From positions 124,001 to 188,000 of the forward strand of contig VXOJ01000011.1 in assembly GCA_009840115.1 (NCBI GenBank): a stretch of 64,000 nt of DNA, written 5' to 3'. Shown in pieces: positions 1 through 64,000 of the stretch (its first letter is position 1; each line of letters begins with the position of its first letter). The notes beneath the pieces were generated by a model. It did no database searches and was not told the origin of the DNA. It saw only the letters and a program-made list of their open reading frames with translations. The translations under genes and the position numbers were made by a program. Origin of the DNA: Gemmatimonadales bacterium (GTDB lineage: Bacteria; Gemmatimonadota; Gemmatimonadetes; Palauibacterales; Palauibacteraceae).

Positions 1-204
1 CTCGCCGGACGCGATCCGCAGCACCGGCTCCTTGTCGATCGGGAACCAGCCCCAGTTGAGCGTTTCCGGCCGCGACGGGAGGAAGTGGTCGGCTTCGACC
101 TCCCCGGCTTCAGCGACATTCATCTCTTCGCTCACGGGCGGGGCACACCCCAGCGCGAGCGCACAGCCCATGGTCACCAGCCCCGGCCTCATTTGACGCG
201 ACAT
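1..204 (-). CDS. Acetamidase/formamidase family lipoprotein (N-terminal part only)
   Basis: The gene runs off the left edge, so only 68 codons are visible. The ATG is at 204-202. The protein opens with a short basic stretch and a hydrophobic segment ending in a lipobox (LALGC, Cys at about residue 21), so export and lipidation are expected. After an acidic spacer comes DHFLPSRPETLNWGWFPID, which resembles the N-terminus of the FmdA/AmdA fold family that hydrolyses formamide or short amides. Substrate cannot be judged from this fragment. It is divergent from the propeller lipoprotein that starts at 295. Family assignment rests on one N-terminal motif and is moderate. Confidence 0.6.
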   Translation of the reverse strand, partial: MSRQMRPGLVTMGCALALGCAPPVSEEMNVAEAGEVEADHFLPSRPETLNWGWFPIDKEPVLRIASGE

Positions 205-294
205 GGAACGCTCTCCCACGCTGAGGGTCAGCGTTTACAGTGGATCTTCCCGTTCCGGGAGGCAACGATCCCGGACATGACGCAGAGGGCGGCC

Positions 295-1422
295 ATGAAA
301 GACGGCATCCGGCGCGTGATCTTCCTCCTTCCGATCGTTCTTTCGGCGTGTTCGAACCCGGGGGCGGGCGCCCCCGCCGAGGGTGGCCCCGCCGAGGGTG
401 GCGTGCCGACGTTCGCGGTGGACCCGAGCTGGCCGCGCGAGATGCCCAACCTCTGGATCATGGGATCCATCACGGGCGTGTTCGTCGACGCGCGCGATCA
501 CGTCTGGGTCACGCACATCCCGGAGTCGCTGACGCCGGAGGAGACGTCCGCCGTGCAGGACCCGCCGCTCGGCACCTGCTGTGTTCCGGCCCCGGTCGTG
601 ACCGAGTTCGACCCCGAGGGGAATCTCGTCCAGGGGTGGGGCGACCCGGCCACGCAGGACGTCTCGGAGTTCCCGCGCAACGCGCACGGCATCTTCGTCG
701 ACCATAACGACTACGTGTGGGTGGGCACCTACCGGCACCACCGGGTGATGAAGTTCACGCGCTCCGGCGACCTCGTGATGACGATCGGCCGCTACGACGA
801 GAACGCGGGCAGCCACGACACGGAGCTTCTCGGCGGCCCCGCCGGCATCTGGGTGGACCCGGAGGACAACGAGGTCTTCATCGCCGACGGCTACCAGAAC
901 CGCCGCGTCGTCGTGTTCGACGGCGAGACCGGAGCCTACCTCCGCCACTGGGGCGCCTACGGGGAGCCGCCGGACGACGCCTACGAGTACGACTACGCCG
1001 GGCGGACGCCGGACTCGGAACCGCCGCGCCAGTTCTCCACCGTGCACGACCTCACCGGATCGAACGACGGCCTCATCTACGTCGCCGACCGCCGCGGGAA
1101 CCGGATCCAGGTGTTCGATCAGGAGGGCGCGTTCCAGGCCGAGAAGATCGTGGCCCCGGCCACGCGCGCCTCGGGCTCGGCCTTCGTCGTCGCCTTCTCA
1201 CCCGACGAGGAGCAACGCTGGCTCTACCTGGCGGACGGCACCAACCACAAGGTGTGGATCATGCGCCGAAGCGACCTCGAGATCGTGGGCGAGTTCGGCC
1301 GCGGAGGGCGCCAACTCGGCCAGTTCCTGCGCCCGCACGGGATGAGCGTGGACTCCCGCGGCAACATCTACGTTGGCGAGGCCTCCACCGGCCGCCGAAT
1401 GCAGCGCTTCACGCCGCATTGA
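295..1422 (+). CDS. NHL-type six-bladed beta-propeller lipoprotein
   Basis: A signal peptide with lipobox LSAC lies near residue 19, so this is an exported lipoprotein. The rest consists of repeated propeller blades with phrases such as HGIFVD, GIWVDP, IYVADRRGNRIQVFD and HGMSVDSRGNIYVG, typical of NHL repeats. Such propellers serve as binding scaffolds or as lyases of the peptidylglycine amidating type; no catalytic set could be assigned here. The ATG at 295 is preferred because AGAGGG sits 5 nt upstream; an in-frame ATG at 277 would add six residues ahead of the signal peptide. Function unknown beyond the fold. Confidence 0.75.
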   Translation: MKDGIRRVIFLLPIVLSACSNPGAGAPAEGGPAEGGVPTFAVDPSWPREMPNLWIMGSITGVFVDARDHVWVTHIPESLTPEETSAVQDPPLGTCCVPAPVVTEFDPEGNLVQGWGDPATQDVSEFPRNAHGIFVDHNDYVWVGTYRHHRVMKFTRSGDLVMTIGRYDENAGSHDTELLGGPAGIWVDPEDNEVFIADGYQNRRVVVFDGETGAYLRHWGAYGEPPDDAYEYDYAGRTPDSEPPRQFSTVHDLTGSNDGLIYVADRRGNRIQVFDQEGAFQAEKIVAPATRASGSAFVVAFSPDEEQRWLYLADGTNHKVWIMRRSDLEIVGEFGRGGRQLGQFLRPHGMSVDSRGNIYVGEASTGRRMQRFTPH

Positions 1423-1472
1423 TACGGGACAAGATTGCGACACGCCGGTTCCGGAGGCTCAGGCACGACCAC

Positions 1473-1820
1473 GTGAGCAGCGAACCCGGCGCGTGGTGGA
1501 TTCACCGGGTGGCACCGTTCCCCGCGTCGGGAGACCCGGTCAACCTCTTTCGTCGCCTCCAGGCAGTCGTCGCCGCCATGCCGCGTACCCGCATCGTCAC
1601 GGCGACGGACGATTACCTGCACGCCGTCTGCCGAACCCGGCTCGGGTTCCGCGACGATCTCGAGTTCCGCTGGTGCCCGTCGGAGAACGTCGCCCATGTA
1701 GCGTCGGCGTCTCGCATCGGCCTGTTCGATTTTGGGGTAAACCGGCGGAGGGTGGAGCGGGTGCGCAGGAAGCTTGAAGCCGAAGTCAGCCGCGGTTGCC
1801 CTCGCCCCAGGCGGATGTGA
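1473..1820 (+). CDS. DUF1499 family protein
   Basis: The hallmark segment is RIVTATDDYLHAVCRTRLGF, then DDLEFR and the closing SASRIGLFDFGVNRRRVERVR, which match the DUF1499 pattern. This family is small, often membrane-associated or periplasmic, and has no established function. A GTG at 1473 is the best start seen; the frame is open further upstream but offers no better-placed codon, and no strong ribosome site is visible. The 3' end overlaps the convergent oxidoreductase gene by 35 bp. Confidence 0.6.
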   Translation: MSSEPGAWWIHRVAPFPASGDPVNLFRRLQAVVAAMPRTRIVTATDDYLHAVCRTRLGFRDDLEFRWCPSENVAHVASASRIGLFDFGVNRRRVERVRRKLEAEVSRGCPRPRRM

Positions 1821-2964
1821 GCGGCTCGCCGTCGATGAAGCGGCCCGGGCGGAAGGGTGAGATGTCTATGTCCGCTGCCTCGCCGCAGATGACGTCGGCG
1901 AGGGCCTCGCCGATCGGGGGGCCGAGCTTGAACCCGTGGCCGCTGCCGCCGAAGAAGGCGTAGTAGCCCTCGAGGCCGGGCTCCGGGCCGACAATCGGGT
2001 GCCAGTCGTCCGTGATCGTGTAGAGCGAGGCGTAGCCGCCCAGGTGGCGGGCGCGGGACAGCGCCGGGATCCGCTCGAAGAGCGGGCGCTCGATACGCTC
2101 GCGCATTGCGGGATCGAGGGCCGGATCGCAGTCGTCCGGATCCACCGGCTCGATGTCCTTGGGCGCCCCCAATCCGGCGATGATCCGGTCGTCCCCGCAG
2201 GGCCGCAGGTAGACGCGCAGGCCCGGGTCCGAGACGACGGGGAGGTCGCCGAACCTGGCTGGCTTCTCCACGAACAGATCGCTCTCGCGGCTCCAGCGCA
2301 GCGAGTACCTCAGGCCGAGCCAGGAGCCGACCCGCTCCGCCCAGGGACCCGCGGCGTTCACGACGACGTTCGTCGCGATCGTCCCCTCCTCGGTCTCCAC
2401 CGCCACGACGCGGTCCCCGTGCAGGCGGACGCCCGTGGCGGCGACGCCGGCGCGGGGTTCGAGCCCCCACGGGCGGGCCGCGGCCGCGAGGTTTTCCGTC
2501 GTGCGCGTCGGGTCGGCGTAACCCGAGCGGGGCTCGAGGATGCCGTACGACACGCCATCCAAAGCGAGGGGCGGCGCCAGATCGGCCACCTCTTCCACGG
2601 TGAGGCGTTCGACGTGGAGACCGTGCCGCCGCTCCGACTCGAGAATGTGCTCCCCGGCCGCGCGCAGACGCTCGCCGATCAGGAGGAGGAATCCGATGGG
2701 CCGGAACCCGCAGTCGCCGCCCAGCAGGTCCCGGTCGTTCTCGAACATGTGAAGGGCGCGCTTCGCGAGTTCGAGCGTGATCGGGTTCGAATAGTACGTG
2801 CGGACGATCGCGGCGGAATGTCCCGTGCTCACGCCCGCCAGGCGCCCCTTCTCCAGGAGCACGACGCGTCCGAACCCTCGCTTGGCGAGGAAGTGCGCGG
2901 CGCTCGCGCCCATGATCCCGCCACCGATGACCACGGCGTCGGCGGTCTTCGGTCCCGCGGTCAT
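1786..2964 (-). CDS. FAD-dependent amine oxidoreductase (DadA / sarcosine oxidase beta-like)
   Basis: This 392-residue protein opens with an ADP-binding motif, VVIGGGIMGASAAHFLAKRG, near residues 10-30, then RLAGVSTGHSAAIVRTYY, which fits the flavin pocket of the DAO family. Near the C-terminus FGGSGHGFKLGPPIGEALAD is the typical second FAD contact. DAO-fold enzymes oxidise sarcosine, glycine, proline or D-amino acids to imines. It is the last gene of the hyuA-symporter-hyuB operon; its ATG overlaps the hyuB stop (ATGA). That context suggests it oxidises the N-methyl amino acid or imino acid released from an imported cyclic amide. The substrate is inference. Confidence 0.85.
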   Translation of the reverse strand: MTAGPKTADAVVIGGGIMGASAAHFLAKRGFGRVVLLEKGRLAGVSTGHSAAIVRTYYSNPITLELAKRALHMFENDRDLLGGDCGFRPIGFLLLIGERLRAAGEHILESERRHGLHVERLTVEEVADLAPPLALDGVSYGILEPRSGYADPTRTTENLAAAARPWGLEPRAGVAATGVRLHGDRVVAVETEEGTIATNVVVNAAGPWAERVGSWLGLRYSLRWSRESDLFVEKPARFGDLPVVSDPGLRVYLRPCGDDRIIAGLGAPKDIEPVDPDDCDPALDPAMRERIERPLFERIPALSRARHLGGYASLYTITDDWHPIVGPEPGLEGYYAFFGGSGHGFKLGPPIGEALADVICGEAADIDISPFRPGRFIDGEPLTSAWGEGNRG

Positions 2965-4721
2965 CGTCCCTGCGCTCGGCGCAGTCTCCTCGTCTCCGCG
3001 AGGTCGACGGTCCATTCGCCCGGCTGGATGGCCACGCCGTAGGCGGCGCGCGCCCGGGCGCGGGAGATCTTGCCTTCCCGCACGTCCCGGAGCACCGCGT
3101 CCGGATCCCGTTCGTGCGCCGGTCCGAACCCGCCCCCGCCGGCCGTCTCGATCCGCACCCGGTCTCCCGTCGCCAGTTGCACCGTCGCCTTCGAGCCGAG
3201 ATCCCGCGCCTCGCCGCCCGAGATCAGCCGGTAGCTCGCGACCTTCCCGTCGCCGCCCCCGTGCAGGCCGTGGGCCGGGAACCGCGCCCGGTCGGCCAGC
3301 GTCGTGAACGTCGGCTCGTGGCCCACGAACTCGTACTCGCGGCACAGCGCGAGGCCGCCCCGCCGCCGGCCCGCCCCCTCCGAGTCGGGAACGAGGCTGT
3401 ACTCGTGGATCCGCACCGGATAGTTGAGTTCGGTCTCCTCGATCGGCGCGTTCTGCGTGTTCTGGATGTGGGTCTGGACCGCGTCCGGGCCGTCTGCGTC
3501 GTGCCGCCCGCCGTACCCGCCGGCGAGCGTCTCGAGGAAGCAGTAGTACTCCCCTGTACCCGGATCCTCTCCCCCGAACCCCACGTGGCAGATCATCCCC
3601 TTCGTTCCCGCGGGAACGCGCTCCGGCATGGGGCCCGCGAGCGCCCGGAACATGATGTCGCACAGCCGCATCGCGACTTCCCAGCCGCCGACCACTCCGG
3701 CGGGCGGCCGCACGTTCACCGCCGACCCCTCCGGCGCGACCACCTCGATCGGACGATAGAACCCCTCGTTCAGCGGGATGTCCGGGTCGACCAGGCACTT
3801 GAGCACGTAGACGCAGGCGGTGAAGCACTGCGTCAGGTTGCAGTTCATCGGCGCCGCGCGCTGCGGGTCGGTCCCCGTGAAGTCGAAGCGCGCCGTCGAG
3901 CCGTCGAACCGGATCCGGACCTTCAGGTGGACCGGCTCCCCGGTGATCCCGTCGTCGTCGAGGCACCCCTCCGCCGCGAACTCTCCCCGCGGAAGCTCCG
4001 CCAACTCCGCCCGCAGCCGCCGCTCGCTGTACTCGATCATGCGCTCCATGTACGAACCCAGCATCTCCGCCCCGTAGCGCTCCCACAGCGCGGACAGCCG
4101 CCGCAGCCCGATCTCGTTCGCCGCGTGCTGCGCCCGCAGGTCGCCCGCCACTTCCTTCTTCGCGCGCACGTTGGCGAGCATGAGCTTCAGCACGTCGTCC
4201 ACCAGATCGCCGCCGTCGAAGAGCTTCACGACGGGGAGGATGATCCCCTCCTGGTAGATCTCGCGGAACGCCCCGATGCTCGCCGGCGCCCCGCCTCCCA
4301 CGTCCACGTGGTGACAGCAGTTGGCGACGTATCCCGTGAGTTCCCCCTCGTGGAAGAAGGGCGTGATGAGAAAGACGTCGTTGAGGTGGCTCGCCTGCCG
4401 GTGCGGATCGTTGACCAGCAGCCCGTCCCCCGGACCCAGCGTCCCCTGCCCGTGCTCCGCCTCGTACTCGGCCACCGCGCGCGGGACGAGGCGCCCGATC
4501 GTCACCAGGTGCGCCGGCTGGCAGAACGCCTGCGCGATCATCCGCCCGTTCGCGTCCACGAAGGCGCAGGAATAGTCGAGCCGCGTCTTGATGTTCGTCG
4601 AATAGGCCGTGCGTTGGAGCGTGACGGACATCTCCTCCGTCGCCTCGACGAGCGCGTTCCGGATCACCTCGAAGAGGACCGGATCCACGGAACTCACGGT
4701 CCGACTCTCACGCTGCGGCAT
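2961..4721 (-). CDS. hyuB: Hydantoinase B / oxoprolinase beta family protein
   Basis: The 586-residue sequence matches HyuB along its whole length: it begins DPVLFEVIRNALVEATEEMS, continues with TLQRTAYSTNIKTRLDYSCA, and carries NDPHRQASHLND and the C-terminal GGGGFG motif typical of the family. HyuB works with HyuA in ATP-dependent opening of hydantoin, N-methylhydantoin, 5-oxoproline or acetone-like substrates. The start is the ATG at 4721, which overlaps the symporter 3' end by 14 bp. HyuA is encoded two genes upstream in the same operon, so the two subunits are separated by transport genes, which is unusual. Confidence 0.9.
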   Translation of the reverse strand: MPQRESRTVSSVDPVLFEVIRNALVEATEEMSVTLQRTAYSTNIKTRLDYSCAFVDANGRMIAQAFCQPAHLVTIGRLVPRAVAEYEAEHGQGTLGPGDGLLVNDPHRQASHLNDVFLITPFFHEGELTGYVANCCHHVDVGGGAPASIGAFREIYQEGIILPVVKLFDGGDLVDDVLKLMLANVRAKKEVAGDLRAQHAANEIGLRRLSALWERYGAEMLGSYMERMIEYSERRLRAELAELPRGEFAAEGCLDDDGITGEPVHLKVRIRFDGSTARFDFTGTDPQRAAPMNCNLTQCFTACVYVLKCLVDPDIPLNEGFYRPIEVVAPEGSAVNVRPPAGVVGGWEVAMRLCDIMFRALAGPMPERVPAGTKGMICHVGFGGEDPGTGEYYCFLETLAGGYGGRHDADGPDAVQTHIQNTQNAPIEETELNYPVRIHEYSLVPDSEGAGRRRGGLALCREYEFVGHEPTFTTLADRARFPAHGLHGGGDGKVASYRLISGGEARDLGSKATVQLATGDRVRIETAGGGGFGPAHERDPDAVLRDVREGKISRARARAAYGVAIQPGEWTVDLAETRRLRRAQGR

Positions 4722-6141
4722 TTCGGCCCCCGGTTCGAGTCTCGAGACGCGCCCCGATCCACAGAATCAGGATCGTGAGAGGCAGTCCGACCAGGATCGG
4801 ATCCAGTTCCCAGATGATGACGACGGCCCCCACCTCGCGGATCGCCCCGAACGTCTGCCATACCGCCTGCACCGTGGCGCCGATGAGCATCGCCGCCATC
4901 ACCGTCCGCGGCGCCTGCCGAAGCGACGGGAAGAGGACGATCCCGATCAGCGCGGGGGCGACGGAGGCCCCCATGATCCGTCCCCCGATCCAGAACAGTT
5001 CGATGAGGAGGGGGAGCGCCAGGTAGAGGGCGGCCGCGAGCGCCCCGACGAGGAGGACGTTGAGGCGGTAGACCCAGAGCTGCCGGACGGCGCTCGCCGT
5101 GGGCGCGATGAAGCGCGCGTAGAGGTCCAGCGTGAAGTTGGAGGCGATCGTGTTGATGGTGCTGGAGAGCGTCGACATGCTCGCCGCGAGCACGCACACC
5201 ACGACGAGGCTCGCAAGTTCGTTCCCCGCCGCCCCGAACGCGAGCGTGACGAAAGCGTCCTCCGCCGGGAGATCCGGCCCGTAGACCGTCCGGGCGACGA
5301 TCCCGATGAGGGGCGGCGTCATGTACCAGATCGACGCGATGACCCCGCCGTACAGAAACCCGCGCCGCGCCACGTCCGCGCTCTTCGCCGCGAAGCCGCG
5401 CTGGATGAGCCCCTGGTACGCGCCCGTGATCGCGAGGCCGATGACGATCCACGCCATCACCTGGGTGACGCCCGCCCGCCCGAAGATGTCGATCAGTGCC
5501 GGATCGAGGCCGGCGCTCAGCCCGCCGAGTCCTCCGGCCGCGGCCAGCCCCGCCACGAGCACCGCGATCGAACCGGCGAGGATGATGAAGAACTGGATCG
5601 CATCCGTCGCCATCACCGCCCACATGCCGCCAAGGAATACGTAGACGGACGTGACGCCGAGCCACAGAAGGAGCGATTCGGCCACGGAGATGCCGAGCAC
5701 CGCGGTGGTGACGAGGGTCAGCGCCCCGATCGTCCCCGCCGTCACGCCCATGTCCCGGAGGATGACGAGGAGGAGGGAGACGATCCGGTGCCGCGGGCCG
5801 AAGCAGCGGCCGAAGAGTTCCGGGATCGTGATGACGCCGGTCTCCCACAGCCGCGGGATGATGAAGTACGCGATCCAGATCGTCCCCAGCATGAAGGAGC
5901 CGCCGCTCCAGTAGGCGTCGAGGCCGAAGTCCGCGCCGAGCGCCGAGATCCCGATCAGCGTGGTCCCGTTGATCCAGGTGGCGGCGACGGAGAAGGCGAT
6001 GAGCCACACGCCCGAGTGGCGCCCGGCCACCGCCATGTCCTCGACGGAGCGCACCCGCCGCCGGAACCACACGCCGACCCCCAGCATGAGCGCGAGGTAG
6101 GCCCCGATGAGCCACCATGACAGCTGCAGGCCCTCCGTCAC
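4708..6141 (-). CDS. Sodium:solute symporter (SSS family)
   Basis: This is a polytopic membrane protein of about 477 residues and roughly 13 hydrophobic spans. SSS signatures include SVAATWINGTTLIGISALGA near the N-terminus (the Na+-coordinating region of helix 1) and ASMSTLSSTINTIASNF in the later core. Members import solutes such as proline, pantothenate, sugars or carboxylates with Na+. The start is GTG at 6141, overlapping the preceding small gene as GTGA. Its place between hyuA and hyuB argues that it imports the substrate of the hydantoinase/oxoprolinase. Substrate identity is inference. Confidence 0.88.
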   Translation of the reverse strand: MTEGLQLSWWLIGAYLALMLGVGVWFRRRVRSVEDMAVAGRHSGVWLIAFSVAATWINGTTLIGISALGADFGLDAYWSGGSFMLGTIWIAYFIIPRLWETGVITIPELFGRCFGPRHRIVSLLLVILRDMGVTAGTIGALTLVTTAVLGISVAESLLLWLGVTSVYVFLGGMWAVMATDAIQFFIILAGSIAVLVAGLAAAGGLGGLSAGLDPALIDIFGRAGVTQVMAWIVIGLAITGAYQGLIQRGFAAKSADVARRGFLYGGVIASIWYMTPPLIGIVARTVYGPDLPAEDAFVTLAFGAAGNELASLVVVCVLAASMSTLSSTINTIASNFTLDLYARFIAPTASAVRQLWVYRLNVLLVGALAAALYLALPLLIELFWIGGRIMGASVAPALIGIVLFPSLRQAPRTVMAAMLIGATVQAVWQTFGAIREVGAVVIIWELDPILVGLPLTILILWIGARLETRTGGRNAAA

Positions 6142-6332
6142 GGCTGCCCTCCCAGCAGCCAGCCCCAGAGCCCGATGTAGCCGAAGCCCAGGAGCACGAG
6201 GACGAGGAGCGCGAGCCACGGGTTGAGGCGCGGGAGCGCGATCCGGTCCATGCGGGCCGGGTCCGGGCGGTCCCCGGCCGGGTCCGCCGCGCCGCCGTCG
6301 GGTCGACCTCCCTTCGGGTCTCGCTCGTTCAC
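6138..6332 (-). CDS. Small single-span membrane protein preceding the symporter
   Basis: A 64-residue protein starts with GTG at 6332, overlapping the hyuA stop as GTGA, and its own stop overlaps the symporter start. The N-terminal half is charged and Pro/Gly-rich; the C-terminal half is one strongly hydrophobic helix (PWLALLVLVLLGFGYIGLWG). No family was recognised. Some SSS transporters are known to be encoded just downstream of a small hydrophobic partner, so an accessory or stabilising subunit is a reasonable inference. Translational coupling on both sides supports it being a real gene. Confidence 0.65.
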   Translation of the reverse strand: MNERDPKGGRPDGGAADPAGDRPDPARMDRIALPRLNPWLALLVLVLLGFGYIGLWGWLLGGQP

Positions 6333-8476
6333 GCGGCGTCTCCCGGGGCGATCAGGAGGTTGCCGAACTCGTCCACGGTGGCGCGGTATCCGGCATGCAC
6401 GAGCGTCGTGGAGTCGACTTCCTCGATGACGGCGGGACCGGCCACAGCGTGGCCTGCCCTTAGCCGCGCCCGGTCGTAGATCGCGGTCTCGACGAAGTCG
6501 CCGGCGTCGGCGAAGAACACCCGCCTCGTCCCCCGCCGGGCGTCCGAAACGCCCTTGCCGTTCGAGTCGATCCTCGGGAGCCGGGGGCGCGCGATCCTGC
6601 CGATGGCCGTGACCGTGAAGTTCACGAGTTCGACGGGCTGCTCGGGGTATCCGTGTCCGTAGGCCCGCTCGTGCTCCACGTGGAAGCGGCGCACGGCATC
6701 GGCCAGCGTGGCGGTGTCCAACTTCCGGTCCGACCCGTCGTCCGGCCCGTCGTCCAACCCCTCCCGCGGCAACGCGACGGGCACCTCCGAGGACTGGCCG
6801 GCATACCGCATCTCGATCCCGCGCCGGAACTCCATGTCCTCCGGGGCCGCGCCTTCGCGCCGGAGCGTGCGCCGACCCTCCTCCTCCATCGTCTCGAAGA
6901 GCGACCGGATCCGCGCCGCGTCCGCCTCGTCGGCGGCCGTGACTCGCGTGCGCGAGAACTCGTGCCGCAGGTCCGTGACGAGGAGACCCAGGGCGGACGC
7001 CGTCCCGGGGCTCGGCGGCACCACGAGCGTCGGAATCTGCATCTCCATGCACAGTCGATTCGCGTGCAGCGGCCCGGCCCCGCCGAAGGCGACCATCGTC
7101 AACTCGCGCGGGTCGTTGCCCCGCCGCACGGTGACGAGCCGCAGCGCGTTGATCATCGTCGCGTTCGCGATCTCGATGATGCCGTTCGCCGCCTCGACCG
7201 GGTCGAGGCCGAGCGGCTCCGCGCAGCGCTCGCGGATGCCCGCGGCGGCCGCGTCCACGTCGAGCGCCATCTCGCCGCCCAGGAAGTAGTCCGGGTTCAG
7301 ACGGCCGAGCACGAGGTTGGCGTCGGTGATCGTCGGCTCGGTCCCGCCCTTTCCGTAGCAGATCGGCCCCGGGTCGGCGCCCGCGCTCCGCGGCCCCACG
7401 CGAAGCCCCCCTCCGGCGTCCACCCAGGCGAGGCTCCCCCCGCCCGCGCCCACCTCCACGAGGTCGATGACCGGCGTGCGGATCGGGTAGCCGGCGGCCC
7501 GCGTCATCCCCTGTCCCGGCTGGGCCTGCGCTCCGACCTCGTACTCCTTCGTGACGCGCGGTCGGCCGTCGAGGACCAGCCCGGCCTTGGCCGTCGTCCC
7601 TCCCATGTCGAAGGAAATCAGATCCGCGTGGCCGAGTTGGCCCGCGATGAAGTTGGCGGAGACCACGCCCGCGGCGGGTCCGGACTCAACCATGAACACG
7701 GGCTTGCTCGCCGCCTGTTCCGCGGTGAGCACGCCGCCGTTGGACTGCATGACGAGAAGCTCGGCATCGAGACCGGCACGCCCGAGCCCGTCCTCGATCC
7801 CGGCGAGATAGCGCGCCACGACGGGGACGATGCAGGCGTTGATCACACACGTGCTGGCCCGGAAGTACTCGCGGAACTCGGGGCACACGCTGGATGAGAG
7901 CGAGATGAGGAGGCCGGGGTCCTCTTCCCTCAGGATCTCGGCCACGCGCTCTTCGTGCACCGGGTTCGCGTAGCCGTGCAGGAGGCACACGGCGACGGAC
8001 CGGACCTCTCGCGCCCGCAGCGCCGCCGCGATCTCCCGGACGGCGTCCTCATCGAGCGGCCGCAGGACATCGCCGGCCGCGTCCAGCCGCTCCGGCACCT
8101 CGTAGCACAGGTCGCGCGGGACGAGCGGGCGAAGCTTCTCGAAGTGGACGTCGTAGAGAGAGGGCCTGACCTGGCGGGCGATCTCGAGCATGTCGCCGAA
8201 CCCCTCCGTAGTCACGAAGGCCGTCCGCGGCGTCTTCCCCTCGATGAGCGAGTTCGTCGCGACGGTCGTGCCGTGGACGAGGTGGGCGATGGCACCCGGG
8301 TCGACCGCGCTGCCCTCGAGGGCGCGCTCCAACGCCGCCATGAAGCCGATGGAGGGATCCGCGGGCGTGGACGGGACCTTGGCGGTGTCGATGCGCCCCG
8401 TCTCCTCACAGATCAGGACCGCGTCCGTGAAGGTGCCGCCCACGTCTATTCCGAGGTGGAACTGGTTGCCCGTCAT
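6329..8476 (-). CDS. hyuA: Hydantoinase A / oxoprolinase alpha family protein
   Basis: A 715-residue HyuA with the ASKHA-type ATP site: GIDVGGTFTDAVL at the N-terminus, HGTTVATNSLIEGK near residue 70, FDMGGTTAKAGLV in the middle, and the glycine-rich VEVGAGGGSLAWVDAGGGLR. These are diagnostic for the ATP-dependent hydantoinase, 5-oxoprolinase and acetone carboxylase beta group. It is the first gene of the operon. The ATG at 8476 directly precedes the family N-terminus; upstream in-frame sequence has no family character. The intergenic stretch to the divergent CocE gene must contain the promoter, but no clear boxes were seen. Confidence 0.92.
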   Translation of the reverse strand: MTGNQFHLGIDVGGTFTDAVLICEETGRIDTAKVPSTPADPSIGFMAALERALEGSAVDPGAIAHLVHGTTVATNSLIEGKTPRTAFVTTEGFGDMLEIARQVRPSLYDVHFEKLRPLVPRDLCYEVPERLDAAGDVLRPLDEDAVREIAAALRAREVRSVAVCLLHGYANPVHEERVAEILREEDPGLLISLSSSVCPEFREYFRASTCVINACIVPVVARYLAGIEDGLGRAGLDAELLVMQSNGGVLTAEQAASKPVFMVESGPAAGVVSANFIAGQLGHADLISFDMGGTTAKAGLVLDGRPRVTKEYEVGAQAQPGQGMTRAAGYPIRTPVIDLVEVGAGGGSLAWVDAGGGLRVGPRSAGADPGPICYGKGGTEPTITDANLVLGRLNPDYFLGGEMALDVDAAAAGIRERCAEPLGLDPVEAANGIIEIANATMINALRLVTVRRGNDPRELTMVAFGGAGPLHANRLCMEMQIPTLVVPPSPGTASALGLLVTDLRHEFSRTRVTAADEADAARIRSLFETMEEEGRRTLRREGAAPEDMEFRRGIEMRYAGQSSEVPVALPREGLDDGPDDGSDRKLDTATLADAVRRFHVEHERAYGHGYPEQPVELVNFTVTAIGRIARPRLPRIDSNGKGVSDARRGTRRVFFADAGDFVETAIYDRARLRAGHAVAGPAVIEEVDSTTLVHAGYRATVDEFGNLLIAPGDAA

Positions 8477-8645
8477 CGCGCTTCCAACGTTCGACGCGGG
8501 CGTTTCCCGTGACAAGGCACCGCCGTCCGCGACCAGATTCGCCGCCGCCCGCCACGTCTGGACGCGGTGGTCGGCGTCCGTAGGTTGGGAATCGGGCGCC
8601 CGCCGCCAGCGATTGTCCCGCCTCTCACGCCCACCGGAGGGCCAC

Positions 8646-10592
8646 ATGGACCGCAGATCGTTCGTTCGAGCCGGACTCGCCGGAGCGGGGTTCGCCGGAA
8701 TCGGCGCCGCCCTCGACCCCCGCGCGCTGGCCGGGGGCACCGAGGGGCCGGCTCCGCGCCCCCTCCCGGAGACCGATGGGGATGTCGTCATCGTGAAGGA
8801 CGTGCCGGTCCCCATGCGCGACGGCCTCGAACTCATGACGGATCTCTACCTGCCGGCGGTGGACGGCGTCCCGCTGGAGGAACCGCTCCCCGCCGTCCTG
8901 GCGCGCACTCCGTACGACAAGATGCGCCCGATCTCGATCGAGCACGCGATGTTCTTCGCGCGGAACGGGTATGTGTCCGTCGTCCAGGACTGCCGCGGGC
9001 GATTCAACTCGCCGGGCGACTTCTTCCCCTTCGTCCAGGAGCCGGAAGACGGTTACGACACGGTCGAATGGGTCGCGCGGCACCCGTCCTGCGACGGCCA
9101 GGTGGGGACGTATGGCGTCTCGTACCAGGCCTGGGTCCAGTTCGAGACCGCGACGCTGAACCCGCCCGGCCTCAAGACGATGATCCCGTACCAGGGGCCG
9201 ACGAACGCCTACACCTACAGCATGAAGTGCGGCGGCGCCCTGGGACTGGGGCTGCTGCAGTGGATCCTGTCCGTCGCCTCGAACGGGAACGAGGCGCGCG
9301 CGAACCCGCAGATCACCGAAGCGATCAACGAGATGCGCACGGGGCAGACGTTTCTCGACTGGGCCTCGCGCATCCCGTGGCGGCGCGGGGAGACTCCGCT
9401 CAGCCTCGCGCCCACGTACGAGGAGGCCGCCCACCAGCTCTACTTCGACAACTACGACTACAGCGACTTCTGGCGGCAGCCGGGTCTCGGCATGGACGAG
9501 CACTTCGAGTCGTACCCGGACATGCCCATCCTCTGGGTCGTGGGCTGGTTCGACTGGTATCCGCGCACGATCAGCGATGGCTACCAGGCGATGGTACGCA
9601 TGGGGCGGGAGGACCAGCACATCCTCATCGGCCCCTGGACGCACAACAACTTCGCGTCGTCGATCGGGGACGTGAACTTCGGGACGGACGGCGCCCGGAT
9701 CGTCACCTACGACGACTACCTGAACCTGGAACTGCGCTGGTTCGACCGCTGGCTGAAGGGCGACGAGAGCGCCGACGTGTGGGCGCCCGCGAAGTACTTC
9801 ATCATGGGCGGGGGCGACGGGCGGAAGGCCGAGAACGGCCGCCTCAACCAGGGCGGCGAGTGGCGCTACGAGGAGACGTGGCCCCCGGCCGCGTCCCAGG
9901 CCACGGAATTCCATCTCCACGAGGGAGGGGGGCTCGCCCCGGAGGCGCCGTCCGCGCGGGCCTCGTCGACGACCTACACCTACGACCCGCGCAACACGGT
10001 CTCCAGCAACGGCCGCTGCATCGTCGCCTACGGCCCCGCGCTCGAGTTCGGGTTCCAGGGGATGGGCCCGCGCGACCAGATCGAGATGGAGACGCTGCCC
10101 GGCCACGGGATCCCCGGCATGCCGATCGCCTCCCGCCCGGACGTCCTCGTGTTCCAGACGGATCCGCTGCCCGACGACCTGACGATCGCCGGAGACATCA
10201 CCGCGGTTCTTTTCATCTCATCCGACGCGCCGGACACCGACTTCTACGTGAAGCTCCTCGACGTCCATCCGTCGAGCCCGGACTATCCGAGCGGCTACGC
10301 GTTCCCGGTCTCCGAGGGGATTCTCCGCGCGCGCTACCGGGACGGGTTCGAGCAGTCGGTGCTCATGGAGGAGGGCGAGGTCTACCGCCTAGAGTTCCCG
10401 CTCGAACCTTCGGCGAACCTCTTCAAGGCGGGACACCGCATCCGGGTCGACGTCTACAGCAGCAGCTTCCCCAACTTCGACATCAACCGGAACACGGGAA
10501 ATCCGCGCGACCGCCGGTGGCGCGTCGCGAACAACACCGTCCACCACGACGCCGCGAACGCCTCGCACGTCCTGCTCCCGCTGATGCCCTGA
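8646..10592 (+). CDS. Tat-exported CocE/NonD (X-Pro dipeptidyl-peptidase S15) hydrolase
   Basis: The 648-residue protein starts with a twin-arginine signal (MDRRSFVRAGLAGAGFAG). The alpha/beta hydrolase domain has the nucleophile elbow GVSYQA (Ser about residue 159) and the oxyanion-side motif NGYVSVVQDCRGRFNSPG typical of CocE. The C-terminal part (DVLVFQTDPL onward, ending IRVDVYSSSFPNFDINRNTG) is the jelly-roll PepX_C domain. Family members cleave acyl esters, beta-lactams or X-Pro peptides. A ribosome site (CGGAGGG) lies 6 nt before the ATG. It stands alone between divergent and convergent neighbours. Confidence 0.9.
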   Translation: MDRRSFVRAGLAGAGFAGIGAALDPRALAGGTEGPAPRPLPETDGDVVIVKDVPVPMRDGLELMTDLYLPAVDGVPLEEPLPAVLARTPYDKMRPISIEHAMFFARNGYVSVVQDCRGRFNSPGDFFPFVQEPEDGYDTVEWVARHPSCDGQVGTYGVSYQAWVQFETATLNPPGLKTMIPYQGPTNAYTYSMKCGGALGLGLLQWILSVASNGNEARANPQITEAINEMRTGQTFLDWASRIPWRRGETPLSLAPTYEEAAHQLYFDNYDYSDFWRQPGLGMDEHFESYPDMPILWVVGWFDWYPRTISDGYQAMVRMGREDQHILIGPWTHNNFASSIGDVNFGTDGARIVTYDDYLNLELRWFDRWLKGDESADVWAPAKYFIMGGGDGRKAENGRLNQGGEWRYEETWPPAASQATEFHLHEGGGLAPEAPSARASSTTYTYDPRNTVSSNGRCIVAYGPALEFGFQGMGPRDQIEMETLPGHGIPGMPIASRPDVLVFQTDPLPDDLTIAGDITAVLFISSDAPDTDFYVKLLDVHPSSPDYPSGYAFPVSEGILRARYRDGFEQSVLMEEGEVYRLEFPLEPSANLFKAGHRIRVDVYSSSFPNFDINRNTGNPRDRRWRVANNTVHHDAANASHVLLPLMP

Positions 10593-10602
10593 GCGTGAGG
10601 TC

Positions 10603-12174
10603 CTAGCGCGATCCGTTCGGCGTGCCGGCGGCCCAGTCGAGGGCGATGGGATCGGTGGGGAGCGCGTCGATGTCGACGATCTGGCCGCCTTTGATGACCA
10701 TCGAGAGCTGCCGGATGTTCGCGATATCGGCGAGCGGGTCCGCGTCGAGGACGACGATGTCCGCGGCCTTCCCCGCCTCCAGTGTGCCGTACTCGTCGAG
10801 CGCCTTGCTCGCGATGGCTCCGTTCTTCGTGGCGGCGGTGATCGCCTCCAGCGGCGTCATGCCGAGTTCGACGAGTCCCTCGATGGCGAAGATCGTGCCC
10901 AGGCCGGGGAGTTGGTGCTCCATGTTCTCGGGCTCCTCGCGGAGGAAGTCCGCCGCCACGCCGCCGCGCCCGAAGAGCGTGTTGTCCGTCCCGACCGTGA
11001 CGATGCAGCCCGCCTCGATCAGCTTCTTCGCGTTCGTGCGCTTGGTCGTCCAGCGTCCTTCCATCACGGATCCCGGCTGCGGAAGGCCCGTGTCCTGGAC
11101 GCGACGGCGAATCTCTGCGGTCGTCGGGGGGATGCGCCGCTGGCGTTCCCGGGCCTGGGCTTCGGCGAGATCCTCCCGCGCGCGCTCCATGTTGCGGACG
11201 TGGAACTGCCAGCTGGGACCCGTGAACTGGTTGATGAGCATCGAGCACACGATGTCGCGCTCCACGATCATGTCGACGAGTTCATCGGTGATCGTGCGGT
11301 TCCCGACGTTGTCCGGGTGCTGGATGAGGTCGATCCCCGCGAGGATCGAGAGGCGCAGGCCCTCGAGGCTCGTGGCATGGGTCTCGGCGACGAGCCCGCG
11401 CTTGTGCGTCTCCTCGACGATCACCCGCTGGGCGCGCGGCGAGAACGAGATCCCCGCCGGATAGTTGAAGTGGTGCGTGCCGCCGTACTTGATGAAGTCC
11501 GGCCCGTAGTCGAGATAGGCATTGATCGCGACGTGCAGCTCGTCGGGCGTCATGTGCATCATCTCTTCGCCGCTTCCGAGCGTGACCTCGTCGTTCATCT
11601 GCTCGGCGAAGAAGCTGATCTCCGACTCCGGGAGGCCGGCGAACGTCTCCGAGGCAGGCCCGCCCCAACCCACGATGTTGCCGGCGAGGTAGGTGCGCGG
11701 GCCGATCTCCTCCCCGGAGTCGATCTTCTTCTTGACCCTCTGCATGGGACGCAGGACGCCGTAGCTGTCGCGGACGGTCGTCACGCCGTGCTTGAGGTGG
11801 AGTTGGAGTCCCTGGAGGATCAGCGCCTCATGGTGCGCCCAGTAGGCCGCGTGCTCCTCGACGCGCCCTCCCCGCCCGAAGGCGAGCGACATGTGGACGT
11901 TCGTGTCGATGAAGCCCGGCGTAACGAACTTGCCGCTCCCGTCGATGACTTCGGCACCTTCAGGGACGGCCACGTCGGCAGTCGGCCCCACGGCGGCGAT
12001 CCGGTCGCCCTCGATGACGATCGTTCCGTCGACGATGGGGGCGCCGCCGTGTCCGTCGATGAGCGTCGCCCCGACAATCGCGAGGGGCCCGGGAGATTCC
12101 TGCGCGGCCGCCGCAGCCGGCAGGGAGAAGAAGGAAAGAAAGCAAGCCGCCGCGAAAACCGATCGTGAGCCCAT
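10603..12174 (-). CDS. Secreted amidohydrolase with an altered first metal motif
   Basis: A 523-residue protein with a Sec signal peptide (cleavage near AAAAAQ) and the amidohydrolase start IVGATLIDGHGGAPI. The usual HxH pair after GFIDT is NVH here, so the first metal His is replaced by Asn. Other ligands look present: a Lys in FIKYGG, His in VAETHAT, His in DLIQHPDN and Asp in VGTDNTLFGR. The closing GTLEAGKAADIVVLDADPL is standard for the imidazolonepropionase/prolidase-like branch. It may be a mononuclear variant. The ATG at 12174 is followed directly by the signal peptide; the gene converges on cocE with a 10 bp gap. Confidence 0.85.
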   Translation of the reverse strand: MGSRSVFAAACFLSFFSLPAAAAAQESPGPLAIVGATLIDGHGGAPIVDGTIVIEGDRIAAVGPTADVAVPEGAEVIDGSGKFVTPGFIDTNVHMSLAFGRGGRVEEHAAYWAHHEALILQGLQLHLKHGVTTVRDSYGVLRPMQRVKKKIDSGEEIGPRTYLAGNIVGWGGPASETFAGLPESEISFFAEQMNDEVTLGSGEEMMHMTPDELHVAINAYLDYGPDFIKYGGTHHFNYPAGISFSPRAQRVIVEETHKRGLVAETHATSLEGLRLSILAGIDLIQHPDNVGNRTITDELVDMIVERDIVCSMLINQFTGPSWQFHVRNMERAREDLAEAQARERQRRIPPTTAEIRRRVQDTGLPQPGSVMEGRWTTKRTNAKKLIEAGCIVTVGTDNTLFGRGGVAADFLREEPENMEHQLPGLGTIFAIEGLVELGMTPLEAITAATKNGAIASKALDEYGTLEAGKAADIVVLDADPLADIANIRQLSMVIKGGQIVDIDALPTDPIALDWAAGTPNGSR

Positions 12175-12211
12175 GTTCCTCTCCTCTTCCTCTTCTCAGG
12201 AGACAACGTCG

Positions 12212-13165
12212 CTATCCCGTGCGCCGTCTCCGCGCTTGTTCCGGTGTCTCCCACCAGGTCCAGCCGCGGCCGAAGTGGCCGAAATCGAACTGGTCCGGGT
12301 GCAGGAATTCGGCGAGGATCTCGGCCGACTCCACCAGCCGCGGGCCGGGCCGGTTGAAGTACTGGTTGCCGTCGGTTACGACCACGCGTCCGCTGCGCAC
12401 GGCTGAGAGTTGCCGCCATTCCGGATGCGCGACCAGCGGGGCCATCTCACGGGCGCCACGCTCGATGTCGAAGCCGCACGGCATGATCGCGATGACGTCG
12501 GGATCGGTCTCGGCGAGCCGCTCGATCTCGACGTAGCCGGAGTGCTTCCCGGCCTCGCCGAGGGGGTCAATGCCGCCGGCGATCTCCACCAGTTCGGGGA
12601 CCCAGTTCCCCGCCATCATCAGCGGGTCCGTCCACTCGATGCAGGTGAGCGTGGGACGGGGCTGGATGGTTCGCGTCCGGGCGTGAAGATCATCCAGCCG
12701 ACCCTGGAGCCGAGCGACGAGGGCATCGCCGCGGGCCGGATTCCCGAGCGCGGAGGCAACGGAGCGGATGTCCTTCCAGACATCGCCGAGCGCCATCGGC
12801 TCCAGCGAGACGAGGACCGGGTTCGAGGTGACGAGTTCGCACACGGCGCGCTCCACGTCCTCCAAACTGGCCGCGCACACGTCGCACTGCGTCTGCGTGA
12901 CGATGACGGTCGGCGCGAGGCGGTTGAGCAGGTCCGGGTCGACGCGGTACACCGAGAGTCCGTCGCCGACGAGCGACCGCACCTGGTCGTCGATCTCCCG
13001 GCTGCTCGCCTCCACCTCCACCTTCGACGAGCAGCAGGCGGGGAGGCGCTCGATCCCGGGCGGGTAGTCGCATTCGTGCGAGCGCCCGACGAGTTCGTCC
13101 TCGAAACCGAGGGCGCACACGATCTCGGTCGCGCTGGCGATGAGCGAGACGACGCGGTGGCTCAT
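12212..13165 (-). CDS. BtuF-like cobalamin/corrinoid-binding protein without signal peptide
   Basis: This 317-residue protein matches the helical-backbone metal receptor fold used for vitamin B12 and siderophores: VVSLIASATEIVCALGFEDELVGRSHECDYPP at the N-terminus, and the second lobe with PTLTCIEWTDPLMMAGNWVPEL. There is no signal sequence, so unlike classical BtuF it probably stays in the cytoplasm or lacks a normal transporter. Several Cys are present (ACCSS, QCDVCAAS, MPCGFD). It lies 10 bp downstream of the DUF6580 membrane protein on the same strand, suggesting they work together. Ligand is inferred from family only. Confidence 0.8.
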   Translation of the reverse strand: MSHRVVSLIASATEIVCALGFEDELVGRSHECDYPPGIERLPACCSSKVEVEASSREIDDQVRSLVGDGLSVYRVDPDLLNRLAPTVIVTQTQCDVCAASLEDVERAVCELVTSNPVLVSLEPMALGDVWKDIRSVASALGNPARGDALVARLQGRLDDLHARTRTIQPRPTLTCIEWTDPLMMAGNWVPELVEIAGGIDPLGEAGKHSGYVEIERLAETDPDVIAIMPCGFDIERGAREMAPLVAHPEWRQLSAVRSGRVVVTDGNQYFNRPGPRLVESAEILAEFLHPDQFDFGHFGRGWTWWETPEQARRRRTG

Positions 13166-13175
13166 CGCGGCGCCG

Positions 13176-13781
13176 TCAGGTGCGGCTGGATGCCAGGCGG
13201 TACTCGGGGACGGAGACCGGCTTCATCAGCGCGACGCGGCTGAACAGGAGCGGCAGGAAGACCGCCATGCTGATCAGCGTGTTCCGCAGATACGGAATCG
13301 CCATCACGTAGCACTCGACCAGGCCACCGAAGTTGAGCGGGTAGACCGCGCCGCCGCCGAACGCCCACACGCCGAAGTTGCTCAGCACGAAGAACGCCAG
13401 CGACGACCCGAGCCCGGCCCCGGCCACGCGCTTCCACGAGCGCCCGCGCCGGAGGGCGAAGCCGATGAACGCCACGAGCGCGACCGACAGGTAGATCACC
13501 GGCTGGTGCGCGTAGAAGGCCCAGTCCGCGCGTCCCGTCAGCGCCCAGATGCCGAGGTCGCCGAGCAGCCAGGCCGCGAACGGCACCAGGTACGCCGTGC
13601 GGGTCCGCGCAAACATAGCGCCCCCGAACAGGCAGATGGGCAGGAACGGCGAGAAGTTCCACGGATAGGTCGTGTTGCCGGGCTCGAGCGCCATCCCGAA
13701 CTGCGCCAGCACGTATGGAATGAGCCGCGCGGCGAGGCCCACGGCGAGCAGCGCGAGGATGACGGAGGGCCGAGGTTTCAC
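13176..13781 (-). CDS. DUF6580 family membrane protein (ECF S-component-like)
   Basis: The 201-residue product has about six hydrophobic spans (for example VILALLAVGLAARLIPYVLA and LPICLFGGAMFA) and carries NTTYPWNFSPFLPICLFGGAMF and DLGIWALTG, typical of the DUF6580 putative transport family, which resembles small ECF-type vitamin-binding components. The start is GTG at 13781. Because the BtuF-like gene follows within 10 bp, a shared role in corrinoid uptake or salvage is possible. No ATPase is encoded nearby. Confidence 0.7.
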   Translation of the reverse strand: MKPRPSVILALLAVGLAARLIPYVLAQFGMALEPGNTTYPWNFSPFLPICLFGGAMFARTRTAYLVPFAAWLLGDLGIWALTGRADWAFYAHQPVIYLSVALVAFIGFALRRGRSWKRVAGAGLGSSLAFFVLSNFGVWAFGGGAVYPLNFGGLVECYVMAIPYLRNTLISMAVFLPLLFSRVALMKPVSVPEYRLASSRT

Positions 13782-13815
13782 GTAGCAGTCCTTCGTGTTC
13801 GTGGTTTGGCGAAAA

Positions 13816-13889
13816 TCGGGGCGGCGAGATTTGAACTCGCGACCTCCTGAACCCCATTCAGGCGCGCTACCGGGCTGCGCCACGCCCCG
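13816..13889 (-). tRNA. tRNA-Pro (anticodon GGG)
   Basis: On the minus strand a complete cloverleaf can be drawn: acceptor CGGGGCG paired with CGCCCCG, D-arm GGCGCAGCCCGGTAGCGC, anticodon stem CCTGA/TCAGG around loop ATGGGGT (anticodon GGG), and T-arm containing GTTCAAATC. Length is 74 nt with discriminator A. The CCA end is not encoded. Confidence 0.95.
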
Positions 13890-13959
13890 ATGTGGACGTG
13901 AAGCTAGCTTGTACCGTGATAGGGTCAAGCTGACGACCGGGCGTGGCGCCGACATCGTT

Positions 13960-13987
13960 GTATCCATATATTTGGATTTATGGATAC
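13960..13987. promoter_or_regulatory. Nested dyad operator over the start of the ArsR-methyltransferase gene
   Basis: Two inverted repeats overlap here. The outer pair is GTATCCAT (13960-13967) and ATGGATAC (13980-13987), the right arm being the start codon region itself. The inner pair is ATCCA (13962-13966) and TGGAT (13973-13977) around six A/T bases. The stretch is A/T-rich in very GC-rich surroundings. This is what a winged-helix dimer such as ArsR would bind, so autoregulation, and co-regulation of ahcY, is the likely reading. No binding data are implied. Confidence 0.6.
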
Positions 13988-14945
13988 GATGCTCGCTCGG
14001 GCGCCCGCGCCGACTCGGGATCTGCTCTCCCGCCTTGAATCCCTCGGGGACGAGAACCGGCTGCGGCTGCTGACGCTGCTGGACCGGAACGAGTTCACCG
14101 TCTCGGAGCTGGTCTCCGTGCTCCAGCTGCCGCAGTCCACGGTCTCGCGTCACCTCCGGGTGCTCGCGGATGACGGCTGGGTGCGCCGGCGACATGAGGG
14201 GAAGACCCGGTTCTACCGCATGGAGGGCACCCTCGAGCGCGGGGCTCGGGAGTTGTGGCAGGTTACGGCTGGGAGTCTCGCGGGCGCCCGTTGGGCCGCG
14301 GATGATGCCGAAAGAGCGCAAAGCGTGCTCGCCGAGCGCCGGGATCGGGCCGCGGCTTTCTTCTCGGAATCCTCAGCGGAATGGGACGCCCTCCGTGACG
14401 ACCTGTTCGGAAGCGACGCCCGGTTCGCGGCGCTCTTCGGTCTGCTCGATCCGGAGTGGGTCGTGGGGGACCTCGGCGCGGGGACGGGGACGCTGGCGAA
14501 CATGATCTCGCCCTTCGTGAAGCGCGTGATCGCGGTCGACCGATCGCCGGAGATGCTGGCGGCGGCCGCCGTGCGTCTCGGCGAACGCGACAACGTCGAT
14601 GCCCGCGAGGGAGAACTGGAAACGCTCCCGGTCGACGACGGGGAACTCGACCTCGCGGTGCTGATGCTCGTCCTCCACTTCACGGTCGAACCCGGCCGGG
14701 TGCTGGCGGAGGCGGCCCGGGCACTCGCCCCGAACGGGCGACTCCTCGTGCTCGACATGCGCGCGCACGAAAGAGAGGAGTATCGCGAAACGATGGGCCA
14801 CCTGTGGCTCGGCTTCACGGAGGATCAGATGCGCGACTGGACGCGCTGCGCCGGTCTCGAAGGGTACCGCCACCTTCCGCTCGCCCCCGAACCCGAGGCG
14901 TCGGGGCCGGCGCTCTTCGCGGCCACCGCCAGAAAAAGGAGATAG
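13980..14945 (+). CDS. ArsR-type winged-helix regulator fused to a SAM-dependent methyltransferase
   Basis: The 321-residue protein has two parts. Residues 1-95 are an ArsR/SmtB winged helix (LGDENRLRLLTLLDRNEFTV, LPQSTVSRHLRVLADDGWV). Residues 145-300 are a class I methyltransferase with VGDLGAGTGTLANM (SAM loop), VIAVDRSPEML and LDLAVLMLVLHF. No Cys metal-site motif is seen in the regulator, so SAM or SAH may be the ligand. It ends 3 bp before ahcY, so the two are surely co-transcribed. There is no ribosome site before the ATG at 13980 or the in-frame ATG at 13989, which suggests a leaderless transcript. A role in sensing SAM/SAH balance is inferred from context. Confidence 0.88.
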   Translation: MDTMLARAPAPTRDLLSRLESLGDENRLRLLTLLDRNEFTVSELVSVLQLPQSTVSRHLRVLADDGWVRRRHEGKTRFYRMEGTLERGARELWQVTAGSLAGARWAADDAERAQSVLAERRDRAAAFFSESSAEWDALRDDLFGSDARFAALFGLLDPEWVVGDLGAGTGTLANMISPFVKRVIAVDRSPEMLAAAAVRLGERDNVDAREGELETLPVDDGELDLAVLMLVLHFTVEPGRVLAEAARALAPNGRLLVLDMRAHEREEYRETMGHLWLGFTEDQMRDWTRCAGLEGYRHLPLAPEPEASGPALFAATARKRR

Positions 14946-14948
14946 ACG

Positions 14949-16427
<1,479 letters not shown>

Positions 16428-16446
16428 CACGAAACGGAGCGCGGGA

Positions 16447-17277
16447 ATGTTCCCAAGAGTGTCGACCACAGGCCTGCTCGGCTGCCTCGTGTTGGCGGCT
16501 TTCGTCGCCACGGACGGCCTCGCCGGCCAGGCGGACGAGGGCAGTGCGGGGAATGGCGGCTTCTACCTGGGCCTGGCGTTTCCGCTCGGACAACTGAGCG
16601 CGACGATGCAGAAATCCGTCGACAACACGGCGTCCAACACGCTGGTGCCCGAGCCCCGGCGCGGGCAGGTGTTCGAAGACGAGGCCTCCGGGGACGCGCT
16701 CTCCTACGGGATCGGTCTGGTCGCCGGATACCGGATGCCGTTCTCCGGCGGGGCCTATTTCCTGGATGCGGCCGTCGATGTGGAATCCCGCGGCGGCACC
16801 GTGGAGGCGCAGTTCCCGGGCGTGGGGATTTCACCTGAACGGAAGCAGCTCGGAGAGAGTTGGCCGGACCGGTGGAACCTGGATCCGGCAACGACCTACG
16901 GAATGACCCTTAGGCTCGGCGGCAGTCCGGGAGGCCTGCAGTCGCGGGGCATCAGCCTGCACCTCCTCGCCGGGGTCCGCTTCGCGGGTGCGCAGTTCAC
17001 CAACCACTTCGACGGCTGTTTCACGACCGAACCCTGCGATCCCTCCCAGTTCGAGTCCGGCCAGGAGGACCGCGACATGGACTTCACGGTCTGGAAGTCC
17101 GGCGTCGGACTGGAAAAATCCTTGAGCGAGCGGGTCGCCCTCCGAGTCGAGGCCAGCTATTCCGTCTACGCCAGGAAAGAGTGGACGACGGAGTTCGAGG
17201 ACGTCGTCGTCACCGTCCGTTCAAGCATGAAGGCCAGCGAAGCGGGCCTGACCCTGGGCCTGCTGCTGCGCCCCTAG
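16447..17277 (+). CDS. Outer-membrane beta-barrel protein, uncharacterised
   Basis: A 276-residue protein with a signal peptide (hydrophobic LLGCLVLAAFVATDGLA) and alternating hydrophobic/polar strands throughout: NGGFYLGLAFPLG, YGIGLVAGYRMPF, YGMTLRLGGSP, ISLHLLAGVRFAG, and a final strand EAGLTLGLLLRP. This resembles an eight- to ten-strand OmpA/OmpW-like barrel. A possible disulfide pair, GCFTTEPCD, sits in a predicted loop. It begins 20 bp after ahcY but its role looks unrelated; no specific family was recognised. Confidence 0.65.
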   Translation: MFPRVSTTGLLGCLVLAAFVATDGLAGQADEGSAGNGGFYLGLAFPLGQLSATMQKSVDNTASNTLVPEPRRGQVFEDEASGDALSYGIGLVAGYRMPFSGGAYFLDAAVDVESRGGTVEAQFPGVGISPERKQLGESWPDRWNLDPATTYGMTLRLGGSPGGLQSRGISLHLLAGVRFAGAQFTNHFDGCFTTEPCDPSQFESGQEDRDMDFTVWKSGVGLEKSLSERVALRVEASYSVYARKEWTTEFEDVVVTVRSSMKASEAGLTLGLLLRP

Positions 17278-17282
17278 AGCTA

Positions 17283-17330
17283 GGCGCTTGCGTCGCAGAC
17301 GTAACAGGTCACCCGGCCCCTCGAACCCCG
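17283..17330 (-). pseudogene. Decayed vapB-vapC junction fragment, copy 1
   Basis: Read on the minus strand this piece matches the junction of the intact module at 22263-22310: the end of the antitoxin followed by GTG ACC TGT TAC GTC TGC GAC, equivalent to the first codons of the PIN toxin (Thr-Arg-Tyr-Leu-Cys-Asp). Only about 48 bp remain, so it is a relic. It lies 116 bp from a second, longer relic. Confidence 0.6.
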
Positions 17331-17435
17331 AGGATCCTTGGCGGTGTATGTTCCTCACACGCTAGGGCCGGGTATTGGGAGGAGGCCGATCAAATCGTCC
17401 GCTGGATACGTGAGGAGCGGGAACAACGGCTGCTG

Positions 17436-17590
17436 AGGTAACGGGTCACCCGGCCCCTTGAGTCCCGCTCGCCGAGCATGCACCGGACCGGAGTTCGGCG
17501 ATCGTCTCCTCGACCGCCGCTGCCTTCAACACCGGCCGACCCTCTCGCGGCACCGCGACCACGACGGAGCCACGCCGTTGCTCCAGCCAT
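17436..17590 (-). pseudogene. Decayed vapB antitoxin 3' half with toxin start, copy 2
   Basis: The minus strand encodes a frame ending SVVVAVPREGRPVL and LRSGACSASGTQGAG, nearly the same as the C-terminal half of the AbrB-type antitoxin at 22289-22570 (STVVAVPREGQPVL, LRSGAPSASGIQGAG). After its stop, the toxin start GTGACCCGTTACCT is present but the PIN reading frame is lost within five codons. The antitoxin DNA-binding N-terminus is missing. This is a truncated copy of the same toxin-antitoxin cassette, about 5 kb away from the intact one. Confidence 0.7.
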
Positions 17591-17654
17591 CGCCATCGTA
17601 AACGCCCCTTCGCCACGCTAACGCCACGTCCGGTAACATCAAGCAAGGAGCAGC

Positions 17655-18473
17655 GTGTTGGGCAAGATCATCCTCGTCACGGGAGCGTCCTCCGGCATCG
17701 GCCGGGCTGTCGCGATCCTTCTGGCCCGCGAGGGCCACACCGTCTACGCCGGCGCGCGCCGGGCGGACCGAATGGAAGACCTGCCCGAACACGGCGTCAC
17801 TCCCGTCGAAATGGACGTCACCCGAAGCGACGACAACGAGCGGGCCGTGAGCCGCGTCATCGAGGATCAGGGACGCATCGACGTCCTGGTCAACAACGCG
17901 GGCTTCGGGCTCTACGGACCCGTCGAGGACGTTCCGCTCGACGACGCGCGCTACCAGTTCGAGGTGAACCTGTTCGGGCTCGCCCACCTCACCCGACTCG
18001 TCCTGCCGCACATGAGAGCGCGGGGCTCGGGGCGAATCATCAACGTCTCGTCGATGGGAGGGAGGATCTTCACCCCCCTCGGGGCCTGGTACCACGCCAC
18101 CAAGCACGCCCTCGAGGGCTGGTCGGACTGCCTGCGCGTGGAAACCGCCCCCTTCAACATTCAGGTCGTCGTGATCCAGCCGGGCGCGATCAGGACCGAG
18201 TTCGGCGACGTGATGGGCGCCCGCCTGAGGAAGTACTCCGGGGACACGGCGTACAAGGCCCAGGTGGACTCGTTTCTGAAGCTGATGGACGGCCTTGAAC
18301 CCGGCCGCGGCACGGCGCCCGAAGTTCTCGCCAGGGTGTTCGTCAAGGCCGCGACGGCCCGAAAGCCGCGTCGGCGATACGCCAGCGGCTCCATGGCGCG
18401 CCCCTTCATGTTCCTCCGCAAGTGGTTCGGGGACGGGCTCTACGAATTCCTGCTGCGGCGCATGTTCCGCTGA
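17655..18473 (+). CDS. Short-chain dehydrogenase/reductase (classical SDR)
   Basis: The 272-residue protein has all classical SDR marks: cofactor loop TGASSGIGRA at residues 9-18, NNAG near residue 81, catalytic Ser in INVSSMGG and YHATK for Tyr and Lys. An Arg-rich GARRADR after the second strand suggests NADP(H). A PG motif (QPGAIRTEF) follows as usual. The start is GTG at 17655 with AAGGAG 5 nt upstream. Substrate is not predictable. It stands alone between TA relics and thrS. Confidence 0.92.
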   Translation: MLGKIILVTGASSGIGRAVAILLAREGHTVYAGARRADRMEDLPEHGVTPVEMDVTRSDDNERAVSRVIEDQGRIDVLVNNAGFGLYGPVEDVPLDDARYQFEVNLFGLAHLTRLVLPHMRARGSGRIINVSSMGGRIFTPLGAWYHATKHALEGWSDCLRVETAPFNIQVVVIQPGAIRTEFGDVMGARLRKYSGDTAYKAQVDSFLKLMDGLEPGRGTAPEVLARVFVKAATARKPRRRYASGSMARPFMFLRKWFGDGLYEFLLRRMFR

Positions 18474-18594
18474 CCGGCCGGAGCGCCGCCGAAGTCCGCC
18501 CCGGCTCGCAGGGCGGGAGGATCTCTCGCCAGGTTGACGTGAACCCCCTGACGCGCAAACGTCGAATGCCCCTCAACGACAAGGAGCTGCAGGC

Positions 18595-20598
18595 ATCGGA
18601 ACACCCAATATCCCCCTGACGGACGACGCGATCACTCTGACGCTTCCCGACGGCTCCGAGCGGACGGTCGCCGCAGGCACGCCCGCCGCCGATGTCGTCC
18701 GAGGCATCAGCGAGGGGCTCTTGCGCGCTGCCCTCGCCGTAGAGCTGGACGGCGAACTCCTCGACCTGGTCACGCCGTTGCGCCGCGGCGGCTCCTTCCG
18801 CGTGCTCACCTCGCGGGACGCACAGGCGCTGGACGTGCTTCGCCACTCCGCGGCCCACGTCCTGGCCACCGCTGTCCGCCGGCTTCGGCCGGAAGCGAAG
18901 ATCGGCTTCGGCCCGTCGATCGAGGACGGCTTCTACTACGACTTCGAGGTCGACGAGCCCTTCACTCCAGCCGACCTGGAGGCCTTCGAGGAGGAAATGC
19001 GGCGCGCCGCCGCCGAGGCGGTTCCCTTCGAGCGAGAGGAAATCAGTCTCGACGAGGCTCGCATCCGCATGGCCGACGACCCGCTCAAGATGGAGCGCGT
19101 CGACGACTTCGACGAGGACGAAGTCATCTCGACCTACACCAACGGAGACTTTGTCGACCTCTGCCGCGGTCCCCACGTGCCGGACACCTCGCATGTTCGC
19201 CATTTCCGCCTGCTCAGCACCGCCGGCGCCTATTGGCGCGGCGACAGCGACCGGCAGATGCTGCAGCGGATCTACGGGACTGCGTGGTTCAAGGCGAAGG
19301 ATCTCAAGGCGCACGTACACCGGCTGGAGGAAGCCAAGCGGCGCGACCACCGCGTCCTCGGCAAGCGTCTCGACCTGTTCCGGTTTCACCCGTCGGCACC
19401 CGGCGCCGCCTTCTGGACGCCCCGCGGCACCATCCTCTACAACGAACTGCTCGCCTTCGAGCGCGCGCTTCAGAAGGACGACTTTCTCGAAGTCATGACA
19501 CCGTTGATGTACAACAAGTCGCTCTGGGAGACCTCGGGCCACTGGGGCAAGTATCGCGACGACATGTTCCTGATCCTCGACAATGAATCCGGCAACCACG
19601 ACTCGTCGCTGAAGCCGATGAACTGTCCGTCGCACTACCTGCTGTACCAGGCGAAGCGCCACTCCTACCGCGAACTCCCGATCCGCTACGTGACGTTCGA
19701 CGTTCTGCACCGCAACGAGGTTACGGGTGCTTTGTCGGGACTGACCCGCGTGCGGCAGTTCCAGCAGGACGATTGCCACTGCTTTATCGCCGAGGAACAG
19801 ATCGCCAGCGAAGTCGCGTTCCTGATGCGCTACATCCTGGACTTCTACGCGGCCTTCGGGCTCAGCGCGACGATCAAGTTTGCCACGCGCCCAGAGGTCC
19901 GGATCGGCGACGACGACCTGTGGGACCGCGCCGAAGGGGGACTGCTCGCCGCGCTCGAGGAGACCGGGCGGCCCTACGAGCTCAACGAAGGGGACGGCGC
20001 CTTCTACGGACCCAAGATCGACTTCGAAATCACCGACTCGATCGGCCGCGCGTGGCAGTGCGGCACGATCCAGCTCGACTACGTCGCGCCCGAGCGGTTC
20101 AGCCTCGAGTACGTGGGCCAGGACAACCGCATGCATCGCCCGGTTGTGATCCACCGCGCGGTGAGCGGGTCGCTGGAGCGCTTCATCGCGATCCTCGTCG
20201 AGCACTTCGCGGGCGACTTCCCCCTCTGGCTCGCGCCGGAACAGGTGCGGGTGATCGCGATCGGAGCGCACGGGATCGACGCCGCTGTTGCCGTTCGCGA
20301 CCGCATGGCCGAGGCGGGGCTGCGAGCGCACCTGAACCCCCGCGCCGCCGAGATCGACTTCCGCGAGGAGATCAAGGACGCGTCCAACCTCAAGGTCCCG
20401 TACATGGCCATCATCGGCAGCCGCGAGGCCGAGGCCGGGACGGTGTCGCTACGCGCCCGTGGCGCGAAGAAGAAGCAGGTGACGCTGCCGCTGGAAGAGG
20501 CGGTCGGTCGGCTCAGGCGCGAATCGGAGACGCGGGAGCTGTGGGGCGCGGGCGGAACGATGGAGCCGTCCATCGCGCCGCCATTCGGAAGCTCCTGA
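18595..20598 (+). CDS. thrS: Threonyl-tRNA synthetase, probable ATC start
   Basis: It charges tRNA-Thr. Domains in order: TGS (LTLPDGSERTVAAG), editing domain with HSAAH and CRGPH, class II catalytic core with motif 2 RNEVTGALSGLTRVRQF, Zn ligands in MNCPSH and QDDCH, and an anticodon domain ending in the C-terminal third. About 667 residues, normal for the family. The TGS frame has no ATG or GTG: the only well-placed start is ATC at 18595, 8 nt after AAGGAG (18581-18586); CTG at 18616 is a fallback. An 18-codon frame starting at ATG 18566 overlaps it in another register. The synthetase identity is secure, the start is not. Confidence 0.9.
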   Translation: MGTPNIPLTDDAITLTLPDGSERTVAAGTPAADVVRGISEGLLRAALAVELDGELLDLVTPLRRGGSFRVLTSRDAQALDVLRHSAAHVLATAVRRLRPEAKIGFGPSIEDGFYYDFEVDEPFTPADLEAFEEEMRRAAAEAVPFEREEISLDEARIRMADDPLKMERVDDFDEDEVISTYTNGDFVDLCRGPHVPDTSHVRHFRLLSTAGAYWRGDSDRQMLQRIYGTAWFKAKDLKAHVHRLEEAKRRDHRVLGKRLDLFRFHPSAPGAAFWTPRGTILYNELLAFERALQKDDFLEVMTPLMYNKSLWETSGHWGKYRDDMFLILDNESGNHDSSLKPMNCPSHYLLYQAKRHSYRELPIRYVTFDVLHRNEVTGALSGLTRVRQFQQDDCHCFIAEEQIASEVAFLMRYILDFYAAFGLSATIKFATRPEVRIGDDDLWDRAEGGLLAALEETGRPYELNEGDGAFYGPKIDFEITDSIGRAWQCGTIQLDYVAPERFSLEYVGQDNRMHRPVVIHRAVSGSLERFIAILVEHFAGDFPLWLAPEQVRVIAIGAHGIDAAVAVRDRMAEAGLRAHLNPRAAEIDFREEIKDASNLKVPYMAIIGSREAEAGTVSLRARGAKKKQVTLPLEEAVGRLRRESETRELWGAGGTMEPSIAPPFGSS

Positions 20599-20609
20599 AC
20601 CTGTACCGT

Positions 20610-21731
20610 CTAGGGACTCGCCAGAGAGTTCGTCGCTGCGAGGGCCATCACGGGGTAGAGCGTCCCGGTATACGTGATGAAGTGCCACGTCTCCGTATTG
20701 AGTGACTTCGTCCACCAGCGGCCCGATTCTCTCTGGTTCCGCGTGAGCCACTCGACGCCTCGCTGCACGGCCGGGTGCGTTGGCGCCACCCCGGCGGACG
20801 TCAGCACGACGACCGCCAGACCGGTTTGGTGGCCGTCACTCGCGGGATCGCCGAAGTCCGCCTCGGCTCGCAGGCGTTCCGCGCGGTTGCCCCGGCCCCA
20901 CTCCTCCGGCTGAGCGAACGAGCGGATCGACCATCCTCCGTCCGGACGCTGACGGTCCAGGATCGTCCTGACGATGTCCCGCTTTGTGTCGGCACTGATC
21001 ACGCCCGGCAGATACCCGTCCGCCCAGAGCAACGCCACGCGAGCGTAGTCATGGGGAGGAGGGACCCGCCGCAGGTACTCCCGCAGACTCGCGATCTGCC
21101 TCTGCAACTCGGGAGAGGTGGCCTGCTCGAGCCATCCCGGAGCCAGGCCCACACCCATGGCCGCAACGGTCGCGAGTTGATACGCGTCGGACTCGAACGG
21201 AGGCCATGTGTCCGGCGAGTGCCACGCCCCGTCGTCGCGCTGCAGGCTGAACATGAGCGCGAGCGCCTGCCCGGTCTCGGGAGACAGCCGCCCGTCCATG
21301 TGCGCATCCCAGGATGCCAGGGACGCGGCCAGATGCACGACTTCCGCAGGGTTCACATCCTGCTGGAGCTCTTCGGGGTCCGCGGCGAGCCTGTCCTGAA
21401 GACGCTCTTCGAGGAAGGCCCGGAAGTCTGCATCGGGCCGACCCAGGCTCTCGGCGAGTTGCGGACGAAGGATCCCGTACCAACCCGTGGTGTGACACGA
21501 GACGCAGCCGCGGTGGTTCGCCCAGGCCTTGGCTCCATCCTCCAGGTAGGCGAGCGCCCGCTCGAGAGACAGATTCTCTGCAATCGGCTCATCCGCCGAC
21601 GCCGGCGGGATGGAGATCTCTCCGAACTGATACTGGTACGCGCGGTGGTCGCCCCAGTCCTGCGCGGGAAGCTCGGAGCCGAGCAGTGAAATCCCGACGG
21701 ACAGTCCGATCGCGGCGTGCGTGAGTCTCAT
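20610..21731 (-). CDS. Exported c-type heme protein with terpenoid-cyclase-like helical repeats
   Basis: The 373-residue product has a Sec signal peptide, then one c-heme motif CVSCH at residues 76-80 inside HRGCVSCHTTGWYG. The rest looks like an alpha-alpha toroid of the squalene cyclase/prenyltransferase type: repeated blocks such as LFSLQRDDGAWHSPDTWPP, ILDRQRPDGGWSIRSF and WLTRNQRESGRWWT carry the QxxDGxW motif. The cyclase DxDD acid motif was not found, so a structural or sensing role is more likely than terpene cyclisation. The ATG at 21731 starts the signal peptide. Confidence 0.75.
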   Translation of the reverse strand: MRLTHAAIGLSVGISLLGSELPAQDWGDHRAYQYQFGEISIPPASADEPIAENLSLERALAYLEDGAKAWANHRGCVSCHTTGWYGILRPQLAESLGRPDADFRAFLEERLQDRLAADPEELQQDVNPAEVVHLAASLASWDAHMDGRLSPETGQALALMFSLQRDDGAWHSPDTWPPFESDAYQLATVAAMGVGLAPGWLEQATSPELQRQIASLREYLRRVPPPHDYARVALLWADGYLPGVISADTKRDIVRTILDRQRPDGGWSIRSFAQPEEWGRGNRAERLRAEADFGDPASDGHQTGLAVVVLTSAGVAPTHPAVQRGVEWLTRNQRESGRWWTKSLNTETWHFITYTGTLYPVMALAATNSLASP

Positions 21732-21860
21732 GGTCGAGCCCAATCCCAAGAGGTCCTCGTGCTGGGGCTACAGCCATCGTAAACGCCCGTTTGCCGCCAT
21801 GTAAAGGCGCGCCCGAGGCACCTTGACGCCGGGCACGGTCGGCATCTGCCGGTTCGGTCG

Positions 21861-22292
21861 TCAGGCGGGCCTCTCGATGCCGATCTCGGGTGCCGCAGCG
21901 GCGAAATGGCGGACGTTCCAGGTGACGATCGTCGAGGCGCGGGCCTTCTGCGCGCATGCCGCGATGAGCATGTCATACGTCTGCCCGCCGATCACCCCTC
22001 TTCGCTGCGCTCTGCGTAGCGCGCGCCAGGTCTCGGCCGCTGTAAGGTGTATGGTGGGGGTTTCGCCCCAGTTCGCCTCGAGCAGCGCGATGGCGTCTCC
22101 GGACCGCAGGCGATGGGGTCCGGGTAGCCGGGTGAGGACCGCGTACGTCTCCGCCAGCGAATGAGCGGCAAGCACAAGCTCTTCCCCGGCGCGCTCGCGT
22201 CGCGCGATCTCGGCACGGGTTCGCGCGTGGTGTTCGTGCCAGGCGCAGACCGTCGCGACCAGGGCGCTTGTGTCGCAGAGGTAACGGGTCAC
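21861..22292 (-). CDS. vapC: PIN-domain toxin (VapC-like)
   Basis: A 143-residue PIN ribonuclease. Acidic residues expected at the active site are visible: Asp in YLCDTSALVA near the N-terminus, Glu in SLAETYAVLTRLP, Asp in QTYDMLIAACA, and the TWNVRHF end motif. VapC toxins cut tRNA or rRNA. Its GTG start overlaps the antitoxin stop (GTGA). Fragments of the same cassette are found at 17283-17330 and 17436-17590. Confidence 0.88.
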   Translation of the reverse strand: MTRYLCDTSALVATVCAWHEHHARTRAEIARRERAGEELVLAAHSLAETYAVLTRLPGPHRLRSGDAIALLEANWGETPTIHLTAAETWRALRRAQRRGVIGGQTYDMLIAACAQKARASTIVTWNVRHFAAAAPEIGIERPA

Positions 22293-22570
22293 CCGGCCCC
22301 TTGAATCCCGCTCGCCGAGGGTGCGCCGGAGCGAAGGCTGGCCGTCGTTTTCTCGACTTCCGCAGCCGTCAACACCGGCTGACCCTCTCGCGGCACCGCG
22401 ACCACGGTGGAGCCATGCCGCTCGAGTGAGACATCCAGCGGTACCGGCTCGATCTCGATGCAGCCGTCCCGGACGCGGAATCGGACGCGGGTCCCGGGAC
22501 GCAACCGGCTTGCTTCTCGAACCGCCTTCGGCACAACCAGACGGCCAGCCTTATCGATGGTAGTTTCCAT
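22289..22570 (-). CDS. vapB: AbrB/SpoVT-type antitoxin (VapB-like)
   Basis: The 93-residue protein starts METTIDKAGRLVVPKAVREA, the swapped-hairpin AbrB DNA-binding fold, followed by RLRPGTRVRFRVRDGCIEIEP. The C-terminal tail is the part that should neutralise the toxin. It is coupled to the PIN toxin by a 4-bp overlap. AbrB-PIN pairs normally repress their own promoter; the short A/T-rich stretch at 22562-22590 upstream is the likely site, though no clean dyad was made out. Confidence 0.88.
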   Translation of the reverse strand: METTIDKAGRLVVPKAVREASRLRPGTRVRFRVRDGCIEIEPVPLDVSLERHGSTVVAVPREGQPVLTAAEVEKTTASLRSGAPSASGIQGAG

Positions 22571-22649
22571 GGTAATAATGATGCCATGTCGCGTGCCATC
22601 GATCAAGATGACCTCGGTTTGTCCCGCTATTCGAGCACGACCGACGCGA

Positions 22650-23072
22650 TCAAGGAGGCGATTCCGTGGGGGTAACGGCAAAGACCTCGACCGGCACCGC
22701 GACGTTCGGGACTCCGGCCAGCCGACGGTCCGTGGTGAGAAGGGGGGCTTCGAGAGCCTCGGCCAGTGTGACGTACGCGGCGTCGTACGCGGTGAGGTTG
22801 TGGCGGCGGGACCAGATCCTCGACAGGAGCGGCTCGTGGCCGTGCCGCCGCACATCGAGATCGAGGAAGTTGCGATACGCCTCGCCGGCGCGGGTCGGGG
22901 AGACGGCCCCGGTGCTCTCGTAGCGGCGCAGAACATGCAGGACCTCGAGGTCCAGGAGTTCGGGGGCGTGCAGGGACGTCACGGGGTCCGATACCCTGTG
23001 CATGATGCGGGCGCCGCGCCGCGTGCCGAGCACCAGCTCGACGACGGCCGATGCATCCAGGACCACGATCAC
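22650..23072 (-). CDS. Second PIN-domain toxin (FitB/VapC-like)
   Basis: A 140-residue PIN protein distinct from the one at 21861. Motifs are VVLDASAVVELVLG (first Asp), APELLDLEVLHVLRR (Glu) and LTAYDAAYVTLAEAL followed by LLTTDRRLA (later Asp residues). It begins 6 bp after the ribbon-helix-helix antitoxin stop, forming a standard two-gene operon with it. Expected activity is RNA cleavage when freed from the antitoxin. Confidence 0.88.
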   Translation of the reverse strand: MIVVLDASAVVELVLGTRRGARIMHRVSDPVTSLHAPELLDLEVLHVLRRYESTGAVSPTRAGEAYRNFLDLDVRRHGHEPLLSRIWSRRHNLTAYDAAYVTLAEALEAPLLTTDRRLAGVPNVAVPVEVFAVTPTESPP

Positions 23073-23078
23073 GCCGTT

Positions 23079-23309
23079 TCAGCGCCTCTCACGTGCCTCC
23101 CGCAGGACCTCGCTCGGGGGGGGATCGACGTCGATCGGCGGCAGCCGGGCGATGCGGGCGAACAGTTCTTCCCGGGTCGGCCTTTCCAGCGACTGGCGGA
23201 TCCCGCGGAGGACATAGTCCGACATCGATGTCCCGGCGAGCGCTGCGCGGGACTTGAGCCGACGGTGCAGATCGTCCGGGATGTTTCGGATCTGAAGCAT
23301 CTTTGACAT
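23079..23309 (-). CDS. Ribbon-helix-helix antitoxin (FitA-like)
   Basis: The 76-residue protein has the FitA-type N-terminus MLQIRNIPDDLHRRLKSRAA followed by SMSDYVLRGI, a ribbon-helix-helix DNA-binding dimer fold, and a proline-rich tail for toxin binding (LPPIDVDPPPSEVLREA). A perfect 9-bp inverted repeat covers its start codon and promoter (23304-23343), so it very probably represses its own synthesis. Confidence 0.87.
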   Translation of the reverse strand: MSKMLQIRNIPDDLHRRLKSRAALAGTSMSDYVLRGIRQSLERPTREELFARIARLPPIDVDPPPSEVLREARERR

Positions 23310-23343
23310 GTGATAAGCATGATTTCATGTTGTACACATGTCA
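23304..23343. promoter_or_regulatory. Operator and promoter of the fitA-like/PIN operon
   Basis: TGACATGTG at 23304-23312 and CACATGTCA at 23335-23343 are perfect inverted repeats 22 bp apart. On the minus strand the outer arm overlaps a consensus -35 box TTGACA (23345-23340), and the inner arm overlaps the antitoxin start codon at 23309. The spacing of about three helical turns between arm centres suits two ribbon-helix-helix dimers bound side by side. Confidence 0.7.
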
Positions 23344-23346
23344 AGT

Positions 23347-23366
23347 CTGGTCGTTGCGGCGAAGCT
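23347..23366 (+). repeat. 20-nt exact copy of an internal hicB segment
   Basis: CTGGTCGTTGCGGCGAAGCT at 23347-23366 is identical to 24128-24147 inside hicB, where it encodes Leu-Val-Val-Ala-Ala-Lys-Leu. Flanks do not match. It looks like a scrap of another hicB-like gene left between the two TA operons. Confidence 0.6.
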
Positions 23367-23484
23367 GGTTCCTAACGCCCGTGTGAGTGCCGGCCCAAGA
23401 CGATGGTGACGGGATGTCAGCGCGGAGGAGTCATCCGTCGTCCTGCTTCCGCGTCGTGGCCTCGGCGCTGCCAACCTTTAGAAA

Positions 23485-23541
23485 GAGTTATGGCGAGTTA
23501 GATGCATATAAGGGAAAACGACGTCTAATCACGCATAACTC
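23485..23541. repeat. Imperfect 18-bp inverted repeat in A/T-rich spacer
   Basis: The arms are 23485-23502 and 23524-23541. GAGTTATG pairs with CATAACTC at the outer ends and TTAGA with TCTAA at the inner ends, with five mismatched positions between and a 21-nt loop. No T-run follows, so it is not an intrinsic terminator. The rest of 23310-23696 has no recognisable gene. Confidence 0.5.
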
Positions 23542-23668
23542 AGTCAAGATGCTGTGGTCGCCCGCGTTGAAAGCGCCGTGACGTTGCTCGGTATTCTCAA
23601 CGCAACGGAGCCGATCAACGCAGCACTGGGCGGTGAGGAGATGATGATGGGTCGAAGGCACTGGATTG

Positions 23669-23686
23669 TCGTACCTTCGGGTACGA
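23669..23686. promoter_or_regulatory. Palindrome with TTCG loop just upstream of hicA
   Basis: TCGTACC (23669-23675) and GGTACGA (23680-23686) flank TTCG, giving a perfect 7-bp dyad that ends 10 bp before the hicA start codon. As DNA it is a plausible HicB operator; as RNA it would be a very stable UUCG hairpin next to the ribosome site. Either would restrain hicA expression. Confidence 0.5.
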
Positions 23687-23696
23687 TCTTGAGGGA

Positions 23697-23903
23697 GTGA
23701 ACGGTGCGGAGTTCGTGCGGCGAGCGAGGCGCTACGCACGGAAAGCACGCTTGGAGCTGCGGTTCGATCCCGGTCGCGGCAAGGGAAGCCATGGACTGCT
23801 CTACGTTGGGAATCGCCGCACGGTCGTCAAGCGTGGGGAACTCAAGCCGAACGCGCTTCGGGGCATGTTGAAGCAACTGGGAATCCGTGAGGAGGACTTC
23901 TGA
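23697..23903 (+). CDS. hicA: HicA mRNA-interferase toxin
   Basis: This 68-residue protein has the double-stranded RNA-binding-like HicA fold: an N-terminal helix, then GRGKGSHGLLYVGNRRTVV with the catalytic His in GSHG, and LKPNALRGMLKQLGI at the end. HicA cleaves mRNA. The start is GTG at 23697 with GAGGGA close upstream. Its last bases overlap the hicB ATG, so the two are coupled. Confidence 0.92.
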   Translation: MNGAEFVRRARRYARKARLELRFDPGRGKGSHGLLYVGNRRTVVKRGELKPNALRGMLKQLGIREEDF

Positions 23904-24331
23904 TGCGATACGTCTATCCGTGCGTGTTGACGCCGGAGAAGGACGGCGGCTACTCGGTGTCCTTCCCGGATGTGCCGGAGGCGCTGACGTGCGGCGACGA
24001 CCGGGACGAGGCCCTGGCGATGGCGGAGGACGCTCTGGCCGTGGCGCTCGGTTCGTACATGCAGTGCCGCGAGGACATTCCGGTGCCGGACACCGTGGCG
24101 GGCGAGCAGGAGATGGTCGCGGTTCCACTGGTCGTTGCGGCGAAGCTCGCGCTCTATACCGCCATGCGTGAGCAGGGGCTCACGAAGGTCGGCCTGGCCC
24201 GGCGCCTGGGCTTGAGCGAGGGGGCGGTTCGGAAGCTCCTGAACCCGAATCACCGCTCGCACATCGGGCAGATCGAAAGAGCGCTCGCGAAGGTGGGACG
24301 GCGGCTCGTCGCGGAGGACGCGGCCGTTTAG
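23903..24331 (+). CDS. hicB: HicB antitoxin with C-terminal HTH
   Basis: A 142-residue HicB. The N-terminal half (YPCVLTPEKDGGYSVSFPDVP, EALAMAEDALAVAL) is the partial RNase H fold that caps HicA. The C-terminal half carries a Cro/XRE-type helix-turn-helix (TKVGLARRLGLSEGAVRKLL), which should bind the palindrome at 23669-23686. Order toxin-antitoxin is usual for hicAB. Confidence 0.93.
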   Translation: MRYVYPCVLTPEKDGGYSVSFPDVPEALTCGDDRDEALAMAEDALAVALGSYMQCREDIPVPDTVAGEQEMVAVPLVVAAKLALYTAMREQGLTKVGLARRLGLSEGAVRKLLNPNHRSHIGQIERALAKVGRRLVAEDAAV

Positions 24332-24354
24332 CGCAGGCGGCCGGGCGGAGCCGC

Positions 24355-24645
24355 CTACTCCTCGCCGGCTTCGTTGAGATCCGCCAACAGCTCTTCCACG
24401 CTGGCGAATCGAGCCGTTCCGCGCCGCATCATCTCCTCCGCTTCGGCCATGGCCTCTTGGGTCTCGGCGTTCGGCACCCTTGGTCGGGTACACCGCGGGC
24501 AGTCCCTCATCGCTTCGGCGTCATCCTCCCGCTGTTGCGCGGCGATATCCTCCTCGGTGGTAGCGTCCAGCACCGCGTAATCGACCCTCCCCTCGGGCAG
24601 ACTCTCAGGATCGTCCAGATCAATCGTGATGCGCGTCGTGCTCAT
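24355..24645 (-). CDS. Orphan antitoxin-like protein with CPRC motif
   Basis: The 96-residue protein ends with an acidic helical tail, RGTARFASVEELLADLNE, seen in RelB/DinJ-type antitoxins. The N-terminus ITIDLDDPESLPEGRVDYAVLD is unlike a standard ribbon-helix-helix, and a CPRC pair lies in the middle, so a metal site or disulfide is possible. The ATG at 24645 is chosen because a perfect AAGGAGGT lies 7 nt upstream. There is no toxin gene on this strand nearby; it converges on hicB. Function uncertain. Confidence 0.6.
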   Translation of the reverse strand: MSTTRITIDLDDPESLPEGRVDYAVLDATTEEDIAAQQREDDAEAMRDCPRCTRPRVPNAETQEAMAEAEEMMRRGTARFASVEELLADLNEAGEE

Positions 24646-24792
24646 GTTTCCGACCTCCCTTCCCATGCTTCCGTGCTTCCTGCATCTGGTTGCGATACAC
24701 CATGCTAGCGGGTTGTGTGCCTGTCTGCCCGAGGACGGTGAGGCAGTGGGTGTCGACCTGGTAGGTTACGAGGGAAGGGAAGGAGGATGATC

Positions 24793-24885
24793 ATGAACGA
24801 CGCAGGCGGCGGGTCCGCGCGCTCGATGTTCCACCCTCCGCACCTGGGCGAGCTGATCCGCGAGAGCATGGGGAAAGGGCAATGA
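24793..24885 (+). pseudogene. Truncated HigA-like antitoxin N-terminus
   Basis: Thirty codons preceded by a strong AAGGAGG. The segment MFHPPHLGELIRES corresponds to the PPHPGE-L-x-E start of HigA antitoxins, but the frame stops before any helix-turn-helix. It may be a relic, or a short leader that couples translation to the next gene, with which its stop overlaps (ATGA). Confidence 0.5.
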
Positions 24886-25358
24886 CGGCGAGGTTGCGTT
24901 GGTTGCGGCGGATTGCGGACGGGCTGGTTCGGCAGAAGCAGCCGCAGGTCGAGGCGTGGACCTGCACGCCGTCGGCGGGCCACCCTGGCGAGACCGTGAA
25001 GGACGGATGCGGGACACGGCATCGGACACGCGCGGCGGCGGAGCGCTGCGCCCAACGCTTGACGCGGCGCATGCGGCGGCCCGTCCCCGGATTCCGGCGC
25101 GGGGCGCGGGACGCGATACTTCCGGCCGTCCCGGTGCGCATCGACCCGCGTACGGGGCGACGCCTTCCGCCCTCGACGCACGCCCAGTCGGAGGCAGGGA
25201 CGAGGGACGAGACGGTGGACGCCCTCGCGGCCATCGGGCGGCGCACGCGGCAGCAGCGGACGTGCGGGGAGTGCGGCCATGTCCGAGACGGGGCGCTGGG
25301 GGGGCGGTGTCCCGCCTGCGGGGCCGCCGTGGGCGGATTCGGGGTGGATCCCCTGTGA
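24882..25358 (+). CDS. Zinc-ribbon protein, uncharacterised
   Basis: A 158-residue basic protein with a C-terminal zinc ribbon CGECGHVRDGALGGRCPACG (C-x2-C-x11-C-x2-C). An additional Cys/His-containing stretch lies near residues 28-50 (WTCTPSAGHPGETVKDGCGTRH). The middle is Arg-rich, which fits nucleic acid binding. It is coupled to the truncated HigA frame upstream and precedes the endonuclease III-like gene by 34 bp. No family was recognised. Confidence 0.5.
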   Translation: MTARLRWLRRIADGLVRQKQPQVEAWTCTPSAGHPGETVKDGCGTRHRTRAAAERCAQRLTRRMRRPVPGFRRGARDAILPAVPVRIDPRTGRRLPPSTHAQSEAGTRDETVDALAAIGRRTRQQRTCGECGHVRDGALGGRCPACGAAVGGFGVDPL

Positions 25359-25392
25359 GGGCGTGCCAGTCGAAACCGGAGAGAGGCGACCG

Positions 25393-26175
25393 ATGTCGGT
25401 AGATCAGATCGTTTCCCGTCTAAAGCTGTTCGGCGCGAAGTCGATCGAGCGTGAGGAGGGCGTTTCCGGCATCGATGTCGAGCCTGCCGCGCGTGACCTC
25501 GTGAACGACCTCGAGCGTTATCCGCACGCTTTCGTGCTGGCCTGCATCGCGGATCGGCAGACGAAAGCCGACATCGCATGGGGTCTTCCGCACCTGATAC
25601 GCGAGGCGGCCGGGGGTTTCGACATCAACACGCTGCTGGGGCTTGAGAAGGATACATGGACCTCGGTACTCGCGTCGTCCGGCCACCGGCTGGCCACCAA
25701 GATGGAACAACTGCTTCCCGCGGCCATCCGGCACATCCGGGACAGGTACGCCGGGGCCGCCTCACGCATCTGGGCCAACGGGAGCAGCGGCGCTGCCGTG
25801 GCCAGACGGTTCCTGGCCTTCGACGGCGTTGGCCCGAAAATCGCTAACATGGCTGTGAACATCCTGATTCGCGACTTCGGGATCCGCCTCACGAGGCCCA
25901 TGCCCGACATCGCGGTCGATACGCACGTCCTGCGCGTGTTCGAGCGGCTGGGCCTTCTCGGCAGACTCGAGCACAGTCAGCTACGCTCGACCAAGGACAA
26001 GCAGGCACTTCGGCTCCAGCTGCGCGCTCGCGAACTCAACCCGGAGTGGCCCGGGGAACTCGACTGGCCCGCATGGTGGATCGGGAAGACCTGGTGTCAC
26101 GCGGGGCGCGACCCCGAGTGCTACAGGTGCGACATGAGGTCCGTGTGCCCGAGGGACGGAGTCACTTCGAACTGA
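25393..26175 (+). CDS. Endonuclease III-like HhH-GPD protein with Fe-S cluster loop
   Basis: This 260-residue protein has the helix-hairpin-helix FLAFDGVGPKIANMAVNIL followed by the catalytic Asp region MPDIAVDTHVLRVFERLG. The C-terminus has four Cys (CHAGRDPECYRCDMRSVCP) like the 4Fe-4S loop of endonuclease III, but with C-x7-C-x2-C-x5-C rather than the usual C-x6 spacing. The Lys of bifunctional glycosylase/lyases is Pro-Lys-Ile here. Sequence outside these motifs is divergent, so it may act on an unusual base or serve a defence role. ATG 25393 follows a GGAGAG ribosome site. Confidence 0.8.
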   Translation: MSVDQIVSRLKLFGAKSIEREEGVSGIDVEPAARDLVNDLERYPHAFVLACIADRQTKADIAWGLPHLIREAAGGFDINTLLGLEKDTWTSVLASSGHRLATKMEQLLPAAIRHIRDRYAGAASRIWANGSSGAAVARRFLAFDGVGPKIANMAVNILIRDFGIRLTRPMPDIAVDTHVLRVFERLGLLGRLEHSQLRSTKDKQALRLQLRARELNPEWPGELDWPAWWIGKTWCHAGRDPECYRCDMRSVCPRDGVTSN

Positions 26176-26523
26176 ACGACTAGATCGTGAACTGGCACGC
26201 AACTGCGCGGTGGGTCTCTGGCTTCCCTGAGCGACGAACCGAAGCGACGAGAAGGATTCGACCCTAGGTCCTACGTGGACCTTGCCGTAAGCATCTGGAC
26301 GATCGGTCGACGAGCGGGAAGCGGTAGGGCGCAGTCATGCCGAGGTGAGAGCTGATGGGAAGCGTCCATCCGGCCGCGAGGCGTTCAAGCCTTCCGCCGT
26401 GTTTGCGGAGGTATGTAGCTTCGGGACCGCGTCTGGAGAGCTGGAGTGGGCCGCGCACCCTCGTGTTTCTTCGATGTGGAGTAACGTTCCGCGCAGTGAG
26501 CGGAACAGTGGAAGGAGGAACGG
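26176..26523. other. Intergenic stretch with a hairpin before the next ribosome site
   Basis: No gene was recognised in these 348 bp. A 7-bp hairpin, GTTCCGC (26486-26492) and GCGGAAC (26500-26506), sits 4 nt before the GGAAGGAGG of the following gene and could be an operator or modulate translation. It has no T-tract. Confidence 0.5.
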
Positions 26524-27141
26524 ATGGCAGGACCCAAACAGCGTCTGAAGATCATCGTCTGGATCTTCGGGGGCATCGTTGCGCTCTCTGTGATCGGCTC
26601 ACTGGCGAGCGATGGAACCACCGAACAGGTAACCGCAACGCCCCCCGCCGCTCCGACACGGCCAGTGGGGCCACCGCCACCGCCACCACCACCGCCACCG
26701 AACCCAAATCGTTGGCGAACGATAAACTTCGTTGATGAGTTTGGAGACGTAACGGGGCGTGGAGCGATCAGCGCAGAGGTGGAGGCGTTACGTCCGTTGG
26801 AATTTCCGTATCACGATGTCATGGCGCAGATCATGGTAGACTGCGATCGGGCGTGGATTCGCTTCTCCGATCAACCAAACCTTACTGGAGGCGACATTCG
26901 GGACGGCTATGAGGTCTTCTCTCTGGCCGTCCGTGTCGACGGGAACGATGTCGGTCGCTGGCGAGTTACGCAGGATTGGGGCTCCGACGATGTCCACTTC
27001 TCAAATGATGCCGCGGCAATCTCATCGTTTGCGTCGGCGTCAACGGTTGCGATCGCTCTTCCGTGGTACGGGGGGAGGTCAGCGGCGTTCGAGTGGGAGA
27101 TGGATGACTCCTCAGACAGAATCAGGGAAAGCTGCGAATGA
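26524..27141 (+). CDS. Membrane-anchored protein with VasI/TagO-like domain
   Basis: A 205-residue protein: one N-terminal transmembrane anchor (LKIIVWIFGGIVALSVIGSL), a linker with ten consecutive prolines near residues 50-60, then a beta-rich domain with WRTINFVDEFGD, CDRAWIRFSD, GRWRVTQDWGSDDVHF and a final Cys (RESCE). The layout resembles VasI/TagO-type proteins first noted beside type VI secretion genes and also common alone; no secretion genes are near. The proline-rich linker would hold the domain away from the membrane. Codon use is less GC-biased than in neighbours, in keeping with acquired DNA. Confidence 0.6.
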   Translation: MAGPKQRLKIIVWIFGGIVALSVIGSLASDGTTEQVTATPPAAPTRPVGPPPPPPPPPPNPNRWRTINFVDEFGDVTGRGAISAEVEALRPLEFPYHDVMAQIMVDCDRAWIRFSDQPNLTGGDIRDGYEVFSLAVRVDGNDVGRWRVTQDWGSDDVHFSNDAAAISSFASASTVAIALPWYGGRSAAFEWEMDDSSDRIRESCE

Positions 27142-27406
27142 AGCGGACTGCGAGGCATCCGGCCGTCCGTAATGGCGAGCTTCGGGGTGGACGCGTCGGC
27201 GAACATGGTGCTCGCGTTGGACGCTCTCGGCTGGGGAGCACAACGGGCATGTGGATGGCGTGAGGGCCGTGAGGACGCGCAATGCGGTTCCTCAGTAGCA
27301 CGAATGGCGCGACTCCCTCGCCGACGTAGGGCAGGCGGCCCGGTGGGCGGTTACTACTCCGCCGTAACGGACGGGGATTACATACCTAACTTGACAGGCT
27401 CCCCGC
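27142..27406. other. Intergenic stretch without recognisable gene
   Basis: About 265 bp follow the VasI-like gene. Frames are open in places but lack start signals and family motifs. The base composition is lower in G+C than the window average. It merges into a gene fragment at 27407. Confidence 0.4.
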
Positions 27407-27541
27407 GAGTACAAGGGCGGAGTCACGCCGGAGCAGCTCGCCAAGGCGCTCCTCCGGCGCGTGAAGCCGCTGCGCGAAAAGAAGCCGTTCGAACCGGCCG
27501 AGTCGCGCGACGAGGCCGTTAAGGTGCGCGCGTCGGGCTAG
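27407..27541 (+). pseudogene. Gene fragment lacking a start
   Basis: Forty-four codons ending in TAG read smoothly as a helical, basic C-terminus (VTPEQLAKALLRRVKPLREK, then a charged tail). An in-frame stop at 27392-27394 lies just upstream and there is no start codon, so this looks like the 3' end of a lost gene. Its last bases overlap the convergent winged-helix gene. Confidence 0.4.
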
Positions 27542-27807
27542 AGATCCTCGTGCATCTCTTCAAGCCGGATGTCGAGATCCTCCTCGACGACATGCAGCCG
27601 ACCCGCTGCCGTCGCCATGTAGGTGTGCTGATCGCACGCTTCGGCGAATCCCTCCTCGACGAGTTCGTCGATTCGGACACATGCTCGCGCGTAGCTGATC
27701 TCGAGGTACCGGGCCACGTCTGATGCTGTGATGCCGTTCGGCTCGTTCGCGATGACAGCCAGCACGAGGCCTGTCTGTCCCTGTAGGGCGGTCGCTGCTC
27801 GTCCCAT
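27538..27807 (-). CDS. Small winged-helix (MarR-like) protein
   Basis: The 89-residue product consists of one winged helix: LVLAVIANEPNGITASDVARYLEISYARACVRIDELVEEG reads as helices 2-4 of a wHTH, with the wing at the following YMATAAGRLH. A GAAGGAG site lies 9 nt upstream of the ATG. It may regulate the small genes around it; no target is evident. Confidence 0.65.
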   Translation of the reverse strand: MGRAATALQGQTGLVLAVIANEPNGITASDVARYLEISYARACVRIDELVEEGFAEACDQHTYMATAAGRLHVVEEDLDIRLEEMHEDL

Positions 27808-27910
27808 TTCCGTGCTCTCCTTCGTTCTTCTGGTGAAGAGACAGGAGCGCCCCTCGGGACTGAGGCGGGCCTTCGGATCCGAGGGACGCTCTTGTCAGAT
27901 GAGGCGGCCG

Positions 27911-28081
27911 TTAGACTTCGTAGACCGGGGTGTTGTGGTCGGTGGACTGAACGAGACCGATCGCGCGGAGGCAGTCGGACTTGTTGTAGTAGCCCTCGCC
28001 ATGGGCGATGATCTGATGGTTCCCGGCCCGCAGCCGCCACCGCCACTGCCGGGCGGCGTCTTGATAGATCTGGAAGTACAT
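27911..28081 (-). CDS. DUF1508 (YegP-like) small protein
   Basis: The 56-residue protein begins MYFQIYQDAARQWRWRLRAG and continues NHQIIAHGEGYYNKSDCLRAI, the complete DUF1508 pattern (a beta-beta-beta-alpha unit usually found once or twice in small stress-linked proteins). Ribosome site AAGGAG lies 6 nt ahead of the ATG. Function is unknown in the family. Divergent from the hypothetical gene at 28111. Confidence 0.85.
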   Translation of the reverse strand: MYFQIYQDAARQWRWRLRAGNHQIIAHGEGYYNKSDCLRAIGLVQSTDHNTPVYEV

Positions 28082-28110
28082 CGGGATCTCCTTATCCCTC
28101 GGGTGAAAAG

Positions 28111-28380
28111 ATGAACGACTCCTGTCTCGGCGAGCCCGCGTGCGTGGTCGGCGGTGAGGCCTACTACGACTTCGGGTTCACCTACTACTTCGATGGGAAG
28201 TACTGGGACATGCACATCCGCGCCCGCTCCCACGAGGAAGCAGCTGACCGGATGAGGGCGCTCCAGTACGCGAAGCCCCTCGGACAGCTGATGGGGACCA
28301 TCCCGGCTACCAGCACAACACGACCCGCCGTCGGCATCCTCGTCCGATTGTTGTGCTGGCTACGCAACAGGGGAATCTAG
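28111..28380 (+). CDS. Small hypothetical protein
   Basis: An 89-residue protein with FTYYFDGKYWDMHIRARSHEEAADRM and LGQLMGTIPA, reminiscent of short conserved proteins seen in mobile DNA with a DGKxW core; the name of any such family is not recalled. The C-terminus is hydrophobic (VGILVRLLCWLRNRG). The ribosome site is weak. Function unknown. Confidence 0.45.
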   Translation: MNDSCLGEPACVVGGEAYYDFGFTYYFDGKYWDMHIRARSHEEAADRMRALQYAKPLGQLMGTIPATSTTRPAVGILVRLLCWLRNRGI

Positions 28381-28652
28381 CGACCGACCCTGCTAGGCAC
28401 TAGCCCCTCACGGGTTGTCGGGTTCGGCGCACGGAGCTACGATTCCCTCCGTTACCGACTTCGCAGGGACCCCATGACGCTATCTCGCGTCGGGTCGCCT
28501 GCTGAATACCAGAACCCGTAGGCACACGGCGAGGGGTCGCTCCCCGAGCCGGGGTGAATAGGCAGGACTACCCGCAATTCCTTGCGTGGTCGGTAACGAC
28601 GGCCCGGCACATCTGCCTGCCGTTGTTACCACTCAGCGAAGGGATTCTACCA

Positions 28653-29114
28653 ATGCGCCGCCCGCTCGCTCTTCTCATCGTACTCGCTGCCTGCGCCGCA
28701 CCTCCGCAGCTTCACGACTTCGACAATTCCTTTACCGTCCAGGCACCGCTCGATGACGCATGGGAGGCCGTGATCGACGCGTTCGGCGAATCGCTTTGGC
28801 CTATCGAGGAGATGGAGCGTGCGAGCGGGTTCATCTCGACGGACTGGGTCAGGATCACAACCGCCCAACTCGTAGCGGGCATGGACTGCGGACGGGCGCA
28901 GGGCCTCGGGAGCACCGAAGGACATATGGCTCGGTTCAACGTCGTCGTCCGCGAGCAGGCTGTAGGCGAGACGGAGATCACCGTAAACACGTCCCTTCGG
29001 GCTAATCGCGTAGCGCTTTCCGGCGGGATCACCGATGTGGTGACATGCACTTCGCGGGGTACAATCGAGGCGTTCGTCGCCGACGAAGTGTTCCGGCAAC
29101 TCGACGCACCATGA
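28653..29114 (+). CDS. Small lipoprotein, uncharacterised
   Basis: A 153-residue protein with signal peptide MRRPLALLIVLAACAAPP and lipobox LAAC (Cys at 14). The mature part alternates beta strands and one helix: FTVQAPLDDAWEAVIDAFGE, then SGFISTDWV, then FNVVVREQAVGETEITVNTSL. Its opening after the signal is like the START/SRPBCC-type or NlpC-like small lipoproteins that bind envelope components; no certain family. The chosen ATG begins the signal peptide directly. Confidence 0.6.
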   Translation: MRRPLALLIVLAACAAPPQLHDFDNSFTVQAPLDDAWEAVIDAFGESLWPIEEMERASGFISTDWVRITTAQLVAGMDCGRAQGLGSTEGHMARFNVVVREQAVGETEITVNTSLRANRVALSGGITDVVTCTSRGTIEAFVADEVFRQLDAP

Positions 29115-29658
29115 GCGGGCCTGATTGGATAACGACGGGAATTACTTACTTAGCTTGAGGCCGAGTTCTGCATTTGGCGGAACTGCAACGTGACATCGTT
29201 GACCGCCATGCAAAGGCCTACCAAGAACTGTGATACAACATCGTCAGCGGGGAAGACATCGCCAAGCCGAAAGCGGACTCTCATGGGCCGTGTCAAGTTT
29301 GGTAGACCGAAACGGACCACGCCAGCGGGCGGCGGATGCCGCTGAACCTGTAGCCAGTCGACAGAGATGCAAAGCGGGACGAGACGGCCGTTACGACCCA
29401 GCCGTCCATCGGAGACGTGACGGCCTGTGGTCGCATAGTTCTGCCGCAGCAGCCCGCAGGGGTGTGTTGCGCGGCATCTGGGGCCGCGACCGCTGGCGCG
29501 GTCAGCGAGGGGGGATGGTACGAACGGCACGTTGACCGGGCCGGGGCGCCCGGATTTGGCTACGACCGCCTTCGGCGGCCCGCCTAATCTCGGGGGGCGA
29601 CTTGGATGACCAGGCCCACTTAACAGTACGCCCGGCCAACATGACCAGGCGGGCGGAG
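29115..29658. other. Gene-poor stretch at the island edge
   Basis: No convincing gene lies in these 544 bp. It contains a short open scrap (29176-29232) with no start and the 17-nt copy of the adjacent tRNA-Pro 3' end. The sequence ATGACCAGGC occurs twice, about 35 bp apart, near 29607 and 29641. Confidence 0.5.
29542..29558. repeat. 17-nt duplicate of the tRNA-Pro(CGG) 3' end (att-like)
   Basis: CGGGGCGCCCGGATTTG here is identical to 29660-29676, which is the acceptor and T-arm end of the tRNA-Pro(CGG) gene. The copy lies on the 3' side of the tRNA, 118 bp away, and the match stops sharply at both ends. That is the pattern left by integration of a tRNA-targeting element, so it may be an attachment-site scar. 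Confidence 0.55.
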
Positions 29659-29732
29659 TCGGGGCGCCCGGATTTGAACCGGGGACCTCTGCGTCCCGAA
29701 CGCAGCGCTCTACCGGACTGAGCCACGCCCCG
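29659..29732 (-). tRNA. tRNA-Pro (anticodon CGG)
   Basis: Cloverleaf on the minus strand: acceptor CGGGGCG/CGCCCCG, D-arm GGCTCAGTCCGGTAGAGC, anticodon stem CTGCG/CGCAG around TTCGGGA (anticodon CGG), T-arm with GGTTCAAATCC. 74 nt, discriminator A, no encoded CCA. Last gene of the six-tRNA cluster. Confidence 0.95.
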
Positions 29733-29796
29733 AGGGGTACTGCGGACCGCGCGTTGGGCGCGGGGGCCGGGCTCTCGCGCGAGCCGGCTGCGAAGA

Positions 29797-29869
29797 AGCG
29801 GGTGACCGGATTCGAACCGGCGACCTCAACCTTGGCAAGGTTGCGCTCTACCAACTGAGCTACACCCGC
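29797..29869 (-). tRNA. tRNA-Gly (anticodon GCC)
   Basis: Acceptor GCGGGTG/CACCCGC, D-arm AGCTCAGTTGGTAGAGC, anticodon stem CAACC/GGTTG around TTGCCAA (anticodon GCC), T-arm CCGGTTCGAATCCGG. 73 nt with discriminator T, the normal identity base for bacterial tRNA-Gly. Confidence 0.95.
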
Positions 29870-29934
29870 GTGTCCCTGCTTCCTCTCCCTCCAAAGCCTC
29901 CAGCCTGCCGGCTGTCGGCGGAGGGGTCCTTCAG

Positions 29935-30006
29935 AGCCACCGGTCGGATTTGAACCGACGACCGCCGCATTACGAATGCGGTGCTCTACCCCTGAGCTAC
30001 GGTGGC
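29935..30006 (-). tRNA. tRNA-Thr (anticodon CGT)
   Basis: Acceptor GCCACCG/CGGTGGC, D-arm AGCTCAGGGGTAGAGC, anticodon stem CCGCA/TGCGG around TTCGTAA (anticodon CGT), T-arm with GGTTCAAATCC. 72 nt, no encoded CCA. Confidence 0.95.
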
Positions 30007-30081
30007 GAGCCGTCGGCCGCTACCCGCGGCGCCCCTGGCGAGGAGGCTCGCGGGGGCTGCGGGGGTGGGCGGCGACGGAAG

Positions 30082-30155
30082 TGGAGCCGGCGGGATTTGA
30101 ACCCGCGACCTCTTGAGTGCGATTCAAGCGCTCTCCCAAACTGAGCTACGGCCCC
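30082..30155 (-). tRNA. tRNA-Ala (anticodon CGC)
   Basis: Acceptor GGGGCCG pairs with CGGCTCC, which gives the G3-U70 wobble that defines alanine identity. Anticodon stem CTTGA/TCAAG around ATCGCAC reads CGC. T-arm GCGGGTTCAAATCCCGC. 74 nt, discriminator A. Confidence 0.95.
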
Positions 30156-30177
30156 TCGCTCGACACTCTTTTTGGAA

Positions 30178-30252
30178 CGGGGCTGACGGGATTTGAACCC
30201 GCGACCTCCGGTGTGACAGACCGGCACTCTAACCAGACTGAGCTACAGCCCC
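30178..30252 (-). tRNA. tRNA-Asp (anticodon GTC)
   Basis: Acceptor GGGGCTG/CAGCCCC, anticodon stem CCGGT/ACCGG around CTGTCAC (anticodon GTC), T-arm GCGGGTTCAAATCCCGT, and discriminator G as expected for aspartate. 75 nt. Confidence 0.95.
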
Positions 30253-30270
30253 CTGCAAGCGGCGTTTCGA

Positions 30271-30344
<74 letters not shown>

Positions 30345-30562
30345 TCCGAAAGACACGACGAGCGGGCCCCGGGTGGGAGCCCGCTCGGACGACACATGCT
30401 AAAGGAACGGCCCGAATCGGTCAACCTCGGCGGGCGCCGGATCGGCGGTTCGCAGCGACGGTTGCATCCACCGGAACGGGCTTTACCTTGTTCGCGACCC
30501 GGGCTTCCGCCGGCGGAGGTTTTCGGGCGACTCACATCGTCGATTCCCCCTCAGAGAGGCGG
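30345..30562. promoter_or_regulatory. Divergent control region between the tRNA cluster and the act operon
   Basis: A perfect 9-bp hairpin, CGAGCGGGC (30359-30367) and GCCCGCTCG (30379-30387), stands next to tRNA-Val; with no T-run and with genes pointing away on both sides it is unlikely to be a terminator. Further on, TTGCAT and TACCTTG spaced like -35 and -10 boxes (about 30464-30493) are a weak promoter candidate for the act operon. Confidence 0.35.
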
Positions 30563-31366
30563 ATGAAGATAAGCTCTCGCGCGGCCGCGGGCGTCCTCGC
30601 CGCGGCCCTCGGCGCCGCCGCTCTGGCGCTGTACCGGCCTTCAACCGGCGAACTCGATCTCGCTGTCGCGAGCCTCGATCCGTCCTCCTTCCTTCACGTC
30701 CAGGAGAGCGCGGATCCGCAGGCCGAGGGCGAGACGGCCGCCGCGTCCGCCCAGTACGCGGATGAGCAGGATCTCGCGACGATGCCCGCCCAGTGGCGCG
30801 CGATCTACGATCACGAGAACGCGAGCCGCGGGCCCGAGCAGCCGATCCCGTTCAACCACCGGTTCCACGTCACCGACCTCCAGATCGACTGCATGTACTG
30901 CCATGTGGGGACGGAGCGGTCGGTGTCGGGCGTCGTGCCGTCGCTCGAGGTGTGCATGGGATGCCACCGCATCGCGGGCACGGGGCTGCCGCCGGTCGAG
31001 GAGTTGCGCCAGTACGAAGCGCGGGGCGAGCCGATCGAGTGGGAGTGGGTGTACAAGCTGCCCGAGTTCGTCCAGTTCAGCCACAAGGCCCACGTGCGGA
31101 ACCTCGAGTGCCAGGACTGCCACGGCCCGGTCGAGGAGATGGACCGGGTCTACCAGTGGGCGCCTCTGACGATGGGCTGGTGCCTCGAGTGCCACCGGCA
31201 GCCTCCCTCCGAGGGCGACATCGCGACGGACCACACGCTGGCGCGGGACAACCCGCCGCCACGTGCGCCGGCGCCTCGTCAGCCGGAAGGGTTCTACCCG
31301 AGGGACATCGACACGGACTACGGCCAGACCCGGGCTCCCACGGATTGCGCGGCATGTCACTACTGA
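30563..31366 (+). CDS. actA: Alternative complex III pentaheme cytochrome c subunit
   Basis: This 267-residue protein has one N-terminal membrane anchor (residues 7-24) and five c-heme motifs: CMYCH 110, CMGCH 131, CQDCH 183, CLECH 207 and CAACH 262. That number and spacing match ActA, which with ActE passes electrons from quinol oxidation to a periplasmic carrier or oxidase. Conserved phrases such as PFNHRFH and VQFSHKAHV supply distal His ligands. The ATG at 30563 follows AGAGG. The 3' end overlaps actB by 13 bp. Confidence 0.93.
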   Translation: MKISSRAAAGVLAAALGAAALALYRPSTGELDLAVASLDPSSFLHVQESADPQAEGETAAASAQYADEQDLATMPAQWRAIYDHENASRGPEQPIPFNHRFHVTDLQIDCMYCHVGTERSVSGVVPSLEVCMGCHRIAGTGLPPVEELRQYEARGEPIEWEWVYKLPEFVQFSHKAHVRNLECQDCHGPVEEMDRVYQWAPLTMGWCLECHRQPPSEGDIATDHTLARDNPPPRAPAPRQPEGFYPRDIDTDYGQTRAPTDCAACHY

Positions 31367-34300
31367 ACGGGGGCAACGGCGGCTGCGGCTGCGCGGGGAG
31401 CTGCTCGGGTGGCGCGGCTCCTGAAGCCGACGCCGTGAACGGCGCCGCGGCGAACGGGACGGGGACTTCCCGCCGCCGCTTCCTGAAGGTGCTGGGGACC
31501 TCCGGGGCCGGGGCCGCGACGCTGGCGGCGTGCGGTCCGCCTGACTTCGGGGACAAGCTCATCCCCAGCCTCGTCGAGGAAGAGGGGATCACGCCGGGCG
31601 TTTCCGACACCTACGCGACGGTGCTGCCGGACGCGGGACCGGAACCGGTCCCCGTCCATGCGCAGGTCCGCGACGGCCGGGTCCTCGGCCTGAGCCCCAA
31701 CGATCGGTTCGGCGGAGGCACGAACGGCCTTTCCTCGCTCACGCATTCGACGCTGCAGGACCTCTACGATCCGGATCGCGTCAGCCAGCCGATCCAGCTC
31801 AATCCGTCCACGGAGGAAGGGGCGCCTCCCTTCCAGTTCGCGAACTGGGACGACGCGACGGCGGCGCTGACCAACGCGGTGCGCGTCGGCGGCGCGGTGC
31901 TCCTCACCGGCCGGGTGACGGGCACGACGGGCCGCTTCATCGCGGAGTGGGCCCGCGTGATGGGGGTCGAACACATCGCGTGGGAGCCGTTCTCGAACCA
32001 GGCGCTGGCGGGCGGGACCGCGGACGTGAGCGGTGGCGCGGGCATGCCGCGCTTCGACCTCTCGTCAGCGGACCGGGTCGCCTGTTTCGGCGCGGATTTC
32101 CTGGGCACGTGGCTCGCCCCGACGCAGATGTCGGCGGGTTTCGCGGCGGCGCGGGACATCGAGGCCCACCACCACGCGAAGTTCACGTTCGTCGGCCCGC
32201 GCCTTTCCCTCACGGGCGCCAACGCGGACGAGTGGATCGAAGCCCGGGCCGGGACCGAGGGCGCCGTGGCGCTGGCCGTGGCAGGCGTCGTGGCGGCGGC
32301 GCGGGGCGTCACGCTTCCGGCCGGAGCGTCCGCTGTGTCGCCGGAGGCCGTCGCGGACGCCGCGGGGGTTTCCGCCGACGCGATCCGCGCGCTCGGCGAG
32401 GAATTGGCCGCCGCGGAGAACGCGGTCGCGATTCCGCCCGGGCTCGAGTCGCAGGGAGCCGCCGCGCGGCAGGCGCACCAGGCGGTCGCCGCGCTGAACG
32501 AGGTGCTCGGCGCCGTGGGTACCCGGGTCTTCCCGGGGGGCGGCGCGCCCGAAGGCACGACGGCGAGCTTCTCGGACATGCAGGCGCTGATCGGGCGCAT
32601 GCGGGCCGGGCAGGTGCGGACGCTCATCGTGTCCGGGTGCAATCCCGCCTACGCGCTCCCCGCCGCCGCGGGGTTCGGCGAGGCGCTGGCCAACGTGGCG
32701 AACACCGTCGCGATCACGCCGCACCTCGACGAGACGGCGTCGGCCTGCGGCTGGGTGCTCCCCTGCCACCACGCGCTCGAGTCGTGGTGCGATGCGGACC
32801 TGGCGGGCGGCGCGATGGCGCTCGGCCAGCCCCTCATGCACCCGGTGTTCGACACGCGCCAGCGCGAGGATCTGCTGCTGGACGTGGCAAACGCGGCGGG
32901 ACAGGGCGGCGCGTTCGGCGGGACGGACTACGCGACCGTGCTGCGGAACACCTGGACCGAGCGGCTCGGCGGCGATGCCGCGTGGCTCGACGCGCTTCGA
33001 CGCGGCGGCGCCTCGGCGGCGGCATGGGCGGGCGACGAAGGCGCGGACTCCGGTGCGGACGCTGCGCCCGCGGGCGGCGTTGACGGCTTCGCGGCCCCGC
33101 CGGCGCCCGACGGGACGCAACTCGTCGTGTATCCGACGGCCCAGTTCTACGATGGCCGGGGCGCGAACCGCTCCTGGATGCAGGAACAGCCCGACGCGAT
33201 CACGAAGGTCGTGTGGAACTCGTGGGTGGAGATGCACCCGGACATGGCGGACGAACTCGGCGTGGAGCGCGGGGACGTCGTCCGCGTCGAGTCGGCCCAG
33301 GGCGCCATCGAGGCGCCGGTTTACGTCTACCGCGGCATCCGCCCGGATACGGTGGCGATCCCGCTCGGACAGGGACACACGGAGTACGGCCGCTACGCCC
33401 GGAACCGCGGCGTGAACCCGCTGGACCTGCTTGCGGCGAACGCGGATCCCGGTTCCGGCGCGCTGGCGTACGCGGGGACGGCGGTCACGGTCACGGCCAC
33501 CGGGGAGACGGCCCGGCTCGTCGTCACGCAGGGGTCCACCGACGACCAGGACCGCGAGATCGTCCACGCCATGAACGTGGAAGACGCGCTGCACGAGATC
33601 GAGGCGCACGAGATCGACCTCGTCGAGATGGTCGAGGCCGCGTGGGACTCCGATCCGAACAGCCCGTACCGCTGGGGCATGACCATCGACCTCAACGCCT
33701 GTACGGGGTGCGGCGCCTGCGTCACCTCCTGCTACTCCGAGAACAACATCCCCACCGTGGGCGAGCGCGAGGCCGCGATGCGGCGCGAGATGTCGTGGAT
33801 GCGGATCCACCGCTTCGAGGAGGAGACGGAGGACGGCGGGTTCCAGACGGTGCAGCAGCCGATGCTGTGCCAGCACTGCGGCGACGCGCCGTGCGAGCCC
33901 GTGTGCCCGGTCTACGCGACGTATCACAGCCCCGAGGGGCTCAACGTCCAGGTCTACAACCGCTGCGTCGGCACGCGGTACTGCGCGAACAACTGCCCCT
34001 ACAAGGTCCGGCGCTTCAACTGGTTCAACCACGACGCGCGCGTCCGCGGCGACGGAGGGGCCTTCGCGTGGCCCCTGAACCTCCAGCTCAACCCGGACAT
34101 CACGGTCCGGGAGGTGGGGGTGATGGAGAAGTGCACGATGTGCGTGCACCGGATCAACAAGGCCAAGATCGACGCCAAGGAGGAGGGACGGACCGTGAGG
34201 GACGGCGAGGTGATGACCGCCTGCCAGTCCAGCTGCCCGTCGAACGCGATCACCTTCGGCAACCTCAAGGATCCCGAGAGCGAGGTCTCCCGCAAGGCGA

Positions 34301-34437
34301 AGAGCGCCCGCGGCTACCACGCGCTCGGTGAACTCGGGGTGCGTCCCGCGATCACCTACCTCGAGGACGTCACGCACCGGCACATGGCGGCCGGCGGGCA
34401 CGGCGAGCCGGCCGGGGAAGGCGAAGAGGCGCACTGA
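31354..34437 (+). CDS. actB: Alternative complex III molybdopterin-fold/Fe-S subunit
   Basis: The 1027-residue ActB combines a Tat signal (SRRRFLKVLGTSGAGAATLAAC, Arg at 40-42), a large molybdopterin-oxidoreductase-like domain to about residue 740 that in this complex lacks the cofactor, and a C-terminal ferredoxin domain with CTGCGACVTSC, CQHCGDAPCEPVC, CVGTRYCANNC and CTMC. Three or four Fe-S clusters are expected to carry electrons toward the cytochromes. LAAC at 57-60 could be a lipidation site. Unusual is the first 20 residues, Gly/Cys-rich (GGNGGCGCAGSCSGG), before the Tat motif. Confidence 0.93.
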   Translation: MSLLNGGNGGCGCAGSCSGGAAPEADAVNGAAANGTGTSRRRFLKVLGTSGAGAATLAACGPPDFGDKLIPSLVEEEGITPGVSDTYATVLPDAGPEPVPVHAQVRDGRVLGLSPNDRFGGGTNGLSSLTHSTLQDLYDPDRVSQPIQLNPSTEEGAPPFQFANWDDATAALTNAVRVGGAVLLTGRVTGTTGRFIAEWARVMGVEHIAWEPFSNQALAGGTADVSGGAGMPRFDLSSADRVACFGADFLGTWLAPTQMSAGFAAARDIEAHHHAKFTFVGPRLSLTGANADEWIEARAGTEGAVALAVAGVVAAARGVTLPAGASAVSPEAVADAAGVSADAIRALGEELAAAENAVAIPPGLESQGAAARQAHQAVAALNEVLGAVGTRVFPGGGAPEGTTASFSDMQALIGRMRAGQVRTLIVSGCNPAYALPAAAGFGEALANVANTVAITPHLDETASACGWVLPCHHALESWCDADLAGGAMALGQPLMHPVFDTRQREDLLLDVANAAGQGGAFGGTDYATVLRNTWTERLGGDAAWLDALRRGGASAAAWAGDEGADSGADAAPAGGVDGFAAPPAPDGTQLVVYPTAQFYDGRGANRSWMQEQPDAITKVVWNSWVEMHPDMADELGVERGDVVRVESAQGAIEAPVYVYRGIRPDTVAIPLGQGHTEYGRYARNRGVNPLDLLAANADPGSGALAYAGTAVTVTATGETARLVVTQGSTDDQDREIVHAMNVEDALHEIEAHEIDLVEMVEAAWDSDPNSPYRWGMTIDLNACTGCGACVTSCYSENNIPTVGEREAAMRREMSWMRIHRFEEETEDGGFQTVQQPMLCQHCGDAPCEPVCPVYATYHSPEGLNVQVYNRCVGTRYCANNCPYKVRRFNWFNHDARVRGDGGAFAWPLNLQLNPDITVREVGVMEKCTMCVHRINKAKIDAKEEGRTVRDGEVMTACQSSCPSNAITFGNLKDPESEVSRKAKSARGYHALGELGVRPAITYLEDVTHRHMAAGGHGEPAGEGEEAH

Positions 34438-35804
34438 TGGCGACCGCGGAGGCGAAGGTGCCCGCCCACCCGACGCTGGCCGAGGCGAACCGCGACATCA
34501 CGCGGCCCATCGCGATGCCCGACAAGCGCTTCTACCTCGTGCTCGGGGTCGCGGCCGCGGGTCTCGCCCTCATGTTCGGAGCCTGGTTCTACCAGATCGG
34601 GGCCGGCATCGGCGTCGCGGGCATCACCCACCCCGTTTTCTGGGGCGTGTACATCACGACGTTCGTCTTCTGGGTCGGGATCGCCCACTCCGGGACGCTG
34701 ATCTCGGCGATTCTCTACCTCTTCCGCTCCGGCTGGCGCACGACGATCAACCGGACCGCGGAGGCGATGACGATCTTCGCGGTGATGACGGCGGGGCTCT
34801 TCCCCCTCATTCACCTGGGTCGCGTCTGGTACTTCTACTACCTGATGCCGTACCCGTCGCAGCGGCAGATCTGGCCGGACTTCCGGTCGCCGCTCGTGAT
34901 GGACGTGTTCGCGGTGTCGACGTACCTCACGATCTCCGCGCTGTTCTGGTACACCGGCCTCATCCCCGACTTCGCGATCCTGCGCGACCGGGCCAAGGGC
35001 TGGATGTACAAGATCTACGGCGCGTTCTCGCTCGGGTGGCAGGGGACGGTGAGCGAGTGGCGGCACTACCGCCGCATCTACCTCTACATGGCCGGGATCG
35101 CGACGCCGCTGGTGCTGTCGGTGCACTCCGTGGTTTCGTGGGACTTCGCCCTCTCGATCGTGCCGGGGTGGCACTCGACGATCTTCGCCCCGTACTTCGT
35201 GGCCGGTGCGATCTTCAGCGGGGTCGCCCTCGTGATCACGATCATGATCCCGCTGCGGTGGGCGTTCGGGCTCGAGGCGTACATCACCGAGAACCACTTC
35301 GAGAACATGGCGAAGCTGGTTCTCCTCACGTCGCTCATCGTGGGTTTCTCGTACGGGACGGAGTTCTTCCTCGCCTACTACTCGGCGGACCCGATCGAGA
35401 TCGAGAGTTTCCGCTGGCGTGCGATGGGGGCCTACGCCCTGCCCTTCTGGGTCATGGTGTTCTGCAACGTGGTCGTGCCGCAGGCGCTGTGGTTCAAGAA
35501 GGTCCGCACCAGCCTGCCGGCGCTGTTCGCGCTCACGATCTTCGTCAACATCGGGATGTGGTACGAGCGGTTCGTGATCATCGTCACATCGCTCGCCCAC
35601 GAGTACGAGCCCGGCGGATGGGGCCTGTACACGCCGAGTTGGGTGGAGATGTCGATTCTCGTCGGCAGCTTCTGCTGGTTCTTCTTCTGGTTCCTGCTCT
35701 TCTCGCGCAGCCTGCCGGTGATCTCGATCGCCGAGGTGAAGGAACATCTCGCGCACGAGCACTCGCACGCAGAGCACGGCGACGGCGGGGACGGTCATGA
35801 GTAG
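34437..35804 (+). CDS. actC: Alternative complex III NrfD-like quinol-binding membrane subunit
   Basis: A 455-residue protein of about ten transmembrane helices. WGVYITTFVFWVGIAHSGTLISAILYLF and LYMAGIATPLVLSVHSVVSWDFA are typical of the NrfD/PsrC family, where quinol is oxidised at the periplasmic side. The C-terminus is His-rich (HLAHEHSHAEHG). Its ATG overlaps the actB stop (TGATG), and its 3' end overlaps actD by 8 bp. Confidence 0.94.
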   Translation: MATAEAKVPAHPTLAEANRDITRPIAMPDKRFYLVLGVAAAGLALMFGAWFYQIGAGIGVAGITHPVFWGVYITTFVFWVGIAHSGTLISAILYLFRSGWRTTINRTAEAMTIFAVMTAGLFPLIHLGRVWYFYYLMPYPSQRQIWPDFRSPLVMDVFAVSTYLTISALFWYTGLIPDFAILRDRAKGWMYKIYGAFSLGWQGTVSEWRHYRRIYLYMAGIATPLVLSVHSVVSWDFALSIVPGWHSTIFAPYFVAGAIFSGVALVITIMIPLRWAFGLEAYITENHFENMAKLVLLTSLIVGFSYGTEFFLAYYSADPIEIESFRWRAMGAYALPFWVMVFCNVVVPQALWFKKVRTSLPALFALTIFVNIGMWYERFVIIVTSLAHEYEPGGWGLYTPSWVEMSILVGSFCWFFFWFLLFSRSLPVISIAEVKEHLAHEHSHAEHGDGGDGHE

Positions 35805-36300
35805 CGGCGTCCTGGGGCAGTACGACACGCTGCACGGCACGCTCGACGCCATCGCGCGGCTGCGTGACGCGGGGCACCGCGACATCGAGGTCTTCTCGCC
35901 GATTCCGTCGCCGGAGATCGAGGAGGCGATGGACATCCACTCCTCGCCGGTGCGCGTGTGGGCGCTGACGGGCGCGATCACCGGGTGCACGCTCGGGGTG
36001 CTGCTCACGGCGGGGACGTCGCTGGCCTACCCGCTCGTCACGCAGGGGAAGCCGCTGGTGTCGCTGCCTCCGTTCGTCGTGTTCATGTTCGAACTCACCG
36101 TGCTGCTCACGGGGATCTTCGGGCTGGTCGCGCTGCTCGTGCACACGAGGCGGCCGGTGATCAACCTCGACCCGGCGTATCGAACCTCCTTCTCGGTCGA
36201 CCGCTGGGGCATCTTCGTCCCGGTCAACGGCGAGGGGCACGCCGCCGCCGAGGCGCTCGTGCGGGAGACGGCCGCGGTGGACGTGGAGGTGCAGGGATGA
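35797..36300 (+). CDS. actD: Alternative complex III subunit ActD (DUF3341)
   Basis: The 167-residue protein begins with a ferredoxin-like cytoplasmic part (DTLHGTLDAIARLRDAGHRDIEVFSPIPSPEIEEAM), followed by two helices (LTGAITGCTLGVLLTAGTSLAY and PPFVVFMFELTVLLTGIFGLVALL), the DUF3341 pattern of ActD. It anchors against ActC/ActF without cofactors. It overlaps both neighbours by a few bases. Confidence 0.93.
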   Translation: MSSGVLGQYDTLHGTLDAIARLRDAGHRDIEVFSPIPSPEIEEAMDIHSSPVRVWALTGAITGCTLGVLLTAGTSLAYPLVTQGKPLVSLPPFVVFMFELTVLLTGIFGLVALLVHTRRPVINLDPAYRTSFSVDRWGIFVPVNGEGHAAAEALVRETAAVDVEVQG

Positions 36301-36926
36301 CCGCCCGGGCCGCCGCGACCGTGGTTCTCGCCGCTTTCGCGCTGGGCGGCTGCGACGACCAGATCAAGCATCTGGATCAGCGGACCCCGTTCTTCAACAC
36401 GATGTCCTGGCAGCCCTCGCTGGAGGCCTACGAGGAGCGGGCGCGCCTGCCGGTGCCCGGCACGATGCCGATCGACGGCGAGCGCACGTACGACCTGATG
36501 GCGGCCGACACCATGCTGGTCAGCCCGATCTCGGGCACCGAGGCCGACCTCGCCCGCGGGGCGGAGCTGTACAGCCAGTTCTGCACCGTCTGTCACGGCG
36601 TGACGGGGGCCGGCGACGGCTCCGTGGTGGGGCAGAACCGGATCCCCGACATCCCGCTCCTCAACATCCGGGGCGAACTCACGCGCGGATACACGGACGG
36701 CTACATCTGGGGCATGATCGGGAACGGACGCGGGCTGATGCCGCCCTACCGGCGCATCCCGGCCATGGACCGCTGGTACCTGGTCGCGTACGTGCGGCAA
36801 CTGCAGGCCGAGGCGATGGCCGAGGAAGCGGCGGCGGCAGAGGCCGCGGCGGCTGAGGCGGCAGCGGCCGAGGCGGCGGCGGAGTCCGCACCGGGCGAGG
36901 TCCCCGGGACGGGAGGAGGCCAGTGA
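36297..36926 (+). CDS. actE: Alternative complex III monoheme cytochrome c lipoprotein
   Basis: A 209-residue lipoprotein (lipobox LGGC, Cys at 19) with one c-type heme, CTVCH, inside YSQFCTVCHGVTGAGDG and a distal Met in GLMPPYRR. The C-terminal 40 residues are an Ala/Glu tandem array (AAAAEAAAAEAAAAEAAAE), a low-complexity helical tail not required by the fold. ATGA overlap with actD. Confidence 0.93.
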   Translation: MTARAAATVVLAAFALGGCDDQIKHLDQRTPFFNTMSWQPSLEAYEERARLPVPGTMPIDGERTYDLMAADTMLVSPISGTEADLARGAELYSQFCTVCHGVTGAGDGSVVGQNRIPDIPLLNIRGELTRGYTDGYIWGMIGNGRGLMPPYRRIPAMDRWYLVAYVRQLQAEAMAEEAAAAEAAAAEAAAAEAAAESAPGEVPGTGGGQ

Positions 36927-38203
36927 GCGGCGGCGGCGACCGTCCGGCGCTCACGACGGGAGAGGCGCTGAAGACGATCAGCGGCCGCATCCCGACGGTA
37001 TGGCTCGCCGTGTGGCTGGCGGCGGTCGTGATCGGGGCCGTGGGCTTTGCGACCACGGTCGGCGGCGACGCGCAGCGCGCCTGGATGAGCGTGTGGTCGA
37101 ACTTCCTCTTCTGGACGGCGATCTCGATGGCGGGCATCGTGTTCGGGGCCGTCCTCCAGGTCGCGAAAGGGCACTGGGGCAAGAGTTTCCGCCGGCTGGC
37201 CGAGGCCGCGGGCGCGTTCCTCCCCATCTCCTTCGCCCTCTTCTTCGTACTCCGGCTGGGCGCCGAACACGTCTTCCCCTGGATCGGGCCGGTGGAGACG
37301 GAACACCTGAACCGCGACTGGCTGACGCTCGAGGGCGTCTTCATGCGGAACGGGATCCTGCTCGCGGTGCTCTACCTGCTCGGCTTCGTGTGGCTCTTCT
37401 ACTCGATCCGGGCCGATGCGCCGCTGGTCGCGGCGGAGAGCCGGGGCTGGCGCAAGGCTGTCGTTTCCCTCTTCGCGCGCGGGTGGCGCGGAGACGACGT
37501 GGAGGTCGAGCGCTGCCGGAGCCGCATCGGGCGGCTGTCCGCCGTGCTGATCCTGAGTTGGGCCGTCATCTTCTCGCTCCTGTCGTTCGATTTCGGGATG
37601 TCGCTGACGCCGGGTTTCATGAGCATGGTGTGGGGGCCGTACTACTTCATCGGCGGCTGGCTCGGGCTGCTCGCGCTCGTCGCGGTCATGGCCCACCGCT
37701 ACAACGGGCGGTCCGACGGGATCCGGCTCTGGGGCAAGTACGACTTCCACGATCTCGGCAAGCTGACGTTCGCCTTCGTGGCGTTCTGGACCTACCTCTG
37801 GTTCGCCCAGTATCTCGTGATCTGGTACGGCAACATCCCGCGCGAGACGAACTTCTTCATGCCGCGCTCGACCGGCGGCTTCGGGCGCATGTTCTGGCTC
37901 CAGATGGTGCTCATCTTCGCCCTCCCCTTCCCCTTCCTCCTGGGGCGGAGCCCGAAGATGAGTTCGCGCTGGCTGGCGTTCGTCGGGCTGCTGATCCTGA
38001 TCGGCTTCTGGGTCGAGCGCTGGAACATGGTGGCGCCGTCGATCTGGCACGGGGAGGGACTGCCGCTCGGTGTGCCGGAGGCGATGATTTCGATCGGTTT
38101 CGTCGGCCTGTTCGCCCTCGCGTACGGCGCCTATTCGACGACCTTCCCGAAGGTTCCGATGCGCGAGACGATCGCGCTGGGGAGTCCCGGCCGCGGCCCG
38201 TAG
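36923..38203 (+). CDS. actF: Alternative complex III membrane subunit ActF
   Basis: The 426-residue protein has about ten helices and is a diverged relative of ActC. Recognisable stretches are SVWSNFLFWTAISMAGIVFGAVLQ, SLLSFDFGMSLTPGFMSMVWGPYYFIGGW and FWTYLWFAQYLVIWYGNIPRET, all typical of ActF. The GTG start overlaps the actE stop (GTGA). The operon ends here: no sco, cox or assembly genes follow, so the terminal oxidase must lie elsewhere. Confidence 0.93.
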   Translation: MSGGGDRPALTTGEALKTISGRIPTVWLAVWLAAVVIGAVGFATTVGGDAQRAWMSVWSNFLFWTAISMAGIVFGAVLQVAKGHWGKSFRRLAEAAGAFLPISFALFFVLRLGAEHVFPWIGPVETEHLNRDWLTLEGVFMRNGILLAVLYLLGFVWLFYSIRADAPLVAAESRGWRKAVVSLFARGWRGDDVEVERCRSRIGRLSAVLILSWAVIFSLLSFDFGMSLTPGFMSMVWGPYYFIGGWLGLLALVAVMAHRYNGRSDGIRLWGKYDFHDLGKLTFAFVAFWTYLWFAQYLVIWYGNIPRETNFFMPRSTGGFGRMFWLQMVLIFALPFPFLLGRSPKMSSRWLAFVGLLILIGFWVERWNMVAPSIWHGEGLPLGVPEAMISIGFVGLFALAYGAYSTTFPKVPMRETIALGSPGRGP

Positions 38204-38352
38204 GCGGCCGCCGATTTCGGCCCGACGGACGAAGGGGTGCCCCGGGCGGCCTCCGGCCTCTATTTTCAAATGCTGGCAGTATGAGGTGACGGTGCGAACC
38301 ATGCCGGTCGGGCGTTGCGTCGCACCGCGAAGTTCTTGACCGAGGCGGTTTG

Positions 38353-38652
38353 ATGGAGCTTTCCGACAACTACGAGCAGATGCTGCAGCGCACGACCGCG
38401 ACGGTCGAGAAGTACCGCGAGGGGGCCGAGGAGCTGAGGGTGAAGCTCCGCGAGGCCCGCGCCGGCCGAAAGGTTCAGATCATGGCCATGATCGACCGGC
38501 TGGAGCGCAAGTACGACGGGGCGAAGACGCGCCTCGAGGAGCTTTCCGACTCCGAGGAGGATGGCAACAGCCAGGCCCTCGGCGTCCTCCACCAGAAGGT
38601 GGTCTCCGAGCTCTCGGACATGAAGCGGACGATCCAGACCCGGATCCGCTGA
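38353..38652 (+). CDS. Small coiled-coil protein
   Basis: A 99-residue highly charged protein predicted to be nearly all helix: heptad-like runs in NYEQMLQRTTATVEKYREGA, IMAMIDRLERKYDGAKTRLEEL and LHQKVVSELSDMKRTIQ. No signal, no Cys, no family recognised. GAGG 7 nt ahead of the ATG. It is 150 bp after actF and likely has its own promoter. Confidence 0.6.
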   Translation: MELSDNYEQMLQRTTATVEKYREGAEELRVKLREARAGRKVQIMAMIDRLERKYDGAKTRLEELSDSEEDGNSQALGVLHQKVVSELSDMKRTIQTRIR

Positions 38653-38656
38653 CCTC

Positions 38657-38693
38657 CCCCTAAGCCTCGGGAAGTCCCCTAAGCCTCGGGAAG
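38657..38693. repeat. 19-bp tandem duplication at the end of sucA
   Basis: CCCCTAAGCCTCGGGAAG occurs at 38657-38674 and again at 38676-38693 with period 19. Each copy contains the last sucA codons and a stop on the minus strand, so the duplication does not alter the protein end. Probably replication slippage. Confidence 0.7.
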
Positions 38694-41480
38694 CCGAAGC
38701 GCGGTTCTGAGGAGGCGGCGCTGGCGGTGGACGTGTTTGCCGAAGTAGCCCTCCGCCGGGCTGGCTCGCTCGGGGCGGCCGACGTAAACGGGCTCGCGGC
38801 CGATGAGTTCCCGCAGGTGGGGCCGCATGAACGTCCAGGCGCCCATGTTCTCCGGCTCTTCCTGTACCCAGCAGATCTCCGCCTCGCGGGGATAGGGGGC
38901 CAGGGCCGCGGCCAGTTCCTCCGCCGGGAAGGGGTACGGCTGTTCCACGCGCAGGATCGGGATGTCGTGGGCGGGGGGGGCTTCCGCCAGCAGGTCGAAG
39001 TAGACCTTTCCGCTGCATACGATGACGCGGCTCACGTTCGAAGGGTCGCCCCGGAAGTCGGGGTCCGGGAGCACGGGGCGGAAGGCGCCGCCGGTGAGGT
39101 CGCCGATCGTGGAGCGGGCCCGGGGATGGCGCAGCAGGCTCTTCGGCGTCATCACGATCAGGGGACGGCACGTCGCGCGAAGCGCCTGCCAGCGCAACGC
39201 GTGGAAGTACTGCGCGGGCGTCGTGCAGTTCACGACGCGGATGTTGCCTTCGGCGGCGAGTTGCAGGAAACGCTCCAGCCGCGCGCTCGAATGCTCCGGG
39301 CCCTGGCCCTCGTAGCCGTGCGGGAGGAGCAGGACGAGCCGCGACTCCAGGCCCCACTTCGTGCGGCCCGAGACGATGAACTGGTCGATGATCGCCTGCC
39401 CGACGTTGGCGAAATCACCGAACTGAGCCTCCCACATGACGAGCGCGTTGGCCGCGATCGTGGAGAAGCCGTACTCGAAGCCGAGGGTGGCGATCTCGGA
39501 CAGGGGGCTGTTCGCGATGCGGAAGGCCGCCTGTCCGTCCTCCAGATGGGCCATGGGCGTGTACGGACGCCCGTCCTCCGCATCGTGCAGCACCAGGTGG
39601 CGGTGGCTGAACGTGCCGCGCTCGGTGTCCTCGCCGGTGAGGCGCACCGGGACGCCCTCCGTGAGCAGGCCCGCAAGCGCGAGCGACTCGGCGTGCCCCC
39701 AGTCGATCCCTTCGTCCAGCGCCGCGCGACGGCGTTCCAACTGCCGGCCGAGCTTGTGGAAGGGCTCGAAGTCGTCGGGCCAGCGGTGGATCGCCTCGTT
39801 GAGGTCCCGCAGCCGCGCCTCCGGAATGCCGGTCGGCCGCGCCGGCTCCGCCGGATCCAGCAGCCGCTTCGGGCCCGGGGCGGTTCCGGTCCGTGCGTCC
39901 GCTTCCTTGTGCGCGGCGATCGCTCCCCGGGCCGCCTCGAGTTCCGCATCCACGTCCGCAACCATCGCGTCGGTCTCTTCGCGGGACAGAAGCCCGCGCT
40001 CGACGACGACTTCCGCGAACTGCGCACGCACCCGCGGGTGCGAGGCGATCCGCTCGTACATCATGGGCTGGGTGTACGAGGGTTCGTCCCCCTCGTTGTG
40101 CCCGTAGCGCCGGTAGCCCACGAGGTCGATGACGAGGTCCTCCCCGAACTCGAACCGGTAGTCGACGGCGAGCCGCACCGCGGCCATGCACGCCTCGGGG
40201 TCGTCCGCGTTCACGTGCACGACGGGAAGCCGGAAGCCGAGTGCGAGGTCGCTCGCGTACCGGGTCGAGCGGCTGTCGCCGGGCAGGGTGGTGAAGCCGA
40301 GCTGGTTGTTCGTGATGATATGAAGCGTGCCGCCCGTCTCGTAGGCCCGCAGCCGGCACAGGTTCAGCGTCTCCGCCACGACGCCCTGCCCCGCGAAGGA
40401 GGCGTCGCCATGGATGAGGATGGGGAGGATGGCCGAGGAGTCGGAGGCTTCGCCGCTGAACCGCGCGGCCCGGGCCATGCCGAGGACGACGGGGTTCACG
40501 TGCTCGAGGTGGCTCGGGTTGGGGGCGAGCCGCACGTCCAGTTGGACCTCGTCCTCCGCGACCTGCGACCGGCCTCCGACGTGGTATTTGACGTCGCCGG
40601 ATCCGTGCTCCGGGAGCGCGGTCATGATGCCGCGCGCGGCCTGTTCCTCGAATTCGGCCACGATCGACTCATAGGACAGTCCCATGACGTGAGCCAGCAC
40701 GTTCAGGCGCCCGCGGTGCGCCATTCCCACAAACACCTGGCGAGCCCCGCGCCGCCCCGCGCTCCCGATGATCCCACGCATCATGGGCACGAGCATGTCG
40801 AGCCCCTCGACGGAGAACCGCTTCTTCCCCAGGTAGGTGCGGTGCAGGAACGTCTCGAGCCCCTCCACGCGGGTCAGCCACTCCAGGCATGCCTTCGCCC
40901 GTTCCCGGCTCATGAGCAGCCGGTGGCGGTGCGACTCGATGTAGTCCACGAGCCAGTCGCGCTGCGTCGGGTTCTCCATCTGGTCGAGTTCGTAGCCGAT
41001 CGGGCCGCAGTAGATCTCCTCGAGGCGGTCCACGACTTCGGCCGCGTTGTCGCCCAGGTGCTTGAGCCAGACGGCGGATGCCGGCACGCGCGCGAGTTCT
41101 TCGCGGCGGATGCCGTGATACTCCGGTTCGAGCACCGGGTGCCTCGGAGGCTCGGAACCGAGCGGATCGATGCGCGCCCCCAGGTGGCCGTACGCGCGGT
41201 AGTCCTCGACGAGCGCCCCGGCGATGGCGGCGAGCCGCAGGTCCTCCGTCGCCACGACCTCCGCCTCGGCGGGCGTGGGTGCGGGGGGAGGAGGAGGAAG
41301 GACCGCCCTCGGTGGCGCTTCGACGGCTGCGTCCGCGGATGGATCCCAGCCCGCCAGCGGCGGCGGGATCACGCCCCGGTCGCGCAGCGCCCGTTCGACC
41401 AGCCCCTCGGCGTATCCCGCGTTGTAGCCGTCCGCGACCCAGCCGCGGCCGTCGGGGGAGCCGCTTCCGTCGTCGCTCAT
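38679..41480 (-). CDS. sucA: 2-oxoglutarate dehydrogenase E1 component
   Basis: This 933-residue thiamine-diphosphate enzyme decarboxylates 2-oxoglutarate in the citric acid cycle. Landmarks: HRTYLGKKRFSVEGLDMLVP, MAHRGRLNVLAHVMG, HGDASFAGQGVVAETLNL (thiamine site), NNQLGFTT, YRRYGHNEGDEPSYTQP and HGYEGQGPEHSSARLERFLQ. Length equals the family norm. Residues 45-75 include a Pro/Ala-rich linker. The E2 gene sucB is not adjacent. Confidence 0.96.
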   Translation of the reverse strand: MSDDGSGSPDGRGWVADGYNAGYAEGLVERALRDRGVIPPPLAGWDPSADAAVEAPPRAVLPPPPPAPTPAEAEVVATEDLRLAAIAGALVEDYRAYGHLGARIDPLGSEPPRHPVLEPEYHGIRREELARVPASAVWLKHLGDNAAEVVDRLEEIYCGPIGYELDQMENPTQRDWLVDYIESHRHRLLMSRERAKACLEWLTRVEGLETFLHRTYLGKKRFSVEGLDMLVPMMRGIIGSAGRRGARQVFVGMAHRGRLNVLAHVMGLSYESIVAEFEEQAARGIMTALPEHGSGDVKYHVGGRSQVAEDEVQLDVRLAPNPSHLEHVNPVVLGMARAARFSGEASDSSAILPILIHGDASFAGQGVVAETLNLCRLRAYETGGTLHIITNNQLGFTTLPGDSRSTRYASDLALGFRLPVVHVNADDPEACMAAVRLAVDYRFEFGEDLVIDLVGYRRYGHNEGDEPSYTQPMMYERIASHPRVRAQFAEVVVERGLLSREETDAMVADVDAELEAARGAIAAHKEADARTGTAPGPKRLLDPAEPARPTGIPEARLRDLNEAIHRWPDDFEPFHKLGRQLERRRAALDEGIDWGHAESLALAGLLTEGVPVRLTGEDTERGTFSHRHLVLHDAEDGRPYTPMAHLEDGQAAFRIANSPLSEIATLGFEYGFSTIAANALVMWEAQFGDFANVGQAIIDQFIVSGRTKWGLESRLVLLLPHGYEGQGPEHSSARLERFLQLAAEGNIRVVNCTTPAQYFHALRWQALRATCRPLIVMTPKSLLRHPRARSTIGDLTGGAFRPVLPDPDFRGDPSNVSRVIVCSGKVYFDLLAEAPPAHDIPILRVEQPYPFPAEELAAALAPYPREAEICWVQEEPENMGAWTFMRPHLRELIGREPVYVGRPERASPAEGYFGKHVHRQRRLLRTALRLPEA

Positions 41481-41495
41481 CGCGTCGTCGCTCGC

Positions 41496-42416
41496 TTAGT
41501 GATGGCCGTGGCTGTGGCCGTGTTCGACATCCTCGCCGCCCGCCGCGCCCGAAAGACTGCGGTGCACGGTGTCGAGCCAGCGTTCCGTCGAGATGAACCC
41601 GGCGCCCCAGTCCGCCCACTCCTCGGAGACGCCCTCGCTCTGGACCTGCTCGCTGCTCAGCCCCGCATCGATCTTGCCGCGGACCATCGCGATCGTCTCG
41701 GTGATCATGCGGTGGTACGTCCGCAGGTCGTCCACGGTGGAGAGCGGACCGTGCCCGGGGATGATCCGGATGTCGGCCGGCACGTTGTCCAGCACCTGCG
41801 AGATCCCGCTCGCGAGCCCTTCCACGTTCCCCCCGTTGTCGATGTCGACGAAGGGGAAGCGGCCGGCGAAGAAGTCGTCTCCCATGTGGAGGACGTTCGA
41901 GCCCGTGAAGTAGATGAGCGCGTCCCCGTCCGTGTGTCCGTGCGGGATGTGGAACGCCCGGATCTCCTCGCCGTTGAAGTGGATGGAGAGTGCGTCGTCG
42001 AAGGTGACGACGGGCAGGGCCACGTCGGGCGATCCGCCCGCGGCCAGTCGCGTGCGCACGTTGGTGTGCGCGACGATCGTGGAGGCCTCGCCGAACTCGA
42101 CGTTCCCGCCCGTGTGATCGCCGTGGAAATGGGTGTTGATGAGGAACTGCGGCTGTGCCGCCCCCTCCGATTGTCCCACTTCTCGAAGCGCGTCGCGGAT
42201 CTTGTCCGCCAGCGGCGCGAACTGGTCGTCGACCATCACGACGCCATCGGGGCCCGAGGACACGCCGATGTTGCCGCCGCTTCCCACCAGCATCCAGACG
42301 CTGCCGGCGACGTGCGTCGCCTCGATCTGGACGGCCGAGAAGTCACGCTGCGCGAAGACGGGGGCGGAGAAGAGACCCGTGCAAAGGGCCGCGAGGAACA
42401 GCGATCGAACTTTCAT
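41496..42416 (-). CDS. Secreted metallo-beta-lactamase-fold hydrolase
   Basis: A 306-residue protein with a Sec signal (cleaved after PVFAQ) and the zinc motif NTHFHGDHTGGN (HxHxDH), with later ligands in HIPHGHTDGD and IIPGHGPLS. This is the QuiP/SoxH-like or lactonase-like branch of the MBL fold. The C-terminus is His-rich (HGHSHGHH), possibly a metal-loading tail. AGGAG precedes the ATG at 42416. Substrate unknown. Confidence 0.88.
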   Translation of the reverse strand: MKVRSLFLAALCTGLFSAPVFAQRDFSAVQIEATHVAGSVWMLVGSGGNIGVSSGPDGVVMVDDQFAPLADKIRDALREVGQSEGAAQPQFLINTHFHGDHTGGNVEFGEASTIVAHTNVRTRLAAGGSPDVALPVVTFDDALSIHFNGEEIRAFHIPHGHTDGDALIYFTGSNVLHMGDDFFAGRFPFVDIDNGGNVEGLASGISQVLDNVPADIRIIPGHGPLSTVDDLRTYHRMITETIAMVRGKIDAGLSSEQVQSEGVSEEWADWGAGFISTERWLDTVHRSLSGAAGGEDVEHGHSHGHH

Positions 42417-42590
42417 AGAAAGCAACTCCTGAATACGGGCGCCGTGCAGCGCCGAACGCGTACCGCCGGGCGCGTACCGCCGGGCGCCCGAAGATGGGGC
42501 AGGGCCCGGGCCAATGCCACCTTTGGCCGCCTCCGGCCGCAGCGCCGGAACTCTTGACCGCCCGGCGATTCCCGAACCACACTTCGCAAA

Positions 42591-43280
42591 ATGCGCAGCT
42601 ATATCGTCTTTCTGCTTCTCTTTTCGATCAAGGTCGCTGCGAAGGCGCTCTGCCGGGTCCGGCTGGAGTGGCTCCGCGAAGCCGACGATCCCTGGTCCGG
42701 TCTGCGCGTGCTCGCCCTGCTCAACCACACGAGTCTCTTCGAACCGGTCTTCCTCGCCGTGGTGCCCGGCCGCGTGCTGTGGCAACTCGCGACGCACGGC
42801 GTCGTGCCGCTCGCGGACAAGACCGCGGCCCGACCGATACTGGGCCGGCTCTTCCTGCTCATCGCCAAGCACGTGGTGCCGGTGACGCGGGAGAAGGATG
42901 ACACGTGGGAGGAAGTGCTCCGACAGGTACGGGACCCGGAGGCCGTCCTCATCATCCTGCCGGAAGGGCGAATGATGCGCCGCACGGGGCTGGATCTTCA
43001 GGGGAATCCCATGACCATCCGCGGGGGCATCGCGGACATCCTCCGGGCGATGCCGGACGGCCGGCTGTTCCTCGCTTACAGCGGCGGGCTTCATCACATC
43101 CAGGCCCCCGGCGAACGCTTCCCACGGCCCTTCCGGAGCGCCTGGCTGGGCGCCGAGGTCGTGGACATCGAGGAATACAGCGGAGAATTGGGCGGCTCGG
43201 AGTGCGCGGAGACCTTCAAGGTGGCCGTGATCGAGGATCTGACGCGCCGGCGGGACGCCTACTGCTACCGCAACGGATGA
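42591..43280 (+). CDS. PlsC-like 1-acyl-glycerol-phosphate acyltransferase family protein
   Basis: The 229-residue protein has an N-terminal hydrophobic helix, motif I NHTSLFE (acyltransferase H-x4-E rather than H-x4-D), and motif III LPEGRMMRRTG. These fit the lipid acyltransferase fold, in a variant with Glu in motif I. Natural substrate could be a lysophospholipid or another acceptor; the divergence argues against being the housekeeping PlsC. Confidence 0.72.
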   Translation: MRSYIVFLLLFSIKVAAKALCRVRLEWLREADDPWSGLRVLALLNHTSLFEPVFLAVVPGRVLWQLATHGVVPLADKTAARPILGRLFLLIAKHVVPVTREKDDTWEEVLRQVRDPEAVLIILPEGRMMRRTGLDLQGNPMTIRGGIADILRAMPDGRLFLAYSGGLHHIQAPGERFPRPFRSAWLGAEVVDIEEYSGELGGSECAETFKVAVIEDLTRRRDAYCYRNG

Positions 43281-43297
43281 AGCCGAAGGGCGTTCCG

Positions 43298-44665
43298 TCA
43301 GTTGAAGCGGACGCGCCTCCAGTTCCCCTCCCGGTCGAAGGTCCACGCATCACCGTCGATCACGACGAACGAGATGCGGCGCGCGTTCCGGATGTCGGCG
43401 GCGGGGTTCGCCTCGAGGACGAGGAAGTCGGCACGCTTCCCGATCTCGATCGTCCCCCGCTCATGCAGTTGGCCGAGCTCGATGGCGCCGTTCCTCGTGG
43501 CCATGCCGAGGACTTCGAGAGGGGGGATGCCGGCCTCCACGAGCAACTGCATCTCACCGTGGAAACCCTCTCCCCATGCGGTCGTGCGCGGAGCATCGGA
43601 CCCCACGAGCAGGCGGACCCCGTGGCCGTGGAAGGTCCGGACCAGCGCCTGGGCCTTGGGCCAGACCGCCTCGAGCGCCCTCCGTTCGTCGTTGGACAGC
43701 GGCGCGCAGGTGGCGGCGGCGGCCGGACAGTCGAGGGAGGCGGACGCGCTGGCGAGCATCGGCAAAAGGGCCGAGTCGTTCGAGAGAAGCGCGTTGACGG
43801 CACGGTCGACGTCGGGGCCCTGCGGCTCCAGCCGCTCCAGCCACGCGATCTGGGCCGGGACCTGCCCCGCTTCCGCAAGCGCCTCGAAGGGTCCGCGCTC
43901 GCTCTCCGGAAGCAGCTCGACGTCGCCGGAGACCAGGGGACCCGCGACGTCGGACCCGGCACGGAGGGCCAGCAGCCAGCCGCCATCCCGGCGATCGGCC
44001 CACAGGGGCACCTCCGCGCGGCGCGCGGCCCGCGCGATCCCGACGAGCCAGGACGGAGGCACGCCGGAGGCGACGGAGACGAAGCCGGCTCCATCCGCGG
44101 CCTGCCGCGCCACCTCCGCGACGGCGGCGGCCTCCGATTCCAGCGCCGCGCCGCTCGACGCGCTCCCGGCATCCAGGACCGGTCCGCCGACGTAGACGGC
44201 GGGAACGGGGTCGTCGCCGAAGCCTCCGCGACCCCGCTCCTCGAAGGCGGCCAGGGAGGTGGCTCCGTCGCGCACCCCGGTGATCCCGGCGGCCAGCAGC
44301 GCGCGCAGTTCTTCCGTCGTCTGGGGCGAGGCGTGCGCATCGATGAACCCGGGGATGAGGTAGGAGCCCGAGAGGTCCACGACGACGGTGCCTTGCGGGG
44401 CGGCCACGGAGCCCCGGGCGCCGATGTCCTGGATGCGGCCGCCCCACACGAGGACCGACGACGAAGGCCTGGGCGGCCCCCCGCGGCCGTCGATCACGGT
44501 CACATTGGTGAACAACTCTGACTGTGGCGCGATGAACGTGTCCTGGCCGGCACCCGCCAGGCCGCCGGGGACAACCGCTCCCGCCAGGATCGCGGAAACC
44601 GCGACGAGCGGCCGGCTTCCCGGGTTCCCGGCGGGTCGCAACTCAGGCTCCGTCCGCTGGCCCAT
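43298..44665 (-). CDS. Amidohydrolase-fold protein with degraded metal site
   Basis: A 455-residue secreted protein with the start TNVTVIDGRGGPPRPSSSVLV and end GTIEIGKRADFLVLEANP of the amidohydrolase superfamily. The metal motif after GFIDA is HAS, not HxH; the position of a third His reads WADRRDGG; GSDAPRTT keeps the final Asp. With several ligands lost, hydrolysis in the usual way is doubtful. The ATG at 44665 lies inside the 3' end of mscS (23 bp overlap), so the two are co-transcribed. Confidence 0.8.
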   Translation of the reverse strand: MGQRTEPELRPAGNPGSRPLVAVSAILAGAVVPGGLAGAGQDTFIAPQSELFTNVTVIDGRGGPPRPSSSVLVWGGRIQDIGARGSVAAPQGTVVVDLSGSYLIPGFIDAHASPQTTEELRALLAAGITGVRDGATSLAAFEERGRGGFGDDPVPAVYVGGPVLDAGSASSGAALESEAAAVAEVARQAADGAGFVSVASGVPPSWLVGIARAARRAEVPLWADRRDGGWLLALRAGSDVAGPLVSGDVELLPESERGPFEALAEAGQVPAQIAWLERLEPQGPDVDRAVNALLSNDSALLPMLASASASLDCPAAAATCAPLSNDERRALEAVWPKAQALVRTFHGHGVRLLVGSDAPRTTAWGEGFHGEMQLLVEAGIPPLEVLGMATRNGAIELGQLHERGTIEIGKRADFLVLEANPAADIRNARRISFVVIDGDAWTFDREGNWRRVRFN

Positions 44666-45728
44666 CCGCGGACCGGATGAAGAGTTCCCGCTTCGGGTAG
44701 GGGATCTCCACGCCCGCCTCTTCGAAGGCGGGGAGCGCCCTCTCGCTGATGTCGTCGGCGATCCGCCGCCTCGCCCTCGCCTCCAGGATCCAGACGCGCA
44801 ATTGGAGGTTGACCTCGGATGGGCCGAAACTTCGGGCGATGACGATCGGCGCGGGGTCGTCCTTGACCCCCTCGACCCCCAGGGCGATGTCCACCAGCAG
44901 TGATTTCGCCCGCTCGATGTCCGATTCGTACGCGACCGAGAAGGGGATTCGGAGCCGGATGTCCTCGCCGGACATCGTGTAGTTGATGATGTCGCGCTGC
45001 ATGATCTGATTGTTCGGGACGACGATGACGAGATTGTCCGGATTCCGGATCTTCGTGGCCCGGAGCCCGATCTCGATCACGTCGCCCCAGGACCCCGTCT
45101 CGTTGGGAGCCGACCACAGTTCGATCCGGTCCCCGACCTGGAAGGGGCGATCGACGATGAGGAGCACTCCGGCGATCACGTTGGAGAGCGTGTCCTTGGC
45201 GGCGAGCGAAAGGGCGAGGCCCATGACGCCGGCGCCGGCGAGGAGAGGCGCGATGTTGATGCCCAGTTCGGCCAGCGCGAGGACGACACCGAGGGCGATG
45301 ACCAGGAAGCGGATCGCGTTGTTGACCATCGGGAGCGCGGTCTTGTCGAGCGGCGTCGAGGTGCGGGAGACGACCTCGGTCTCGACCGCGGTCAGGAGGT
45401 CGCCGACGAACCGGCTCAACGGGAAGAAGAGGACGCCGATCCAGATCGCATAGACCCACTGCGCCACAGTGGGCAGGGCCCAGATTTCGAGCAGGCGCCA
45501 GACCGCCAGTGCTCCGCTCGAGAGCAGGAGAGCCTGGCGGAGCAGACGCACGGCCAGATCGTCGAGTTGCGTCGCGGTCCGGGTAACCCAGTGTCTCTGC
45601 GCGCGGCCCAGCACCATGAGCGCCACGAGGTAGACGAGGCCGGCGACCGCGATGACGATCAGGCTGGGCAGCCAGCGCGGAGCCGTGAAGGCGACCACCT
45701 CGGTCCACAGTTGTGACAGTCTCTCCAT
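44643..45728 (-). CDS. mscS: Small-conductance mechanosensitive channel family protein
   Basis: This 361-residue protein has three or four N-terminal helices, then the MscS pore helix (GVMGLALSLAAKDTLSNVIAGVLLIVDRPFQVGDRIEL) and the beta and alpha-beta cytoplasmic domains (VVPNNQIMQRDIINYT, then VNLQLRVWILEARARRR). Such channels release solutes under membrane tension. The longer N-terminal region suggests an extra helix pair compared with E. coli MscS. ATG at 45728; an upstream TTG would add one residue. Confidence 0.93.
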   Translation of the reverse strand: MERLSQLWTEVVAFTAPRWLPSLIVIAVAGLVYLVALMVLGRAQRHWVTRTATQLDDLAVRLLRQALLLSSGALAVWRLLEIWALPTVAQWVYAIWIGVLFFPLSRFVGDLLTAVETEVVSRTSTPLDKTALPMVNNAIRFLVIALGVVLALAELGINIAPLLAGAGVMGLALSLAAKDTLSNVIAGVLLIVDRPFQVGDRIELWSAPNETGSWGDVIEIGLRATKIRNPDNLVIVVPNNQIMQRDIINYTMSGEDIRLRIPFSVAYESDIERAKSLLVDIALGVEGVKDDPAPIVIARSFGPSEVNLQLRVWILEARARRRIADDISERALPAFEEAGVEIPYPKRELFIRSADGPADGA

Positions 45729-45910
45729 CAAGCGTCGCCTCTCTCAAGCTATTGCCGCCACCCGCGGGGCTCTCGCACCCGCGTGGCACCTGCACCTGCG
45801 CGCGCGGTCGCCGCACGAGGCCGCGCAGAATGGTATCGTAACGGTACCGTGGCAGCCTCCTCACGGATAACTTGGGGGATGGAGCGGCAGGAATCGAACC
45901 GGGAGCGGTG

Positions 45911-46453
45911 ATGTTGAACGGAAAGTTCAGAAAGATGGGCGTCGGATTGGCCCCGCTCGGGCTGGCGCTGCTCGTCGGCGGGTGCGCGCCGGAAGCGGCG
46001 GGGGAGAGCGGAGGCGCGGCCGCGACCCCCTCGATGGCAATGGTCGATGCGACGTTGGCGGCGACCATCGCCGAGACCCCGACGATCACGGTCTACAAGT
46101 CTCCCACCTGCGGGTGCTGCGCCCTCTGGGTGGACCACATGCGGGAGGCCGGGTTCGAACTCGACGTCCTCGACATGGATGACGCGGACCTCATCCGCGT
46201 GAAGCTCGACGCGGGAGTCCCGCTGCAGATGCAGACATGCCACACGGCGCTTGTGGGCGACTACGTGTTCGAGGGCCACATCCCCGCGGACGTCATCGCC
46301 CGGTTCCTCGCCGAGAAGCCCGCCGCGCACGGGCTCGCGGTGCCCGGGATGCCGATAGGCTCCCCGGGCATGGAGTTCGGGGACCGCGTCGATCCCTACG
46401 ACGTGATCGAGTTCGACGCGGCAGGCAATCTGTCGGTCTACGAGAGCCGCTGA
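45911..46453 (+). CDS. DUF411 metal-handling lipoprotein
   Basis: A 180-residue lipoprotein (lipobox VGGC near residue 28) with the DUF411 domain: ITVYKSPTCGCCALWVDHM, then QMQTCHTALVGDYVFEGHIPADVI and the end LAVPGMPIGSPGME. Family members are linked to copper resistance and handling; the CGCC and CH motifs are the likely ligands. It precedes the ZIP-like gene by 45 bp on the same strand, so a metal-homeostasis pair is plausible. Confidence 0.87.
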   Translation: MLNGKFRKMGVGLAPLGLALLVGGCAPEAAGESGGAAATPSMAMVDATLAATIAETPTITVYKSPTCGCCALWVDHMREAGFELDVLDMDDADLIRVKLDAGVPLQMQTCHTALVGDYVFEGHIPADVIARFLAEKPAAHGLAVPGMPIGSPGMEFGDRVDPYDVIEFDAAGNLSVYESR

Positions 46454-46497
46454 CGCCGTAGCAGGCCGCTCCCGGCACATCGCGGACGCGGTCTGAA

Positions 46498-47097
46498 TTG
46501 ACTTCGTTCATCGCTGCGCTGCTGGCGCCGGTTGTCGGCGTCCTGCTCTACATCTGGCTGCACAATCGCCCAAGCACGATTCGTGCGATCGATGCCGTCG
46601 TCCTGTGGATCCTTCCGGTGCTGGTCGCCTTTCATGTCCTCCCACACGCCTGGGCCGAGCGCCACGTCGCACCCCTCATCGCGGTCCTGTTGGGAGCGGG
46701 CGTTCTCTATGCCATCGAGAAGATCTCCCGTTCGCTGGCGCGGCACACGGACGACCTCGCCATCGTCTTGGGCGTGTTGTCGATCGCCGTGCACGCGCTG
46801 TTGGAGGGCGGCGCGCTGACGCCGGCCACGGCGAGTGCTCCGTTCGCCGTCGCCGTCATCCTGCATCGGGTCGCCGTGGGGCTACTGATCTGGTGGCTGC
46901 TCGAGCCTCGGCACGGCGTCGCCGCGGCCATGGCGGGGGTCGGAGCGATCCTCGTGGCGACGACGATCGGGTTCGCGGCGGGCACGGAGATACTCCCGGA
47001 TGGGCACGGGGCCATCGAACTCTACCAGGCCTTCGTCGCGGGGTCGCTGCTTCACGTCGTGTTTCACCAGGGGCGCCGCGACCACAGACACGACTAG
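46498..47097 (+). CDS. ZIP-like metal permease or related membrane protein
   Basis: A 199-residue protein of about six helices. His residues occur in helix positions reminiscent of ZIP transporters: VAFHVLPHAW, VHALLEGGAL (H-x3-EG), ILHRVAVGLLIWWLL and FVAGSLLHVVFHQ, with a His/Arg-rich tail. The start is TTG at 46498, since no ATG or GTG fits before the first helix. ZIP assignment rests on pattern, not overall similarity; metal substrate is unknown. Confidence 0.55.
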   Translation: MTSFIAALLAPVVGVLLYIWLHNRPSTIRAIDAVVLWILPVLVAFHVLPHAWAERHVAPLIAVLLGAGVLYAIEKISRSLARHTDDLAIVLGVLSIAVHALLEGGALTPATASAPFAVAVILHRVAVGLLIWWLLEPRHGVAAAMAGVGAILVATTIGFAAGTEILPDGHGAIELYQAFVAGSLLHVVFHQGRRDHRHD

Positions 47098-47137
47098 CAG
47101 GCGTGGCCCGCCAGGCCCGTCAGCCAGCCGGGCCGGC

Positions 47138-49456
47138 TCACCGCCTCGGCGACGTACGCCACGGACTTCCTCGTCGCCATCCCCGCATCGGATATCCGCA
47201 GGAAGCCTCCGGCGCCGTGCCGGCGAGGAAGAGTTCGGGCTGGCCCCGACATCCCCACCCGGCGCGCAGACCGGTCCGAGGCTCGACCTCGACCCATTCC
47301 ACGCCTTCGGGAAACCGGAAGTCGGATCCGCCGCCGGGTCCGAGGACCCGGATGAGAAAATCCGTGAAGATCGGCTGGGCGGCACGCGACCCGGACAGGC
47401 CCAGCCGCGTCCCGTCGTCGAAGCCCACCCAGACGCCGACGGCCAGTTCCGGCGTGTAGCCGACGAACCAGGCATCGCGCGAGCCGTTCGTGGTCCCGGA
47501 CTTCGCCGCGATGGGGCCCCTGTACCCGGCCGCGCGCACACCGCTCCCGGTGCCGCGCTCCACCACCCCGCGCAGGGCGGACGTCACGAGGTACGCCTCC
47601 GCCGGGCTGATCACGGCCTCACGGCGAAGCTCGGCCGGTCGGATGGCCTCGCCCTCTCGACCCAGAACGGCGCGCGCGGCGCGCGGAGGCGCCCGCCTTC
47701 CCTCCGCCGCCAGCACCGCATAGGCCGCCGTCAGCTCGAGGAGCGTCACCTCCGAGGCTCCGAGGGCGAGACTCGGATACGGGGCCAGAGGACTCTCGAC
47801 ACCCAGTCGTTGCGCGGTCTCCACGATCCTCTCGGGACCGACGGCGAGTCCCAGACGGGCGAACGGCACGTTGCGCGACCCCTCGAGCGCGTCGCGCAAC
47901 CTCACGGGCCCGAGGAACTCGCGGTCCGCGTTGGAGGGTCGCCACATCCCCGCCGGCGTGTCGAGCGCCAGCGGCTCATCCCGCAGGGTGGAAGCCAGGG
48001 TGAACGGGGCGTCCGCCCGCGGATCCAATGCGGCCAGCGCCACGATCGGCTTGAAGGCGCTTCCCGGCTGACGCAGCGCATCCGCGGCGCGATTGAACTG
48101 CGACGTGCCGTAGGCGCGTCCGCCGACCATCGCCAGGATGTCGCCGCTCCGCGGGTCGAGGGCCACGAGCGCCGCCTGCAGAGGCCCCGTCTGCTCCGTG
48201 AGGCGGGGACGGGTGCGCTCGAGCGTGCGGATTCCTTCCGACACGGCCAGCTCCGCCGCTCGCTGGATCTCCGGCTCCAGAGACGACACGACGGTCAGGC
48301 CCGCGCCATCCAGACTCAGCGGACGTGCTCCGGACCCCAGATCTCGCCGCAGGAAGTCCAGGTACCAGCGGGCATCGGCTCGCCGCTCCGGCGGAGAGCT
48401 GAGGGTCAGACGCGTTTCGAGTTCGGCGTTCAGCCGATCCGCGTCGATATGTCCGAGCGCGTGCATCTGCCGCAGGACCATGTCCCGCCGGGCCCGGGCG
48501 CGCTCCGGATTCCGGTGCGGGGCGTACATGCTGGGACCTCGAATGATCCCCACGAGCATCGCGGCCTGCCCCAGCGTCAACTGCGAGACGTCCCGGTCGA
48601 AGAAAAACGGCGCCGCTCGGCCGAAGCCGTGAATCGCCACGCCTCGGTCCTGCCCGAGGTAGATGTGGTTCACGTACGCTTCGAGGAGACGCCGCTTGGA
48701 GAACCGCCTCTCCAGGGCCACGGCGATGGCCGCCTCGCGGACCTTCCGCAGCAGCGTGCGGTCGGTCGACAGGAAGAGCGTGCGCGCGAGTTGCTGGGTG
48801 AGGGTGCTGCCGCCCTCGGCGATCCGCCCCTGGCGCAGGTTCGAGAGCACGGCGCCCGCGATGCGGCGGGGATCCAGCGCGCCGTGTTCGTAGAAGCGGC
48901 GGTCCTCCACTGTGAGAAGGGCGTCGATCAGATGGCCGGGGACTTCTTCGAGCCGTACCGGGATGCGGTCCCGGCCGTGCTCGCCGGGCACGGTACCGAT
49001 GACTTCGGGATCCAGGATGAGCGTCGCGAGATCCTGCCCGTCCGCGTCCCGAATCGATGTCACGCGACCCGCGCCGGCATAACCGCGAAACCGGACGCGC
49101 ACCGTACCGCCGGGATCCATGTAGCCGCCCAGGCGCAGCGGCCGCCGGCCGAGCCTCAGTTCTCCGCCGCGCCACGCGAATTCTCCGCGGTCCGGCGTGC
49201 GCTTCGAAACGGAGCGGTAACCGATTCGCGCCAGATGGCTTGCCACCTGACGAGGCTCCACGCGGTCGCCCGGACGGAGGACCAGCGGCCGAGCGACGAC
49301 GCGGGTCGGGGAGACCGCGTCGATCGCTTCGAAGTCGCGCACGACCTTCGTCTCGAAGCCGAGATACCCGAGCCAGCCCGCCGCGACGACGGCGGCCAGG
49401 ATCCCCAGCCTCCGCCAGATCCTTCTCCTGCCTTTCCTGCCTCTCTTGCGTTTCAC
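47138..49456 (-). CDS. Class A penicillin-binding protein (PBP1B-like)
   Basis: A bifunctional peptidoglycan synthase of 772 residues. After an N-terminal anchor (ILAAVVAAGWLGYLGF) come a UB2H-like part (DRVEPRQVASHLARIGYRSV), the glycosyltransferase domain (VEDRRFYEHGALDP and EGGSTLTQQLARTLFLS) and the transpeptidase with SXXK (PGSAFKP), SXN (GSRNVP) and KSGTTNG. All catalytic motifs are intact. It acts outside the membrane in cell-wall synthesis. Confidence 0.94.
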   Translation of the reverse strand: MKRKRGRKGRRRIWRRLGILAAVVAAGWLGYLGFETKVVRDFEAIDAVSPTRVVARPLVLRPGDRVEPRQVASHLARIGYRSVSKRTPDRGEFAWRGGELRLGRRPLRLGGYMDPGGTVRVRFRGYAGAGRVTSIRDADGQDLATLILDPEVIGTVPGEHGRDRIPVRLEEVPGHLIDALLTVEDRRFYEHGALDPRRIAGAVLSNLRQGRIAEGGSTLTQQLARTLFLSTDRTLLRKVREAAIAVALERRFSKRRLLEAYVNHIYLGQDRGVAIHGFGRAAPFFFDRDVSQLTLGQAAMLVGIIRGPSMYAPHRNPERARARRDMVLRQMHALGHIDADRLNAELETRLTLSSPPERRADARWYLDFLRRDLGSGARPLSLDGAGLTVVSSLEPEIQRAAELAVSEGIRTLERTRPRLTEQTGPLQAALVALDPRSGDILAMVGGRAYGTSQFNRAADALRQPGSAFKPIVALAALDPRADAPFTLASTLRDEPLALDTPAGMWRPSNADREFLGPVRLRDALEGSRNVPFARLGLAVGPERIVETAQRLGVESPLAPYPSLALGASEVTLLELTAAYAVLAAEGRRAPPRAARAVLGREGEAIRPAELRREAVISPAEAYLVTSALRGVVERGTGSGVRAAGYRGPIAAKSGTTNGSRDAWFVGYTPELAVGVWVGFDDGTRLGLSGSRAAQPIFTDFLIRVLGPGGGSDFRFPEGVEWVEVEPRTGLRAGWGCRGQPELFLAGTAPEASCGYPMRGWRRGSPWRTSPRR

Positions 49457-49495
49457 ATGGTCTTGGACGCTCCGGGTGGGAAAAAGGTTCCCGGA

Positions 49496-50497
49496 TCAGT
49501 CGGCCGCCCGCAGGTGCGTTCCGAAGGTGTCCAGATCGATGTTCGAGCCGGAGAGGACGAGGCCGACGCGACGGCCTTCCAGCCTCTCACGGAGGGGACC
49601 GCACGCTGCCGCCAGCGGAGCGGCGGAGGCGGGTTCGGCGACCAGTTTCGCGTCGAGGAACAGCGCTTTCAGGGCGGAGCGCATCGCGTCGTCGTCCACG
49701 AGCACCACGTCATCCACGTAGCGCTGCACGAGTCCGAAGCTGTACGGCGCCGCGTGCGGAGCGCCGAGGCTGTCCGCGATCGTGTCGATGCGATCGAGCG
49801 CGACCGGCTCGCCCGCATCGAGGCTGCGCCGCATGGAGTCGGCGCCGACGGGCTCCACGCCGTAGACCCTGCACGCGGGCGCAAGCTGTTTCACGATGCT
49901 CGCTGTGCCGGAGATGAGACCTCCGCCCCCAATGGGGACGACGAGCGCCTCAAGGTCGGGAAGCTGTTCCGCGACCTCGAGACCTACGGTCGACGTGCCG
50001 AACACCGTCGCCTCCCCCTCGAACGGGTGGATCCCGAGCCGACCCTCCTCCCGGGCAATCTCCTCCATGCGCGCGAATCCGCTCGCCCCGTCGTCCGCGA
50101 ACTCGATCACCGCCCCGAAGTTCCGGCAGCGCGCGACGCGGGCGGGGTTGGCGGAGGACAGCATGACGACCTTGGCGCTCGTGCCGGCGGCCCGAGCGGC
50201 GTAAGCCACGGAAATGGCATGGTTCCCGGCGCTCACGGCCGTGACGCCTCGCCGCAGCGTCTCCGCGTCCGCGCAGAGGACATTGTTCAGGGCGCCCCGG
50301 ACCTTGTAGGAACCCGTGCGCTGGAAGAGTTCCAGCTTGAGAAAGAGCTCGACGCCCGCGGGCAGCGAGGCGACGCCGGGGTCGGGAATCCAGCGTCTCA
50401 CCGGCGTGCGTTCGATCCACGGCGCGACGCGCGCGCGGGTCTCCCGGCTCTGCGCCGGCGTCGGGGGCCGGGGGCTGGCGGCCGGAGGTTCGGTCAT
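49496..50497 (-). CDS. PLP-dependent threonine/serine dehydratase
   Basis: A 333-residue fold-type II PLP enzyme. The cofactor Lys lies in RTGSYKVRGALNN; SAGNHAISVAYAAR and PIGGGGLISG bind the phosphate and carboxylate. There is no ACT regulatory domain, so it is the catabolic dehydratase or serine racemase type rather than biosynthetic IlvA. It points away from the histidine operon; the gap between them contains the his leader. Racemase activity cannot be excluded. Confidence 0.9.
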   Translation of the reverse strand: MTEPPAASPRPPTPAQSRETRARVAPWIERTPVRRWIPDPGVASLPAGVELFLKLELFQRTGSYKVRGALNNVLCADAETLRRGVTAVSAGNHAISVAYAARAAGTSAKVVMLSSANPARVARCRNFGAVIEFADDGASGFARMEEIAREEGRLGIHPFEGEATVFGTSTVGLEVAEQLPDLEALVVPIGGGGLISGTASIVKQLAPACRVYGVEPVGADSMRRSLDAGEPVALDRIDTIADSLGAPHAAPYSFGLVQRYVDDVVLVDDDAMRSALKALFLDAKLVAEPASAAPLAAACGPLRERLEGRRVGLVLSGSNIDLDTFGTHLRAAD

Positions 50498-50562
50498 GGT
50501 TTCCCCGGGGTCGAGGTGGAATGTCCCGGCGGGCCGTGGCGGAAGCCCGCCGCGTCGGCGGC

Positions 50563-50591
50563 TTGACAAGCTAACGGCGCGATGCGATCCT
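50563..50591 (+). promoter_or_regulatory. Candidate his operon promoter
   Basis: A consensus -35 TTGACA (50563-50568) is followed at 17 bp by GATCCT (50586-50591), a weak -10. Transcription would start about at 50598, only a few nt before the leader ATG at 50600, which would make the leader peptide mRNA almost leaderless; this agrees with the lack of a ribosome site there. Confidence 0.45.
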
Positions 50592-50599
50592 CCGCGCCC

Positions 50600-50662
50600 A
50601 TGACGAACACCCATCCGTATTTTGGCCATTATTACTACCACCGCGTACGCGGAGGCCGGTGA
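50600..50662 (+). CDS. hisL: Histidine operon leader peptide
   Basis: A 20-codon frame (ATG 50600, TGA 50660) contains His at positions 5, 10 and 14, four Tyr (7, 11, 12, 13) and an Arg/Gly-rich end. Three His in 20 residues just upstream of a factor-independent terminator and hisG is what attenuation needs: scarcity of charged tRNA-His would stall the ribosome in the first half. The His codons are spread out rather than consecutive, unlike the enteric hisL. Confidence 0.75.
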   Translation: MTNTHPYFGHYYYHRVRGGR

Positions 50663-50710
50663 TCGTCTAGCTGTAACCTGAACACAGATTGCGAACGATC
50701 GATGCCGGCC
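50654..50710 (+). promoter_or_regulatory. Antiterminator stem of the his attenuator
   Basis: GGCCGG (50654-50659) can pair with CCGGCC (50705-50710), and GATCGT (50661-50666) with ACGATC (50695-50700), making an extended stem with a small bulge. The first arm overlaps the end of the leader frame; the last arm is the left half of the terminator. Formation of one excludes the other. The palindrome CCGCGTACGCGG at 50641-50652 could provide the competing upstream hairpin. Confidence 0.65.
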
Positions 50711-50730
50711 CGGGGTGGCCGGCTTTTTTT
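50704..50730 (+). terminator. Intrinsic terminator (his attenuator)
   Basis: GCCGGCC (50704-50710) and GGCCGGC (50717-50723) form a perfect 7-bp GC stem with a 6-nt loop, directly followed by seven T. It lies between the leader peptide and hisG, 43 bp before the hisG start, so it must be conditional. Confidence 0.85.
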
Positions 50731-50773
50731 GTCGCTGCCCTCCCCTCCGGCCTCGGCCTCCCGAGCCCAGGAC

Positions 50774-51637
50774 ATGAACCACAAAACGACAAGACTCGCC
50801 CTGCCGAAGGGGCGGATGCAGTCCGGCGTACTCGAACTGCTGACCGCCGCCGGCGTGCGGGTGGATCTCGGGGAACGCCGCTACCGCCCGGTCATCTCCA
50901 TCCCCGGTTTCGGCGCCAAGTTGCTCAAGCCGCAGAACGTCGTGGAGATGCTGCACGCGGGATCCCGCGACCTGGGATTCGCGGGGGCCGACTGGGTGGC
51001 GGAACTGAACGGATCGCTGGTCGAGCTTCTGGACACGGGGCTCGACCCCGTGCGCGTCGTGGCGGCCGCTCCGTCGCGGATCGCCGGGGCGGGACTGCGT
51101 GCCGCCGGCCACCTCACGGTCGCGTCCGAATACGCGCGGCTCTCCTCGCGCTGGATCGAAGATCGGGAACTCGACGCGACGCTCGTGCGGTCGTACGGCG
51201 CGACGGAGGTGTTCCCGCCGGAGGACGCCGACGTCATCGTCGACAACACCGCGACGGGCGCAACGCTCGACGCCAACGGGCTCGAGATCGTCGACGAACT
51301 CATGACTTCATCGACCCGCCTCTACGCGAATCCGCGCGCGCTCGAGGACCCACGGCACCGCGAGCGCATCGAGGACCTGGTCGTGGTGCTGAAGTCGGTG
51401 GTGGAGGCCCGGCAGCGGGTCATGCTTGAAGTCAACGTGGACGCGGCGCGGCTGGATGGCCTGGTGGCCGTGCTCCCCTGCATGCGCAAGCCGACGGTGT
51501 CGCGTCTGCACGGCGAAGAGGGTTACGCCATCCGGGTCGCGGTGCTGCGCGAGGCGCTTCCGGGCCTGATCCCGCGCGTGAAGGCGCGAGGCGGCACCGA
51601 TCTTGTCGTGACGACGCCGGGGCAGATCGTCGCATGA
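50774..51637 (+). CDS. hisG: ATP phosphoribosyltransferase, long form
   Basis: HisG catalyses the first step of histidine synthesis. The 287-residue protein has the catalytic domain (LALPKGRMQ, DLGFAGADWV, TGATLDANGLEIVDELM) and the C-terminal regulatory domain that binds histidine (QRVMLEVNV to TDLVVTTPGQIV). This is the hexameric long form, so no HisZ is needed. The ATG at 50774 precedes the family start by seven residues. Confidence 0.95.
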   Translation: MNHKTTRLALPKGRMQSGVLELLTAAGVRVDLGERRYRPVISIPGFGAKLLKPQNVVEMLHAGSRDLGFAGADWVAELNGSLVELLDTGLDPVRVVAAAPSRIAGAGLRAAGHLTVASEYARLSSRWIEDRELDATLVRSYGATEVFPPEDADVIVDNTATGATLDANGLEIVDELMTSSTRLYANPRALEDPRHRERIEDLVVVLKSVVEARQRVMLEVNVDAARLDGLVAVLPCMRKPTVSRLHGEEGYAIRVAVLREALPGLIPRVKARGGTDLVVTTPGQIVA

Positions 51638-52650
51638 GCGGGCTGACGGTGGCCGCACCACCGAGCGAACGGCTCCGGCTCGATCACAACGAGCGCCTGT
51701 TCCCCGCGCCGGAACTCGTCCGTCTCCTCTCGCAGGTGCCGGCGAGTGCCCTGACGCGGTATCCGGAGGCCGCCGGCCTGGAGGCGTCCCTCGGCGAAGC
51801 CTGGGACCTGGAAGCCGACCGCGTCCTGGTCACGGCGGGAGCGGATGACGCGATCGACCGCGTGTGCCGCCGCTGGCTCGCCGGCGGGCGGGAGATGATC
51901 ACCGTGACTCCCACGTTCGAGATGATCCCGGCCTTCGCGGCGCTCGCGGGCGGACGGGTGCGGTCGATACCCACGCTTGACGACCCCGCGCCTCTCGGGC
52001 CCATCCTCGACCGGGTCGGGGAACGGACGGGGCTGGTCGCCGTAATCTCGCCGCACAACCCCACGGGAACGGTGGCCCCGGTCGAGCGAATCCTCGCCAT
52101 CGCCGACGGCCTGCCGGCGAACGCCGCGCTGCTCGTCGATCTGGCGTACGTCGAGTTCGCCGACCGCGACCCGACGCGGGAACTGCTGCAGCGCGACAAC
52201 GTCCTCGTCGTACGGACGCTGTCCAAGGCGTGGGGCCTCGCGGGGCTTCGCACGGGTTTCGTGCTGGGCCCGCGCGCGGCGATCGCGGACCTCCGCACCG
52301 GCGGCGCGCCCTTCCCTCTTGCGGGCCCCTCCATCTGGTTGGCGGAGCAGGCGCTGGGGTTGGGCGACCGGGTCACCGCGACGTACGTGGCCGCCGTGCG
52401 CCGCGAGCGCGGGCGGCTCGTCTCGGCGCTGCGCGCGTCAGGGGCCGAGCCCTTCGAATCGCAGGCGAACTTCGTGCTCGCCTCCACCGACCGCGCCGCC
52501 GCCCTGCACCGCGGCTTTCGGCAACGGGGCGTCGCCATCCGACGCTTTCCGAACTTCCCGGACCTGGTCCGGATCACGCTTCCGGGGGAAGAGGCGACGT
52601 TCCGCCACCTCCTCCGTGCGCTCGACTCGACGTTTGGACACATCTCGTGA
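51634..52650 (+). CDS. hisC: Histidinol-phosphate aminotransferase
   Basis: A 338-residue class I/II PLP aminotransferase. LRLDHNERLFPAPELV is the N-terminal substrate motif, ISPHNPTG binds cofactor, and the Schiff-base Lys lies in TLSKAWGLAGLRTGF. The ATG overlaps the hisG stop (ATGA). Within this operon the histidinol-phosphate role is clear. Confidence 0.94.
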   Translation: MSGLTVAAPPSERLRLDHNERLFPAPELVRLLSQVPASALTRYPEAAGLEASLGEAWDLEADRVLVTAGADDAIDRVCRRWLAGGREMITVTPTFEMIPAFAALAGGRVRSIPTLDDPAPLGPILDRVGERTGLVAVISPHNPTGTVAPVERILAIADGLPANAALLVDLAYVEFADRDPTRELLQRDNVLVVRTLSKAWGLAGLRTGFVLGPRAAIADLRTGGAPFPLAGPSIWLAEQALGLGDRVTATYVAAVRRERGRLVSALRASGAEPFESQANFVLASTDRAAALHRGFRQRGVAIRRFPNFPDLVRITLPGEEATFRHLLRALDSTFGHIS

Positions 52651-52661
52651 AGGGGATTCCC

Positions 52662-53312
52662 ATGAATGCGAACTCGAATGCGAACTCGGGAGAGAGTCTC
52701 CCGGCCAACGGGCGGGTGGGAGAGCGGTCCCGGCGGACGCTCGAGACCCGCATCGAAGCCCGGCTGGACCTGGACCGCCGGGGACGCAGCCGCGTCGATA
52801 CCGGGCTGCCGTTTCTCGATCACATGATCGGCGCCGCGGTCTTTCACGGCGGCATGACGCTGGATCTGCGGGCGCAGGGCGACCTCGACATCGACGACCA
52901 CCACACGGTGGAAGACTGCGGGCTCGTCTTCGGTTCGGTCATCCGCGAAGCGCTCGGGGACCGGCGGGGGATTCGGCGCTTCGGGTACGCCTACGCGCCT
53001 CTCGACGAGGCGCTCGCCCGGGCGGTCGTGGACCTTTCCGGGCGTCCCTTCGCCAGCGTGGACCTCGGCCTGCGGCGCGAGCTGCTGGGGACGGTCGCGA
53101 CCGAGAATCTCTCCCACTTCTTCGCCTCGCTCGCGACATCGGGAGGCCTGACGCTTCACCTGGATGTGATCCGCGGCGACAACGACCACCATCGCGCGGA
53201 GGCCGCCTTCAAGGCGTTCGGTCTCGCCCTCGCCGACGCGGTCGCGGAGCGCTCCGCGGCCGGAGTTCCGAGCACGAAGGGCGTGCTCGAATCGGCCGGG
53301 TTGCCTCAATGA
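52662..53312 (+). CDS. hisB: Imidazoleglycerol-phosphate dehydratase (monofunctional)
   Basis: The 216-residue enzyme carries the paired metal motifs FLDHMI, DIDDHHTVED and later NLSHFF and DNDHHRAEAAFKAF, which hold the Mn ions. Only the dehydratase domain is present, not the N-terminal phosphatase of enteric HisB. The first 25 residues (an Asn/Ser-rich stretch) are extra. It starts 11 bp after hisC behind AAGGGG. Confidence 0.95.
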   Translation: MNANSNANSGESLPANGRVGERSRRTLETRIEARLDLDRRGRSRVDTGLPFLDHMIGAAVFHGGMTLDLRAQGDLDIDDHHTVEDCGLVFGSVIREALGDRRGIRRFGYAYAPLDEALARAVVDLSGRPFASVDLGLRRELLGTVATENLSHFFASLATSGGLTLHLDVIRGDNDHHRAEAAFKAFGLALADAVAERSAAGVPSTKGVLESAGLPQ

Positions 53313-53992
53313 GCGCCGCGCGGATGGCAACGGGTCCGGAAGATGTCGGGATCGTTCCGACGGGCGTGGCGAATCTCGAGGCGGTGGCGGCCGCTTTCCG
53401 GCGCCTGGGAAGAACCCCGCGGCTGCTGGATTCCGCCACGGGAATATCGAGCGCCGATTACGTCGTCCTTCCGGGCGTGGGGTCGTTCGCCGGAGGCATG
53501 GCGGAGCTTCGCCGGCGTGGCTGGGCGGAGGCCGTCCGCGGACGCGTGGAGCAGGGACGGCCGACGCTCGCCATCTGTCTCGGACTTCAACTCCTGTGCG
53601 AGGAGAGCGAGGAAGCGCCGGGCACCGCCGGTCTCGGGTGCGTACCGGGCCGCGTGGTCCGGCTGGCGGAGAGCTGCCGCGTCCCGCAGTTGGGCTGGAA
53701 CCGCGTCGCGGCCCCGGCCGGGACCGTGTTCCTGCGATCATCCGTCGTCTACTTCGCCAACTCCTACGGGCTCGAAGCGGGTCCCGCGGGCTGGACCGCC
53801 GCGATGGGGCGGCACGGAAGCCGCTTCGTGGCGGGGCTGGAGCGCGGCGGAGTCCTCGCCTGCCAGTTCCACCCGGAGTTGTCGGGGAAGGTCGGCGCGG
53901 GCCTCCTGAAGCGATGGCTTGACGAATCGCCGGGCGCGGCGGCGGCGTTCGAACCGCGCGCGCAACGGCCCACGCTCGCGGCGGCATGCTGA
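53309..53992 (+). CDS. hisH: Imidazole glycerol phosphate synthase, glutaminase subunit
   Basis: A 227-residue class I glutamine amidotransferase. Nucleophile Cys in AICLGLQLLCE, oxyanion PGVGSF, and the His-Glu pair in CQFHPELSG. It feeds ammonia to HisF. Overlaps hisB by 4 bp (ATGA) and hisF by 7 bp. The C-terminal tail (about 25 residues after KRWLDE) is longer than usual. Confidence 0.94.
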   Translation: MSAARMATGPEDVGIVPTGVANLEAVAAAFRRLGRTPRLLDSATGISSADYVVLPGVGSFAGGMAELRRRGWAEAVRGRVEQGRPTLAICLGLQLLCEESEEAPGTAGLGCVPGRVVRLAESCRVPQLGWNRVAAPAGTVFLRSSVVYFANSYGLEAGPAGWTAAMGRHGSRFVAGLERGGVLACQFHPELSGKVGAGLLKRWLDESPGAAAAFEPRAQRPTLAAAC

Positions 53993-54753
53993 ACGTTCGG
54001 GTCATTCCGTGCCTGGACGTGAGGGACGGAAGGGTCGTCAAGGGCGTCCGTTTCGACAACCTCGCGGATCAGGGCGACCCCGCCCGGCTCGCGCGGCGCT
54101 ACGAGCGCGAAGGGGCGGACGAACTCGTGATCCTCGATGTCTCGGCTACGGCGGAGGGAAGAGTGGCCCGGTTCGAGACGGTGGGGCGCGTGCGGGACGA
54201 GATCTCGATTCCGCTCACGGTCGGCGGCGGCGTGCGGACGGCGGAAGACGCGGGCGCCCTGCTGGAGGCGGGGGCGGACCGGGTGGCGGTGAACACGGCG
54301 GCGGTCGAGCGGCCGGAACTCCTGTCGGAGATCGCGACCCGGTTCGGGGCCCAGTGCGCGGTTTTGGCCCTCGACGGCGGCGCGACGTCGGACGAGACGT
54401 GTGCGAGCGGCTTCGAGGTTCTGACACACTCGGGAAGCCGGCGCACGGGCGTCGATGCCGCGGAGTGGAGCCGCCAGGCGGCGGAGCTGGGCGCGGGCGA
54501 GATCCTCCTCACGAGCTTCGACCGCGACGGTACGCGGAGCGGCTACGATCTGGCCCTGATCGGCGTCATCCGGGAAGCCGTGCCGGTGCCGATCGTCGCT
54601 TCGGGCGGGGGAGCCCATGCGGGTCACATGTGCGCGGCGGTCGAGGCGGGAGCCGACGCGGTTCTGGCGGCGTCGATCTTCCATCAGGGCGACTGGTCGA
54701 TCGGCCGACTCAAGGACCGGCTGCAGCAGCTCGGGGTCGCGGTGCGCCGATGA
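53986..54753 (+). CDS. hisF: Imidazole glycerol phosphate synthase, cyclase subunit
   Basis: A 255-residue TIM barrel of standard length: IPCLDVRDGRVVKGVRF holds catalytic Asp near residue 11 and AVLALDGG the second near residue 128; phosphate loops are TVGGGVRTAEDA and ASGGGAHAGHM. It ends exactly at the fused hisAIED gene (ATGA). Confidence 0.95.
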   Translation: MLNVRVIPCLDVRDGRVVKGVRFDNLADQGDPARLARRYEREGADELVILDVSATAEGRVARFETVGRVRDEISIPLTVGGGVRTAEDAGALLEAGADRVAVNTAAVERPELLSEIATRFGAQCAVLALDGGATSDETCASGFEVLTHSGSRRTGVDAAEWSRQAAELGAGEILLTSFDRDGTRSGYDLALIGVIREAVPVPIVASGGGAHAGHMCAAVEAGADAVLAASIFHQGDWSIGRLKDRLQQLGVAVRR

Positions 54754-57395
54754 TCATCCCATCCATCGACCTCATGGGCGGCCGGGCCGTGCAGCTTCGT
54801 CAGGGCTCGACGCTTGAGATCGATGCCGGCGACCCGCAGCCTCTCGCCGAGAGGTTCGCCGTGGCGGGGGAAGTCGCGATCATCGACCTCGACGCGGCGC
54901 TCGGCCGCGGAGACAACGCCGCCCTGATCCGCGAACTGCTCCGGCTCGCGCCGTGTCGGGTGGGCGGCGGCATTCGGTCCCGCGAGGCGGCGCTCGACTG
55001 GCTCGACGCGGGTGCGCGGCGCGTGATCCTGGGCACGGCCGCGACGCCCGAGGTGCTGGGCGGACTTCCCGCGGAACGCGTGATCGCGGCGCTCGACGCG
55101 CGCGACGGCGAGGTCGTCGTGGAAGGCTGGCGGCGCGGGACGGGCCGCGACGTGCTCGGGCGCATGGAGGAGCTCGACGGCCTCGCGGACGGCTATCTGG
55201 TCACCTTCGTGGAGGTCGAAGGCACCCTGGAGGGGATCCCGCTGGATCGCGTATCCGCCCTCGTCGCGGCCGCCGGATCCGCGCGCGTGACGGTGGCGGG
55301 CGGCGTCCGCGAGGTCGCGGAGATCGCGGCGCTGGACCGAATGGGCGCGGACGCGCAGGTGGGGATGGCGATCTACAGCGGGCGCATGGATCTGGCCGAC
55401 GCCATCTCGGCTCCGCTGAAGTCCGACCGGGCCGACGGGTTGTGGGCGACGCTGGTCGAGGACACGGCCGGGCGCGCGCTCGGGCTCGCCTGGTCGAGCG
55501 CGGAGAGCCTGCGCACCGCCGTCAGGGAACGGCGGGGCGTCTACCAGAGCCGCTCACGGGGACTCTGGAGGAAGGGCGAGACATCCGGCGCCACGCAGGA
55601 ACTCGTCCGCGTGGCGCCGGACTGTGACCGCGACACGCTGCGCTTCACGGTGCGACAGCACGGGACCGGCTTCTGTCACACGGGCGCCCCGACGTGTTTC
55701 GACGCGGCGCCGTCCCGGGGGTCGGCCGCGCTGCCGCCTCTGTCGGGCATGAGTCTGTCCGACCTCGAGACCCGCCTCCGCGAGCGGCTCGCCGAACCGG
55801 AGCCGGGCTCGCTGACCGCGCGACTCGCCGGGGATCCCGAGTTGATGCGGGGGAAGCTCGTCGAGGAAGCGCGCGAACTGGCGGAAGCCGGATCGAAGGC
55901 GGACGCGGTGGCGGAGTTCGCGGACCTGTACTACTTCGCCCTCACGCGGCTTGTGAAGGCCGGCGGTTCCCTCGACGACGTGCGTGTCGAACTCCAGCGG
56001 CGCGCCCTCAAGGTGCGCCGTCGGGTCCCCAGGCCGCCGGAAGGGCCGACCGGGCGGAGGGACCGGGCGCCCGCGGCGGCTGCGGCGGGCGCGATCCTGC
56101 CGCCGATCGGCCTCGAGGAGGCCGTGCGGGCGGTGCGCTCGCCGGCGCTCGATCCGGCGGCGCTCGAGGTCGCGCGGACGATCCTGGACGATGTCGAGCG
56201 GCGCGGAGAGCCGGCGCTTCGCGAGCATGCCGAGCGGCTCGGCGACCTCGAGCCGGGCGACGACCTGCTCCTCGACCGGGCGGCGCTCAAGCGCGCGACG
56301 GAGGCACTGCACGCCGACGACCGCGAGTTGCTGCGCCGCGTGGCCGACCGGATCCGGACGTTCGCGGAGGCCCAGCGGGCATCCGCGACCGACCTCGACA
56401 CGCCGGTCGCGGGCGGCCGCGGCGGCCATCGGCTCGTGCCCGTCGGAGCGGCCGGCTGCTACGCGCCCGGGGGGCGCTTCCCCCTCCCGTCCTCGGTGCT
56501 CATGACCGCCATCCCCGCGAGGGTGGCGGGCGCGGGCGGCGTCTGGGCGGCATCGCCGCGCCCGACCGCGGCGGTCCGGGCCGCGGCGTTCATCGCCGGC
56601 GCGGACGGCCTGCTGGCCATCGGCGGCGCGCAGGCGATCGGCGCGCTCGCCTTCGGCGTCGGAGGCGTCGACCGCTGCGAGAAGATCGTGGGGCCGGGCA
56701 ACCGGTTCGTCACGGCGGCCAAGCGCCTCCTCTACGGCCGGGTCGGCCTCGACACCATCGCCGGCCCGTCCGAGCTGCTCGTCGTCGCCTCGCCGGATGC
56801 CGCGCCCGCCCGCGTCGCGGCCGACCTGCTCGCCCAGGCCGAGCACGACCCCGACGCCGTGCCGCTTCTGTGCGCCTTCGACGAAGCGACCGTCGAGGCC
56901 GTCCGCGAAGAGGCCGAGCGGCAGCTGGCCGCGCTGCCGACCGCGCCGATCGCGCGTCAGGCCCTGGCGGCCGGCGGCGCCCTCCTCGCGGCCAGCCCCG
57001 ACGAGGCCGCCGCCATCTGCGACGCGGTCGCCCCGGAGCACCTGCACCTGCACGGCGACCTCGCCGAGTCGCTTGCCCGCCGCGTCGACCGCTTCGGATC
57101 GCTCTTCCTGGGGGCGGCCACGCCCGAGGCGGCCGGTGACTACGGAGCCGGACCGAACCACACGCTTCCCACATCGGGCGCGGCGGCGTTCGACTCCGGG
57201 CTCTCCGTGTTCTCGTTCCTGCGGCGACCGACGTGGCTGGCGCTTTCGGCGGAAGATGACGCCTACGAGGACCTGCTGCGCGACACCGCCGCGCTCGCCC
57301 GACTGGAGGGACTGGAAGCGCACGCGCTTTCGGCCGAACGCCGGCTCACGGCAGCGGCCCGGGAGGATCGCGGTCGGAAGGTCCGCGCCTCGTGA
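54750..57395 (+). CDS. Tetrafunctional HisA-HisI-HisE-HisD fusion protein
   Basis: One 881-residue frame covers four enzymes. Residues 1-222 are the HisA isomerase barrel ([33 protein letters not shown]; Asp7 and Asp116 present). 223-318 are the HisI cyclohydrolase ([33 protein letters not shown]). 333-425 are the HisE pyrophosphatase ([21 protein letters not shown]). 450-881 are HisD dehydrogenase ([44 protein letters not shown] with the Zn ligands Gln, His, Asp, His). No stop, frame change or internal ribosome site is visible at the joints, and no separate hisA, I, E or D is in the operon. Domain order I-E-D and motifs such as [20 protein letters not shown] recall fungal HIS4. Confidence 0.92.
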
Positions 57396-57795
57396 GGTGG
57401 TCGAGGGCGCGGTCCACGGCGTCCTTCGTCGAGGCCGTGATCCCGCCCCTTTCGTACTCCTGCACCGCCAGCCGCTCCAGGCGGTCGACGAGCGCATCGA
57501 CCCCGGGCCGCGGGGACGACGTCAGGGCGCGGACGTGGTCGGTGGCGCCGAACAGGTTGATCCAGTACTCCGTCCGGCGCCCCCACTCCAGCAGCGCGTA
57601 GAACTGTCGGCCCGCCCGGGGCCCGATTCCGAGCACGTCGAGGAGGGCGACGAAGAGCGAGATCGGCAGCAGCAACGCATCCCTCAGCCCATCGAGGAGC
57701 AGTTTCAGCTGGAAGACGGCCACGTCGCGCATGAGCGTCCATCGGGAGGGAACGATTTCGGGATGCAGGGTTGCTCTGGCGGGAAACTCGTCCAT
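57346..57795 (-). CDS. Small conserved hypothetical protein
   Basis: A 149-residue protein with an amphipathic/hydrophobic centre (VAVFQLKLLLDGLRDALLLPISLFVALLDVLG) and RTEYWINLFGATDHV, which is reminiscent of short proteobacterial and gemmatimonadal proteins of unknown role. It could associate with the membrane. Its 3' end overlaps the his fusion gene by 50 bp on the opposite strand. Confidence 0.6.
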   Translation of the reverse strand: MDEFPARATLHPEIVPSRWTLMRDVAVFQLKLLLDGLRDALLLPISLFVALLDVLGIGPRAGRQFYALLEWGRRTEYWINLFGATDHVRALTSSPRPGVDALVDRLERLAVQEYERGGITASTKDAVDRALDHLTRRGPSDRDPPGPLP

Positions 57796-57908
57796 CCTGT
57801 GTCTCGATTCCTTGATCCGCGAAATAAACTCCGCGGCTTCGGGTAACCCTCGCGAGGCGAACAGTCACCACAGGTTCACGCAGGTGCCCGCGACCATGGG
57901 AGCCATCA

Positions 57909-58511
57909 TTGAACAGCTCGGAGGCAACCGACCGGATGCTCGTTCTTCGCGCGCAGCGCGGCGAGCGTGCGGCCTTCGGCGAACTCGTCACACGATACAT
58001 GCAACGTGCCTACTTTACCGCGCTCGGCCTCGTCGGGAACCACGACGATGCCCTGGACCTCTCTCAGGAAGCCTTCGCCAGGGCGTTCCGCGCGCGCGCC
58101 AGGATCGACCCCGAACGTCCCTTCTTCCCCTGGCTGTACCAGATCATCCGACGCCTCTGTTTCAACCATACGCGAGACCAGCGGCTGCACCGCCTGAAAC
58201 TCGAGAAGGCGGGCAGCTGGCTTACGGACACGACGATGGGGCGGCGCCCGCTCAGCCCCGATCAGGCGGTGATGCGTTCGGAACTGCGCGAACAGGTCGG
58301 CGCGGCCATCGAACGCCTGCCCGAGCGGGAACGGGAGACGCTCGTCCTGCGCGAGTTTGAGGAACTTCGTTACCGCGAGATCGCCGAGTTGCTGGGAATC
58401 CCCATCGGCACGGTGATGTCGCGCCTCTATCGGGCGCGGCGGTCTCTCGCGCGTGAGATGGAGGCGACGGGAACGCGCCCCGGCCGGGGGGGAGGTGCGG
58501 GCGATGAGTGA
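57909..58511 (+). CDS. ECF-type RNA polymerase sigma factor
   Basis: A 200-residue sigma-70 family protein with region 2 (FGELVTRYMQRAYFTALGLV, DDALDLSQEAFARAF) and region 4 (LPERERETLVLREFEELRYREIAELLGIPIGTVMSRLYRARR), without region 3: an ECF sigma factor of the RpoE group. The start appears to be TTG at 57909 after GGGAG; an ATG at 57936 would cut into helix 1. It overlaps the putative anti-sigma gene by 8 bp. Confidence 0.92.
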   Translation: MNSSEATDRMLVLRAQRGERAAFGELVTRYMQRAYFTALGLVGNHDDALDLSQEAFARAFRARARIDPERPFFPWLYQIIRRLCFNHTRDQRLHRLKLEKAGSWLTDTTMGRRPLSPDQAVMRSELREQVGAAIERLPERERETLVLREFEELRYREIAELLGIPIGTVMSRLYRARRSLAREMEATGTRPGRGGGAGDE

Positions 58512-58974
58512 GAGAAACGTGCATCCGCCCGGGGACGAGCGGGTGCGCCATCTGATGATGGCCGAACTGGACCGGGAGATTTCGGGAAAGGGACGGCGCG
58601 AACTCGAGTCCGCGCTCGAAGAGAACCCGGGTCTTCGCGACGAACTGGCGTCATACCAGCGCCTGAAGGAGGTCACCGACACCATGGCTCCGCTGAAGCC
58701 GCCGGAGGAAACCTGGGACAGTTACTGGGAACACGTCTATCGCCGGCTCGAACGCGGCATCGGCTGGGTCCTGGTCTCGCTGGGAACGATCATCGTGGGG
58801 ACGTGGGCGCTGTGGGCCGCCGTGAGTGAACTGATTCGGGACACGACGATGCCCGCGTACATTCGCTGGAGCATGCTCGCGCTGATCGCCGGCTTCGTGA
58901 TCCTGTTCGTCTCCGTCGTTCGCGAGCGCCTGTTCATGCAGAAGAAAGACCCCTACAAGGACGTGGTCCGATGA
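58504..58974 (+). CDS. Membrane-bound anti-sigma factor candidate
   Basis: The 156-residue protein has a cytoplasmic N-terminus with a short zinc-finger-less anti-sigma-like helix bundle (HLMMAELDREISGKGRRELESALEENPGLRDELASYQRL) and two transmembrane helices (GWVLVSLGTIIVGTWALWAAV, LALIAGFVILFVSVV). Translational coupling to the sigma gene is the main evidence. No HxxxCxxC motif was found. Confidence 0.7.
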   Translation: MSERNVHPPGDERVRHLMMAELDREISGKGRRELESALEENPGLRDELASYQRLKEVTDTMAPLKPPEETWDSYWEHVYRRLERGIGWVLVSLGTIIVGTWALWAAVSELIRDTTMPAYIRWSMLALIAGFVILFVSVVRERLFMQKKDPYKDVVR

Positions 58975-59291
58975 TCCTCACCTCCCGAAACGACCTCGCC
59001 GGACACCGGATCGTCGAGGAATTCGGCCTCGTCCGCGGCAGCACGATCCGGGCGCGCCACCTGGGCCGCGACATTCTCGCCGGCCTTAAGACGATCGTGG
59101 GCGGCGAGATTCAGGAGTACACGAAGATGATGGCCGAGGCGCGGGAACAGGCGGTCGACCGGATGGAGGCGGAGGCGGAGGCGGCCGGCGCGAACGCGAT
59201 CCTCTGTATCCGCTTTTCCACCTCCTATGTCCTGGGAGGGACCGCCGAGATCGTCGTCTACGGCTCCGCCGTTCGGGTCGAGGAGGTCTGA
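58971..59291 (+). CDS. YbjQ/UPF0145 family protein
   Basis: A 106-residue protein with GGEIQEYTKMMAEAREQAVDRM and GANAILCIRFSTS, the pattern of the YbjQ (DUF74) pentamer family, sometimes labelled heavy-metal-binding. It starts inside the end of the anti-sigma gene (ATGA), so it belongs to the same operon. Function unknown. Confidence 0.88.
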   Translation: MILTSRNDLAGHRIVEEFGLVRGSTIRARHLGRDILAGLKTIVGGEIQEYTKMMAEAREQAVDRMEAEAEAAGANAILCIRFSTSYVLGGTAEIVVYGSAVRVEEV

Positions 59292-59293
59292 CC

Positions 59294-60715
59294 ATGGTCC
59301 TGCGAATGCTCGTCGCGGCCGGGTGCGTGCTCGCCTCTCCGGCCCTGGCGCAGGAGCCGGATCCGGATCCCGCCGGAAGAAGCGGAGGCGTCGAGGGCAG
59401 GTGGGCGGGATCGGTCGTTCTCCCCACGGGCGAGCTGCCCTTCTCGGTCAGCTTCGAGCGCGCCGATGGAGTGCTCTCCGCCACGATGGACATCCCCGTG
59501 CAGGGCGCGCTGGGTCTTCCTCTCACGGCCGTGTCCTACGAGGACGGCCGCGTGCATTTCGAACTCGAGGCTTCGATCGGTCTCGCCGTGTGGGACGGCG
59601 CCCTCACGGATGACGCGATCGAGGGCGAATTCACCCAGGGCGTCATGACCGGCACGTTCTCCGTGTCGCGGGAGGACCCTCCGGAAGCGGAGGCGGAAGA
59701 GCCGGTGCCCTACCGGGAGGAAGAGATCTCGTTCGAGAACGGCGACGTACACCTCGAGGGCACGCTGACGCTGCCGGAGGGGGCGGGACCGTTTCCGGGC
59801 GTCGTGCTGATCACGGGGTCGGGGCCCCAGGACCGGGATGAGGTCGTGGCCGGGTTCGCCGTCTTCCGCCTCCTCGCCGACCACCTCACCCGGCAGGGCA
59901 TCGCGGTCCTCCGCTACGACGACCGCGGCGTCGGCGGCTCGACGGGCAGCGTCTCCGGCTCCACCTCGTCCGACTTCGCGGGTGACGCGCTGGCGGGGCT
60001 CGCGCGACTCTCGGAACATCCGGACGTCGATCCCGCGCGCGTCGGCCTCGTGGGGCACAGCGAGGGAGCCATCGTGGCGCCGCTCGCCGCCTCGCGTTCG
60101 GAGGCCGTCCGTTTCGCCGTGCTGCTGGCCGGTTCGACCGTGCCCGGCACCGAGATCCTGTACGAGCAGTCCGCGGCCATTCAGCGCGCGAGCGGCGTGC
60201 CCGACGACCGCATCGAGTGGAACACCGACTTCCAGCGCCGTCTGTTCCGGGCTTTGGAGGCGGGGGAAGACCTCGAGGCGTATCGCGAGGAGCTTGGGGC
60301 CGCCATCCGCGAGGGCATCGAGACCCTGCCCGAGGCGCAACGCGCCGCGATCTCCGATGTGGAAACCTACGTGCAGACCCAGATCGACGCGCAGATCGAC
60401 CGCGTCGAAACCCCCTGGTTCCGGTATTTCCTCACGTACGATCCGACCGAAGGTCTCCGGGGCACGCGGGTGCCGGTGCTCGCGCTCTTCGGCGGGCTCG
60501 ACCTGCAGGTGCTCGTCGACCAGAACCGGCCGCCGCTGGAAGAGGCGCTGGCCGGGAACCCGGACGTGACGGTCGAGGTGCTCCCGCGCGCGAATCACCT
60601 CTTTCAGGCCGCGACGACGGGATCCCCGGCCGAGTACGCGCTGCTCGAGAAGCGCTTCGTCGACGGCTTCCTTGAAACGATCGCCGACTGGATCCTCGCC
60701 CGCTTCGGCAGCTAG
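59294..60715 (+). CDS. Secreted alpha/beta hydrolase with N-terminal beta domain
   Basis: The 473-residue protein has a Sec signal (cleaved after PALAQ), an N-terminal beta-rich domain (residues 30-140), and an alpha/beta hydrolase domain: GVVLITGSGPQDRDE (oxyanion), YDDRGVGGST, nucleophile VGHSEGA, Asp in FGGLDLQV and His in RANHLF. The family is the S9/DLH-like esterases found in many environmental bacteria. It starts 2 bp after the YbjQ gene, so it may be controlled by the ECF sigma factor. Confidence 0.85.
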   Translation: MVLRMLVAAGCVLASPALAQEPDPDPAGRSGGVEGRWAGSVVLPTGELPFSVSFERADGVLSATMDIPVQGALGLPLTAVSYEDGRVHFELEASIGLAVWDGALTDDAIEGEFTQGVMTGTFSVSREDPPEAEAEEPVPYREEEISFENGDVHLEGTLTLPEGAGPFPGVVLITGSGPQDRDEVVAGFAVFRLLADHLTRQGIAVLRYDDRGVGGSTGSVSGSTSSDFAGDALAGLARLSEHPDVDPARVGLVGHSEGAIVAPLAASRSEAVRFAVLLAGSTVPGTEILYEQSAAIQRASGVPDDRIEWNTDFQRRLFRALEAGEDLEAYREELGAAIREGIETLPEAQRAAISDVETYVQTQIDAQIDRVETPWFRYFLTYDPTEGLRGTRVPVLALFGGLDLQVLVDQNRPPLEEALAGNPDVTVEVLPRANHLFQAATTGSPAEYALLEKRFVDGFLETIADWILARFGS

Positions 60716-60746
60716 CCCGCTCCGGAACAGCTTCCTTCGCGGCCGG

Positions 60747-61757
60747 TCAGCTGCCGCCGGGCCAGAGTGCGGCCCGCTGCCGGAAGACGGACGGGTCCGC
60801 GCGCCATTCCGCAAAGCCTGTACGGCGTTCGTCGGTCAGCCAGTTGATTCGGGCATCGATGCAGGCCAGCAGATCGCGGTCGTCCGCATCCAGCGCGAAC
60901 CCCCCGAATTCGGCGAGGGAATCCCGGGCGGTCACAGTGAACTCTCCGCCCGACCTGTGCGCGGCCTCGCCGCTGCCGATTTCCCCCTGGGCCACGGCGT
61001 CGATGCGGCCATCGCGCAGGGCGTCGAACAATTCCCGATCGCCGGACTCCCGGCCAAGGTACACCACCTGCGGCATGTCGCCGGATGGGGGGTGAAGGCG
61101 GGTTCGGCCCCCAAGGACGGGCGATGCCATTGCGGCCGTGATCGTAAACGCCCCCGTCCCATCCGCCACGACCGTGCCGGCCGGCGTCTCCACGCGCGTC
61201 CCCGCCCGGAGCACGCCGGAACCGTCCACGATTCCCGTGATCTGGAGCAGCCGTGCCTCTCCCGTCGTCCCCGGAAGGACGCCCACGCGCACCGCGCTCG
61301 TGAGCGCGTCGTAGGAGGAGAGCCGCGCGGAATCCTCGCTTCGCACCAGGAGCGACTGGCGGAAAGCGATGTGGCCGGACGTGAACGCGACCGCCCGGGC
61401 GCCGGTATCGTCGAGCGTCCGTGACTCGAGAATCGTGATGCCGCCGCCGGCCATGTCGAAGTCCGGCGTCGCGGGCAGAAGCCAGATTCCGGGCCAGTCG
61501 GCGATCGGGCGGCGCACGAAGGAGAGTCCGGTACCGGGCATGGCTTCGAGCGCGCTGAGGAGGTCGGCTTCGTAGCCCATGTGCCGACTGAACCCGGGCG
61601 AGTTGGGGTCCTCGTCCGCGCTGTAGCTGACGGGCGCGAAGAGTGCGTAGAACGCCACCGTGAGAGGAGCGTCGCCGCACGTGGCCGACAGCGGCGGCTC
61701 CACGGCGCCTCCGCAGCCCACACCGACGAGCGCAAGCCCGGCCAGCAGCCGCCGCAT
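60747..61757 (-). CDS. Periplasmic solute-binding lipoprotein (family 3-like)
   Basis: A 336-residue lipoprotein (lipobox GVGC, Cys at 15) with the two-lobe family 3 binding fold: MGYEADLLSALEAM, DFDMAGGGITILESR, RVGVLPGTTGEARL and LFDALRDGRIDAVAQGEIGSGEA. Homologues include amino acid receptors and periplasmic cyclohexadienyl dehydratases. About 50 residues between the lobes (GIVDGSGVLRAGTR to LGGRTRLHPP) look inserted. No transporter genes are adjacent. Confidence 0.8.
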   Translation of the reverse strand: MRRLLAGLALVGVGCGGAVEPPLSATCGDAPLTVAFYALFAPVSYSADEDPNSPGFSRHMGYEADLLSALEAMPGTGLSFVRRPIADWPGIWLLPATPDFDMAGGGITILESRTLDDTGARAVAFTSGHIAFRQSLLVRSEDSARLSSYDALTSAVRVGVLPGTTGEARLLQITGIVDGSGVLRAGTRVETPAGTVVADGTGAFTITAAMASPVLGGRTRLHPPSGDMPQVVYLGRESGDRELFDALRDGRIDAVAQGEIGSGEAAHRSGGEFTVTARDSLAEFGGFALDADDRDLLACIDARINWLTDERRTGFAEWRADPSVFRQRAALWPGGS

Positions 61758-61950
61758 GATCGACTCTGTCGCCTTGAACTTCAGCTCGACACCTCGCTCG
61801 GCCGTCGGCCCGCAGTGAGACCGCGTTTTCGCATGTGTTCGGAAACGGTATTCTTCACGAGCCGACTCCCGCCAGAGAGCGGCATCCTGTGCCCCTGGCG
61901 GCCGACGACGACGACCGCCGAAAGATCCGACTCAAGGAGACGCAGCCGCC

Positions 61951-63291
61951 ATGTACGCACGATATGCCCGGAACATCACCGGATTCATCGTCTCCGCCCT
62001 GTTCGGCATGGCCATCGTCGGGGGTATCCCGACTGTGGCGACGGCCCAGGCGCCGGGTGACGACGTGCGGCGCCTCGCCGAACATCCCGCGGTGCGGAGC
62101 GCCTTCAGGGTCATCGAGGAACTCGAGCCGAGGACGATCCGCGAACTCATCGAACTCACGGAGGTTCCGGCGCCCCCATTCATGGAGGACGAGCGCGCCC
62201 GGGTCTACGCGGAGTGGCTTCGCGAGGCCGGGGCCGACTCCGTGTTCATCGACGAGGAGGGCAACGCGATCGGGATCCGATACGGCCGGGGCGGCGCGCG
62301 GGGATCGACGCCCGAGGGGGAGCGGCGGACGGTGGCGCTGTCGGGACACCTGGACACGGTGTTCCCGGCGGACGTCGACGTGACGGTCACGCAGCGCGGG
62401 GACACGCTCTTCGCCCCCGGCATCGGCGACGATACGCGCGGCCTCATCGCGGTCCTCACCGTGCTGCGGGCGCTCGAGGCCGCCGGCATCGAGACGGAGG
62501 CGGACGTTCAGTTCATCGGGACGGTCGGGGAGGAAGGGCTCGGCGACCTGCGCGGGATGAAGTACCTGTTTCGCGAGGGCGCGGACCCCATCCACACCTG
62601 GATCGACATCGACGGCACGGGGCTGGGGCGGATCGTGAACAAGGGGCTCGGTTCCCATCGTTTCCGCGTGACGTTCCGGGGCCCCGGCGGACACTCCTGG
62701 GGCGCGTTCGGGATGGCCAGCCCCGCCCATGCGCTGGGCCGCGGGATCCGCCATTTCCAGGACGTGGCCGACACGCTCACGCGATCGGGCCCGCGCACGA
62801 GCTACAACGTGGGGCGGCTCGGCGGCGGCACCTCGGTCAACTCGATTCCGTTCGAGGCGTGGATGGAGGTGGACATGCGCTCGGAGAGCGAGGAGAGCCT
62901 CGCGCGCATCGACGCCGCCTTCCGGGATGCGATGCGCCGGGCGCTGGCGGAGGAGAACGCCCTGCGCCGGGCCGGGCCCGAGATCGAACTCGTACTGGAC
63001 CAGATCGGGGACCGTCCGTCGGGAGAGGTCGCGGACGACCATCCTCTCGTCGAAAGGGCCCTCGCGGTCATGCCGCTGTTCGGGGCGGTGCCCGCGCTGA
63101 CCCGTTCGTCGACGGACTCGAACATCCCGATTTCCCTGGGCATCCCCGCGGTGACGATCGGGAGCGGGGGCATCGGGAGCGGGGCCCACTCGCCCGGCGA
63201 ATGGTGGATCAACCGTGACGGCCACCTCGGGATCCAGGCGAACCTCCTCCTGCTGGTGAGCGAGGCGGGCCTGGCCGAGCCCATCCCCTGA
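61951..63291 (+). CDS. Secreted M20-family metallopeptidase
   Basis: The 446-residue protein has a long signal peptide (NITGFIVSALFGMAIVGG, cleavage near ATAQA). Metal ligands are visible in SGHLDTVFP, GIGDDTRG, GTVGEEGLGD and the dimerisation domain follows GGHSWGAFG. This is closest to peptidase T-like or carboxypeptidase M20 enzymes, acting on peptides outside the cytoplasm. Its stop overlaps the start of the permease gene, suggesting that products are imported. Confidence 0.9.
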   Translation: MYARYARNITGFIVSALFGMAIVGGIPTVATAQAPGDDVRRLAEHPAVRSAFRVIEELEPRTIRELIELTEVPAPPFMEDERARVYAEWLREAGADSVFIDEEGNAIGIRYGRGGARGSTPEGERRTVALSGHLDTVFPADVDVTVTQRGDTLFAPGIGDDTRGLIAVLTVLRALEAAGIETEADVQFIGTVGEEGLGDLRGMKYLFREGADPIHTWIDIDGTGLGRIVNKGLGSHRFRVTFRGPGGHSWGAFGMASPAHALGRGIRHFQDVADTLTRSGPRTSYNVGRLGGGTSVNSIPFEAWMEVDMRSESEESLARIDAAFRDAMRRALAEENALRRAGPEIELVLDQIGDRPSGEVADDHPLVERALAVMPLFGAVPALTRSSTDSNIPISLGIPAVTIGSGGIGSGAHSPGEWWINRDGHLGIQANLLLLVSEAGLAEPIP

Positions 63292-64000
63292 GCACTTCCA
63301 GGGCGCGGTTCGGCCTCCACACGGCGGCGGCGGTCGTCGTCGCCAACATGATCGGGACCGGCGTCTTCACGAGCCTCGGGTTCCAGCTCGAGTCTCTGAG
63401 ATCCGGGTTCGCCCTGCTCATGCTGTGGGTCGTGGGCGGGGTCGCGGCCGTGTGCGGCGCGCTCACCTACGCCGAACTGGGGTCGACGATCCGGCGCTCC
63501 GGGGGCGAATACACGTTCCTCTCGCACATCTACCACCCCGCCGCCGGCTTCGTCTCCGGCTGGATCTCGGCCACGATCGGGTTCGCGGCCCCCACGGCGC
63601 TGGCCGCGATCACGTTCGGGACCTACCTCTCGTCCGTCTTTCCGGTACTTCCGGCCCGGTGGCTCGCGGTGGGGCTCGTCATGCTGCTCTCGGTCGTCCA
63701 TGGCCGCACGCACCGCACCTCGGGCGGCTTTCAGCGCTGGTCGACGACGGCCAAGGTGGCGCTGATCCTCGCCTTCGTCGCGGCCGGGCTGTCCTTCGTC
63801 GCGGAACCTCGGGAAGTCGGCGTGCTCCCCTCGGCGGACGGCGTGTCGAACGTGTTCTCCGCAGGGTTCGCCGTGTCGCTCATCTTCGTGTCGTACTCGT
63901 ATTCGGGCTGGAACGCCGCGACGTACGTGACGGGCGAACTCCGCGACCCGCGGCGGACGCTCCCCCGCGCGCTGGCGGCAGGGACGCTGCTGGTGATGCT
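63288..64000 (+). CDS. APC-family amino acid permease (N-terminal part)
   Basis: The gene runs off the right edge. The first helix (FGLHTAAAVVVANMIGTGVFTSLG) holds the APC substrate motif GTGVF, followed by further helices and the conserved GGEYTFLSHIYHPAAGFVSGW and YSGWNAATYVTGELRDP. No ATG, GTG or TTG is available in this frame ahead of helix 1; CTG at 63288, overlapping the upstream stop as CTGA, is the only nearby near-cognate start. It likely imports amino acids released by the M20 peptidase. Confidence 0.85.
   Translation, partial: MSTSRARFGLHTAAAVVVANMIGTGVFTSLGFQLESLRSGFALLMLWVVGGVAAVCGALTYAELGSTIRRSGGEYTFLSHIYHPAAGFVSGWISATIGFAAPTALAAITFGTYLSSVFPVLPARWLAVGLVMLLSVVHGRTHRTSGGFQRWSTTAKVALILAFVAAGLSFVAEPREVGVLPSADGVSNVFSAGFAVSLIFVSYSYSGWNAATYVTGELRDPRRTLPRALAAGTLLVM

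What the first reader, a model, noticed from the sequence alone, without database searches (positions are those of the whole stretch)
54750..57395. HisA-HisI-HisE-HisD four-enzyme fusion with the domain order of fungal HIS4
A single uninterrupted 881-codon frame carries four histidine-synthesis enzymes. In fungi HIS4 is HisI-HisE-HisD after a poorly conserved N-terminal region; here the same order follows an N-terminal HisA barrel that keeps its catalytic Asp residues. The HisI part shows unusual eukaryote-like motifs ([27 protein letters not shown]) and the HisE part [18 protein letters not shown] resembles the yeast one as recalled from memory. The fungal N-terminal region might therefore be a decayed HisA domain, and bacteria of this kind might be related to the source of HIS4. 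The evolutionary part is inference.
Basis: partly seen in the sequence, partly recalled or inferred. Interest (0 to 1): 0.85.

Follow-up and report, generated by a model that had tools for sequence, protein, structure and literature searches.

The report
Four-enzyme histidine fusion resembling fungal HIS4
This bacterium makes four of its histidine-building enzymes as one protein, built on a three-enzyme fusion found in many bacterial groups that looks like the ancestor of part of the fungal HIS4 gene, whose unexplained front end may be a worn-out copy of the first enzyme.

Summary
Window 54750-57395 encodes one 881-residue chain HisA-HisI-HisE-HisD, the only full copy of each enzyme found in a 98% complete genome, last gene of a his operon (G-C-B-H-F-[AIED]). 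It is intact in 13 of 17 genomes of its genus (Candidatus Palauibacter, Gemmatimonadota).

It is not isolated. It belongs to a HisA-HisI-HisE fusion family: 71 of the 80 best related loci, from records named as about a dozen phyla, nearly all followed by hisD. In 14 of 76 such ORFs hisD is joined in frame; joins or splits happened at least three times.

The HIS4 idea is half right. With three fungal HIS4 proteins recalled from memory (lengths equal the published ones), fungal HisIE lies inside this bacterial family (98/90 support; an AU test was indecisive). Fungal HisD does not: it groups with plant, Bacteroides and E. coli HisD. So the E-D join probably arose separately in fungi and bacteria, while A-I-E is probably shared. 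The fungal N-terminus sits where HisA should be; one of three sequences shows a HisA/HisF signal. Two bacterial relatives appear to have lost one domain inside the fusion, so such decay occurs. Database fungal and amoebal sequences are needed to settle it.

The parts
50702..51637 (+). hisG (first gene of the operon; start codon uncertain)
   Evidence: PF01634 E 7.4e-33, TIGR00070 over cut-off
51634..52650 (+). hisC (aminotransferase)
   Evidence: TIGR01141 E 4.1e-58, best match but below its cut-off
52647..53312 (+). hisB (GTG 52647 overlaps the hisC stop; 52662 or 52716 possible)
   Evidence: NF002111 E 6.9e-69; start codons
53309..53992 (+). hisH (glutamine amidotransferase)
   Evidence: GATase hits within residues 352-526 of ORF 52319-53992; ATG 53309
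53986..54753 (+). hisF
   Evidence: TIGR00735 304 bits, over cut-off
54750..57395 (+). HisA-HisI-HisE-HisD four-domain enzyme, 881 aa (P0001)
54750..55415 (+). HisA domain (residues 1-222), barrel; D7, D116, E157 at the acid positions
55416..55727 (+). HisI domain (223-326): SDRADGL, LGLAWS, DCDRD, GFCH...CF
55728..56024 (+). HisE domain (327-425)
56025..56111 (+). E-D linker (426-454), low confidence in the model (427-445 under 50)
56112..57395 (+). HisD domain (455-881)

Best explanation
A working multifunctional enzyme of the histidine pathway: HisE and HisI (steps 2 and 3), HisA (step 4) and HisD (the last two oxidations), translated as one chain from the last gene of a tightly overlapping operon hisG-C-B-H-F-[AIED]. 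Its core is a bacterial HisA-HisI-HisE fusion with one origin; hisD, the next gene in most relatives, was fused to it, most simply several times. Fungal HIS4 most likely took its N-terminal region and HisIE from this A-I-E family, its HisA having decayed, and joined it independently to a HisD of another lineage. Shown: architecture, single copies, conservation, residues, the bacterial family, and at least three changes in the HisD join. Shown only with recalled fungal sequences: the HisIE and HisD placements. Inferred: catalytic activity, decayed HisA in HIS4, several joins rather than one join and splits, direction of transfer.
For: Domains, single copies and active-site residues; intact in 13 of 17 genomes of the genus; order G-C-B-H-F-[AIE]-D, its fused form or a shorter stretch of it in 71 of 75 loci; fused HisA one clade, 99 SH-aLRT, 36 rows chosen from 76; HisD label needs 5 changes, at least 3 forced by well supported branches (quick tree); fungal HisIE inside the A-I-E clade, 100/98 and 98/90; fungal HisD with Medicago 99, and with E. 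coli/Bacteroides 100; motifs shared by family and fungi, absent from ordinary HisI; N. crassa N-terminus against a HisA+HisF profile: HHalign probability 83, best of 200 decoys 4.4; a HisI that lost its motifs inside the fusion while a separate HisI exists, and a degenerate HisA.
Against: Fungal sequences were recalled, not fetched; no real HIS4 was found in the collections searched. The AU test did not reject an A-I-E clade without fungi (p 0.195, log-likelihood 39.6 lower). Against a profile of fused HisA alone the N. crassa N-terminus reaches only probability 18.9, and the other two fungal N-termini give no HHalign signal; Pfam finds no HisA in any. No enzyme assay exists; an internal start at GTG 56124 after GAGGAGG could also yield free HisD.
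Confidence: 0.75

Rival explanations
1. HIS4 and the bacterial A-I-E family resemble each other because HisIE evolves slowly or convergently; HIS4's N-terminus is an unrelated structural extension.
For: Two of three fungal N-termini show no HHalign signal, and the third matches the HisA+HisF profile better than the fused-HisA profile; Fani 2007 found no homologues (section read); HisIE is short and the AU test is not decisive.
Against: Best A-I-E matches 49-56% against 33-41% for full-length ordinary HisIE, nesting with 98-100 bootstrap, shared motifs in 59 and 63 of 77 A-I rows and all three fungi against none of 37 ordinary rows, and an N-terminal length published as 160-220 residues against 222 here (S. 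cerevisiae about 145).
Confidence: 0.2
2. The whole A-I-E-D fusion is orthologous to HIS4: one fusion event, shared by bacteria and fungi.
For: Same I-E-D order; HisIE relationship.
Against: Fungal HisD lies with plant, Bacteroides and E. coli HisD, apart from all HisD of A-I-E loci in the tree (98), at 35-38% identity to the window HisD; within bacteria the join changed state at least three times.
Confidence: 0.05
3. The fusion is an assembly or frameshift product, or a decaying copy.
For: Most relatives have the HisD domain in another frame directly after A-I-E, so one indel would join them.
Against: 13 of 17 genomes of the genus, down to 65% identity, with no stop; no second copy.
Confidence: 0.02

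Closest known systems
Fungal HIS4 (I-E-D; Fani 2007, PMC1963479, sections 7 and 8 read)
   Same: Order I-E-D; HisIE of the same subfamily by recalled sequences; an N-terminal region before HisI
   Different: HisA recognisable here, with two of three acid positions Asp and one Glu; unrecognised by Pfam in HIS4; HisD of another lineage
Acanthamoeba seven-enzyme histidine protein (PMC6029752; passages and section 19 read)
   Same: Listed as HisHF, HisA, HisI, HisE, HisD, HisG: the bacterial order H-F-A-I-E-D, if the list follows the chain (figure not held)
Archaeal HisA/F-HisIE fusions (cluster 787.1, PMC11237513, passages read)
   Same: HisA/F joined to HisIE
   Different: Reported from four archaeal metagenomic assemblies; the paper found no HisIE-HisD fusion in Archaea
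Bifunctional HisIE (E. coli, plant HISN2)
   Same: Two of the four domains in the same order
   Different: No HisA or HisD; a different HisIE branch

Membership tests
HisA (ProFAR isomerase) | Profile match and barrel | tested here: met
   PF00977 136.5 bits, cut-off 23.6; HisA/PriA structures at TM 0.80-0.85 of target length. NCBIfam HisA equivalog cut-offs not reached
HisA (ProFAR isomerase) | Catalytic acids D7, D129, D176 (E. coli numbers; roles recalled) | tested here: inconclusive
   D7 and D116 present; the third is Glu157, near-invariant as Glu in a 20-row family alignment
HisI / HisE | Profile match over cut-off; metal-binding Asp and Cys of HisI (roles recalled) | tested here: met
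   86.4 (27) and 45.8 (21.3) bits; D291, C292, D293, C309, C316. HisE active-site residues not mapped
HisD | Profile match; zinc and catalytic residues (roles recalled) | tested here: met
   393 bits; TIGR00069 over cut-off; all six positions
Fungal HIS4 | Domain order I-E-D in one chain | tested here: met
Fungal HIS4 | HisIE of HIS4 lineage | tested here: inconclusive
   Fungi nest within the family in both trees, but with recalled sequences, and the AU test is indecisive
Fungal HIS4 | HisD of HIS4 lineage | tested here: not met
   (recalled fungal sequences); hence not filed as HIS4
Fungal HIS4 | N-terminal region homologous to HisA | tested here: inconclusive
   N. crassa yes with the HisA+HisF profile; P. 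pastoris and S. cerevisiae no or weak
All four | Enzyme activity | not testable with these tools
   needs assay or complementation

The most novel reading that the evidence does not exclude
Fungal HIS4 is a captured bacterial HisA-HisI-HisE gene: the fungal N-terminal region, for which no homologue had been found, is a dead HisA barrel, and the amoebal seven-enzyme protein keeps the same bacterial gene order with HisA still in place.
Probability: 0.55. Interest if true: 0.75.

Novelty: new variant of a known kind. Interest (0 to 1): 0.62.

Why it matters
Fani 2007 (sections 7 and 8 read) reported no HIS4-like protein in prokaryotes and no homologue of the fungal N-terminal region. Both now have candidates: a bacterial A-I-E(-D) family, and HisA. 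This makes the origin of a textbook fungal gene testable with database sequences, and offers a natural series of fusion, further fusion and domain decay: in one relative HisI lost its motifs inside the fusion while a separate HisI gene exists, which is what fungi would have done with HisA and their separate HIS6 gene (HIS6 recalled).

Tried and rejected
Real fungal HIS4 was sought in plasmids and viral contigs: none. Yeast HIS7 (1jvn) ranked 34th of 41 chains against a bacterial HisHF of the family, so a transfer of the H-F part is not suggested; no HIS7 tree was made. Pfam on three fungal N-termini: no HisA. The eukaryotic HisA model TIGR02129 matched in 6 of 6 genomes but under its cut-off in all. 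The second AU test did not finish and was not repeated. Some decoys scored at or above the N. crassa N-terminus with the HMMs: two of 628 with one model (14.3 and 14.1 against 10.7 bits), one with another (13.5 against 12.9), none with the third; I did not identify them. In one search two contig-end fragments of HisIE (L066, L069; 46-57% identity) carry the label 'ordinary' only because their front is missing. In one search my pattern labelled six HisF rows as ordinary HisA; they fell with HisF and the fused clade is unaffected. In one search L113 is L077 again and was counted as ordinary HisI; without it the ordinary counts are 0 of 37 for the three fungal-type motifs. The deepest A-I rows score no better against the fungi than ordinary HisI. 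The model of L077 used an alignment of intact relatives, so its HisA-like fold may be partly imposed. In the order of the L077 genome, 187 of 196 genomes matched the L077 protein; the rows listed match mainly over HisI in ORFs of ordinary size, with one clear fused exception (L114).

Paper searches for prior reports: (listings). Opened: PMC1963479 (outline, sections 7 and 8), PMC6029752 (passages, section 19), PMC8305728, PMC10138114 and PMC11237513 (passages). What I saw holds no description of a bacterial A-I-E or A-I-E-D fusion or of HisA in HIS4; subscription papers are not covered.

Full report
WHAT IS THERE. Window 54750-57395 is one frame of 881 codons with HisA, HisI, HisE and HisD matches in that order. 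It starts inside the hisF stop codon and closes a compact operon hisG, hisC, hisB, hisH, hisF, [AIED]. The genome search found no other HisD or HisI, no other full HisE, and only hisF besides for the HisA/HisF family. Loci at 90-94% identity are named Candidatus Palauibacter or Gemmatimonadetes. In the same genus the full fusion is in 13 of 17 genomes, one is split over two contigs, and three have no match. Of 43 genomes from the same family, order and class, 18 matched: two (G045, G046) with A-I-E and a following hisD at 53-59% identity, 16 with separate genes at 36-46%. The gene was probably gained laterally (inference).

HOW IT WORKS. HisI cysteines and the six HisD positions are as in E. 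coli; HisA keeps D7 and D116, while the position of D176 is Glu157, near-invariant as Glu in a 20-row alignment of the fusions. The model has pLDDT 90.9 and pTM 0.55; the 50 Foldseek rows shown are HisD relatives and HisA/PriA, none HisI or HisE. I take it as an enzyme for pathway steps 2, 3, 4 and the last two oxidations (pathway knowledge recalled). Activity and channelling are not shown.

THE BACTERIAL FAMILY. Of these 80, 71 have HisA and HisI in one ORF; with five further ones (window, L101, L102, L103, L105) that is 76 ORFs, 72 of them with HisE and 14 with HisD too. The other nine are contig ends, HisD only, or L071 and L077. Records are named as Gemmatimonadota, Myxococcota, Planctomycetota, Spirochaetota, Acidobacteriota, Armatimonadota, Bdellovibrionota, Actinomycetota, Melainabacteria, Aminicenantes, KSB1 and others; nearly all are metagenome bins, so some names may be wrong. 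Gene order in 75 loci (window left out): 40 G-C-B-H-F-[AIE]-D and 11 G-C-B-H-F-[AIED]; 20 are shorter stretches of the same order (8 of them only [AIE]-D), and four deviate slightly (one each without C, without C and B, with a second C, with a second D) (distances were not weighed, and loci end at 6 kb or at contig ends). In 60 of 62 unfused cases the HisD domain begins 35-132 bases after the A-I-E stop, mostly in another frame; in L076 and L085 it lies over 2 kb away; in six loci (L012, L014, L015, L048, L058, L072) a single in-frame stop separates the two. Fused HisA domains form one clade (99 SH-aLRT, 36 of 76 put in). The HisD join needs 5 changes on the HisD tree, at least 3 forced by starred branches (quick), and 6 on the HisIE trees, at least 1 forced in the quick one and 3 in the careful one. 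Changes may be joins or splits; several joins are the simpler reading because the separate state prevails.

FUNGAL HIS4. No real fungal HIS4 was found, so I used three sequences recalled from memory. Their lengths (799, 844, 870) equal those in Table 3 of Fani 2007, and their HisD groups with plant HisD as published. This supports the recall but does not replace fetched records. HisIE: the twelve best matches of S. cerevisiae and of P. pastoris, all A-I-E proteins, are 49-56% identical; full-length ordinary HisIE 33-41%; L077 42%; two contig-end fragments labelled ordinary 46-57%. HisI alone: median identity 51, 51 and 57 to 77 A-I rows against 41, 39 and 41 to 38 ordinary ones; the deepest A-I rows overlap the ordinary range. 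Motifs DRxDGL-like (59 of 77) and LGLxYS-like (63 of 77) occur in all three fungi and in 0 of 37 ordinary HisI once a duplicate of L077 is removed; GFCH in 66 of 77 and in two of three fungi. Trees: quick and careful (54 of 90 rows) both put the fungi inside the A-I-E core (careful: 33 rows 100/98; 32 rows 98/90; within that 87/80). Against this, the AU test of an A-I-E clade without fungi gave p 0.195 in spite of a 39.6 lower log-likelihood. HisD: fungal HisD is 48-53% identical to E. coli and Bacteroides HisD and 35-38% to the window's; on the tree fungi join Medicago (99), then Bacteroides and Elizabethkingia (86) and E. coli (100), apart from HisD of A-I-E loci (98).

THE HIS4 N-TERMINUS. 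If HIS4 HisIE comes from A-I-E, its N-terminal region stands where HisA stood. Direct signal: N. crassa 43-186 aligns to 55-205 of a HisA+HisF profile, HHalign probability 83; against fused HisA alone only 18.9. An alignment of the three fungal N-termini gave 47 and 28. With the first profile 200 decoys reached at most 4.4 (decoys were not run on the second). With HMMs, 0 of 1000 shuffles reach the N. crassa score with two of three models and 1 of 1000 with the third; of 628 decoy ORFs 0, 2 and 1 do. P. pastoris and S. cerevisiae are weak or negative (3 to 42 of 1000 shuffles; 3 to 91 of 628 decoys). Precedents among real bacterial loci: L077 (Planctomycetaceae) has HisI-HisE of this family behind 180 residues in which HisA motifs are lost. 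Its sequence signal is weak (8, 136 and 58 of 1000 shuffles; 17, 176 and 84 of 628 decoys). Its model matches HisA at Z 9.8, tied with HisF at 9.1, and the alignment may have favoured this. In that genome PF00977 finds hisF and only partial or weak further matches, the best 25.6 bits over positions 74-222. L071 has intact HisA and HisE around a HisI without its motifs, and a separate HisI gene elsewhere.

KNOWN AND NEW. Fani 2007 found no HIS4-like protein in prokaryotes and no relative of the N-terminal region. Acanthamoeba has a seven-enzyme protein listed as HisHF, HisA, HisI, HisE, HisD, HisG. HisA/F-HisIE fusions were noted in four archaeal assemblies. In my searches I saw no bacterial description.

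VERDICT. Observation confirmed; interpretation partly supported: the A-I-E part is probably shared with HIS4, the HisD part is not.

Noticed in passing
L101, L053-L055, L051, L057, L064, L020, L027, L029, L050, L062, L065, L083, L068: HisH and HisF lie in one ORF in 15 of 75 A-I-E loci, a bacterial analogue of eukaryotic HIS7; in L062 and L068 HisH matched only in part.
   Followed up: partly
L071:6726-7925: HisI inside the fusion has lost its metal motifs while a separate HisI gene exists in the same genome.
   Followed up: partly
L077:6079-7209: HisIE of this family behind a degenerate HisA-like region; no full HisA match elsewhere in the bin.
   Followed up: yes
L085: Bin labelled Klebsiella pneumoniae carries a his gene that pairs with a Myxococcales bin (L076), so one of the labels is doubtful.
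   Followed up: no
L064:7506-8971: hisD split over two frames: frameshift or sequencing error.
   Followed up: no
57346-57795 (-): 149-residue ORF on the other strand overlaps the last 50 bases of the fusion gene; no Pfam or NCBIfam match.
   Followed up: no
57909-58974 (+): Sigma-70 family (ECF-like) sigma factor gene followed by an overlapping ORF without Pfam match, perhaps its anti-sigma factor.
   Followed up: no
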